Origin: Candidatus Methanoperedens sp.
Lineage (GTDB): Archaea > Halobacteriota > Methanosarcinia > Methanosarcinales > Methanoperedenaceae
Length of the DNA: 41,608 nt
Direction: 5' to 3'
Assembly (NCBI GenBank): GCA_026552855.1
Contig: JAPMTX010000148.1
Location: 1-41,608 of the forward strand
Position 1 is the first letter of the stretch; every line of letters begins with the position of its first letter. The notes below the pieces were generated by a model. It was not told the origin of the DNA, searched no databases, and was given only the letters and a program-made list of their open reading frames with translations. A program made the translations under genes and the position numbers. This document shows, piece by piece, positions 1 through 41,608 of this stretch.

Positions 1-1
1 G

Positions 2-127
2 ATTCAGAAGATTACTCATAAGATGGGAGAAAAAACTTCAGAATTATATAGCACTACTACATTTCGCATGCGCATGGATTACTTACAGGGCAGCTGGACT
101 TTTCGGATAGGCTCTAAGTACATCTAA
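2..127 (+). CDS. C-terminal fragment of an unrecognised protein, cut by the window edge
   Basis: A frame is open from the first bases of the window to a TAA at 125-127 (41 codons). The translated tail is hydrophilic and mixed, ending FRIGSKYI, and has a protein-like composition. I do not recognise a family. It would converge on the Lrp-type gene that ends at 186. Because the 5' part is missing it could be a chance open frame; confidence is low. Confidence 0.3.
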   Translation: MQKITHKMGEKTSELYSTTTFRMRMDYLQGSWTFRIGSKYI

Positions 128-185
128 TATCTACCTAATAGAACAAGCGCTATCCAGGGTATCTACCGGAGCCCTGCTCCATTTT

Positions 186-764
186 TCATTTCCAGATATT
201 CCCGCTATAACTGTTCGTCACCGGACACCCGAGGCACCTGTTCGATATATGATGCACGCACTCCTTGCAGTTGCACCCGTTACCGCACGGCGGCAAATCG
301 CTAAAATCAAAATTCATCCTCAAAGGCATGATGAGGTCTTTCATCGGGGCGATCACAATGCTTACCTCCGCGTTCTTTACAAGCGGGTTATTCCGCAGGT
401 GCCCGTCCACGATAGCCTCAAGGGTAGAGATATCCTCGCCTATGAAGAAAAGGCACAGGTTATGTCTTCCTGATACTATAAGCCCGTTCAGGAAATACGG
501 GCAGTCCTTGAATATCTCAAGAACCGATGATGTATTGCTGGCTATCACGTCTACCTTTGCCATGTAGAGGTTCACTTTCCGGAGGTTCATCCCCACAACA
601 TGCGCCAGCGCTCCTTTCTGTTTTAGCTTATGTATCCTGGCGCTGACCGAAGGCTGGGATATCTTCAGTTTTTCTGCAATATCGCTCTGGGACATCTCAG
701 GGTTTTTCTCAAGCAGGGATAATAGCTCTCTGTCTCTCTTATCAAGATCAAGGAATTCTTTCAT
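186..764 (-). CDS. Lrp/AsnC-family transcriptional regulator with C-terminal Cys cluster
   Basis: A 192-residue DNA-binding regulator. Residues about 5-50 form the Lrp/AsnC winged helix (DKRDRELL, then the recognition region SQPSVSARIHKL), and about 60-140 look like the RAM effector/oligomerisation domain. The C-terminus carries six cysteines in a short stretch (pattern CxxxCxCxxC, then CxxC), probably a metal or Fe-S site that is not part of minimal Lrp proteins. The ATG at 762-764 is preferred over a TTG nine codons upstream, because family members begin right at the LDKRD segment. It is divergent from the ferredoxin gene at 924 and may control that gene and itself. An upstream AACTATTTGATA stretch may be its TATA box. 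The ligand is unknown. Confidence 0.85.
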   Translation of the reverse strand: MKEFLDLDKRDRELLSLLEKNPEMSQSDIAEKLKISQPSVSARIHKLKQKGALAHVVGMNLRKVNLYMAKVDVIASNTSSVLEIFKDCPYFLNGLIVSGRHNLCLFFIGEDISTLEAIVDGHLRNNPLVKNAEVSIVIAPMKDLIMPLRMNFDFSDLPPCGNGCNCKECVHHISNRCLGCPVTNSYSGNIWK

Positions 765-849
765 GTACCTGAGTATTCCCTGGAATATCAAATAGTTTTC
801 TATGAATTAAAATTAAAACCCGTTGTTTTGCTATAATATATAGTGAATA

Positions 850-923
850 AGTTTATAAGTTATAACATTCAACTAATAATCATATATTAAGCCATTAGAT
901 AAGAAGTATAGCAGGAGAGAAAC
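850..923 (+). promoter_or_regulatory. Promoter and ribosome binding site of the ferredoxin gene
   Basis: TTTATAAG at 852-859 is a good archaeal TATA box, predicting a start near 880. AGGAGA at 913-918 lies five bases before the ATG at 924. The short divergent space to the Lrp-type gene is a likely site of its control. Confidence 0.6.
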
Positions 924-1667
924 ATGAAAAGGAAAATAGTATCCATAGACGAAGAGAAGTGCAACGGCTGCGGTCTGTGCATACCCAACTGCGCTGAAGG
1001 CGCGATCAAGATCATAGGCGGGAAAGCAAAACTTGTAGATGACAGGTTCTGCGACGGTCTTGGGGCATGCCTGGGGCATTGCCCGCAGGATGCAATTGTG
1101 ATAACTGAAAGGGATGCGCCGGATTTCGATGAGGAAGCGGTGAAAAAGCACCTGAACTCAATAAGCAAACCCGGGAGGATGCACCAGGCAATGCCTCATT
1201 CCTGTCCCGGCAGCATGGCGATGGATTTTAGAGGCGAGAGAAGGACTGCCGGAGGAACTCAGGCGGGAACCCCGGCGCGGCAGAACTCTGAATTGAGGCA
1301 GTGGCCCGTGCAACTGACGCTCGTCTCACCTGAAGCGCCCTACTTTAAGGATTGCGAACTGCTCGTGGCTGCGGACTGCGTCCCGTTCGCCTACCCGAAC
1401 TTCCACTCGGATTTCCTTGCCGGGAAATCGCTGATAATAGGCTGCCCAAAGCTGGATGACGCCGAGTTCTATATAGACAAGCTCACTGAGATGCTGAAGA
1501 AGAACAATATCAAAGGGATCACACTTGTCAACATGGAGGTGCCGTGCTGCTTCGGGCTTCAGAGGATTGTAGAAGAGGCTGTGCAGAGGTCAGGGAAAGT
1601 CCTTCCGATACATCAGACGGTAATAACAATAAGAGGAGAAAAGCAACAGGTTAATGGGCTGCATTGA
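924..1667 (+). CDS. 4Fe-4S ferredoxin-domain protein
   Basis: A 247-residue cytosolic iron-sulfur protein, likely an electron carrier. The N-terminal 60 residues hold two cluster motifs: a canonical CNGCGLCIPNC and an atypical second one, CDGLGACLGHCP, in which the first spacing is Cx5C. The remaining part (about 125-247) has further cysteines (ADCVP, IIGCP, PCCFG) and resembles the extra domain of ferredoxin proteins common in strict anaerobes. The start is fixed by AGGAGA five bases upstream. It overlaps the next gene by 14 bases, so the two are probably co-translated. The physiological partner is not evident from the sequence. Confidence 0.85.
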   Translation: MKRKIVSIDEEKCNGCGLCIPNCAEGAIKIIGGKAKLVDDRFCDGLGACLGHCPQDAIVITERDAPDFDEEAVKKHLNSISKPGRMHQAMPHSCPGSMAMDFRGERRTAGGTQAGTPARQNSELRQWPVQLTLVSPEAPYFKDCELLVAADCVPFAYPNFHSDFLAGKSLIIGCPKLDDAEFYIDKLTEMLKKNNIKGITLVNMEVPCCFGLQRIVEEAVQRSGKVLPIHQTVITIRGEKQQVNGLH

Positions 1668-1926
1668 CGAGCTTGAATACGAGATACTGCTCCCTGCCAC
1701 TTCTATCAAGGAATGCGCCGATTATATCAAGCGAAATTTCAAGGAAATATATTACGTGCAGCAGGGATACAGGATATTCGATACTTATCTGATAGGCAAC
1801 AATCCCATACCTGTGGCTGTGGAAGACGATGATATCATCATTCCCTATGTCAAGCCCTGCCACGGATGCTTTGTTCTGAGGATAAAAGAGAGACATGAGG
1901 TTGAGCGGTTGAGGGCAGGGAAATAG
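1654..1926 (+). CDS. Small conserved protein, possibly DUF1894-like (methanogenesis-associated)
   Basis: Ninety residues with a conserved-looking core (YEILLPATS, FDTYLIGNNPIPVAVE, IPYVKPCHGCFVLRI). From memory this resembles the DUF1894 family of methanogens and relatives, which is linked to methanogenesis but has no assigned reaction; I cannot verify this. The ATG lies inside the 3' end of the ferredoxin gene, with GGAG-rich sequence upstream at 1634-1639, so translation is likely coupled. The CHGC pair could bind metal. The overlap suggests it works with the ferredoxin. Confidence 0.65.
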   Translation: MGCIDELEYEILLPATSIKECADYIKRNFKEIYYVQQGYRIFDTYLIGNNPIPVAVEDDDIIIPYVKPCHGCFVLRIKERHEVERLRAGK

Positions 1927-1934
1927 GGCAGGTC

Positions 1935-2504
1935 TCAATCTTTTCTATTTTCATAATAATAGACCTGGATGACAGCCTTATCTTTCAGGAAATCTATCTC
2001 ATCGATGGATATCCTCTGGACGTTAAGACCCGTCCTCTTCCGCAGGTCATCGATGAGCGCCTGATGGTGCTCAGGTTTGATCATCTCTATATTCTCGTAC
2101 TGGATGACCTTTGATAGTTCTTTTTTCAATAAGAAGTTGCTCTCAAGTGCGTATGTGAACGCAAGGATGAGGGAATTGAGCATCAGAAGCTCTTCCCAGC
2201 TTCCTTTCATGATCGCGGTAATCATGCCGATGGCTATGAACAGGAAAAGGTAGGTCATGTCTTTCATCGAGATGCCCTCTGTCCTGTAGCGGAGCATGGA
2301 AAATACTGCAAAAAGACCGAAAGCAGCTCCGATTGACATCTCAACCGTGTTCAACAGGATTGTGATCAGAAAAATGGTAAGATTGAAAATAAAAAACGTA
2401 AAGAAGAACTCTATTTTCTTATAATTAGGATAATAGATAAGGCGAAGTAAGATAAACACCGATACAAAATCCACTGCCAGGCGAATGAAAAAATCTTCGA
2501 TCAT
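1935..2504 (-). CDS. DUF4956-family membrane protein
   Basis: A 189-residue integral membrane protein. Three to four hydrophobic segments lie in the first about 110 residues, including the family-like AAFGLFAVFSMLRYRTEGIS stretch between helices, followed by a soluble C-terminal domain of about 80 residues. It matches DUF4956, commonly found beside a VTC-domain protein as here. Its ATG overlaps the stop of the upstream VTC gene by four bases (ATGA), so the two are translationally coupled. Function is not established; a role in a membrane polyphosphate or anionic-polymer system is suggested only by the neighbour. Confidence 0.8.
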   Translation of the reverse strand: MIEDFFIRLAVDFVSVFILLRLIYYPNYKKIEFFFTFFIFNLTIFLITILLNTVEMSIGAAFGLFAVFSMLRYRTEGISMKDMTYLFLFIAIGMITAIMKGSWEELLMLNSLILAFTYALESNFLLKKELSKVIQYENIEMIKPEHHQALIDDLRKRTGLNVQRISIDEIDFLKDKAVIQVYYYENRKD

Positions 2505-3247
2505 GACATCACCTTATTCATGATCAATAACCTCGGCTTGAAATTATTTTTTTTAACCTGCTCATAGAGGGATATCACGCCAAGGCAGTACTTGCTGATC
2601 GAGCCCTCGCGTATATGGTTCTGCCTCATTACCCTGATAAACGGGGAAGGCGAGGATTTTTCCTGCTTTACCTCGGCAATGACGAGGTTGTTGAAATATT
2701 TATTGGCAGCCTCATTCCTGAAGTTCAGATTGACATCTATGGTGAGCCTTTCCCTGGAAAATTTGTTCACAAGGGTTATCCTCGAATAATTAACCCATAG
2801 TTTCGGTATCAATGACCCCGGATCAAGAGGTGTTTTTTCGTGTATCAGGTGCTGTACCTCATCCTCTATCTTATATCCGGTCCCGTTCCTCCTGATGCGG
2901 TCTTTTATAGTCCTTCCCCTGTTGTTCTTAAATTTGATCTCAAAGAAGTTCAGATCGGATTCCACATATCTCCTGTACCTTACTTTGTAGCGGTTGAGTT
3001 TGCCGTTCTGGTGCTTTAAATACAACTGGAAATCCTCGGTATCAAAATACAGCGTTTCATACCTGCTTATTCTTGAGTTTGCGACCTCAAGTATGCGATA
3101 ATGACCTGATATTTGCCCGAGGAAGATTGGAAGCTGCTCGATCCTGAATATAAATTTAGTATCCGTTCTATCCATCAGCCTGACGTTATCCATTTGCTCA
3201 AGGCTGATAGGCTCAAATCTTAAGAGGGCTTGGAATAAGGCATCCAT
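2501..3247 (-). CDS. VTC-domain (polyphosphate polymerase-like) protein
   Basis: A 248-residue protein with the tunnel-fold VTC domain, related to the catalytic domain of yeast VTC4. Charged strand motifs typical of the tunnel are visible: RTDTKFIF near residue 30, YETLYFDTEDF, RYKVRYRRY, FFEIKFKNNRGR, and IDVNLNFR and VIAEVKQEKS near the C-terminal half. In VTC proteins such residues bind the phosphate chain and metal. First gene of a two-gene unit with the DUF4956 protein. Bacterial and archaeal VTC proteins are often next to CotH-like kinases; none is seen here. Polyphosphate synthesis is an inference from the family. Confidence 0.8.
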   Translation of the reverse strand: MDALFQALLRFEPISLEQMDNVRLMDRTDTKFIFRIEQLPIFLGQISGHYRILEVANSRISRYETLYFDTEDFQLYLKHQNGKLNRYKVRYRRYVESDLNFFEIKFKNNRGRTIKDRIRRNGTGYKIEDEVQHLIHEKTPLDPGSLIPKLWVNYSRITLVNKFSRERLTIDVNLNFRNEAANKYFNNLVIAEVKQEKSSPSPFIRVMRQNHIREGSISKYCLGVISLYEQVKKNNFKPRLLIMNKVMS

Positions 3248-3330
3248 ATTGATCCGCTGGTGACTTTTATTGATGAAGATACCATCTCCTATCTCTACTG
3301 CATCCTGCTGCGCACCGACGACCTCCTATT

Positions 3331-3543
3331 TTATAGTTGATTGCACCGGATTATACTCTTATCTTGCCGTACCCTCGGCGAGTATAATGTCCTTCTTACC
3401 ACACCATTGTCTGTTAAATTTTTTTTATCGTATTTAAAAGTATCTTTCCCGGCATTGAACGTGCGGTATCTGGTTATCTTCCCGTTGAAATCTTTTAAAG
3501 GCTTTGCAATAAACCTGTTGAAAAAATCAATACCATAAATTAA
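3331..3543 (-). pseudogene. Possible coding remnant in the gap upstream of the VTC gene
   Basis: The gap 3248-3616 holds no complete gene. On the minus strand a frame of about 70 codons is open up to a TAA at 3331-3333, with protein-like segments such as DFFNRFIAKPLKDFNGKITR and LYSPRVRQDKS, but it has no ATG, GTG or TTG start and is preceded by an in-frame stop. It may be the tail of a decayed gene lost beside the VTC/DUF4956 pair. A chance open frame is possible. The right end of the gap holds the AT-rich upstream region of moaA. Confidence 0.25.
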
Positions 3544-3616
3544 TTAAGCTCCGAATCGAATAACATCCGAACTGAATATCCAGCAAGAAAAAACATCAGG
3601 GTAACACCGAATTTCC

Positions 3617-4519
3617 ATGAATAACACGCTCACAGATCGCTACGGCAGGGTTATAAAAAGTCTTCGCATCTCTATAACTAAAAGATGCAACCTGAACTGC
3701 ATCTACTGTCACCAGGAAGGGGAGAACAGTAATACCGGGCAGGAGATATCAGGAGATACAATCGCAAAGATAGTAGCCTCAGCGACTGGATTTGGTGTAG
3801 ATAAGGTAAAGTTCTCAGGAGGGGAACCGCTGTTGCGGAGCGATTTTGAGGATATAATAGCTGCGCTCCCGGAATTAAAAAATATCTCAGCTACAACTAA
3901 CGGCATTCTCCTGTCGCAGCGTGCTGCCTCTCTTGCAGACAGCGGTCTTGACAGGGTGAACATAAGCCTCCCATCGCTGAACAAAGAGCACTACGGAGCC
4001 GTAACAGGCTCACCGCAGGCATTTCCCAGGGTGCTTGAGGGTATAACTGCAGCCCTTGATGCCGGATTGGTCCCTATCAAACTTAACATGGTGCTTTTAA
4101 AAGGCATCAACGCCTCTGAGATCGATGATGCTATCAGTTTTACAGGAAGGTATGGAGGGGATGTGATATTGCAACTGATAGAACTCATGAACTTTAAAAA
4201 TACGGAGCGGTTCATAGTTGACATAGACGGCGTGGAGAGAATGCTTGAGTCCAGAGCCTCTCAGGTCAAAGAGCGGCTGATGCACCGCAGGAAGAAGTAC
4301 TTCATAGACGGGGTCGAGGTCGAGCTTGTCAGACCCATAGATAACTCCAGGTTCTGCGCCAACTGCAACCGTCTGCGCGTGACTGCCAGTGGAAAGTTGA
4401 AACCCTGCCTTATGAGGAATGATAACCTGATCGATGTCGGTGAGGGTGCTTCTCCAGAAGAGATCAAAGAACTGCTTAAAAAGGCTGCAGGGATCAGGGA
4501 GCCATTCTATAAGGGGTAA
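3617..4519 (+). CDS. moaA: GTP 3',8-cyclase MoaA (molybdenum/tungsten cofactor biosynthesis)
   Basis: A 300-residue radical SAM enzyme making the first step of molybdopterin synthesis, GTP to 3',8-cyclo-7,8-dihydro-GTP. The N-terminal SAM cluster motif is CNLNCIYC (about residues 24-31), followed by the SAM-binding KFSGGEPLLR. The C-terminal second cluster is visible as CANCNRLR and CLMR, with the usual 13-residue spacing. Length is typical for archaeal MoaA. It stands alone on the plus strand; no other moa genes are in the window, although a tungstate transporter and a ModE-like regulator about 10 kb away serve the same cofactor. Confidence 0.95.
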   Translation: MNNTLTDRYGRVIKSLRISITKRCNLNCIYCHQEGENSNTGQEISGDTIAKIVASATGFGVDKVKFSGGEPLLRSDFEDIIAALPELKNISATTNGILLSQRAASLADSGLDRVNISLPSLNKEHYGAVTGSPQAFPRVLEGITAALDAGLVPIKLNMVLLKGINASEIDDAISFTGRYGGDVILQLIELMNFKNTERFIVDIDGVERMLESRASQVKERLMHRRKKYFIDGVEVELVRPIDNSRFCANCNRLRVTASGKLKPCLMRNDNLIDVGEGASPEEIKELLKKAAGIREPFYKG

Positions 4520-4580
4520 ATATACAATTAAAAGTTATGAAAATCGATATCTATAGCAGCTTATTCAACATCAATAAAAA

Positions 4581-4600
4581 CCGAAAACTATTTAAATATC
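4581..4600 (+). promoter_or_regulatory. BRE/TATA promoter of small RNA element copy 1
   Basis: CCGAAAACTATTTAAATA reads as BRE plus TATA. It lies 42 bases before the first base of the copy 1 stem (4623), placing the expected start almost exactly at the stem. The same CCGAAAACTAT string precedes copy 3 on the other strand at 18773-18763. Confidence 0.6.
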
Positions 4601-4620
4601 CTGTTCGATAATGGACGAAC

Positions 4621-4705
4621 TAGATAAGCGGGTTTCTATTTTAAAGATACCACCCACTCCCTAACCCTCCACTTTTACCCGCTTATCCTACTTATCTTTA
4701 ATAAG
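4621..4705 (+). ncRNA. Candidate small structured RNA, copy 1 of 3
   Basis: Arms GATAAGCGGGT (4623-4633) and ACCCGCTTATC (4677-4687) form a perfect 11 bp stem that closes a 43-base loop. The loop has a U-run (CTATTTTAAAG) and then a C-rich tract (CCACCCACTCCC followed by CCCTCC). The strand is chosen from the TATA box at 4588-4597. After the stem comes CTACTTATCTTTAATAAG, itself a small hairpin and related to the 3' flanks of copies 2 and 3. The 3' arm ends exactly before the stop codon of the regulator on the other strand, so an RNA running on would be antisense to that mRNA's 3' end. Not recognised as a known RNA family. Confidence 0.5.
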
Positions 4706-5029
4706 GCGTAAAATCCACTGGGAGAGGGGTTCGCAGTGCTGGGGTACACATTCAAGAGTACAGCCTGTGCAGGGGGAGAACATATCCCCGACCAGAAGCA
4801 AACTGAAATCCTTAACCTGCGGTTCCACTTTCTCGACATACTTTATGCGGAACGTCCTTGCGCCCTTATCAGATTCCTGTTCCCTGCTGATTATCCCTTC
4901 TTTTTCGAACTTGTCGATTATGCGTGAGCATTTGCGGCGGTCTATCTCAGCCTTTTTCCAGAGTTCGTTCTGTAAAATCCCTTTTTTCCTGGATTTTATT
5001 AATTTCAGGACTATCTCTTCGGCTTCCAT
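4688..5029 (-). CDS. Winged-helix regulator with C-terminal four-Cys motif
   Basis: A 113-residue protein. Residues 1-75 form a winged helix of the archaeal MarR/Lrp-like type (GILQNELWKKAEIDRRKCSR, FEKEGIISRE). The C-terminus holds CTGCTLECVPQHC, four cysteines that could bind zinc or an Fe-S cluster, so the protein may sense redox or metal. It starts one base after the Lsm gene stop, indicating one operon. DNA targets are unknown. The first gene at the window start is also a winged-helix regulator with a C-terminal Cys cluster. Confidence 0.8.
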   Translation of the reverse strand: MEAEEIVLKLIKSRKKGILQNELWKKAEIDRRKCSRIIDKFEKEGIISREQESDKGARTFRIKYVEKVEPQVKDFSLLLVGDMFSPCTGCTLECVPQHCEPLSQWILRLIKDK

Positions 5030-5030
5030 T

Positions 5031-5255
5031 CTACTCCCCTACAGGGCATAGCAGGATTATGTTATTGCCTCTCAGGACAACCGAACCAAGGGAGCGCGAT
5101 TTTGCTCCGCCCGCGATCTCAAATGTATCTACAAGGTGCAGGTTAAGATTATCATCCACGCTCTCAAGCCTGCCTTCAAGTGTATTTTTATCACCTTTCA
5201 TCTCAACCTGTACGCGCGTACCTATCAATGTCTGAACTTTTTTGTTAGGGAACAA
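5031..5255 (-). CDS. Archaeal Sm/Lsm RNA-binding protein (SmAP)
   Basis: A 74-residue Sm-fold protein that would form a ring binding U-rich RNA. The Sm1 motif is visible as VEMKGDKNTLEGRLESVDDN and Sm2 as LGSVVLRGNNIILLCP, each with the expected Gly and Asn positions. The start is a TTG at 5253-5255, supported by GGAGGT six bases upstream on the minus strand; no ATG fits. It is the first gene of a two-gene operon with the four-Cys regulator, and it lies within about 350 bases of candidate small RNA copy 1, whose loop carries a U-run. Confidence 0.92.
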   Translation of the reverse strand: MFPNKKVQTLIGTRVQVEMKGDKNTLEGRLESVDDNLNLHLVDTFEIAGGAKSRSLGSVVLRGNNIILLCPVGE

Positions 5256-5292
5256 GATTAGACCTCCAGTCCTTTTTATTTCGTTTAGTACT

Positions 5293-6003
5293 TCAATTTT
5301 TGCATAGGTTTGCTATCGCTCTTGAAATACTTTGCGGATGGTCAAGCACTGTTATACCTTCAAGCTCCCTCAATATCCCGACGTTCCTTGCATCCACGTC
5401 GCGTACTTTGAGCTTTGCCATCCCCCCTCTTATCGCACCATAGCTGCAAAGCTTCACGCATAACCCACATCCGCTGCACCTGAGCAGGTTTATCTGGTCT
5501 GCAACCGCCTGTTCGGGGCAGCTCTCAGCCGGGGGGCAGAGTTTGCAATCCATGCATATTTCCCTGTCTTTGGAGAACGGCATCTTTGACTCAATCGTGC
5601 CTGCGATATCGACCGGGACTATATAGACAGGCACGCCGCCTTTCGCAGCCTGCGCCACTGCATTGGTCACGATGGTATCAGCTATCCCGTAAGCAATCTT
5701 GGCTGCGGTATTGGACGTGGCTGGTGAGACTACAAGGGCGTCGTATTTTTGCAGCAGGAACCTCCCCGCCTTGGGGTTGCTTGCTCCCTGCTCCCGCTCG
5801 AAGAAGCGCTCCTCAAGGTAGCCGCCAGGGGAGATGCCTGAGAGCTCGCCGGCTAACCCGTACATGCGGATTACCTCTTCGCCTGCCCGCGATACAAAAG
5901 AAGTGACCTTCAAATCCGGTGTTGTTTCTTTAAGTTTTTTAAAAACCTCGAAAGTTTCACGCAGGAAGTGACCTGCGCCTGTGATTGCCCATGCGATTCT
6001 CAT
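5293..6003 (-). CDS. Archaeoflavoprotein, DmrX/MJ0208-like (probable dihydromethanopterin reductase)
   Basis: A 236-residue flavoprotein. The first about 155 residues form a flavodoxin-like/flavoprotein decarboxylase-type FMN fold (WAITGAGH, DALVVSPATSNTAAKIA). Residues about 160-205 carry two Fe-S motifs (CMDCKLCPPAESCP and CSGCGLCVKLCSYGA). This layout matches the archaeoflavoprotein family that includes the DmrB/DmrX dihydromethanopterin reductases of Methanosarcina and relatives, which reduce H2-methanopterin to tetrahydromethanopterin. The reaction is inferred from family; the electron donor is likely a ferredoxin. It has its own upstream region at 6004-6150 shared with the divergent membrane protein gene. 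Confidence 0.8.
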   Translation of the reverse strand: MRIAWAITGAGHFLRETFEVFKKLKETTPDLKVTSFVSRAGEEVIRMYGLAGELSGISPGGYLEERFFEREQGASNPKAGRFLLQKYDALVVSPATSNTAAKIAYGIADTIVTNAVAQAAKGGVPVYIVPVDIAGTIESKMPFSKDREICMDCKLCPPAESCPEQAVADQINLLRCSGCGLCVKLCSYGAIRGGMAKLKVRDVDARNVGILRELEGITVLDHPQSISRAIANLCKN

Positions 6004-6150
6004 GATATGTTCTTATATCTGGCGGACACTTTTTAGCCGCAGAAAAATCTTTGAATTTAGTACCCAATTAAATTATATAAACTTTAGCTTTTAAGGCTCT
6101 GATTAAACTTATATCTAAAGAAATTCAAGTGATAAAGAGGGAGCCCTGAA

Positions 6151-6975
6151 ATGGTCGATAATACCAGCCAAGTTGAAATCAAAGCTAATAAAATTGAAAG
6201 TTTCCTATTAAAAGATTACGAGCTGAAACTCCAGTACCTTAATAACCATTTTACAAGGATGTGGAGCCGTTTTCAATACTATCTTGTATTCGAGACTGCC
6301 CTTGTTGCTGCATTCTTGGGCTTATTCAGAGATGTAAAAGGTTTATCGATTTTTGGCATTCCTATTACTGTAATAGGTTTACTGTCCAGTATTCTCTGGT
6401 ACATTGCCGGCGCTGAAGATCGTTATCTCGTTGTGCTTTACAGACAACAACATGTTAAACATGCCAAGGAACGGTATGTAAAACAAATCGGAGTTGAAAC
6501 CGAATTGGCAGATTATCCCTATGTTGGTGAAATCAAAAAGACCGAAGAAATTGAACCAATAGAACAAAAGGTGTACCAATGGAGGTTAGAAGAGATCAGT
6601 ACCACGAAATTAGCGGCAGTTGTTCCTTTTCTTTTTATTCTATGGTGGGTAACTTTGATTGCTTTGATGGGAAGTATGATTTTATTAGGGATATTAGCAG
6701 TTACTACTGGGGCAACTTATGGCTACTTAAAACCCGGTAAAGAGTACCGTAAAATGTTGTTCAAAAAAGGGATTTTGATAGGTACAATACTCGCTCTAAT
6801 CTTTGCGGGACTAATGGTAGTGGGCAGTGAATTTCTACTGCTTGGCAAAGGGGCAGGAGTATCTGCATCCGTCGAAATAATAATCCTCCCAGTACTTTTT
6901 ATCATCGGCACATTTATAGGGGATCGGCTTGAAGAGAAAAGTAAAACCAAAGCTGAGATGCACGAGGCAGGGTAG
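6151..6975 (+). CDS. Multi-pass membrane protein of unknown function
   Basis: A 274-residue protein with about six hydrophobic segments: two at about 48-90 (YLVFETALVAAFLGLF, ITVIGLLSSILWYIAGA), two at about 150-195, and two at about 208-262. The loop at 95-145 is hydrophilic and likely cytosolic. An amphipathic N-terminus and a charged C-terminal tail flank them. GAGGGAG lies 7-8 bases before the ATG. No transporter or enzyme motif is recognised. It is transcribed alone. Confidence 0.7.
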   Translation: MVDNTSQVEIKANKIESFLLKDYELKLQYLNNHFTRMWSRFQYYLVFETALVAAFLGLFRDVKGLSIFGIPITVIGLLSSILWYIAGAEDRYLVVLYRQQHVKHAKERYVKQIGVETELADYPYVGEIKKTEEIEPIEQKVYQWRLEEISTTKLAAVVPFLFILWWVTLIALMGSMILLGILAVTTGATYGYLKPGKEYRKMLFKKGILIGTILALIFAGLMVVGSEFLLLGKGAGVSASVEIIILPVLFIIGTFIGDRLEEKSKTKAEMHEAG

Positions 6976-7138
6976 AGCATGCTCATGCCTCTATTTTTTA
7001 ATTCCTGAGCCTGATAATATTTGATTTTAGTACCCTGGACGGGCGTATTGTTCCGTTATCAAAAACTCGGTCTGCTTAAACAATATGAAATCCGAGGCAG
7101 CATGGAATTAAAATAACGGCACTAGCCGAAAAGTTATA

Positions 7139-7246
7139 TGCCCAGGACGGGATTCGAGCCCGTGACCTCCAGATTTCTCAGGAGGCATGCGCCTCTTCAG
7201 TTTTACCCTATGAGTCTGGCGCCCTAACCAACTAGGCCACCTGGGC
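7139..7246 (-). tRNA. tRNA-Met (CAT), elongator type, with a 34-nt intron
   Basis: On the minus strand the acceptor arms GCCCAGG and CCTGGGC, a D arm, anticodon stem CCAGA/TCTGG and a T arm with GGGCTCGAATCCC are all present. Discriminator A is at 7139; CCA is not encoded. The anticodon loop reads CTCATA, then an intron (7208-7175), then A. CTCA/TGAG forms the 4 bp central helix, with 3-nt bulges TAG and AAA on opposite strands, a textbook bulge-helix-bulge at the usual 37/38 site. The intron folds on itself through GAGGC/GCCTC. The mature sequence CTCATAATC is the archaeal elongator Met signature, not the initiator. Confidence 0.95.
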
Positions 7247-7391
7247 AAACCCTACCCTACATGCCAAGGATGTATTAAAATATATCGTATTTCGGATTTT
7301 TATACACGACGATATAAGTAATCGGACGAACTGAGGATATTCTTATATACCGGTAGCAGAAGAATGCTCTAATCTCAAATCCGCAAATCCC

Positions 7392-7760
7392 ATGTTCGTA
7401 AAACAAATCCAGAATGGTCTTGACCTCCAGGATACTGCGAAAAGCATTGCAGCCATCTACGATACTTCACTTGAGCTAGGCGAGAGTATCCAGCCCCATT
7501 ATCACGAGGATTTTGAAGAGGTATACTATATCCTCTCAGGGTACGGCATAATGACGATAGGGGATGAGAGGCAGGAGATCTCGCGCGGCGATGTGGTATA
7601 TATCCCGCCGCCCTCTCCGCATACGCTGCTCAACACCGGGAGCGTGCCGCTGCGGTTTATAACAATCACGGCAAAGGTATTTCAAAACCCAGGCGGACTC
7701 GCGGTCATCCCTCATAGTGAACAAACAGGCTGGGCAGAAGCATTATCTACCGCATTGTAG
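7392..7760 (+). CDS. Cupin-domain protein
   Basis: A 122-residue single cupin barrel. Motif 1 is visible as HYHEDFEEVYYILSGYG with metal-binding His and Glu, and motif 2 as PPSPHTLLNTG with the final His. A TATA-like TCTTATATACC at about 7342-7352 lies about 40 bases before the ATG, and no Shine-Dalgarno sequence is visible, so the mRNA may have a short leader. Such small cupins bind a metal and may act on or sense a small molecule; the substrate cannot be read from the sequence. Confidence 0.85.
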   Translation: MFVKQIQNGLDLQDTAKSIAAIYDTSLELGESIQPHYHEDFEEVYYILSGYGIMTIGDERQEISRGDVVYIPPPSPHTLLNTGSVPLRFITITAKVFQNPGGLAVIPHSEQTGWAEALSTAL

Positions 7761-7806
7761 TAACCGCACTAGTGCAGGAATTTTTCTGCTTTCGCTCAAT
7801 TCTCTC

Positions 7807-8232
7807 CTAATGAAGCCTCGCCACTATCCCATCAAATCCGCCATCAAAACTCGCCAGATGCTCAATACCTCTGCTTTTCATCAACTCTATTGTGGAACAA
7901 TCTGTAAAGCTCAACCTTTTACCTGCATATTTCACAAAAGTATTCCAGCTTTTCTCCAGTATATCCCCGTCTACAAAAACGAGAGCCATAAACCGCGGAA
8001 CATCTTTCTCTTTATTTCCGAGTATTAAATCCCTGACGCTTATCGCTTTACTGATATCCCCTGTTTTGTAAAGTATAAACGTCATCGATTCGTCAAAAAC
8101 CATTTCCGAGGTAAATGCTGCACCATATTTATTTTTCATAACATCTTCAACAAGACGAACGGCAGAGGCATGATACTCATCCTTCTTGTTAACATACGCG
8201 ATAAAGACCCCTGTATCTATGAAAATACTCAT
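7807..8232 (-). CDS. vapC: PIN-domain RNase toxin (VapC-like)
   Basis: A 141-residue PIN-domain protein, probably the toxin of a type II toxin-antitoxin pair that cleaves RNA using Mg2+. Acidic residues at the expected places are visible: FIDTGVF near residue 6, EMVFDES near 45, FTDCS near 110, and SFDGGFDG near the C-terminus. The ATG overlaps the stop of the upstream antitoxin-like gene by four bases. Its cellular target is unknown. Confidence 0.9.
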   Translation of the reverse strand: MSIFIDTGVFIAYVNKKDEYHASAVRLVEDVMKNKYGAAFTSEMVFDESMTFILYKTGDISKAISVRDLILGNKEKDVPRFMALVFVDGDILEKSWNTFVKYAGKRLSFTDCSTIELMKSRGIEHLASFDGGFDGIVARLH

Positions 8233-8507
8233 CTTTGGGCTCCATAAACTACCATATCGATATCTTTTTCAGTCGTAATAACGCCCCAGTCGCTCTGTAG
8301 ACTTTTTATTCTCTTAATCTCTTTTTCAGAGAGGGGAAGTTTAAAGAGCCTTCCAAAAAAGTTCTCCTTTTTTGATCTTGCAAACTCTATGATACTGGAG
8401 AACAACTCCTGCTGGGTTATCTTTTTACCGGTCTTGAGCGTTAATTCAGCTTGAAGCATGTCGAATATGCGTTTATCTTTTTCGTGGACTTTGATATTTT
8501 CGGTCAT
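8229..8507 (-). CDS. Putative VapB-type antitoxin
   Basis: A 92-residue charged protein directly upstream of, and overlapping by four bases, the PIN toxin. The segment KITQQELFSSIIEFARSKK looks like a small DNA-binding helix unit, and the C-terminal half would wrap the toxin. I assign it as antitoxin mainly from position and size. TATTTAAAAG at about 8528-8537 on the minus strand is a likely TATA box that places transcription start a few bases before the ATG, so the mRNA may be leaderless. Confidence 0.75.
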   Translation of the reverse strand: MTENIKVHEKDKRIFDMLQAELTLKTGKKITQQELFSSIIEFARSKKENFFGRLFKLPLSEKEIKRIKSLQSDWGVITTEKDIDMVVYGAQR

Positions 8508-8960
8508 ATGTGGAAAGATAACTTTATCTTTTAAATACTTTTTTACCGAACCTCTGTCTCTCTGTTCTGTCCACCCCGCCTCTTATTTTCGCGCTGTCCA
8601 TTGACAACGTAAAGATAGCGCCAATCGTCTTAGCTCAAGATAAAGTTAGAAAAAGAACTGGAAACGATCAAGTAATTCCGATGCTCAGGCTTCTGCAGTA
8701 AATTTTGTTTTTTATCTTTCGTATATCAATAACATGTAAAACAAAAATTATAAAACCGCCATTTAGAGATTGATTAACTTTGATGGCATTATTATCATTT
8801 ACGCAGTTAATTTAGGTTAACCATAGCGATTTGTTGTACTTAAATTTACAAATACTGCTAACGGTCTTATTATATCTAACCCCGTTACGGCAAAACCCAC
8901 GTGTTCTGGGAAACCTATTTAAGTAAGTTACAGACAATTCCAGATACTTCTGAGGATACG
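8508..8960. other. Gene-free stretch between the toxin-antitoxin pair and topA
   Basis: No complete gene seen. The left end holds the antitoxin promoter. On the plus strand a frame is open from about 8540 to a TAA near 8700, ending in a protein-like VRKRTGNDQVIPMLRLL but without a good start; it could be a decayed gene tail. The right end holds CTATTTAAG at about 8915-8923, a TATA box suited to topA. Confidence 0.5.
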
Positions 8961-11036
8961 ATGCATTTAATCATAACAGAGAAACACGATACCGCAAAGA
9001 GGATCGCGGCTATACTATCTGAAAAGAAGCCGGCGAAGGAGAGAATAAGCGGCGTCGACACCTACAGGCTTGACGGCAGGACTGTAATGGGTCTATCAGG
9101 TCATATCGTTGAAGTGGATTTCCCGAAGGATTACAATAACTGGCAGAAAACAGACCTGAAGGAACTGATACATGCTGACGTACTGACAACGCCGACGCAT
9201 GCGAACATAGTTACAGCGCTCCGGAAGCTTGGGAAAGAGGCAAAGAAATTAACCATAGCCACTGACTACGACAGGGAGGGGGAATTAATAGGCGTTGAGG
9301 CGCTCAATATCATAAAAAAAGTGAATCCCGATGTTCCCGCCGACAGGGTGCGCTACAGCACCATCACGCCGGCTGAGATAAAAAGCGCATTTTCAGCCCC
9401 TACCAAAATCGATTTTAACCTTGCAGCTTCCGGGGAATCGAGGCAGGTCATCGACCTGATATGGGGCGCAGTCCTCACGCGCTTCGTCTCGCTGAGCTCA
9501 GGGCGGCTCGGGGCTAAGTTCCTCTCGGTCGGAAGAGTGCAGTCCCCGACCCTGGCTATATTAGTGAACCGCGAAAAAGAGCGCGATGCTTTTGTTCCCG
9601 TGCCTTACTGGGAACTCTTTGCCACGCTGGTGAACGGAGGAGAGTTCGAGGCACAGCACAAGAAAGGCAGGTTCCTGGATAAGGCTGAAGCTGAGGGAAT
9701 AAAGGCTAAGCTCGGCAGCACCGGGACTGTAAAGAGCATAGTTCTGGGGAAAAGGAACGAAAAACCCCCTGTACCGTTCAACACCACTGAGTTCCTGAGA
9801 GCTGCCAGCGCAGTAGGCGTTTCCGCAGCCAATGCCATGAGGATAGCGGAAATCCTCTACGTCAATGGATACATCTCATATCCCCGTACCGATAACACGG
9901 TCTATCCTGCAACACTTGATACTAAAGGCATAATCTCCTCCTTTTTGAATACGGAGTTCAAGGACTACGCGCAGAAGCTCCTTGCCGGGGAACTTGTGCC
10001 TACAAGGGGCAAAAAAGAGACAACAGACCACCCGCCCATCCACCCTGCGACGCCTGCTAAGAGGAATCAGCTCAAGGAGGACGAATGGAAGGTATACGAG
10101 CTTGTCGTGAGGCGGTTTTTTGCAACGTTCGCGGGTGAGACGCAGTGGGAGACCATGGCTGTTACCGTTGATATCAGCGGCGAGGAGTTCGGGGCAAACG
10201 GCGCCAGGCTGATAGAGCCGGGGTGGAGATGGTACTATTCTTACAACACGCCTGAGGACAGGATACTCCCACAGCTCAAAGAAGGGCAGATCCTGACGGT
10301 CAAAGAAGTGAATCTTATAGGAAAAGAGACCCAGCCCCCATCGAGATACGGGCAGGGTCACCTGATAAAGCTCATGGAGGACATGGGGCTTGGCACCAAA
10401 TCCACGCGACACGAGATAATCTCAAAGCTCTATTCCAGAGCCTACGTGGTGGGCAATCCACTTCAGCCCACAAAGACCGCATACGCTGTGATCGAGGCGC
10501 TTGAGAAGTATGCGAATACGATAACAAAACCTGAGATGACGAGCAAACTGGAAACGGACATGGATGAGATATCCGAGGGAAAGATCACAGAGGATTATGT
10601 GATAAAAGAATCAAGGGAAATGCTTGAGGAGGTATTCAAAGACCTGTTCAAGAACAAAGAGCTTATAAGCGAATCCCTCAGGAACGGGTTATACGAAGAC
10701 CGGATCGTGGGCACATGTAAGAAATGCTCATCCGAATTGATAATCCGGAAATCCAGGAAAGGTTCAAGGTTCATAGGGTGCTCCTCATATCCAAAGTGCG
10801 ATTTTACGCTTCCCCTGCCCAGGACCGGACAGATCGTGGTCACGGATAAGCAATGCGAAGAACACGGGCTCTATTTTATCAGGATAATAAACAAAGGGAA
10901 GCGACCGTGGGATATCGGCTGTCCTCACTGCAATTTCATCGAGTGGCAGAAGAAGCTTGAGGAAGAAAAGAAAAACAATCCTGATAAGGAAAAAGAGAAA
11001 AAAAGCAGCAGCTCAGGAAAAAAACGAGAAAAATAG
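8961..11036 (+). CDS. topA: DNA topoisomerase I (type IA)
   Basis: A 691-residue enzyme that relaxes negatively supercoiled DNA by transient single-strand cleavage. The Toprim domain is at the N-terminus (LIITEKHDTAKR, and the metal-binding DYDREGELIG near residue 107). The active-site tyrosine lies in YISYPRTDN near residue 305. The C-terminus has zinc-binding cysteines (CKKCSSELI, CSSYPKC, then CEEH and CPHC), ending in a Lys-rich tail. The ATG at 8961 is chosen over a GTG 20 codons upstream, because archaeal homologues start at this MHLIITEK and GAGGAT precedes it. A TATA box lies about 40 bases upstream. Confidence 0.95.
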   Translation: MHLIITEKHDTAKRIAAILSEKKPAKERISGVDTYRLDGRTVMGLSGHIVEVDFPKDYNNWQKTDLKELIHADVLTTPTHANIVTALRKLGKEAKKLTIATDYDREGELIGVEALNIIKKVNPDVPADRVRYSTITPAEIKSAFSAPTKIDFNLAASGESRQVIDLIWGAVLTRFVSLSSGRLGAKFLSVGRVQSPTLAILVNREKERDAFVPVPYWELFATLVNGGEFEAQHKKGRFLDKAEAEGIKAKLGSTGTVKSIVLGKRNEKPPVPFNTTEFLRAASAVGVSAANAMRIAEILYVNGYISYPRTDNTVYPATLDTKGIISSFLNTEFKDYAQKLLAGELVPTRGKKETTDHPPIHPATPAKRNQLKEDEWKVYELVVRRFFATFAGETQWETMAVTVDISGEEFGANGARLIEPGWRWYYSYNTPEDRILPQLKEGQILTVKEVNLIGKETQPPSRYGQGHLIKLMEDMGLGTKSTRHEIISKLYSRAYVVGNPLQPTKTAYAVIEALEKYANTITKPEMTSKLETDMDEISEGKITEDYVIKESREMLEEVFKDLFKNKELISESLRNGLYEDRIVGTCKKCSSELIIRKSRKGSRFIGCSSYPKCDFTLPLPRTGQIVVTDKQCEEHGLYFIRIINKGKRPWDIGCPHCNFIEWQKKLEEEKKNNPDKEKEKKSSSSGKKREK

Positions 11037-11038
11037 AC

Positions 11039-11221
11039 TTATTTTTTTACCTGGACCTGCTCTACGATCCTTTTCTCAGGAACTCTGTATGCCCATCGGT
11101 TGAAACTGTTGATATACAGTATATCTTCGCCTCGTCTCCTTTCGATATATTGAATATTCCCTTTCTGTACCTCGCCTGTCTTCAGTTTAAACTTTACAAT
11201 GTCTCCTATAGCATATTTCAT
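11039..11221 (-). CDS. Small hypothetical protein, beta-rich
   Basis: Sixty residues, convergent with topA (two bases between stops). Its start, MKYAIGDIVKFKLKTGEVQKGN, reads like a small SH3-like beta barrel such as a KOW or nucleic-acid-binding fold, followed by strands with several Arg and Lys. I do not recognise a family. The alternating hydrophobic pattern and ATG start support it as real. Confidence 0.55.
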   Translation of the reverse strand: MKYAIGDIVKFKLKTGEVQKGNIQYIERRRGEDILYINSFNRWAYRVPEKRIVEQVQVKK

Positions 11222-11409
11222 ATTTATATCCCATCGTTGTATTTTTCTGGCTGTCCGCGATCTTTTTCGTTAACGCCTGACCGACTGCAGCCGAGATAAT
11301 TATCACTATTAATCAATAATAAAACGTGTATATAAAGTTATCGCTTTGAATCTGGCGAAGCCGTATCTCACTTAATGCAGCCTAAAAGGGAGAAAAACCT
11401 TTACGTGTG

Positions 11410-11631
11410 TTATTTAACCCTTCTAACCACAACCCTGAAGAACCCTCCCTCATCTTCGATCCTGATTATTTCATGCTCATGAAGCCTGCTCCATTTCGGT
11501 ATAGTCTCTTTTGCGGTTGTGTCATCCGCTATGACCTCAAGTTCTTCGCCAGGCTTCATTTCCGAGATTTTCCTTTTTACATAAAACAACGGGAGAGGGC
11601 AGATTTTACCCCTGACATCAAGTTTTTCCAT
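11410..11631 (-). CDS. TusA/SirA-family sulfur carrier protein
   Basis: A 73-residue protein with the family signature LDVRGKICPLPLFYVKRKI; the Cys of CPLP is the persulfide-carrying residue. In bacteria TusA relays sulfur for tRNA thiolation or molybdenum cofactor maturation; archaeal homologues are thought to act similarly, but the partner here is not visible. It stands alone between topA and the rRNA methyltransferase. Confidence 0.9.
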   Translation of the reverse strand: MEKLDVRGKICPLPLFYVKRKISEMKPGEELEVIADDTTAKETIPKWSRLHEHEIIRIEDEGGFFRVVVRRVK

Positions 11632-11771
11632 ATGTATCTTTAATTGTTTTTGAGGATATTTAATCTTGCCACAGGCATGTTTAAAAGGACTGCGTGGGCT
11701 CGTGGAGGTCTACGCTTAAATAATACAAGGATATAGGATGGGCTGTGCATAATAATTCCAGAGAGAACGGC

Positions 11772-13112
11772 ATGTTCATCAGACAGAAGGCATACAATGC
11801 CATCCTGCGCCTTCTGAACTCAGTTATTGGCGGCAGGAGTTATCCTGATATTCTTTTAAGCGAGCTTTTTAAAAATGAGGAGTTTTCACCTGCTGAAAAA
11901 ACAGCTATCGCTGAGACTGCCTATGGGGTACTGCGCCACATGGGAAGGATCGATTATATTATCGGGAATGCATCAAACGTTCATGTCTCAAATGTCCGGC
12001 TGGATATTCTCGACATATTTCGGATCTGCACGTACCAGGCAGCGTTCACGAACGCATCGCCTGCCGGTATAATAAACAATGCAGTGGCACTCTCATCGCG
12101 TGAGGCAAAGTTAGGGGGGTTTGTAAAACGAACCGTTGAGGGAATACTGAGGAATAAAGACGTTATTTACCCTGACAGAGATAAAAACCCGATGGAGCAT
12201 ATCTGCATATATCACTCGCATCCGCAGTGGATCGTAGAAAAATGGATCAGGGAGTTTAGCGGTACCGATGCTGTTGAAGCACTTTGCAGAGTTAATAATC
12301 TTGAACCTCCTCTTACAATAAGGACCAATATCCTGAGAACAGAGCGCGGACAGCTTCAGAAATTGCTGAATGATGAGGACTACAGCTCAAAGCAGACTGT
12401 TTTCTCACCTTTCGGGCTGGTCGTAGATAGGAGGGAGGGCATCTTCAGAACAGAGGCGTTCAGGAACGGACTTTTCGAGGTACAGGACGAGGGAAGCCAG
12501 CTTATCACGCTGCTTGCAGGGACAAAGCCGGGCGAGCGCGTTATCGATGCCTGCGCAGGTAACGGAGGCAAGTCCCTGTTCCTCTCAGGATTGATGAAAG
12601 CGCAGGGGATTGTTATTGCCATGGATATCCATGCGGGAAAGCTCGCGAACCTGAGGCGAAGGGCGGAAAGGAGCGGCGCTTCAAATATACGAACCATGGT
12701 GCCTGACGGCACAGGGTTAAAACAGCTTACAGCCTCAGCCGATTGCGTGCTCATAGATGCACCCTGTTCAGGCATGGGTGTATTCCGTAGGAATCCTGAT
12801 GCGAAGTGGCGGCTTAAGGAGAAGGATATCCGGGAGCTTGCGGCAAAACAGGGGGAGATTCTCAGGGAATACAGCGGGCTTATAAAACCAGGCGGGAGGC
12901 TGTTGTATGCCACCTGCACGATAAGCAGGGAGGAAAACGAAGATATGGTGCGCGCATTCCTGGAGGAGAATGGGGGGTTTAATCTTATCCCGGCGGCGGA
13001 AATAAACCCGCAGTTATTCGGCAAATTTACGACAGAGGACGGGTTCTTCAGGGCGCTGCCGCATGTTCACGGCACGGATGGGTTCTTCGGGGCTATGATA
13101 AAGCGGAAATGA
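11772..13112 (+). CDS. RsmB/NOL1-type rRNA cytosine-C5 methyltransferase
   Basis: A 446-residue SAM-dependent enzyme. The N-terminal about 140 residues resemble the NusB-like RNA-binding domain of RsmB. The catalytic domain shows the SAM site (VIDACAGNGGKSLFLSG near residue 255), the Cys of DAPCSGMGVF and the nucleophilic Cys of YATCTISREENE. It probably methylates rRNA. ATG 11772 with GAGAG upstream is preferred; a GTG nine codons earlier (11745) is possible. Its 3' end (13041-13106) has a diverged second copy at 13846-13911, beyond the acylphosphatase-like gene. Confidence 0.88.
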   Translation: MFIRQKAYNAILRLLNSVIGGRSYPDILLSELFKNEEFSPAEKTAIAETAYGVLRHMGRIDYIIGNASNVHVSNVRLDILDIFRICTYQAAFTNASPAGIINNAVALSSREAKLGGFVKRTVEGILRNKDVIYPDRDKNPMEHICIYHSHPQWIVEKWIREFSGTDAVEALCRVNNLEPPLTIRTNILRTERGQLQKLLNDEDYSSKQTVFSPFGLVVDRREGIFRTEAFRNGLFEVQDEGSQLITLLAGTKPGERVIDACAGNGGKSLFLSGLMKAQGIVIAMDIHAGKLANLRRRAERSGASNIRTMVPDGTGLKQLTASADCVLIDAPCSGMGVFRRNPDAKWRLKEKDIRELAAKQGEILREYSGLIKPGGRLLYATCTISREENEDMVRAFLEENGGFNLIPAAEINPQLFGKFTTEDGFFRALPHVHGTDGFFGAMIKRK

Positions 13113-13132
13113 AAACGGTGGGTCGGATAATT

Positions 13133-13753
13133 CTACCTTTCAGCAAGTTTTTCAAGGATTTTCTCAAGGCGCAGGTTATGTTCTCTTTGCTCTATAACGA
13201 AAGTTCCAAGAGAATTATCAATGGTTCCAAGCTTATTATCAATGTTACTTAGAGAACCTTTCATACCGTTCGATGCGTTTTTTATGTCTAATGACATATC
13301 TCTCATATCATTTGAAATATTTTTTAACTCTTCAAGGCTATTTCTCGTATCGTTTGAAGTATTCTTTAATTCATCAAGACTGCCTCTCATTCCCCCGGTA
13401 TCAGTCTTTATTCCCCCAAGGAAATCTATGCCTATGTCGAATTTTTTACTGAATTCATAGTATTCATCCGTTGCCACTCTGCTGAATACAGATGGTAAGT
13501 AAATATCTTCATTGATTTCTTTTTTCTCAATAGTATCAATATCTGATCTTGCGAATTCTTTTATACTGGCTATAAAAGCATCAATTGAGTTTTGAAGTCC
13601 CTCACATGCGATCTTTACGCTACCATCTACATCGTTAAAAACATACCCTTTGAGGTCTAATTTTCTTGCAGTCCCCTCAATAAAACCGCGATAACCGATA
13701 TGCTGGACTTTTCCTTTTAACAGAAGATTGTATCTTTTTATCCTGGTCTGCAT
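13133..13753 (-). CDS. Acylphosphatase-domain protein with repeated coiled-coil tail
   Basis: About 206 residues. The N-terminal 65 residues are an acylphosphatase fold (LLLKGKVQHIGYRGFIEGTA, then GYVFNDVDGSVKIACEG), with the Arg of YRG and the Asn of VFN in the positions used for catalysis. The C-terminal 100 residues are tandem near-repeats of about 14 residues (ELKNTSNDTRNSLE, ELKNISNDMRDMSL, DIKNASNGMKGSLS) and should form a long coiled coil. The start at 13753 fits the domain; ATGs at 13774 and 13831 are alternatives. TTTATAAGC at about 13793-13801 is a likely TATA box, which disfavours the longest form. It sits, inverted, between two copies of the methyltransferase gene's 3' end. Confidence 0.75.
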   Translation of the reverse strand: MQTRIKRYNLLLKGKVQHIGYRGFIEGTARKLDLKGYVFNDVDGSVKIACEGLQNSIDAFIASIKEFARSDIDTIEKKEINEDIYLPSVFSRVATDEYYEFSKKFDIGIDFLGGIKTDTGGMRGSLDELKNTSNDTRNSLEELKNISNDMRDMSLDIKNASNGMKGSLSNIDNKLGTIDNSLGTFVIEQREHNLRLEKILEKLAER

Positions 13754-13845
13754 CGGTATAACATATGTTCCCATCTGTATTAAATTTGTGCTTATAAAGA
13801 GCAGATCAGCGATATAAGCCTGGATTGGCATTTATAAACCAGGAA

Positions 13846-13914
13846 GGGCTCTTCAGGTCGCTACCGCATGTTCATGGCACGGATGGGTTCTTCGGGTCTG
13901 TAATGAAGCGTGAT
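13846..13914 (+). pseudogene. Displaced second 3' end of the RsmB-type methyltransferase gene
   Basis: In frame this reads GLFRSLPHVHGTDGFFGSV, matching the last residues of the intact gene (GFFRALPHVHGTDGFFGAM at 13041-13100). By my hand alignment 57 of 66 bases match, and most differences are silent or conservative. There is no upstream coding part, so it is a remnant. It is separated from the intact gene's stop by about 735 bases holding only the inverted acylphosphatase/coiled-coil gene. Confidence 0.85.
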
Positions 13915-13956
13915 TTAAGGATTCGATCTAACAGAGAATGCCAAATAGATCAGGGC

Positions 13957-14688
13957 TCAATAAATCATCTCCCCCTTTAAGAACGCCGCCGACCTTGCAT
14001 CTTTCGGCACGGTGAATATCCTATCCCTGCTATTCACCTCTATCAACTCCCCGTTCAGCAGTATCCCCACCCTGTCGGCGATGCGTTTCACCTGGTAGAT
14101 GTTGTGCGTTGCTATCACTATGGTCGTTCCGCGCTCATCCCTTATGCGTTTGATTATCTCCTCTACCTTAGCCGCATTCGCAGGGTCAAGGTTCGCGGTC
14201 GGCTCATCGAGGAGAAGTATATCCGGGTCGTACACGATAGCCCGTGCAAAAGCCATGCGCTGCGCCTCACCTCCTGAGAGGGTCATGGCTCTCTGCCTCT
14301 CCTTTCCTTCAAGCCCAACGATAGCTAATGCATTCCTGACTTTTTTCTCCAGGGTATCTTTATCTGCTCCGCGGATCCTCAACCCATACGCCACGTTATT
14401 GAATACAGAATCATTGAAAACCGCTGGCGCCTGGAAAAGCATCGACATCCTGCGCCTGGCATCAGTTTTTTGGATCCCGTTTAACTGTATTCCATTGAAT
14501 GACAGCCTCCCGCCTGAAGGCGTCTCTAAAAAGTTCAATATCCGCAGAAGTGTCGTTTTCCCTACCCCGCTGGGTCCGATGAGGGCAAATATCTCACCCC
14601 TGTTAAACTGCAAGTTCACATTTTTTAAAACTTCCTTGTTTCCAAAGGATTTACTGAGGTTCTCTATCCTGATCAACTCTCCAGACAC
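13957..14688 (-). CDS. tupC: Tungstate ABC transporter ATP-binding protein
   Basis: A 243-residue ATPase that powers oxyanion import. Walker A is GPSGVGKTT (near residue 39), the Q-loop lies in MLFQAPAVF, the signature is LSGGEAQR, Walker B is ILLLDEPTANLDP and the H-loop is ATHN. It is the last gene of a tight three-gene operon, one base after tupB. Subunit type and the neighbouring TupA-like binding protein point to tungstate (or molybdate). Confidence 0.92.
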   Translation of the reverse strand: MSGELIRIENLSKSFGNKEVLKNVNLQFNRGEIFALIGPSGVGKTTLLRILNFLETPSGGRLSFNGIQLNGIQKTDARRRMSMLFQAPAVFNDSVFNNVAYGLRIRGADKDTLEKKVRNALAIVGLEGKERQRAMTLSGGEAQRMAFARAIVYDPDILLLDEPTANLDPANAAKVEEIIKRIRDERGTTIVIATHNIYQVKRIADRVGILLNGELIEVNSRDRIFTVPKDARSAAFLKGEMIY

Positions 14689-14689
14689 T

Positions 14690-15424
14690 TTAGTCCCTCC
14701 TCTGGATGAAGTTAGCCAGGATATTTACAGAAAGGACAAGGGAGATAAGGATGATCCCCAGGGCAATAGACGTGGATATGTCGCCTTTGCTCGTCTCTGA
14801 CGTGATCGCGGTCGTAAGCGTGCGCGTCTCGGAGAGCCCCTCGCCTATCCCGCCCACGCTTCCTGTAAGAGCTATATTGCCTCCCACGATGAGGATTGCA
14901 CCCACCTCTGCAAGCGCCCTTCCCAGTCCTGCAAGCACGGCTGTGATGATGCCGAATCTTGCCTCTTTTAAAACAGCGACCGCAGCATCTTTTTCGTTGC
15001 CGCCGAGCGTATAAACGGTCTCGATTATGGGTTTAGGAACTGCTTTTATTGCAGCAAGCGAGATGCCTGTTATTACCGGAGTGATAAGAACATACTGAGC
15101 TAAAACCATGGCTTTTTGCGTATAAATCATATTTAAGAGCCCCAGGGGGCCGGCAGGCACAAAAATCACGAAAATAAAAAGCCCCACAAAAACAGAAGGC
15201 AGCCCCATGCCTGTATTGATAAGTGTAATCAGCGCCTGCCTGCCGCGGAAATTCAGGAAGGAGATAGCGAATGCAAGAGGCAGGGCGGTCAGGGTTGCAA
15301 GGATAGTCGCAGTGCCTGATACCTTTATCGAGACGCCTGTTATACTCAGGATATATGGGTTTAAGTTGAATATCAACTCAAACGCCCTGATAATTCCATG
15401 GAACAGGAAGTCAGCACTGCTCAT
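14690..15424 (-). CDS. tupB: Tungstate ABC transporter permease
   Basis: A 244-residue membrane permease with about five to six helices and the conserved cytoplasmic EAA-type loop (AAVAVLKEARFGIITAVLAGLGRALAEVGA) that contacts the ATPase. It resembles TupB/WtpB-type permeases. Its ATG shares one base with the stop of tupA (TAATG), indicating translational coupling. Confidence 0.92.
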   Translation of the reverse strand: MSSADFLFHGIIRAFELIFNLNPYILSITGVSIKVSGTATILATLTALPLAFAISFLNFRGRQALITLINTGMGLPSVFVGLFIFVIFVPAGPLGLLNMIYTQKAMVLAQYVLITPVITGISLAAIKAVPKPIIETVYTLGGNEKDAAVAVLKEARFGIITAVLAGLGRALAEVGAILIVGGNIALTGSVGGIGEGLSETRTLTTAITSETSKGDISTSIALGIILISLVLSVNILANFIQRRD

Positions 15425-16296
15425 TACTCCTTAATACCTGCTGCCGGTGTAAAAAGCGCTTCTCCGTATTTGTCCTTACCGTAATTCCGTATGATATCCT
15501 GCCCCTGCGGTGAAGTCACATAATCAATATACTTTAATGCAAGGTCGTATTTCACGTTCGGGAATTTAGCCGGGTTCACTGCCATGACATGATAGGGGTT
15601 GAAGAGGTACTTCTGATCCGATTCGAAAAGGATTCCCAGTTTTATTTTATCCTTCATTGCAAGGTATGTCCCCCTGTCTGAGAGTGTATATCCTCCCTTG
15701 ATATCAGCAGTTGTGATCGTCTCGCCCATACCTTTCCCCACCGATTGATACCATGTTCCTGCTGGAGTGATGTTGGCAGCTTTCCAGATAGATTTCTCCA
15801 TTTGATGCGTGCCTGAGTCGTCACCGCGCGATATAAAGGGAGCCTTCTTTGAGGCAATCCTGTGGAAAGCATCCGCAGCATTGCTGGCATTCTTTATTCC
15901 TGCGGGGTCGTTCTCAGGTCCTATGATCACGAAATAATTGTACATCATGTAGGAACGGTTTACGAAACTCCCGTTAGCCATTGCTTTTAATTCAGCCTGG
16001 ACCGCATGTACCATTACCACGTCCGCCGCTCCGAGTTCGCCTGTGGCTATCGCCTTGCCCGTACCCTCACATACCGTCAATATTTTTATGTTATTTTCTT
16101 CTTCGAATTTTTTGTCCAGCACATCGAGCAATCCTGTGTCGCATGTTGAAGTTGTTGTAGCTAAACGTAATTCCTGCGGAGTGGATGCTGTTGGTGCTGG
16201 AGATGTTGTGTTTACAGTCGGTGCCTGCTGGACGCAGCCAGCAAGTAGTGATATTAAAATCGAAACCAGGATTATTTTTGCGAAAAGGTTTTTCAT
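15424..16296 (-). CDS. tupA: Tungstate-binding lipoprotein (TupA-like)
   Basis: A 290-residue extracellular solute-binding protein. A signal sequence ends in the lipobox LLAGC, so it is anchored in the membrane by lipid, followed by a Thr/Pro-rich linker. The oxyanion site motif TTTSTCDTGLLDVL is near residue 48, with SRGDDSGTHQMEKSIW further on, as in TupA proteins. AGGTGG lies just before the ATG. It is the first gene of tupABC, downstream of the ModE-like regulator and an inverted repeat that looks like its operator. Confidence 0.92.
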   Translation of the reverse strand: MKNLFAKIILVSILISLLAGCVQQAPTVNTTSPAPTASTPQELRLATTTSTCDTGLLDVLDKKFEEENNIKILTVCEGTGKAIATGELGAADVVMVHAVQAELKAMANGSFVNRSYMMYNYFVIIGPENDPAGIKNASNAADAFHRIASKKAPFISRGDDSGTHQMEKSIWKAANITPAGTWYQSVGKGMGETITTADIKGGYTLSDRGTYLAMKDKIKLGILFESDQKYLFNPYHVMAVNPAKFPNVKYDLALKYIDYVTSPQGQDIIRNYGKDKYGEALFTPAAGIKE

Positions 16297-16305
16297 AGTA
16301 CCACC

Positions 16306-16345
16306 TTATGTTCACTCAAACATAACGATTACTAATAAAGCTTTC
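16306..16345 (-). promoter_or_regulatory. tup operon promoter with ModE-like operator
   Basis: TTATGTT (16306-16312) and AACATAA (16319-16325) form a perfect 7 bp inverted repeat with a six-base spacer, flanked by CGAT (16326-16329). This resembles the ModE box pattern of TA-rich half sites ending in CGAT. A TATA-like CTTTATTAG lies just upstream at about 16335-16343 on the minus strand, so bound regulator would cover the transcription start and, partly, the ribosome binding site. Repression by metal-loaded ModE is inferred. Confidence 0.6.
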
Positions 16346-16393
16346 GAAAAAAAAAGAACATAATGAGCGAGCGGTTCTCCGCCCATCAGTTGG

Positions 16394-16939
16394 TCATTCT
16401 TTACCTATCATCACTTCGGTTGCCTTTATTATTGCCATTACTTTATCGTCTTTTTTGAGCCCCAGGGTCTCAGCAGCCTCTTTTGTGATAACCGCCGTTA
16501 CCGTTGTTGGCTCTATTGCAATTTTAACCTTAGCAATAAGACCTTCTTTCTCAACCTCAATTATTTTACCTTTCATCTGGTTTCTTGCAGAGATTTTCAA
16601 CCCGATCACCTCCCAGAACGTATTGTCATAAACGGTTTTTGCCAGTATATTCTGATATGCATTATATTCATCAAGTAAGTTTATCCCTCTTTCGGTCAGG
16701 AATGTGCCCTGTGCCTTCCCACCGCGTTTTTTTATTATCACAGGTTCTCCGGCGCTCTCTTCGATCTCTTTTAGCAGGAGCCATGCATGCTTGTATGAGA
16801 TTTTTACTTTCTTGCATGCTTTGTTCAGCGACCCCTCCTCCAGGATACTTCTCAGGAGAGCAACTTTCCCCTCTCCTATGATCGGCTCATCTTTGTTGTT
16901 TATGAGCCATAATTTTGTCTTAGCCTGCATTCGTTTCAT
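16394..16939 (-). CDS. ModE-like molybdate/tungstate-responsive regulator
   Basis: A 181-residue protein. Residues about 15-105 form the ModE winged helix (GKVALLRSILEEGSLNKACKK, SYKHAWLLLKEIEE, IIKKRGGKAQGTFLTERG). Residues 115-181 are a single MOP/TOBE domain (SARNQMKGKIIEVEKEGLIAKV, TAVITKEAAETLGLKKDDKV) that binds the oxyanion. E. coli ModE has two such domains; here there is one. It is upstream of, and co-directional with, tupABC and has its own TATA box (TTTATAAAAG near 16980). It probably represses the transporter when tungstate or molybdate is plentiful. Confidence 0.9.
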   Translation of the reverse strand: MKRMQAKTKLWLINNKDEPIIGEGKVALLRSILEEGSLNKACKKVKISYKHAWLLLKEIEESAGEPVIIKKRGGKAQGTFLTERGINLLDEYNAYQNILAKTVYDNTFWEVIGLKISARNQMKGKIIEVEKEGLIAKVKIAIEPTTVTAVITKEAAETLGLKKDDKVMAIIKATEVMIGKE

Positions 16940-17020
16940 TGCATTATATTAAGAAATGAATGTCAGGATATAGTCTCACCTTTTATAAATGCTTATTGGG
17001 TTCGTGATTACGTTTTTAGT

Positions 17021-17320
17021 TCATTTCTTATATACAAGCTCACCGGTCGCCGCTGCCAGTATGCCGATCAGTACGTAGCCTAAGCCACGCATTGCAAAAT
17101 AAGTATCAATGGCTGAGGCGATGCCCCACAGGGTCAGAAAAAATCCAGTGGCAAGGAGCGCTATTGAAATTGCTATGGTGAGTAACTTACCGCTGGATTT
17201 CTCAAGACCTTCTGCTATTCCGTTTCCTATAGCTTCGCTTGTAAGTTTCTGCGTCTGGCTATAAAACCGCTCGATAGCTGCTTTTGAGATATTGCCAAGG
17301 GATTCTATAATACCCGGCAT
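17021..17320 (-). CDS. Small membrane protein, holin-X-like
   Basis: Ninety-nine residues starting MPGIIESLGNISK, with an amphipathic N-terminal half and two membrane segments (LLTIAISIALLATGFFLTLW, then YVLIGILAAATGELVY). The layout resembles the putative phage-holin superfamily/DUF1469-type proteins that usually accompany DUF883-like proteins. The ATG at 17320 shares a base with the upstream stop (TAATG), so the two are coupled; longer forms would overlap the upstream gene. Likely a membrane stress or envelope protein, by analogy only. Confidence 0.65.
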   Translation of the reverse strand: MPGIIESLGNISKAAIERFYSQTQKLTSEAIGNGIAEGLEKSSGKLLTIAISIALLATGFFLTLWGIASAIDTYFAMRGLGYVLIGILAAATGELVYKK

Positions 17321-17544
17321 TATCCTTTTCTCGGTCTTGACATCAGATAGCCAAGAGCCAATCCTCCGACGAATGCTCCTCCCAGGCAAGCAAGAGGTCT
17401 ACACTTGACCGCTTCCTCTGCTTTGATTTTCCCCACATTTATTGCTTCAGATACTTTCCCCCTTTTTTCTGTGAGTGCATCGGATAGCTCATCTATTTTT
17501 GCACTCATCGCTTTTAAGGTCTCTGCTACGTCAATTTCTTCCAT
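17320..17544 (-). CDS. DUF883-like membrane-anchored helical protein
   Basis: Seventy-four residues: a charged helical N-terminal half (KAMSAKIDELSDALTEKRGK) and a C-terminal glycine-zipper membrane anchor (CLGGAFVGGLALGYLMSR), as in YqjD/ElaB-type proteins. In bacteria these bind ribosomes or the envelope in stationary phase; archaeal function is unknown. Coupled to the holin-X-like gene. TTAAATATAG at about 17577-17586 is a probable TATA box. Confidence 0.7.
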   Translation of the reverse strand: MEEIDVAETLKAMSAKIDELSDALTEKRGKVSEAINVGKIKAEEAVKCRPLACLGGAFVGGLALGYLMSRPRKG

Positions 17545-17637
17545 AATAACCTAATCCTCCCATCAAATATATGTCATATCTATATTTAAGTTTTTCTAAC
17601 TTTATATAGAGAAGTCCTTTTACTGAACATTATTTGC

Positions 17638-18630
17638 TTATTTTATCTCCAGTCCTTTCACACGGATACCCTCGTCTACTATTTCTCCCACGATCTTTCC
17701 ACCCAGTATCTTTGAAGCATCCCGTGCCTTATCCCCCGGCAGTACAACAACAAAACCCATGCCCATATTGAAAGTCTTATACATCTCGACATCCTCTACG
17801 TCCCCTTCCTCCTGAAGGAACCTGAAGATAGGCTGCGGCTCAAGCGGGTCGGTGATATCAAACCCGTACTCTGTTATGCGGTGAAGCTTCATGAGCCCGC
17901 TGCCTGTGATGTGGGCAAGCCCGTGGATATCGAAGCGGTCGACCGCATCCAGCACCTCCATATATATCTTTGTTGGAACGAGCAGTTCATCCCCTATCGT
18001 CGTATCCGTATTGTAAGGAAAAGGATTGCTGTATAAATAGCCTGAATCATCAACGATACGGCGCGCAAGGGAGTACCCGTTGCTGTGTACGCCGCTCGAT
18101 GGTAGCCCGATAATCGCATCTCCGACCTCTATTCGTTCGCCCGTGATTATCCGGTCTTTCTTCACCATTCCCAGGCATGTGCCTGCGAGATCGAAGCCGT
18201 TCACTATATCCGGAAGCGTCGCAGTCTCCCCGCCCACTATCGTCATCCTCGATATCTCAGCGCCTTTTGCCAGTCCCTCCCCTATCTGCCTCATGATCTC
18301 TTCGTCCGGTCTGTTGATGGCGATATAATCTACGAACGCAAGAGGTTCTATGCCCATTGCCAGGAGGTCGTTCACGTTCATGGCAATGCAATCTATCCCG
18401 ACCGTGTTCCACCGCCCCATCTCATTCGCGATCAGTACTTTTGAGCCCACGCCATCTGTTGTGAGAGCAAGGGCATATTCGCCGAAATCGATGAGACCTG
18501 CATAATGACCTACATCCGTAAGAGGCGCGCCCATGCCACTTCTCTTATAAGTAAGCTGCCTCGCAAGCGCCGCAATAGCTTTATTCTCCTTCTCGATATC
18601 AACACCGGATCTTGCATATGTCAGAGCCAT
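17638..18630 (-). CDS. purM: Phosphoribosylformylglycinamidine cyclo-ligase (AIR synthetase)
   Basis: A 330-residue enzyme of purine synthesis that closes FGAM to 5-aminoimidazole ribotide using ATP. The nucleotide-binding segment TTDGVGSKVLIANEM is near residue 57, with GIDCIAMNVNDLLAMG and the glycine-rich GLPSSGVHSNGYSLAR later. Length and order are normal. It is transcribed alone. Its upstream region contains candidate small RNA copy 3 on the same strand, with a promoter at 18773-18760, so the purM mRNA may begin with that hairpin. Confidence 0.95.
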   Translation of the reverse strand: MALTYARSGVDIEKENKAIAALARQLTYKRSGMGAPLTDVGHYAGLIDFGEYALALTTDGVGSKVLIANEMGRWNTVGIDCIAMNVNDLLAMGIEPLAFVDYIAINRPDEEIMRQIGEGLAKGAEISRMTIVGGETATLPDIVNGFDLAGTCLGMVKKDRIITGERIEVGDAIIGLPSSGVHSNGYSLARRIVDDSGYLYSNPFPYNTDTTIGDELLVPTKIYMEVLDAVDRFDIHGLAHITGSGLMKLHRITEYGFDITDPLEPQPIFRFLQEEGDVEDVEMYKTFNMGMGFVVVLPGDKARDASKILGGKIVGEIVDEGIRVKGLEIK

Positions 18631-18678
18631 GCGCTGTTCAATGGAAACGAATGCATAAAGAGTTTATGATTAGGATAG

Positions 18679-18740
18679 GAGCAGGCATGGATAGGAGGTG
18701 GGAGTGACGTCTAAAAACAGAATTAACGCCTGCTCACTAT
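18679..18740 (-). ncRNA. Candidate small structured RNA or purM leader element, copy 3 of 3
   Basis: On the minus strand GAGCAGGC (18735-18728) and GCCTGCTC (18686-18679) form an 8 bp stem around a 41-base loop. The loop has a U-run (CTGTTTTTAGACG) and then CACTCCCACCTCC, which contains CACCTCC, identical to the archaeal 16S anti-Shine-Dalgarno core. The promoter string CCGAAAACTATATTTA begins at 18773, 38 bases upstream, and matches that of copy 1. The 3' flank CCTATCCTAATCATAAAC resembles that of copy 2. The purM ATG follows at 18630, so it may be a 5' leader element as well as a free RNA. Confidence 0.5.
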
Positions 18741-19026
18741 GAGTATGAGTATCATAGTAAATATAGTTTTCGGTCATTTCAGCTCAAGAGGGAGCGCCGA
18801 TGCATGGCGGTTATGGTGATGTCCGTACTGTAATAAAGTCGCCTCTCGATACCGGTTCTGCGGTATTTTGTTTTAATATACGCCTTATAAAATTTATTAT
18901 ATATTTTTATTTTATTAAATACGTCTACCGCCATTGTTCATGGGATGATTTATATACCTGCTGATATTCTCACTGCCTGAGCCCTTCCCCAAAACTATTT
19001 TATTTGATAGTAACTACAAGGAGACA
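18741..19026. other. Gene-free stretch between purM leader and hisF
   Basis: It holds the copy 3 promoter (minus strand), a hairpin ATACCG-N6-CGGTAT (18849-18866) followed by a T-rich run that looks like a plus-strand terminator without an obvious gene before it, AT-rich sequence, and TTTATATA at about 18949-18956, a TATA box for hisF giving a leader of roughly 50 bases. A 54-codon plus-strand frame from 18800 has a ribosome-binding-like GAGGGAG but an AT-biased tail and is not called. Confidence 0.5.
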
Positions 19027-19848
19027 ATGCTCACAAAAAGAATCATCCCATGCCTTGATGTAACGCTGGATAGAAAAGGAGGATGCGTCGTCAAAGGGAT
19101 CGAGTTCGTGCACTTAAAAGAGGCTGGCGACCCTGTGCAGCTCGCAAAGAGATATAACGAGCAGGGAGCGGACGAGCTTGTTTTCCTCGATATTACTGCC
19201 TCCCACGAGCGTCGAAACACAATGATCGAAGTTATAGAGAGGACTGCTGACGAGGTATTCATCCCTCTGACAGTAGGGGGAGGGATAAGCAGTACTGAGG
19301 CGATACGGGGCATCCTGCGTGCAGGGGCGGATAAGGTCTCGATCAATACAGCCGCAGTTAAGAGCCCGGATTTTGTAAAGGAATCCTCGGAGATATTCGG
19401 CTCCCAGTGCATCGTTACTGCTATAGACTGCAGGCGCAACTTCGATATTAAGAACAATGAGGATAAAACGATAATAGAGCTTGAGGACGGGAGGAGAGCC
19501 TGGTACGAGGTCGTTATCTACGGCGGCAGGACGCCTACAGGGATCGATACAGTTCAGTGGGCGGAAAAGGTAGAGAAGCTTGGCTCAGGCGAGATACTGC
19601 TTACCAGTATGGACAGGGACGGCACCAGGGACGGCTATGACATCCCGATAACCCGGACACTTTCAGAGACGCTGGATATTCCTATAATAGCCTCAGGCGG
19701 CGCGGGAAATGTAGAGCATATGTACGGAGCGTTCACCGAAGGCAAAGCCGATGCTGCGCTTGCTGCAAGTATCTTCCATTTCGGGGAATATACGATAGGC
19801 GAGGCAAAGGAGTATCTTGGGAAGAAGGGGATTGCTGTCCGGGCTTAG
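19027..19848 (+). CDS. hisF: Imidazole glycerol phosphate synthase subunit HisF
   Basis: A 273-residue TIM barrel that cyclises PRFAR with ammonia to imidazole glycerol phosphate and AICAR in histidine synthesis. The catalytic Asp residues lie in IPCLDVTLD (near residue 10) and VTAIDCRR (near 135), and the phosphate loops in [21 protein letters not shown] and [10 protein letters not shown] are intact. AAGGAGA lies just before the ATG. The HisH partner is not in the window. Confidence 0.96.
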
Positions 19849-19886
19849 GAATAATTTAAAAACGCTCTGCACTCTTTCACTTAGAT

Positions 19887-20390
19887 CTAAGCGAACGGGT
19901 GCCTGGCTGTGTCCTTTTGCCTGAGTGCTTCTTCAACAGATGGCTCTCTCCTGACCGCTCTCTCTATTGCCAGCTTTGTAGCCTCGTAATTGTAGTCGTA
20001 TATCTTCTTTTTATCTTTAGCTTCCCAGTGAATGAATACAGAAACGATGAGCAGCAGGTCTTCAGCATCGTTTTTATTTATTGTTCCGTCTTCGACGCAG
20101 TCCATCACAGCCTTTGCCACCGCTGCCTGGGCAGGTCCGAACATGAGCACTGCCTGGTCAGCGTTCTTTATCGTGACCTTGTTTATTATCAGCGTGGAAG
20201 GCTTTGGCTGGAGGTTCGGCTCAAGCACTGCCAGGAGAGGCGTATGCCCTTCCCTCGGCATTGCAAGTGAGTTCATGAACGCAGTTTCAACCGCGCTGCC
20301 TTTTGTTCCAATTACCAGATCGATATGCGCTACTTCGGCTCCATCGCCCACAAGCGCTTCACCGATCATGCTTTTTACTATGTGTGCCAT
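19887..20390 (-). CDS. fae: Formaldehyde-activating enzyme (Fae)
   Basis: A 167-residue stand-alone Fae that condenses formaldehyde with tetrahydromethanopterin to give methylene-tetrahydromethanopterin. The catalytic His lies in GEALVGDGAEVAHIDLVIG (near residue 18). Other conserved parts are MPREGHTPLLAVLEPNL, FGPAQAAVAKAV and IHWEAKD. The ATG at 20390 has AGGTGG six bases upstream; longer starts are not needed. ACTAATATATAC at about 20424-20435 is a probable TATA box. No fused Hps domain is present. Confidence 0.95.
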   Translation of the reverse strand: MAHIVKSMIGEALVGDGAEVAHIDLVIGTKGSAVETAFMNSLAMPREGHTPLLAVLEPNLQPKPSTLIINKVTIKNADQAVLMFGPAQAAVAKAVMDCVEDGTINKNDAEDLLLIVSVFIHWEAKDKKKIYDYNYEATKLAIERAVRREPSVEEALRQKDTARHPFA

Positions 20391-20488
20391 ATTTACCACC
20401 TCGTCCCCTCTGAGCATGGATTGTATATATTAGTTTTTATTCCAAAAAATCGCCTGGAGTATTAACTCATCTCTGCAATAAAATTGTG

Positions 20489-20518
20489 AGTGTCCGGGGT
20501 ATAGCAACTCCGGACACT
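20489..20518 (-). terminator. Strong hairpin between the Cys-rich small gene and fae
   Basis: AGTGTCCGG and CCGGACACT form a perfect 9 bp stem around a 12-base loop. Read on the minus strand it follows the small Cys-rich gene by about 30 bases and is followed by CAATTTTATT, so it probably ends that transcript and separates it from the fae promoter. Confidence 0.55.
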
Positions 20519-20547
20519 TTCTCGTACCCTCTGTTCTAATGGCAGAA

Positions 20548-20673
20548 TTATGTACTTATTGAACGCTTATTTTCGTAGTTGCAGGACACACCATACTCGC
20601 ATGCGCGCATCTCCTCGCATGCCTGGTTGATGATGCGCGTGACGCAGTTGGTGTTCGTATGTTTGCATTTCAT
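20548..20673 (-). CDS. Tiny Cys-rich protein (41 residues)
   Basis: An ATG at 20671-20673 opens a 41-codon frame ending TAA, with five cysteines at positions 3, 10, 19, 25 and 31 (MKCKHTNTNCVTRIINQACE, then ACEYGVSC). AGTGAT a few bases upstream fits the archaeal Shine-Dalgarno GGTGAT, AATATATAAG near 20737-20746 is a good TATA box, and a strong hairpin follows the stop. These signals on both sides make it more than chance. The Cys spacing suggests a metal-binding miniprotein. I do not recognise a family; it sits between hisS and fae on the same strand as both. Confidence 0.55.
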   Translation of the reverse strand: MKCKHTNTNCVTRIINQACEEMRACEYGVSCNYENKRSIST

Positions 20674-20902
20674 TGTATCACTTTATCCGGTCTGTTAATT
20701 TTGTCTCCATACGACCGATGTTTGGTCAGCACCACTCTTATATATTCACATTTTTATTAAGATTAGTGTGAAAAAGGTGTGAAACGGACATTTAACCCGG
20801 GTCAAAATGACGCAAGAAGGAGATCAATGCTAATGTAGAAACCCCTGCCCTTCGAGCAGCTTCGTACTTCTTGCTCTGGCTTTATGAACCGCTTCTACAA
20901 AT

Positions 20903-22141
20903 TCAATTCTGCACATTCACTCTCCCCGCCACTTCCTCCACCGTCACCAGTTCCTGTACCCCTGTCCTCATGTCCTTCAGCGCCACTTTCCCGGCTTCAA
21001 GCTCGTTCTTCCCCACGATAACGACATGGCTTGCACCAATCGTGTTGGCGTACGACATCTGGTCCTTGAACTTCCTGCCCATCACGTCAGCGTACGTCGG
21101 GACATGCTCACTTAGCTTCTTTGCGATAACTATCGCCTCTTTGCGCGTATCATCGAACGAGATGACCGCGATGCGCTTCTCCTGCGGCGGTGTTACCTGG
21201 CATATCTCCATTATCCTGTCAAACCCGATGGCATAGCCCGTTGACGGCGTGTCCTCGCCCCCGAACAACTGCGCAAGGCGGTAGGAGCCTCCGCCGCAAA
21301 CCTGGTTCTGCGCCCCCAGACCTTCACAGTATATCTCGAACACCATGCCTGTATAATAATCAAGACCTCTTGCTATGCTGAGGTCTACCTGGTACTCAAG
21401 ACCGTAAACGTCCAGAAGCGAAAGCAGAGCCTCGAACTGAGAGATAGCCTCAATATCTCCGACCAGTTCCCGTGCCTCATGCATCGCATTTACGCCCCGG
21501 AGCCCAATGAGCCGGAAAAGCTTGCTCTTCACCTCATCGGGCGCATTGATCTCATCGAGGAAATCTTCAAGCCCTTTATCATCCTTTTTATCCACAAGCC
21601 GCATTATCTTGCTCTGCTGCTCAGGCGGGATGTCCTTAAGCAGGGTGCGCACGATCCCCAGGTGCCCTACGTGCAGGTCGCCGCTGATGCCCGCGCTTTT
21701 CAGCATCTCTACCGAAAGAGCGATAACCTCAGCCTCAGCATCGGGACGGGGGCTCCCTATGATCTCAACTCCGAACTGGAAAAATTCCCTGAACCTGCCT
21801 TTTTGCGGGCGCTCGTACCTGAAGCAGTTATCAAAATAATAGAATTTAAGCGGCTTTGCTGATCTCTGCAGCGCCTCCACGTACATCCTGATAACAGGCG
21901 CAGTCAGTTCCGGGCGCAGTGCGATCTCCCTGCCCCCTTTATCCTTGAAGTTATATATCTCACCCAGTATCCCCTCACCGGATTTTATAGTAAAAAGCTC
22001 GATATGCTCGAAAGTCGGGGTCTTTACCTCACCGTATCCCCACCGTATGGCGACCTCGCGCAACCTGTTCTCAACGTATCTTCGCTTTGCCATCTCATCG
22101 GGCAGAAAATCACGGGTGCCCCGGGGTTTCTGGAATTCCAT
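20903..22141 (-). CDS. hisS: Histidyl-tRNA synthetase
   Basis: A 412-residue class II synthetase charging tRNA-His. Motif 1 lies around [16 protein letters not shown], motif 2 is [20 protein letters not shown] (near 115) and the His-specific/motif 3 region includes [13 protein letters not shown] and [20 protein letters not shown]. The C-terminal anticodon-binding domain (KRIAVISFD onward) is complete. The ATG at 22141 begins [14 protein letters not shown] as in homologues, with AAGGAAG upstream; an in-frame extension upstream is not supported. Confidence 0.96.
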
Positions 22142-22317
22142 TGATATACTTCCTTTCGCCCCGGATAACAGCATATTCCTTTATAAACCCTTATGCTTTC
22201 TCAGTTATGCCTGTAAACGTACAGTTTTTGGAATGATAAACGGGTCGTATTATGATTATCATCAGCATATTAGAAATGTTTTTAAGTAATGGCGCCATAA
22301 AGAAGAAGGGTGACCCG

Positions 22318-23241
22318 ATGCACAAAGCACTCCCAATCATACTGTTAATATTAGCTATTGCTTTTTCAGGCTGTACAGGTTCCGACTCACCGGATGAACT
22401 TGCTCTTGCTCAGACACAGTTCGAGCGCGCAAATCTTAACCTCAACGGGAAAATAGTTGATGTGAAACTTGTCCCGAGCGACATCAGAGCAGGCGAAAAA
22501 GTTACTGCAGAACTGGTTGTCGCCAACACCGGCACTGAGAATATTACGAAGGAAACGATTGACATAAAAGCAAAAGTAAAAACACTTAACGATACAATGG
22601 CGAATCTTGCCTTAAAATTCATGGACGATGAAAAGAAAACAAGGACTTTTACAATGGACTTTGACGAGGAGATCAAACCAGGTACGGTCAAAGCAATCAG
22701 TGCAATATTCAATACGCAGCAGGAGATGCAGGGAAGAAGCCTTGCAGGCACATATCAGATAACAATCACCTTATCTGTCAACGGGCAAAAGGTAGATGCA
22801 AAGTTACTCCCGGTAACACTCCACTCAGGCACACCAAGAGAATTTATGCCCACACCTACGCCGCCACCCACTCCGACCCCAGCGTCCACACCGATGCCCA
22901 CAATCACTTCAACAGAAACTCCAGTGCCGACTCCAACGCCTGAGCCTGTAGTGACAGCAACCCCGACTGGAGTGAAGGTTCCTGCAAGGGTAATGGCTAA
23001 CAGATTCACAGAACCGAATAAGCAGATAGATGTCGGGGATGCGATATTGTGGACCAATTTGGATGATGAAACGTACACTTTAGTTGAGGTAAATGGAAAA
23101 ATTGGTAATATAACCCTCAACAACAGAGCTACATATGTGTTCAATACGACTGGCAGCTACAAATTATTGTTATATTATAATAAGGTGCGAGAGCCATATA
23201 GTTACCAGAGTATTACTGTAATGGTGAATACGAGCAAATAG
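22318..23241 (+). CDS. Lipoprotein with Pro/Thr-rich linker and cupredoxin-like C-terminal domain
   Basis: About 307 residues. A signal peptide ends in lipobox AFSGC (Cys near residue 20). Residues about 40-180 form a beta-sandwich like CARDB/DUF11 surface domains (LVPSDIRAGEKVTAELVVAN). A TP-rich linker (about 185-225) leads to a C-terminal beta domain (IDVGDAILWTNLDDETYTLV, YKLLLYY) with the strand order of a plastocyanin-like fold, but the His and Cys copper ligands appear absent. GGGTGA precedes the ATG. Probably a cell-surface protein; ligand unknown. Confidence 0.75.
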   Translation: MHKALPIILLILAIAFSGCTGSDSPDELALAQTQFERANLNLNGKIVDVKLVPSDIRAGEKVTAELVVANTGTENITKETIDIKAKVKTLNDTMANLALKFMDDEKKTRTFTMDFDEEIKPGTVKAISAIFNTQQEMQGRSLAGTYQITITLSVNGQKVDAKLLPVTLHSGTPREFMPTPTPPPTPTPASTPMPTITSTETPVPTPTPEPVVTATPTGVKVPARVMANRFTEPNKQIDVGDAILWTNLDDETYTLVEVNGKIGNITLNNRATYVFNTTGSYKLLLYYNKVREPYSYQSITVMVNTSK

Positions 23242-23294
23242 CTTGTACCCACAATCTTTATATTGCATAGAAATTAATTCGTGCAGGAGGGATT

Positions 23295-24197
23295 ATGATA
23301 CTCAAAAAAACCCTGTTGTGTGTAATTGTAATACTGTTGAGTGCAGGATTTGCTGCCGCAGCCACCCTGAACGTAGGGACAGGACAGACCTATAGTACGA
23401 TCCAGTCCGCTGTAGATGCGGCGAGTCCCGGCGATATTATCTCGGTCGGCGAAGGTACGTACGCCGAGAACATTGTCATAAAAAAGAACGACATATCGGT
23501 CATCGGAAAGAATAAAGAAAAAACGATCATCGACAGCAAAAAGATCGGAAGTGGGATCAGGATAGACCAGGCGAACAACGTGAAGATCAGCGGGTTCACA
23601 ATCCAGAACAGTGGAGGAAGCGGCAAGGAAGATGCAGGAATAACCATTTACTCAGCACACAACAACATGGTTGCGAACAGTATCTTTACGAATAATGTAG
23701 CCGGTATTTCAATATATTCAGGCAGCAACAATAACATAATTGCAGGAAATGATATTAAGGCAAACGGCAATAACGGCATTTTCATTTTCTCATCCAGCAG
23801 CAATAAGATATACAACAACAATATCCAGAAAAACAAATTCGGGATATATGCGGATTCAGCCAGGGAGAACAGCATTTATTCCAATAATTTCATAGAGAAC
23901 AATAACCAGGCTTATGATAACAGCGGCTTGAACTCATGGGATGACGGCAAATCAGGCAACTACTGGAGCACCTACAGTATCCAGGGCAATAAGAACTCCA
24001 GGGATAATTATCCGCTCTCAAAAGCTGTTACAATAGAGGAAGTACCAGTCCTTACGACCCCTCCGCCGCAGGAGCAGGCTGCCCAGGAACCGAAGCTGAA
24101 GGGAGAGACTGAGAAATCCTCACCCGGGTTTACAGTGGTTCTGGTCTTGATCTCACTGATTATAATGGGAGCCTTAAGGACCAGGAAAATAGAGTAA
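23295..24197 (+). CDS. NosD-like parallel beta-helix surface protein with PGF-type C-terminal anchor
   Basis: A 300-residue exported protein. The signal peptide is about residues 1-22. Residues 30-205 are right-handed beta-helix repeats (NIVIKKNDISVIGKN, NNIIAGNDIKANGNNGIF, SSSNKIYNNNIQKNKFGIY), ending with the NosD/CASH-type NYWSTYSIQGNKNSRDNYP. The C-terminus has SSPGF, then a membrane helix and RTRK, which fits a PGF-CTERM-type archaeosortase substrate. GGAGGG lies five bases before the ATG. Likely anchored at the cell surface beside the upstream lipoprotein; substrate unknown. Confidence 0.8.
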   Translation: MILKKTLLCVIVILLSAGFAAAATLNVGTGQTYSTIQSAVDAASPGDIISVGEGTYAENIVIKKNDISVIGKNKEKTIIDSKKIGSGIRIDQANNVKISGFTIQNSGGSGKEDAGITIYSAHNNMVANSIFTNNVAGISIYSGSNNNIIAGNDIKANGNNGIFIFSSSSNKIYNNNIQKNKFGIYADSARENSIYSNNFIENNNQAYDNSGLNSWDDGKSGNYWSTYSIQGNKNSRDNYPLSKAVTIEEVPVLTTPPPQEQAAQEPKLKGETEKSSPGFTVVLVLISLIIMGALRTRKIE

Positions 24198-24201
24198 ATC
24201 T

Positions 24202-24738
24202 CTATAACCCGAGCTTTGCCCGTTTCAATTCACTTTTCTTTTTCTCAAGGAACTTGTATACAGGTCCATGGGCTGAGCCTTTTAAAAGCATATCAATACC
24301 AGTACGGGCTACTGCATTCTGCTCAGGATAGCCTATCAGGCATATCGTTTTGCCATACACGGAGATATTCGTCTCAGTGAGTGTCTCAAAAACCTCCCGC
24401 GCCTTCCCTCCTCTGCCTATTATTCTCCCTTTTATGCGGGCAAGGTCCTTCTCCGATCTGGCGACATCAGAAAGATCAATGATTTCGAACATAAGAAGAT
24501 CATAATCGAACAGCCGGAGCGCCTTTTCCGGGCTGAAGCCCCGTGCGATCGCCTGTATTACCTCCTTTGCTCGCAGCCCTTTGATCGGGTCTTTGGGTTC
24601 GATTATCTCCACATCCCCGCTCTGGCTGTTTATGTTGATCTTTGCGGTTGATTTCTCCTCTATGAGCGCTTTGGTTCTACCCTCCGGACCGACCAGAACT
24701 GCCACTCTCTCCAGCGGAATTTTAATGTGCTCTATCAT
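24202..24738 (-). CDS. KH-domain rRNA-processing protein (archaeal Dim2/Pno1)
   Basis: A 178-residue protein with two KH domains. KH1 is at about 8-70 (VAVLVGPEGRTKALIEEKS) and KH2 at about 95-165 with the GxxG-type loop in IKGRIIGRGGKAREVFE. It matches archaeal Dim2, a small-subunit assembly factor that binds near the 3' end of 16S rRNA. Its start overlaps the stop of rio1 by four bases, and aIF1A lies upstream in the same unit, a typical archaeal cluster for small-subunit maturation. Confidence 0.92.
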   Translation of the reverse strand: MIEHIKIPLERVAVLVGPEGRTKALIEEKSTAKININSQSGDVEIIEPKDPIKGLRAKEVIQAIARGFSPEKALRLFDYDLLMFEIIDLSDVARSEKDLARIKGRIIGRGGKAREVFETLTETNISVYGKTICLIGYPEQNAVARTGIDMLLKGSAHGPVYKFLEKKKSELKRAKLGL

Positions 24739-25526
24739 TTTGTTTCCTCCTTTATTTTTAAAATCATTTCCTCCTCATCGACCGGGATATTTAATTTTTT
24801 AAAGAAACGGGCGATATTATCTACATCGCGTTTTAAGAATGCCTCTGCATTAAAATGATCTATCATCACCGACTGCCCCATATCAATGATCACCGGCTCC
24901 ATATTATTCATATCTACCAGTATATTATATTCGCTCAGATCTGCATGGATAAGTCCTGCCCTTGAGTACAGCAGCGCCATATATTCCACCACACGGTCAA
25001 AGATATGCATAGCCTCTTTTTCAGTTAATTTTACATCCTTCAACTGAGGCATGGGGATACCGTCCTTACCTATAAATTCCATTAACAGTATGTTACGCCT
25101 CACAATATAGGGCTCCGGAACCCTTACCCCGGCCTCTTGAGCGCGTTTCAGGTTCTTGAATTCTTTTCTCGCCCACGCCATTATTATATCTTTTCTTGTC
25201 TGCTTGATCCCGGTGAAGCGAGGGTCGCCCAGGATATAATCTTTCATCGCATTGAAGTTCGCCGTAGAGATCATGTATATCTTAACTGCGACCTCAAGTA
25301 CGCCGTTCTTTTTCGCAATGGCATGAAATATATTAGCTTCTTTCCCCGTACTTACAGAGCCTCCCATGGCATCAATATAACCTTTTTTAGCAAGCTCATA
25401 GAGAGCCATCAGCGTGGCGGTATCAAAAACATCGCCAAAGACCTCCCTGTCGCTTGAGTCCTTGATCCGCATACGGAATTCATCGACCTTCCCATCCATA
25501 CGGCGAAGTTTTTTGTCGTTTACCAT
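24735..25526 (-). CDS. rio1: RIO1-type serine protein kinase/ATPase
   Basis: A 263-residue atypical kinase acting in small ribosomal subunit maturation. The Rio1 signature STGKEANIF (flexible loop) is near residue 58, the ATP lysine lies in VAVKIYM, the catalytic loop is LIHADLSEYNILV and the metal motif is IIDMGQSV. The RIO1 rather than RIO2 assignment follows from STGKEA and IDxGQS. It lies between aIF1A and Dim2. Confidence 0.95.
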   Translation of the reverse strand: MVNDKKLRRMDGKVDEFRMRIKDSSDREVFGDVFDTATLMALYELAKKGYIDAMGGSVSTGKEANIFHAIAKKNGVLEVAVKIYMISTANFNAMKDYILGDPRFTGIKQTRKDIIMAWARKEFKNLKRAQEAGVRVPEPYIVRRNILLMEFIGKDGIPMPQLKDVKLTEKEAMHIFDRVVEYMALLYSRAGLIHADLSEYNILVDMNNMEPVIIDMGQSVMIDHFNAEAFLKRDVDNIARFFKKLNIPVDEEEMILKIKEETK

Positions 25527-25547
25527 ACGATTGATTTAACCCGCCAA

Positions 25548-25862
25548 TTAACTTTTCAAAAACCCTTTCCGCTGCAGCCAGTTTACCTGAGGAGCGCTGT
25601 ATTTCCAGACAATATCCGCTTTCTCGTTCTGAAAAGACCACGGGACTACTATGACCACATCCCCTTCCATAATCCATATCTTTTTCTTGATCTTACCAGG
25701 AATGCGAGCGAGTCTTACAACACCATCCATACACCTGACCCTTATTTTGTTAGCTCCCAGCAAGGTCTCAACAGTACCCAGAACCTCATTTGCGCCTTTC
25801 TGAGGTATGCGAACCCTTGTGAACTCATCAGGCTGGGAAGTCTTTTCGTCTCGCTTTTTCAG
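25548..25862 (-). CDS. Translation initiation factor aIF1A, apparently with a CTG start
   Basis: An OB-fold factor binding the ribosomal A site during initiation. The frame from the CTG at 25860-25862 gives 104 residues, normal for the family: a charged N-terminus, [57 protein letters not shown] and WLQRKGFL. No in-frame ATG or GTG exists in the N-terminal part; the first in-frame TTG (25763) would remove the conserved first strands. GAGGTG lies five bases before the CTG. Upstream, ATG AAG CAT opens a nine-codon frame whose TGA overlaps this CTG. Identity is firm; the start codon is inferred. Confidence 0.88.
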
Positions 25863-25924
25863 TATAACACCTCTGACACATGCTTCATATTGTCCCCGCT
25901 GTACGTAAAGGTTACTGACAGCCT

Positions 25925-25960
25925 GATAAGGAATCTTAAAATTATACGATAATTATTTCA
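25925..25960. promoter_or_regulatory. Divergent promoters of the aIF1A unit and kae1
   Basis: TTAAAATTATACGATAATT contains TATA-like sequence readable on both strands. On the plus strand it precedes kae1 by roughly 50 bases, and on the minus strand it precedes the aIF1A start by about 70. The two informational operons thus share a short control region. Confidence 0.45.
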
Positions 25961-25976
25961 TAAACCATTACAATGA

Positions 25977-27535
<1,559 letters not shown>

Positions 27536-27591
27536 AAATAAAAAAGGCGGAGCAGAAGGTTATGGAGCCCGCCGTTTGTAGGTTTATTTGA

Positions 27592-28113
27592 TCAGTAGCC
27601 TCCTCCTCCGCCAGTGTACCGGGGATTGATTGTTATCGTGTACTCAGGCGCATAAACATTGGTGCCGTCTACTATGGCATGAGCCCTGAAATAGATCGTT
27701 CCGCTGGCTGGAGCTTTTAACTCAACGCTGAATTGCTGTGGCGTTTTGCCTGTCTGGATTATACTGGTTCTGGGGTAGTCTGAGATATTCTCTCCGCCGC
27801 TGTTAAAGCCCCAGTGAACTGCCGTGTGGCTGATATTTCCGGGCGACCCTCCCGATACCTCCCATTTGATAGTGAAGTTCGATTCCCCGTTCACGGTCGT
27901 TGGATAGGATGTTACCTTTATTATCGGTTTAACTGATGCAGGTGACGTGGTGATAAGGGGCGTGGATGTCGCAGTAGGTGTAGCAGTGGGTGTTAAAGAT
28001 GGTGTTTCGGTCGGTGCGTGTGTAGGCGTGGTCACAGGGGTCGGGGTTGGAGTTACACAGCCTGAGGCTGCTAACAGGAGAACAGTGGCTATGATTAAGA
28101 CTTTTTTTATCAT
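27592..28113 (-). CDS. Small lipoprotein with TP-rich linker and Ig-like domain
   Basis: A 173-residue exported protein. The lipobox LAASGC sets the lipidated Cys near residue 19. A Thr/Pro repeat linker (about 21-60) leads to a beta-sandwich domain (VTSYPTTVNGESNFTIKWEV, TIYFRAHAIVDGTNVYAPEY), ending in TGGGGGY. It resembles the lipoprotein at 22318 in plan but not in sequence. AGGTTAAG lies upstream of the ATG. Surface role unknown. Confidence 0.75.
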   Translation of the reverse strand: MIKKVLIIATVLLLAASGCVTPTPTPVTTPTHAPTETPSLTPTATPTATSTPLITTSPASVKPIIKVTSYPTTVNGESNFTIKWEVSGGSPGNISHTAVHWGFNSGGENISDYPRTSIIQTGKTPQQFSVELKAPASGTIYFRAHAIVDGTNVYAPEYTITINPRYTGGGGGY

Positions 28114-28187
28114 ACTTAACCTCCTGTATTAAGTTCTTGAAGAGGTAGTATTTAAGGCTATCTTTTTGGGATTTTTTGTGGATTTGG

Positions 28188-28303
28188 CTATCCAATCCTT
28201 TCCCTCACCAATTCCACCCCTCGCTCCAGCGCCTCCTCAATCCTCGTGACATCAGTCCCTCCGCCCTGCGCTATTCCCGGCTTCCCGCCCCTCCGTCTCC
28301 CAC
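28188..28303 (-). pseudogene. Displaced alaS 3' end
   Basis: On the minus strand this reads GGKPGIAQGGGTDVTRIEEA and on to LVRERIG and a TAG at 28188-28190. That is a normal archaeal AlaRS C-terminus and matches residues about 882-910 of the alaS gene 2.5 kb away. In the block 28224-28283 versus 30751-30810, 51 of 60 bases agree by hand count. Just upstream, the glycine codon run is one base short, which breaks the frame. No other alaS sequence precedes it. Confidence 0.88.
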
Positions 28304-29178
28304 TTGTATAGAGTAGTTTGCGGGCTCGGACCAGCCCATTCTTTCAATCTCGAAGCGACAAATTCCAACGTCTTGTGATGCTGTTTAAATTTATCAGTGG
28401 CTCTATACGTATTGTCTTTTAATTCAAGATATCCAGAAAGGTGATTATCAATCAGTATATCCATCTGGTACTTTACTCTATCCATAAGGGCATGTTTCTC
28501 AGGAATTCCTATCTTGTCAATTAATCTCTCCAATCCTTCATCTACCATCTGAACCGGAGTCTTTCCAACACTATTAGGCGCAAATAGTTGCATGACTATT
28601 TCTATTAGACCTCGACGAATCTCCTGTTGGTTTTTCATTTCTGGCAATAAAGTGATTGGGATTTCTGGAAGTTTTCTTAAATCTAAGCCCATTTCTTTCG
28701 CTTTGATTAATTCAGTCTTTAGATGTTGATTTTCAATTTGTTCTTCATTTTTCAAGTTAAAGAAATCCTTTACGAAAATCTGACAAAAGGAACCGTCATC
28801 CACAAAATCAAATCGGCTGCTTATGACATCGGGTGGACTTTCATGAGGAAAAAGTCCATAATTACCAAGATAGCGCGGGTCAATATTTCTGTATTTATCA
28901 AGCTGTGATTCCTTCGATTTTTGATTTGCAGTTAACTCCAGCACCATCCAGCCTGTTTCTCCACTTGCTATTATATCCGGCTTGCGCGGTTCACCCTGTC
29001 TTGTCAGAAATGGTAAATCCACTTTATAATTAAATCCTGCTGCTTTGAAAGGGCCTATGAAATTTGACCTTATATATTCATGGAATAATTGGATAGTATT
29101 GCGCCAAAGGGCAATTCGATAATCAGGTTCAGACAAATACTTCCACTCCGTCATGGTAAATAGATGTCTTTCCGGCAT
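28252..29178 (-). CDS. Unknown protein with PD-(D/E)XK nuclease-like motif (second gene of cassette)
   Basis: About 308 residues from the ATG at 29178, which has GGGAGA five bases upstream; ATG 29154 is an alternative. Residues about 66-98 read EPRKPDIIASG, WMVLELTANQKSK, ESQLDKYRNI: an Asp, then ELT/K-rich strand, then QLDKY helix, like a PD-(D/E)XK nuclease core, though the usual second acidic-x-Lys is replaced by E-x-T. The rest is helical and charged. It overlaps the upstream gene by about 50 bases. Its last residues (EGREAGNSAGRRD) are the displaced alaS tail read in another frame, so its own original C-terminus has been altered. Confidence 0.6.
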   Translation of the reverse strand: MPERHLFTMTEWKYLSEPDYRIALWRNTIQLFHEYIRSNFIGPFKAAGFNYKVDLPFLTRQGEPRKPDIIASGETGWMVLELTANQKSKESQLDKYRNIDPRYLGNYGLFPHESPPDVISSRFDFVDDGSFCQIFVKDFFNLKNEEQIENQHLKTELIKAKEMGLDLRKLPEIPITLLPEMKNQQEIRRGLIEIVMQLFAPNSVGKTPVQMVDEGLERLIDKIGIPEKHALMDRVKYQMDILIDNHLSGYLELKDNTYRATDKFKQHHKTLEFVASRLKEWAGPSPQTTLYKWETEGREAGNSAGRRD

Positions 29179-30175
29179 TATCTTCTCCCTGGATTGTTGC
29201 AATTCTGGGCGCGGCATTGATACATCCTTTGCCAGGAACCGTAAGATATGCAAAGTCAGGCCCAACATCCATTAAAATGCGGTCCCATGTATGTAAATCC
29301 ACACCTCTAAATCTTTTGAAATCATCCTCGGATTCAGTTTCGACGAGCCACAGTTTCATTTCACCCGTTCCCGTTGCAACCTTTTTTGAAAAAGCCTCAA
29401 GGTCAATCGTCTGGCTGAAGTCCAGTTCGAAAGCGCCCATTGTCTTTTCTCGGAGCTCAGTAGCTTCTTTCAGGGAGTCTGCATAGCGGTTTGCCATTTC
29501 AGCAACGGAAATCAGAGCCTCATCAACATCTAATGCTCTGTTTATCGTGGCTTTACCATTGCTATACCACTCTGAAGTAAGCACTACCTCACCTTCAGTT
29601 CTTTTCTGCCATCTTGCGCTGTGGATAGCGAATTCCTTTTTTGCTTCATCCAGAATCTTATCGAGACCTTTTATACGTCGTGTTGCGCCATAGTATGCTT
29701 TTAGGCTGAATTTATCTTCGTTTTCTTCATCCAGAGAAAGACCATCTTGGAATTGCAAACCCAAACCCCTTTGACTCCAGCCCATTTTTTCCCAATGCAT
29801 GAGATGATTTCTTGTGAGCCAGCATCTATCCAATCTGTTCCTATTTTCTGGCCTAAGCCATTTGTCGATTATCAGGTCTGATTCGGTTGCATCCATCAGA
29901 CTATAAATTATCCATACACGGTTTCTTGACGCATCTAAGAATAATGTGTTTGGAAGATTTCCATCTTTATTCCCATACCAGCCCACGGAGTCATCGAGTT
30001 TTCGCCATTTTCCATCCGGGCAAACTGCTTCGTCGGGTGGTAATTGGCTTTCTATCAGGTATGCTTTAAGCTGGGTTGAGTAGGTTTTTCCATATTGTTC
30101 TAAGGAGTCTTCATTATTTTCAAATCCTGCCTGCAATCTTTCCTTCAGGTCGCCAAGAGTCTTGATTTCACGCAT
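29129..30175 (-). CDS. Unknown 348-residue protein (first gene of cassette)
   Basis: A soluble, acidic protein, no signal or membrane segments. The N-terminal half has VWIIYSLMDATESDLIIDKW and CWLTRNHLMHWEKMGWSQRG; the middle is helical (DKILDEAKKEFAIHSARWQK, ALISVAEMANRYADSLKEAT); the C-terminal part is beta-rich (LKAPR-free, KLWLVETESEDDF, FAYLTVPGKGCINAAPRIAT). I recognise no family. It has its own promoter: CATATATAAAG at about 30229-30239 on the minus strand, and GTGA before the ATG. It overlaps the PD-(D/E)XK-like gene, so the two are expressed together. The region is AT-richer than alaS. Confidence 0.65.
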   Translation of the reverse strand: MREIKTLGDLKERLQAGFENNEDSLEQYGKTYSTQLKAYLIESQLPPDEAVCPDGKWRKLDDSVGWYGNKDGNLPNTLFLDASRNRVWIIYSLMDATESDLIIDKWLRPENRNRLDRCWLTRNHLMHWEKMGWSQRGLGLQFQDGLSLDEENEDKFSLKAYYGATRRIKGLDKILDEAKKEFAIHSARWQKRTEGEVVLTSEWYSNGKATINRALDVDEALISVAEMANRYADSLKEATELREKTMGAFELDFSQTIDLEAFSKKVATGTGEMKLWLVETESEDDFKRFRGVDLHTWDRILMDVGPDFAYLTVPGKGCINAAPRIATIQGEDNAGKTSIYHDGVEVFV

Positions 30176-30384
30176 GATGGTTTCACTTTATTCCATTCGG
30201 TTTTTCGGTTGTAGGAATCATATTTTTATGACTTTATATATGTTTTATGTTATTATATATTCTACCCATTGGGAAATTATGATAATTTGGGTTTATACCT
30301 ACTTGGTAAGAGCATTGTGAAAGTATTCAATTTAAATGAAATTATCGTTGAAGAAGTGATGAAAGTCATTTTTTTTGAGAGGTG

Positions 30385-33300
30385 TCATTTCTTGGTTAGG
30401 TTCATCTGTTTGAGTTTGTTAATTATATCTTCTTCAGATTGTGCATTTTCAATCAAATAAATATTATTTTCCGTACAAAATTTCTTCACAGAATTATTTG
30501 CATAAGAATTAGTTATTATTAATGCTTTCTTGGCCTCCATAATTTGCATGTAATTAAATAATCTAAAAATTGAGTTTTCTCGTATTTCTCGATATTTCAC
30601 TTCAAGTGGTATTTTCTCATTGTTGATTTTTAAAAGAAAATCTGCCCGCAATTCATTAACTAAAGCTTTTTCTCTTTCAATATTTTCTTTTGGTAAAACC
30701 TTCTTTAAAGCTGAGTATACAATATCTTCAAAAATCAAATCTTCTCCCTTCTCCAGCGCCTCTTCTATCCTCCCCGCATCCGTCCCCCCGCCCTGCGCTA
30801 TGCCCGGCTTTCCTCCCCCGCCTCCGCCCACGAGCTTTGACATCTCGCGCACTATTGTACCTGAGTTCACGCCCATCTTCTGCGCTCGCTCGCCTGCCGC
30901 TACCACAAGCTTTACGCCCCCCTGGTCGCTTGCGAGGATAGCCACCATGTCGTCGTTCTTGCTGAACTCTGTGGCTGCTTTTATAAGCTCCTCAACATCG
31001 GCATGGGGTATCATTTTAGAGAGCACCCTCAAGCCGTTTATGTTCAATGCCTCGTTCACCATCGCCTTCACCCTCGCCTCAGCCAGCTCAGCTTTCAGGC
31101 GTTCGTTTTCCTTCTTCAGGCCTTTCCATTCCTCAAAGAAACGGTTCACAGTATCAGGCAAGTGCTCGGGCGATACCCGCAGCGTCTCAGAGGATTTATT
31201 GAGCAGATCATCCCTTTCCTGCCACTGTTTTACAGCAGCCTCGCCAGCCGAGAACTCGATGCGCTCGACTCCGTCCTGTATCCTCTCGGTCTTGATGAGT
31301 TTAATCGAACCTATCTTCCCCGTGTTCAAGACGTGCGTTCCACCGCAGGCTTCCACGTCATCCCCTACCTGCAGGATGCGTATCTCCTTGCCCGGCGGTA
31401 CGCCGCCCTGGTACAGCACGAACCCGTACTTCTTCTCAGCTTCGATCCTGTCCATCCATTTAATTATTACAGGCAGGTTCTTCATGACCTCTTTGTTGGC
31501 GAGCAGTTCTATCTCCTTGAACTCCTCATCAGTGATCCGTTTATAATGGGTAACATCAAGCCTCGCCCTGTCCGTGGATTTCTGGGCGCCTGTCTGCCAT
31601 ATATGCCTTCCGAGCACCTTCTTTGCAGCCTCGTTAACTATATGCGTCGCTGTATGGTGCCTCGTGTGAGCCATGCGCCGCTCCATGTCGATCTTTCCTT
31701 TTACCGTATCCCCTTTCTTGAAGCCGAAATCCGAGTCGGTCTCATGGATTATTATACCGTTTATGCTCTGGACATCCACCACATTCGCCACATAATCGTC
31801 TTTAATAAGAGTGCCGTGGTCTGCAGGCTGACCGCCGCCCTCAGGATAGAATAATGTCTGTTCCAGGATTATCTTGTTCCCAATGACTTCAAGGACCTTC
31901 GCCTCAAACTCTTCTCTCTCCGGGTATTCGTAGTACAATTTCCTTGTGGGGGGGATATCCAGGGGCAGCTTCTCCTGCTCCTCCTCCTCTGCCTTGCTGT
32001 GCTTTTTCGCCACAAGTGAATAGAACGTATCCGGAAGTTCCACATCAACGCCAGCCTCTTTTGCCACCTCGCGGGTGATCTCAGGCGGGATACCGTGCGT
32101 ATCGTATAACTGTATCAGTTCACCAAGAGGTATTTTCTCCTTTTTCTCTTTGAAATGAAGGGCAGTTTTCCTTACAAGCTTTTTACCGCGCTCTATGGTC
32201 TCGGCATATTTTTCTTCCTCAAGCGTGACTATCTCGCGAATTGTATCAAGCCGCTCCCTGAACTCAGGGTACTCAGGGAAATTACTTATCTGCATCTCTA
32301 TTATCTCGGAGAGCGGTATCCTCAGGTCCAGGTCTTTCATCATGCGCAGCGTCCGCCGCAGCACAAGCCGGGCGAGGTAACCCGCTTTCACATTGGAAGG
32401 AATGATGCCGTCCCCGAGCATGAACGCAAGGCACCTTGAATGGTCGGTGATGGCATATACGGTCTCCACAGGCACCATGATCTTTTGCAGTTTTTCAACA
32501 GTCGTGCCTATGTTCTCGGCGACCAGCTTTCTCAACTGGAGAAGGTTTGCCTGCCCGCTTATGTCCATCACGCCGGCTAACCGCGCGTTCTGCGAGAATA
32601 TGTTCGCATACTCAGGGTTCTCTATCTCATGCTCGATCCCTGCAAGGCTCATAAGTTCATTAACGACCTTCGGGAACACGGCATCGTATATCGTGGGTGA
32701 ACCTTTGGATGCCCAGACGAACCTCTCAAGCCCGTAGCCTGTGTCCACGATGTAGTTATCCATTTTCTCGTAGGTTTCTCCCTTGATGTCTATCGAGCCG
32801 CACTTTACCTGTTTCAGGTCCATGAATACAAGGGTAGCAAGCTCAAGCCCGGCAACAAGCACTTCAACGCTCGGACCTGCGTTGCCCCCTCCTGCCCAGG
32901 GCGATTCTTTATAAGTTACGGCATTGAGGTCAAGACCGAGTTCTGCCAGCAGGGAATCGCATAATTCTACTGTCCTGTCCTTCCAGTATATCTCCTTCCC
33001 GCGCGAGTTGAAAGCATGGTGCGCCATCATCTCGAAAGTGGTGAGGTGGCGTCCGCTCCTGCCTACGGCATCAAGGTCGTCGAGGCGTATGCACGGCTGC
33101 GAGATGGTAAGGGGGTTCGCGGGCGGTGGAACCTGTCCCGAAGTCACAAAAGGCTGGAAATCTGCAATAGAGGCGATGGTGAGGTAGATATCATCGCGCC
33201 AGCGGGCAATGACAGGATAACGTTTTATTCGCGTATGCCCGTGCCGCTCAAAGAACGATAAGTATGTCTCGCGCATCGTGGATATATCGTACTCTTTTTT

Positions 33301-33462
33301 GAACACGGGGGCGCCGATGAATGAGTACGCTACGCACGGCGGGTCACCGCAGAACTCGGTTTCTGGGTCCCGCGTCCAGAAATTCTTGCCGCATTTCGGG
33401 CACTGTTTTCTCACAAATCCGTTCTCTTTGAAATAATCCAGCTGGTACTCGTCATCAAGCAT
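30385..33462 (-). CDS. alaS: Alanyl-tRNA synthetase with a 115-residue C-terminal extension
   Basis: Class II synthetase of archaeal type, 1025 residues from the ATG at 33462 (MLDDEYQLDYFKENGFVRK, as in homologues; a start 12 codons upstream is possible). The N-terminal zinc cysteines (CPKCGKNFW), the editing-domain HHTATH (near 600) and CGGTHV (near 705) and the C-Ala glycine-rich segment (near 880) are intact, so the enzyme should work. Normal archaeal AlaRS ends near residue 910. Here residues 911-1025 add a domain with RADFLLKINNEKIPLEVKYR and KKALIITNSYA, resembling a PD-(D/E)XK fold (Asp, then E-V-K). The extension is AT-rich and Lys/Asn-rich, unlike the rest. Confidence 0.95.
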   Translation of the reverse strand: MLDDEYQLDYFKENGFVRKQCPKCGKNFWTRDPETEFCGDPPCVAYSFIGAPVFKKEYDISTMRETYLSFFERHGHTRIKRYPVIARWRDDIYLTIASIADFQPFVTSGQVPPPANPLTISQPCIRLDDLDAVGRSGRHLTTFEMMAHHAFNSRGKEIYWKDRTVELCDSLLAELGLDLNAVTYKESPWAGGGNAGPSVEVLVAGLELATLVFMDLKQVKCGSIDIKGETYEKMDNYIVDTGYGLERFVWASKGSPTIYDAVFPKVVNELMSLAGIEHEIENPEYANIFSQNARLAGVMDISGQANLLQLRKLVAENIGTTVEKLQKIMVPVETVYAITDHSRCLAFMLGDGIIPSNVKAGYLARLVLRRTLRMMKDLDLRIPLSEIIEMQISNFPEYPEFRERLDTIREIVTLEEEKYAETIERGKKLVRKTALHFKEKKEKIPLGELIQLYDTHGIPPEITREVAKEAGVDVELPDTFYSLVAKKHSKAEEEEQEKLPLDIPPTRKLYYEYPEREEFEAKVLEVIGNKIILEQTLFYPEGGGQPADHGTLIKDDYVANVVDVQSINGIIIHETDSDFGFKKGDTVKGKIDMERRMAHTRHHTATHIVNEAAKKVLGRHIWQTGAQKSTDRARLDVTHYKRITDEEFKEIELLANKEVMKNLPVIIKWMDRIEAEKKYGFVLYQGGVPPGKEIRILQVGDDVEACGGTHVLNTGKIGSIKLIKTERIQDGVERIEFSAGEAAVKQWQERDDLLNKSSETLRVSPEHLPDTVNRFFEEWKGLKKENERLKAELAEARVKAMVNEALNINGLRVLSKMIPHADVEELIKAATEFSKNDDMVAILASDQGGVKLVVAAGERAQKMGVNSGTIVREMSKLVGGGGGGKPGIAQGGGTDAGRIEEALEKGEDLIFEDIVYSALKKVLPKENIEREKALVNELRADFLLKINNEKIPLEVKYREIRENSIFRLFNYMQIMEAKKALIITNSYANNSVKKFCTENNIYLIENAQSEEDIINKLKQMNLTKK

Positions 33463-33528
33463 ACTGGGGTAGTAATTGTAAAGGTAATACATAACCATTC
33501 TGGAAAATCCAGAATTGGTCCAGAATTG

Positions 33529-35010
33529 TTAACCGGGTTCTTTCTGAATCCCTATAACGATGAGGAGCTGCTTGACCACGACCTCTTCAGCCAGTTTTAT
33601 CAAAGTCTGTTTATCCTTTGTTCCCCCGAACACTCCGAGCGGTATCTGCGCCCCTGCAAGCATGGCATGACCCCCAGCCTTATCCGACCCGAAAGCATCC
33701 TGCATCACTTTTCCGATGTTGATGCGCATATCCCGGCTTCTGCCCGAAATGTAGATGTGGTCCTCCCCGAGACCGAATACGATGGTCGTGGTTATTCCCT
33801 CGAGCGTGAGTAGATAATCAGCAGCCTGCGCCAGCGTATCCCTGTTGTGTATAGTGCCGACGTTTGAGAGAAGGTAACTGCCTTTTATATCCCTGTTCTT
33901 GATGGCTTCACCGAGAACGTCTATCTCCTCGACAGACCTGGATGGCGTTTCGAACTTGCTTAAAATATCGTGGTTCGCAAGAGGGTACAGATAAGCTGCA
34001 GCCATAAAATCCGCAGGATCCGTGTTCCGTCTAAAATCGTCCGTATCTACTTTTATACCATACAAAAGGGCAGTGGCAAGCTCGGTCTTGATAGGTATTT
34101 CAAGGTCCTGCAGGTACTTTGTCATTATAGTTGCTGTTGCGCCTATGTTCGGTCTGATATCGATGTACTCCGCCTTTACCTCATCGATATCAGCCTGGTG
34201 GTGGTCTATCACTATGCTGACAGGGGTATCTGCGGGAAGCAGATTGTTCACCCCGGGCACAGAGCATTCTATCAGGGCTATTTTCCTGTAATCCGTGGAT
34301 TTAAAGTCCTTTGACTGGTCAAGTTCTACATCGAGCAGGTTTATGAAAGCCTTGTTCTCGTGGTGCCCTATCTGCCCTTTGTAAAGTATCTCAGCTTTGA
34401 CCCCGACGCTGCCGGCTATTTCCTTTAATCCCATGGCGCTTGAGATGGCGTCCGGATCTGGGTTGTTGTGAACGATAATCGCAAATTTCCCGTCGCCTAC
34501 AGTACTTATCAGTTTCTTTAAGTCCTGAGCTAATTTTACAGAGGTTATTTTCTCGATATACTGGACAACAGCCAGGGCGATAGCCTTGTGAGGGAGCTTT
34601 GAGGGGAGGACGACAAGATCAGCGCCAGCGGTCTCAAGCTCTTCCTTCTGCTGGTAATCCTGTGCCCTGGCTACGATCTGGATATCGGGCGCGGTCTTCT
34701 TTATGAAAACCAGAGCATGTTTATTTGCCTCAATATCAGAACTTACAATAAAAACGGATCTGAGATGCTGGAGGTCGAGTTTGCCGAGCACACTGGCATC
34801 CTCGATATCGCCGAAGATTGCATTCAGGTTCTGCTCTTTTAATGTTTCAACTTTTGCTGAATCGTTGTCGATGAGTATGATATTTTTATTCCTTGTCCCG
34901 AGCTCGTTTGCCAGAGCAAGACCTATACCGCCGCTGCCCAGGATCGCATATACCGCCCTTATTGGTTTTGCATCGTATGATTTATCCTCTATGGCAAATC
35001 CTCCTGACAT
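33529..35010 (-). CDS. DHH-family phosphoesterase with N-terminal RCK (TrkA-N) domain
   Basis: A 493-residue cytosolic protein. Residues about 18-135 are an RCK/TrkA-N Rossmann domain (YAILGSGGIGLALANELG, IILIDND). Residues 165-345 are a DHH phosphoesterase (HNNPDPDAISSAMGL, IVIDHHQADID, LLYGIKVDTDDF) with the DHHA1 domain to the end (GRSRDMRINIG, GGHAMLAGAQIPLG). Such fusions occur in Euryarchaeota and may hydrolyse cyclic dinucleotides or nanoRNA while sensing a nucleotide; the substrate is not known here. It lies about 30-65 bases downstream of the alaS start region, in the same direction. Confidence 0.9.
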   Translation of the reverse strand: MSGGFAIEDKSYDAKPIRAVYAILGSGGIGLALANELGTRNKNIILIDNDSAKVETLKEQNLNAIFGDIEDASVLGKLDLQHLRSVFIVSSDIEANKHALVFIKKTAPDIQIVARAQDYQQKEELETAGADLVVLPSKLPHKAIALAVVQYIEKITSVKLAQDLKKLISTVGDGKFAIIVHNNPDPDAISSAMGLKEIAGSVGVKAEILYKGQIGHHENKAFINLLDVELDQSKDFKSTDYRKIALIECSVPGVNNLLPADTPVSIVIDHHQADIDEVKAEYIDIRPNIGATATIMTKYLQDLEIPIKTELATALLYGIKVDTDDFRRNTDPADFMAAAYLYPLANHDILSKFETPSRSVEEIDVLGEAIKNRDIKGSYLLSNVGTIHNRDTLAQAADYLLTLEGITTTIVFGLGEDHIYISGRSRDMRINIGKVMQDAFGSDKAGGHAMLAGAQIPLGVFGGTKDKQTLIKLAEEVVVKQLLIVIGIQKEPG

Positions 35011-35195
35011 CTCCTGTATTAATTAATAATCTCTCCCCTCTTTATTGATTTACTACCTTTTATATATTTGGTTGCAATGGTTAAAAGTTAATATGAGCTT
35101 TGCAATATTCACACCATTTTCACAAATTTGTATATAGCTTGGTGAGTTCCTTTTTAAATATAATTATTGTATTTTTGAAAATCTTAGAGGTCAAT

Positions 35196-35851
35196 ATGAA
35201 TTTTATGGACATTATGGATAAGGCAAATGAACTTACCATTAATAAGCTCAAACTTGAGATGAAAATTGCCTATGGCTTTCTTGTTGTCGATATATTGATG
35301 CTGATCGTCGGTTACTTAGGGTATTATGGTGAAAGCATCAACACCATTATAGACCCAAAACAGACGCTCGTCACGGCAGGGGTTTTGCAGTGGTTGCGGA
35401 TGAGGTTAGAAAACTTGCTGATGAATCAAGAAGGGCTGCAGGCAATATTACTGAACTGATAAAAGAAATCCAGCATGGAACAAAACTGGCTGTAGATAGT
35501 ATGGAGCGCGGCAATAAAACAGTGAGCGAAGGTGCAGGGACGATAGAGGGTACGGTATCTGCAATCAACCGTATCGCCAATGCAATAGCGGATGTTGCTA
35601 CCATGGTTCAGGAAATCGCAGCGGCAGGAGAAGAACAGTCGGTGTCTATTGAAGAGATAACCGCATCGATTGAGGATGTATCAGCTATCAGTGAGGAATC
35701 CGCATCATCAACGCACCAGACCTCTGCGGCATCTGAAGAACAGGCATCATTGATGGAACAGCTTTTTAAGGAAGCCCAGGAACTGGCATTACTATCGGAT
35801 GAACTACTGACAGAAGTTGCAAAATTAAACATGGGAAAATCAATATTCTAA
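35196..35851 (+). pseudogene. Broken methyl-accepting chemotaxis protein
   Basis: An ATG at 35196 with GAGGT upstream starts a typical receptor N-terminus with one membrane helix (FLVVDILMLIVGYLGYYG). After about 65 residues it jumps, in another frame, to the receptor signalling domain: VVADEVRKLADESRRAAGNI, ending in helical heptads and a stop at 35849-35851. The ligand-binding part, HAMP and much of the signalling hairpin are missing, and the join at GGGGTTTTGC is out of frame by one base. This is an internally deleted, frameshifted receptor, not two genes. No che genes are in the window. Confidence 0.8.
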
Positions 35852-35878
35852 GGTTGTAAAACAACCTTAGAATATTGA
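35840..35878. repeat. Perfect 18 bp inverted repeat over the receptor stop codon
   Basis: TCAATATTCTAAGGTTGT (35840-35857) and its exact complement ACAACCTTAGAATATTGA (35861-35878) are separated by AAA. The left arm contains the last codons and stop of the broken receptor. As RNA it would be a very stable hairpin and could end transcription; as DNA it could extrude as a cruciform or be a recombination site. Confidence 0.85.
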
Positions 35879-35917
35879 AATCCATTGGTAATACATATTT
35901 TCAACGAAACTCTGGTA

Positions 35918-35940
35918 TCAGAAAAATATATATATAATGG
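35918..35940 (+). promoter_or_regulatory. BRE/TATA promoter of small RNA element copy 2 and rtcA
   Basis: CAGAAAAATATATATATAAT reads as BRE plus a strong TATA box. It starts about 39 bases before the first base of the copy 2 stem, the same spacing as in copies 1 and 3, so transcription should begin at the stem and run on into rtcA. Confidence 0.6.
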
Positions 35941-35956
35941 TAATCATAATGATATA

Positions 35957-36040
35957 ATAACGAGCGGGTAGGTACGACTTTTTTAACTAACCCCCACTCC
36001 CACTCCCCGACCCGCTCGTTAACCTTAATCATATAACAGA
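35957..36040 (+). ncRNA. Candidate small structured RNA or rtcA leader element, copy 2 of 3
   Basis: TAACGAGCGGGT (35958-35969) and ACCCGCTCGTTA (36010-36021) form a perfect 12 bp stem around a 40-base loop with a U-run (GACTTTTTTAACT) followed by a C-rich tract (CCCCCACTCCCACTCCCC). The 3' flank ACCTTAATCATATAAC resembles that of copy 3. The GTG of rtcA follows at 36055, so the element is either the 5' leader of rtcA or a separate RNA ending before it. Confidence 0.5.
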
Positions 36041-36054
36041 TAAATAGAAGCTCT

Positions 36055-37050
36055 GTGAAACTGGACGGATCATACTGTGAGGGAGGAGGTCAGATATTAA
36101 GAACCGCTGTAGCTCTCTCTGCAGTCACGGGCGAACCCGTGGAGATATACAATATCCGGAAGATGAGACCAAAACCAGGGCTTGCAGCACAGCATGTAAA
36201 AGCGATCGAAAGTGTTGCATCCATCTGCGATGCTGAGGTGGAGGGATGCTCGCTGCACTCTACCCGCCTGAGTTTCAAGCCCGGGAAAATAAAAGGAGGA
36301 GTGTATGAGATAGATATCGGTACTGCGGGCAGCATAACTCTTCTTCTACAGTGCCTGATGCCGGTTGCTCTAAAAGCACCTTCTTCTATCACGTTGAAAG
36401 TTACAGGGGGAACGGATGTCTCTTGGTCGCCGCCGGTTGATCACCTGAGGTTTGTCACACTCAGGGCGCTCGAACGCATGGGATATAGCTGCGATGTCAG
36501 TCTTCTACGCAGGGGATACTACCCGCGCGGAGGGGGCTATGTTGAAGCGACAATCAATCCCTCTGCTCTGAGAGGAGCGGATTTTGAAAAAAACATATGT
36601 AACGTTATCGAAGGAATATCCCATTCATCAGGTCTGCCAGCCCATGTGGTACAGAGGCAGGCTGCTTCAGCCGAAAAGGTACTGAATAATGAGGGATATG
36701 AGACCAGGCTCTCACTTGAAGTACGAAACGAAGTATCGACCGGAAGCGGTATTACGTTATGGTGTGGCACAGCGAGCGGGAGCGCACTTGGCAGACCCGG
36801 CTTAAAAGCCGAGAAAGTGGGCGGCGATGCTGCAGAATCGATACTTTCAGAGTTAAAATCAGGTGCAGGCGTGGATATCTATCTGGCGGACCAGTTAATC
36901 CCGTATATGGCATTAGCCGGAAGCGGCTCACTTGTAACGAGAACAATTACTCCCCACGCAAGAACTAACATATGGGTGACCGAGCAGTTTCTCGATGTGA
37001 AATTCAATATTCAAGAACGCGAGAGGTTATTCAGGATATCAATCCCCTGA
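36055..37050 (+). CDS. rtcA: RNA 3'-terminal phosphate cyclase
   Basis: A 331-residue enzyme that converts RNA 3'-phosphate ends to 2',3'-cyclic phosphate using ATP through an enzyme-AMP intermediate. The signature starts at once (LDGSYCEGGGQILRTAVALS), with RPKPGLAAQHVKAI, RRGYYPRGGG and the C-terminal TPHARTNIWVTEQFL holding the nucleophilic His. The GTG start is required by the family start; no clear Shine-Dalgarno is visible, which fits a leader controlled some other way. It follows small RNA element copy 2. Confidence 0.95.
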   Translation: MKLDGSYCEGGGQILRTAVALSAVTGEPVEIYNIRKMRPKPGLAAQHVKAIESVASICDAEVEGCSLHSTRLSFKPGKIKGGVYEIDIGTAGSITLLLQCLMPVALKAPSSITLKVTGGTDVSWSPPVDHLRFVTLRALERMGYSCDVSLLRRGYYPRGGGYVEATINPSALRGADFEKNICNVIEGISHSSGLPAHVVQRQAASAEKVLNNEGYETRLSLEVRNEVSTGSGITLWCGTASGSALGRPGLKAEKVGGDAAESILSELKSGAGVDIYLADQLIPYMALAGSGSLVTRTITPHARTNIWVTEQFLDVKFNIQERERLFRISIP

Positions 37051-37576
37051 TAGAGCATCGTAAGATTGAGGGCTAAGGAGGAAAGGAAAGCCCTCAATCT
37101 CTTCAACGCTCCTGTAAAAGGACATCATATTTTCATCCTTATCGGGAGGATCTCTCTATTTTGGCAGGGAATAGGCTGGCCGGAAACTACCCCACCACGA
37201 CTCTTTCCCTCCAGAAAGAGCAAAGCTTCCGTTCATCGGGCAGCATCAAATCCCTGTCCGGTTATTAAAGGCAATATGGCAAAGGCACATCGGATGAATT
37301 GAATCTCACGGTTGCGCAAGGCTGTAGCCCCTGTCAGCCTGTAATCACTGTGCAGACTCCAGTGGCGCATTACCCCATTCCGGTATGCCTAGTACCATGC
37401 CTAACTGTAAGCAAACCTGCCTATTCCCTTTTTCTATTCCATGGTGCTCCCATAGTACAGGCGAGTCACCATATGTACCGTTTAAGAATACAATAAATAA
37501 ATAACCCTATGAAATAAGAACATATGCCTTAACATATGCACCATGCATATAACATGACGAGCCGGTGGGTATTATC
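37051..37576. other. Gene-free stretch with possible structured RNA (37063-37429)
   Basis: No convincing gene on either strand. Just after rtcA, AGATTGAGGGCT (37063-37074) and AGCCCTCAATCT (37089-37100) form a perfect 12 bp hairpin with a purine-rich loop, which may end the rtcA message. Further on AGGGAATAGGC (37166-37176) can pair with GCCTATTCCCT (37419-37429) over 240 bases, and inside that span lie CTCTTTC/GAAAGAG (37201-37219), CGGGCAG/CTGTCCG, GGCTG/CAGCC and GTAATCACTG/CAGTG...ATTAC. Nested helices suggest a folded RNA. Conserved cores of RNase P, SRP RNA or known riboswitches are not seen. Strand (+ assumed) and boundaries are unknown. Confidence 0.35.
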
Positions 37577-37849
37577 TCATCCCAGCATCTCGCCCACAGT
37601 CCTTATCTCATCCACGTTCCTCAATCTCTCAAGTAGCTCTAATCCCTTTTCTGTGATCTTGTAACCATCCGGGGGGCTATTGCATTTTACTATAAAGCCT
37701 TTCTCAAGCAACAGCTCGAAATATTTTTTAAAGTTTCTCCAGTCAAGGTATGCTCTCTGCATTATTCGAGTTTTTTTAGCATCCTTCTCCTCGGATGTTA
37801 CTCTCAGCACATCGTAGATGAGTTCCCACCTACTTCTCTTTTTTACCAC
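37577..37849 (-). CDS. Small winged-helix transcriptional regulator
   Basis: A 90-residue archaeal winged-helix protein (RWELIYDVLRVTSEEKDAKK, KTRIMQRAYLDWRNFKKYFE, GFIVKCNSPPDGYKITEKGL). It has the layout of small ArnR/DUF-type DNA-binding proteins: helix-turn-helix, then a wing with a Gly-Tyr-x-Ile-Thr motif. The ATG is preferred; no nearby partner reveals its target. Confidence 0.8.
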   Translation of the reverse strand: MVKKRSRWELIYDVLRVTSEEKDAKKTRIMQRAYLDWRNFKKYFELLLEKGFIVKCNSPPDGYKITEKGLELLERLRNVDEIRTVGEMLG

Positions 37850-37933
37850 TGCATTTATCTCCCAGCTTTTCGTCTTTCAGATGCTTCTACCCCCGTTCAC
37901 TCACTGATATTAAATTACATCTCAATAGTACCC

Positions 37934-38119
37934 TTATTCTTTTAATTGCTTCTTCGCATCACCCGTGAGCTTAAGCAGTTCATGCTCGCTTTCTTCCTTT
38001 GCTTTTTTGAATTCCCCCATTGATCTGCCCATAGATCTTGCGAACTCAGGCATCTTACTTGCCCCGAACAGCAGAAGAATTGCGGCAAAAATTATTATCA
38101 ATTCCTGTGTTCCGATCAT
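37934..38119 (-). CDS. tatA: Sec-independent translocase TatA/E family protein
   Basis: A 61-residue protein with one N-terminal membrane helix (ELIIIFAAILLLFGASKMPE), the hinge and an amphipathic helix (FARSMGRSMGEFKKAKEES), all as in TatA, which builds the pore for folded Tat substrates. GGAGTTGGTGT lies upstream. No tatC is in the window. It is divergent from the ribosomal protein operon. Confidence 0.92.
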   Translation of the reverse strand: MIGTQELIIIFAAILLLFGASKMPEFARSMGRSMGEFKKAKEESEHELLKLTGDAKKQLKE

Positions 38120-38169
38120 CCTGGTACACCAACTCCTTATTAATCCGTTATATGAAGAATGGCAGCTTT

Positions 38170-38280
38170 TCTATAAATACCTTTTTGGAACCGATAGCTT
38201 AAAGTACTTGATAGTCAAAATGAGTACCTCCTTATCATCCGTAGGAGACCTTGAGTCGAATACTACGGGAGGAATACTCA
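38170..38280 (+). promoter_or_regulatory. Promoter and leader hairpin of the L1-L10-L12 operon
   Basis: CTATAAATACC at about 38170-38180 is the TATA box, predicting a leader of about 75 bases. In it CCGTAG (38239-38244) and CTACGG (38263-38268) form a hairpin whose 3' arm overlaps the GGGAGG ribosome binding site (38267-38272). L1 binds its own mRNA in methanogens; a hairpin covering the start site fits such autoregulation, but L1 binding here is inferred. Confidence 0.4.
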
Positions 38281-38922
38281 TTGGAACACGACAAGATTTT
38301 AACTGCTGTAAAAGATGCGCTTGAAAAGTCGCCACAGCGAAAATTCTCAGAAAGTATAGATCTGGCAATAAACCTCAAGAACCTTGATATGAACCAGCCG
38401 CAGAACAGGATAGATGAGGAAATCATCCTGCCAAACGGCATTGGTAAGCCCATAAAGATCGCGGTATTCGCAAAAGGTGAGACCGCACAGAGGGCAAAAG
38501 CAGCGGGTGCGGATTATGTCTTCGACCCGGAGGAGATCAATGTTCTCGGAGAAGATAAAGCCAGAGCCAAAGCGCTTGCTGAAGAAGTCAACTTTTTCAT
38601 TGCAGAGGCAGCATACATGCCTCTGATCGGTAAGACTCTCGGTCAGGTACTTGGACCGAGAGGAAAAATGCCCATACCTCTGACGCCTGATAAAGATGTA
38701 GTCCAGATAATCAACAAGTCCAAGAACTCCATAAAAGTCAGGTCCAAGGATAAGATGACATTCCACATATCCATTGGCAGGAGAGAGATGGAACCTGCAA
38801 AAATATCAGAGAATGTCGAGACGGTAATAAACCGTATCGAACACAGATACGAGCGCGGGTTATACAATGTCAGATCGGTTTATGTCAAGACTACCATGGG
38901 ACCATCAGTGAGGGTGATTTAA
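38281..38922 (+). CDS. rpl1: Large subunit ribosomal protein L1 (uL1)
   Basis: A 213-residue protein of the L1 stalk, and in methanogens a repressor of its own operon. It starts with TTG at 38281, eight bases after GGAGG; this gives the normal archaeal length and an N-terminus fitting the family (LEHDKILTAVKDALEKSPQR). Core features are VFAKGETAQRAKAAGADYVF, MPLIGKTLGQVLGPRGKMP and the C-terminal VYVKTTMGPSVRV. Its TAA abuts the ATG of L10. Confidence 0.95.
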   Translation: MEHDKILTAVKDALEKSPQRKFSESIDLAINLKNLDMNQPQNRIDEEIILPNGIGKPIKIAVFAKGETAQRAKAAGADYVFDPEEINVLGEDKARAKALAEEVNFFIAEAAYMPLIGKTLGQVLGPRGKMPIPLTPDKDVVQIINKSKNSIKVRSKDKMTFHISIGRREMEPAKISENVETVINRIEHRYERGLYNVRSVYVKTTMGPSVRVI

Positions 38923-39954
38923 ATGGCTGCAGAGATACAGCACCACAGTGTACATATCCCGAAGTGGAAAAAAGAAGAAATCGAGGATATAAAGAAATTA
39001 ATAATTACTTATCCTTCTGTAGGTGTGGTCGGAGTTCACGGTATCCCCTCCAGCCAGCTTCAATTGATGAGGAAAAACCTGCGTGGCATGGCAAATGTCA
39101 AAATGAGCAGGAATAACCTTATTTTCCGGGCGCTGGATGAATCGACGGGTGATGTTAAGAAGATAAGTAAGTATGTAGAGGACCAGACAGCTTTACTATT
39201 TACCAATGAGAACCCCTTTAAACTTTACAAAATCTTAGAGAAGGGCAGGACCTCAGCACCCATAAAACCCGGAGGCGTCGCTCCCAAGGATATTGTTGTC
39301 CAGAGCGGTCCGACTTCGTTCCCGCCAGGTCCGATCGTTGGGGAGCTGCAAAGTGCCGGTATCCCGGCCGGCATAGAAGGCGGAAAGGTGGTAATCCGGG
39401 AGACAAAGGTAGTCGCTAAAAAAGGCGATATTGTTGATGCAAAACTTGCATCGATTCTTGCCCGTCTGGAGATCCATCCTGTGGACCTCGGGTTAGACCT
39501 GCGGGCGGTCTATGAGAAGGGTACAATATACGAATCTCAGATGCTTTCGATCGATGAGACCAAGTATATTAGCGATATAACGGCTGCTGTCCAGAGAGCG
39601 TTCAATCTGTCTATTAATGCGGTATATCCGGCAAAAGCCACGATCGGCACCCTGCTTGCAAAAGCTGCGGCTGAATCAAGGAATCTTGCAATAAATGCCG
39701 AGATAATAATGCCTGATATCATGGATGTATTGCTTGCAAAAGCTAATGCGCAGATGTTATCTGTTGCACAGATAGCATCACAGAAGGATGCCAGTGCTAT
39801 CAGCGGCAAATTAAAAGAGAAGCTTGCGGCTGCACCAAAGGAAGAGAAGAGACCAGAGGCTGCAGCAGCACCAAAAGAAGTAAAGGAAGAAAAGAAGAAG
39901 GAAGAGCCCAAGGAAACTGATATTGCGGCAGGTCTTGGCTCTCTGTTCGGTTAA
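38923..39954 (+). CDS. rpl10: Large subunit ribosomal protein L10 (P0/uL10)
   Basis: A 343-residue archaeal P0, the base of the lateral stalk, which binds 23S rRNA and several L12 dimers. The rRNA-binding N-terminal domain (WKKEEIEDIKKLIITYPSVG, GIPSSQLQLMRKNLRG) is followed by the archaeal insertion and the helical spine that carries L12. The C-terminal tail is Ala/Lys/Glu-rich and ends GLGSLFG, like L12, for binding elongation factors. It follows L1 without a gap. Confidence 0.96.
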   Translation: MAAEIQHHSVHIPKWKKEEIEDIKKLIITYPSVGVVGVHGIPSSQLQLMRKNLRGMANVKMSRNNLIFRALDESTGDVKKISKYVEDQTALLFTNENPFKLYKILEKGRTSAPIKPGGVAPKDIVVQSGPTSFPPGPIVGELQSAGIPAGIEGGKVVIRETKVVAKKGDIVDAKLASILARLEIHPVDLGLDLRAVYEKGTIYESQMLSIDETKYISDITAAVQRAFNLSINAVYPAKATIGTLLAKAAAESRNLAINAEIIMPDIMDVLLAKANAQMLSVAQIASQKDASAISGKLKEKLAAAPKEEKRPEAAAAPKEVKEEKKKEEPKETDIAAGLGSLFG

Positions 39955-39975
39955 GTTCAACAAAAGGTGATTAAA

Positions 39976-40293
39976 ATGGAATACGTATATGCAGCGCTAT
40001 TATTACACAGCGCAGGAAAGAAAGTTACAGAGGAAGGCATTACTGCTGTAATAAAGGCAGCAGGAATGGAAGTAGATCCTGTAAGGGCAAAAGCGCTTGT
40101 TTCTGCTCTTGAAGGTGTCAATATAGAAGAGGCTATTTCAAAAGCTGCATTTGCAGCGGCTCCGGCACAGGTAGCACCTTCTGCGGCAGCGCCTGCGGCA
40201 GAGGCACAGAAGAAGGAAGAGAAGCCGAAAGAAAAAGAGAAAGAAAAAGCTGAAGAAAGTGGAATGGAAGGGCTCGGCGCACTGTTCGGCTGA
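39976..40293 (+). CDS. rpl12: Large subunit ribosomal protein L12 (P1/P2-type)
   Basis: A 105-residue stalk protein from the ATG at 39976, with AAAGGTGAT just upstream. The N-terminal dimerisation and P0-binding domain ([20 protein letters not shown]) is followed by an Ala/Pro and Lys/Glu hinge and the C-terminal GLGALFG that recruits translation factors. It is the last gene of the L1-L10-L12 operon; a T-rich run after the stop (about 40301-40320) probably ends it. Confidence 0.96.
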
Positions 40294-40964
40294 GCACCTT
40301 AATTCTTTTTTCCTTTTATTAGAAGCTTAATATAATCATTCGGGTGGGTGGCGAAGGTTAACAACAATAGCAGTTGCTAAAAATCGCTCTGTATTATATG
40401 ATTGACGAGTAAAAAATATTTAAGCGCTTTTTGATTTTTCATCCGCAACGTTTATATACGAAGGTGTGGTACTTAGGGAAGCTCGATGACCAGGAATCTG
40501 GTTATATGTAAGCTGCGAAAGTCAGGAAATATGCTGGTTTTCACATTAAAAATAAATGAACTTGTGTATAAAAAACCATACACGAGGGAAAGAGTTATAT
40601 ACGACAAATTACATATATGGAGCTTCCTGTGTGGTAACAGGAATGTTGTGTTGTTAAAACACGGCAATTAATTATTACCATATTAATTCATGGTCAAAAT
40701 TTGGCGTCGGCCCCGATTATAGGACAAACCTGAACATGAAGGGCTGTCTTCCAACCATGATACATAAAATGGAGACAGGAACGTAGTTTCTCGTCTGACG
40801 TTGACATGACAGTTCGGTTAATTCCAATCGATAGATGGGAATTAACAAGGAACTATTGTACCTTAATATAATAGTTCCTCCTAAAATTCCGATAGTTTAA
40901 GACCTCGCATTTATACGAGGACTAAATCTAATATGTGTGCAGATATCAACTGAGATATCAAACA
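40294..40964 (+). promoter_or_regulatory. rRNA operon promoter region and 16S leader
   Basis: GTTTATATAC at 40450-40459 is a strong TATA box and probably the rRNA promoter, giving a leader of about 480 bases; ATATTTAAG near 40418-40426 is another candidate. The leader has several perfect hairpins: CTTGTGTAT/ATACACGAG (about 40550-40580), TTCCTGT/ACAGGAA, GTTAATTCC/GGAATTAAC (40817-40825/40838-40846), AGGAACTATT/AATAGTTCCT (40848-40857/40870-40879) and CCTCG/CGAGG near 40903. They fit rRNA leader structure; the long processing stem cannot be tested because the 16S 3' flank is outside the window. Confidence 0.55.

Positions 40965-41608
<644 letters not shown>

Follow-up and report, generated by a model that had tools for sequence, protein, structure and literature searches.

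Promoter-linked hairpins of the Methanosarcinales as a candidate family of small RNA genes, a subset of them with MsvR-type boxes

What are the three hairpins that stand, each behind its own BRE/TATA string, between the genes of a Candidatus Methanoperedens contig, and are they the source of an RNA? The window analysed, 41,608 nucleotides long, makes up contig C91 (JAPMTX010000148.1) in an assembly of 3.4 Mb (GCA_026552855.1), and an earlier sequence-only reading of it took the three for expressed RNAs of a small family. The answer developed here from comparison of sequences, to which as a whole we give about an even chance, is that the hairpins may be small stand-alone RNA genes of one family whose products act in trans, most likely by binding protein, with the box-bearing subset under the control of MsvR. 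The relevant parts of the window, with the BRE/TATA strings by direct reading, are the following.

4581-4596 (+): BRE/TATA string of copy 1, with TATTTAAA at 4589-4596
4604-4619 (+): inverted repeat TTCGATAATGGACGAA of copy 1, a candidate site that fits the MsvR binding pattern TTCGN7-9CGAA
4623-4687 (+): copy 1 hairpin, stem 4623-4633/4677-4687 of 11 bp, loop of 43 nt with a U-run and CCACCCACTCCC
18758-18773 (-): BRE/TATA string of copy 2, with TATATTTA at 18765-18758
18736-18758 (-): imperfect palindrome ACTATGATACTCATACTCATAGT in the TATA-to-stem interval of copy 2, a possible operator with a counterpart in L020
18679-18735 (-): copy 2 hairpin, stem 18735-18728/18686-18679 of 8 bp, loop of 41 nt with CACTCCCACCTCC
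35919-35934 (+): BRE/TATA string of copy 3, with TATATATA at 35927-35934
35943-35953 (+): inverted repeat ATCATAATGAT in the TATA-to-stem interval of copy 3, a possible operator; similar repeats are present in L017 and L019
35958-36021 (+): copy 3 hairpin, stem 35958-35969/36010-36021 of 12 bp, loop of 40 nt with a U-run and ACTAACCCCCACTCCCACTCCCC

Rereading and refolding of the three copies returned the coordinates, stem lengths and loop lengths of the sequence-only reading, and the stem of copy 2 becomes 10 bp, with a loop of 37, if G-T and T-A pairs are added inward. Each copy folds better than 200 of 200 dinucleotide shuffles (z -4.25, -3.84 and -5.29 for copies 1, 2 and 3), and the order TATA, spacer, CACTCCC, a pattern derived from these same copies, occurs three times in the window and in none of 100 shuffles. 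From the start of the TATA box to the stem is 34 nt in copy 1, 30 in copy 2 and 29-31 in copy 3, and in each copy this interval holds an inverted repeat, imperfect in copy 2, that the sequence-only reading had missed. The 3′ flank once thought common to the three, TAATCATA, is shared by copies 2 and 3 only; copy 1 lacks it and by eye it is absent from the wider family. By ORFs and Pfam all three copies are intergenic: copy 1 has a MoaA-type gene (moaA) on one side and a small winged-helix gene on the other, with the next downstream gene on the opposite strand, copy 2 is just upstream of a PurM-like AIR synthase gene, and copy 3 lies between an MCP-domain ORF and rtcA, just upstream of the latter. 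Two other features of the window may be recorded. A tRNA match at 7139-7246 (-), 108 bases to a 71-position model, is probably an intron-containing tRNA gene, with ARAGORN in its bacterial setting reporting none, and at 40965-41608 (+) an archaeal SSU rRNA gene begins and is cut by the window end.

The family is larger than the three members first counted. Two covariance models were made, R1 from four type-1 copies and R2 from 26 seeds of equal length, in some of which the loop was padded with N; both also weakly match the antisense strand of good copies, and a cut-off of 1e-5, used in one collection, drops the antisense matches but also weak true members such as copy 2. At E<=1 R1 hits 49 of 60 relatives, and when 60 R1 places were inspected by eye all but six shared the plan, many with other stem sequences (alternative stem pairs seen are GATGGGCAGG/CCTGCCCATC, GACGAGCGGG/CCTGCTCGTC and GTGAGCGGG/CCCGCTCAC); L100, L106, L129 and L132-L134, judged not or hardly members, were excluded from the seeds. 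In the genome that contributes the window R2 has 21 matches at E<=10, of which 14 are sense-strand at E<0.02. The idea of a local cluster, which a strict TATA...CACTCCC search might suggest since it returned only the three window copies from this genome, was dropped in view of those 14. Copies 1 and 3 match R2 at 2.3e-10 and 3.6e-9, and copy 2, the most diverged of the window copies and weak to the family model, at 1.63. Copy 2 has a clear counterpart in another genome (L020 in G027), and its start, ATAGTG(A/G)GCAG, is common to copies on contigs C39, C11, C126, C197 and C122 of its own genome (L144-L147 and L149), which make up a sub-family with stem ATAGTGGGCAG; the loop of the C197 copy contains CCACCTCCTATCC, resembling that of copy 2.

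Methanoperedens is placed in the Methanosarcinales (NCBI), and across that order R2 matches 174 of 185 genomes at E<=0.01, and 116 of the 117 high-quality ones. The genus itself, with 31 genomes, has 289 matches, an average of about nine per genome, a part of them perhaps antisense. The 11 genomes of the order with no match at E<=0.01 are six of g22, two of g23, G074, G147 and G174; the eight of g22 and g23 are all of 1.3-1.8 Mb, and theirs is possibly a loss on genome reduction. In a sample of 196 genomes of the phylum, matches are present in 26 genomes of the order and, outside it, in seven of eight from a single other family of its class, and the other 162 had no family match, kinship for 143 of these being taken from list order. 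A search of named genome contigs with the family pattern matched 24 stretches, 22 of them in archaeal records (Methanoperedens, Methanoperedenaceae, Methanosarcinales, Euryarchaeota or other archaeal records) and two in bacterial ones, which are taken as chance. Complete genomes presumed from their size to be Methanosarcina each yield between three and five matches at E<=1, and in some of these copies the loop has two or more C-rich units. Some family members stand in tandem. A divergent hairpin with loop ACTAACCCCTAATCCCC, directly after an apparent tRNA 3′ end (L129 / L279; G001:C5, about position 276348), is possibly an exotic member, and in one genome of the order a HEARO RNA (RF02033, E 6.7e-21; L188:972-1211, minus strand) occurs near a family member.

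The family consensus can be written aTGaGCgGG - T-run - tAaCCCCCACTCCCCAA - CCcGCtCAt. Its loop is a U-run plus ACUAACCCCCACUCCCC, an unpaired pyrimidine core, and about 14 consecutive positions of the loop are more than 80% conserved; this figure, like the promoter, T-run, box, ORF and G-U counts below, is for loci chosen by model score and by the author, not at random. Some members from the order carry their C-rich unit more than once in the loop. The transcripts would be some 60-80 nt long and would act in trans, with the stem as a clamp that may offer a partner the loop, in which a U-run precedes at least one CCCCCACUCCCC-like unit. The copies differ in their promoter elements, the box-bearing set probably being under MsvR. 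Because the unpaired pyrimidine core is long and conserved and its units are repeated, the favoured partner is a protein with affinity for U/C-rich single strands, giving a small RNP or a sponge; we put this slightly short of an even chance, and consider it likelier than pairing with a few mRNAs.

Ranked second, and a real if lesser possibility, is that the product is a trans antisense RNA that would block translation by base pairing of its C-rich loop to G-rich ribosome-binding sites. Precedent comes from the same order, with masking of ribosome-binding sites reported in passages of PMC5867862, PMC6560208 and PMC3510493 for the Methanosarcina mazei RNAs sRNA41, sRNA154 and sRNA162, the second of which is reported in passages of PMC5867862 and PMC6560208 also to stabilise mRNAs. 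The loop core CACUCCCC does resemble an anti-Shine-Dalgarno sequence, and copy 2, which contains CACCTCCTAT, pairs with gene starts slightly better than its shuffles in the smaller of two start sets (six of 60 as good; 25 of 60 in the larger). Four other loops, however, are no better than shuffles, with 55-60 of 60 at least as good in the larger set and 47-60 in the smaller, whereas the tail of 16S rRNA, as a control, was equalled by only two of 60 in the larger set. These tests are crude and weak: the sets comprise 251 and 76 starts called by simple rules, and in the 251 an SD-like word is present in 23%, against 20% inside genes. Further points against antisense pairing are that the octamer complement GGGGAGTG is not enriched before ATG, six of 75 occurrences being so placed and many being the antisense of the copies themselves, and that about 14 conserved positions exceed what simple SD pairing needs. 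A single fully complementary target was also sought and the idea discarded: in three genomes there are 24 near-complements of the core with up to three mismatches, about 18 of them the copies themselves, against 13 sites for the reversed core pattern. Among the near-complements that are not copies, one falls within a coding frame and another precedes an ATG in G001.

That the RNAs would be made from promoters of their own is suggested by the sequence upstream. Full eight-letter matches to the TATA consensus start 28, 29 and 30 nt before the stem in 21, 18 and 19 copies, that is in 58 of the 97 copies with enough upstream sequence (98 loci), with seven more at 27, four each at 25 and 26, and 0-3 at other distances; 24 box-less entries and five box-bearing ones have no full match within 20-60 nt. 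The fixed promoter spacing described from three copies is family-wide, with its peak at 28-30 nt. Since archaeal transcripts begin some 25-30 nt downstream of the TATA box, the stem is where the RNA would be expected to start. A TATA centre 27 nt before a start is given in part of the MsvR study (PMC3729527). At the other end, 77 of the 98 distinct loci have a T-run in the 45 nt that follow the stem, against 33% of random stretches, and ORFs of at least 120 aa are overlapped by only seven of the 98, against 71% of random placements.

The positions of copies 2 and 3, just ahead of the purM-like and rtcA genes, would suit a cis-acting 5′ leader of the riboswitch or attenuator kind that controls the gene downstream. 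That alternative is improbable: the gene downstream of copy 1 is on the other strand, a same-strand ORF starts within 200 nt in only 30 of the 98 loci, and in the tandem pairs printed each member has a TATA box of its own. The varied neighbours and independent promoters argue instead for action in trans.

The stems of the three window copies differ and yet pair, which had been read as the mark of selection for RNA structure, and the wider family bears this out. Among 94 distinct sequences, in an alignment fitted to the model, nine of 11 pairs have changed on both sides and 93.4% of cells pair; double-change cells number 180, where shuffles give 60.9 and slid controls 10-29, and since the sequences are related these comparisons with shuffles are not treated as probabilities. 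With the 26 seeds alone, aligned by MAFFT after padding, eight of 12 pairs are double-changed, in 55 cells against 19.3 in shuffles, and the count of double-changed pairs and further pair types are not above shuffles, 135 and 445 of 500 reaching them. RNAalifold finds eight of nine pairs supported by covariation. The nine inner pairs have 20 G-U and no A-C cells, which indicates RNA and the sense strand; with all 11 pairs counted the two kinds are nearly balanced (23 G-U, 19 A-C), the strand signal being confined to the inner nine. A DNA element with no RNA product, whether a repeat, cruciform, G-quadruplex/i-motif or mobile repeat, would account for the palindromic arms, the G-rich complementary strand and the presence of several copies, some in tandem, but it is very improbable given the excess of G-U over A-C in the inner stem, the fixed distance from the TATA box, and arms that covary while the loop stays conserved. 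A Y-RNA-like RNA bound by a Ro60/TROVE protein would likewise have a terminal stem and pyrimidine-rich loop, a likeness of architecture only, and is rejected, as TROVE (PF05731) is present in none of 40 relatives while the same search was positive in one of 14 control genomes. The covariance-model search of relatives that the sequence-only reading had proposed has thus found further homologues, covariation and the same promoter, and its interpretation of the hairpins as expressed RNAs is supported, with expression itself something we infer.

The small stand-alone RNA genes envisaged here may not all be controlled alike. MsvR is described in part of PMC3729527 as a redox-sensitive repressor, the M. 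acetivorans protein binding when reduced, with the inverted repeat TTCGN7-9CGAA in promoters as its binding pattern, and a test with rpoK reported there found TTCGN8CGAA by itself insufficient for binding. In copy 1 and its relatives a TTCG-N8-CGAA box abuts the stem. Of 114 distinct copies 24, among them copy 1, have such a box in the 60 nt that precede the stem, against 64 of 8610 random windows, a share biased upward because R1 was seeded from box-bearing copies; two of the 24 are from another family of the order. Carriers in the genome of the window are on C91 (copy 1), C150, C39 and C11 and, by reading, also C126 and C197. The window has two occurrences of the pattern, one at copy 1 and one at 40339; neither copy 2 nor copy 3 has a box, and both carry other inverted repeats in that place. 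The ATCATAATGAT-like repeats that copy 3 and type-3 copies hold in the TATA-to-stem interval form a second class, found by a loose pattern in nine of the 114 distinct copies. In another family of the order two hairpins (G034, L103) with unusual stems have TTCG-N8-CGAA boxes close upstream.

The putative regulator is at hand. The genome encodes a 251-aa MsvR-like protein in which Pfam recognises HTH_5 and V4R, and 49 nt before the ATG of its gene is TTCGTACAAAAACGAA. All 31 Methanoperedens genomes have an MsvR-like gene, the match in G018 being split with stops, and a box-type site is present in the msvR promoters of the other 30 (30 of 30). In most box-bearing copies of one printed set the TATA box stands at a greater distance from the stem than in copy 1, which would put the inverted repeat itself inside the transcript; in copy 1 and its closest relatives the box is upstream of the expected start and would not be transcribed. 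The latter arrangement disfavours the box as a 5′ RNA hairpin, and we read it as a DNA operator. Copies with the box next to the stem, and only that subset, are probably repressed by MsvR in reduced cells and released by oxidants. The known MsvR operators of M. acetivorans and Methanothermobacter have the same inverted repeat, and the msvR promoters of the genus share the motif; the family box, a candidate operator, differs from them in adjoining a putative RNA gene, downstream of the TATA box.

A structured RNA in 116 of 117 good genomes is likely to be basic to the biology of methanogens and anaerobic methane oxidisers. Methanosarcina is genetically tractable, and with three to five matches per presumed genome the function could be tested by deletion. 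If the MsvR link is true, an RNA would be expected among the outputs of that redox regulator. The fullest version of the preferred reading, which for now we hold as doubtful, is of an order-wide archaeal small RNP or sponge in which a stem-clamped U-run/C5ACUC4 loop captures a single-strand RNA-binding protein, with different operators on different copies and one set released by oxidants via MsvR.

The lack of any described class for these RNAs in the sequence-only reading is in keeping with Rfam 15, in which nothing matched over the hairpins at the gathering score in the window or at E<=1 in 4400-4900, nor any family at E<=0.5 in 20 family loci. Among the matches listed from the literature no paper is on these RNAs; earlier detection as an unnamed transcript is possible. 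M. mazei sRNA41 is, in passages of a review, a small intergenic RNA of the same order with reported action on ribosome-binding sites and, compared by description only, could be a family member. In sRNA162 and sRNA171, according to part of PMC3510493, some 40 nt of single strand mask an RBS. sRNA162 is there given as 191 nt with three stem-loops and a linker between SL2 and SL3, and as restricted to Methanosarcina by its authors' BLAST; the family spans the order and has one stem with a C-rich loop, and the plans differ, a single hairpin against three stem-loops. Nine cold-induced conserved sRNAs of Methanolobus psychrophilus are reported in part of PMC5378194. Family members could be among them. 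Further afield, the LhrC and RsaE type sRNAs of Gram-positive bacteria have several copies per genome, C-rich loops and stress control, and in these respects, by description only, they are like the family; they belong to another domain of life, and the pairing with SD sites is unsupported for the family loops, copy 2 in part excepted. The sponge RNAs of CsrB/RsmZ type carry repeated binding units, GGA, in their loops, and the repeated loop units of the family would fit titration of a protein in the same way, though these units are pyrimidine-rich rather than GGA and there is only one hairpin. If the RNP or sponge proposal is true, a principle like that of CsrB or the Y RNAs would have had a separate origin in the methane-cycling archaea.
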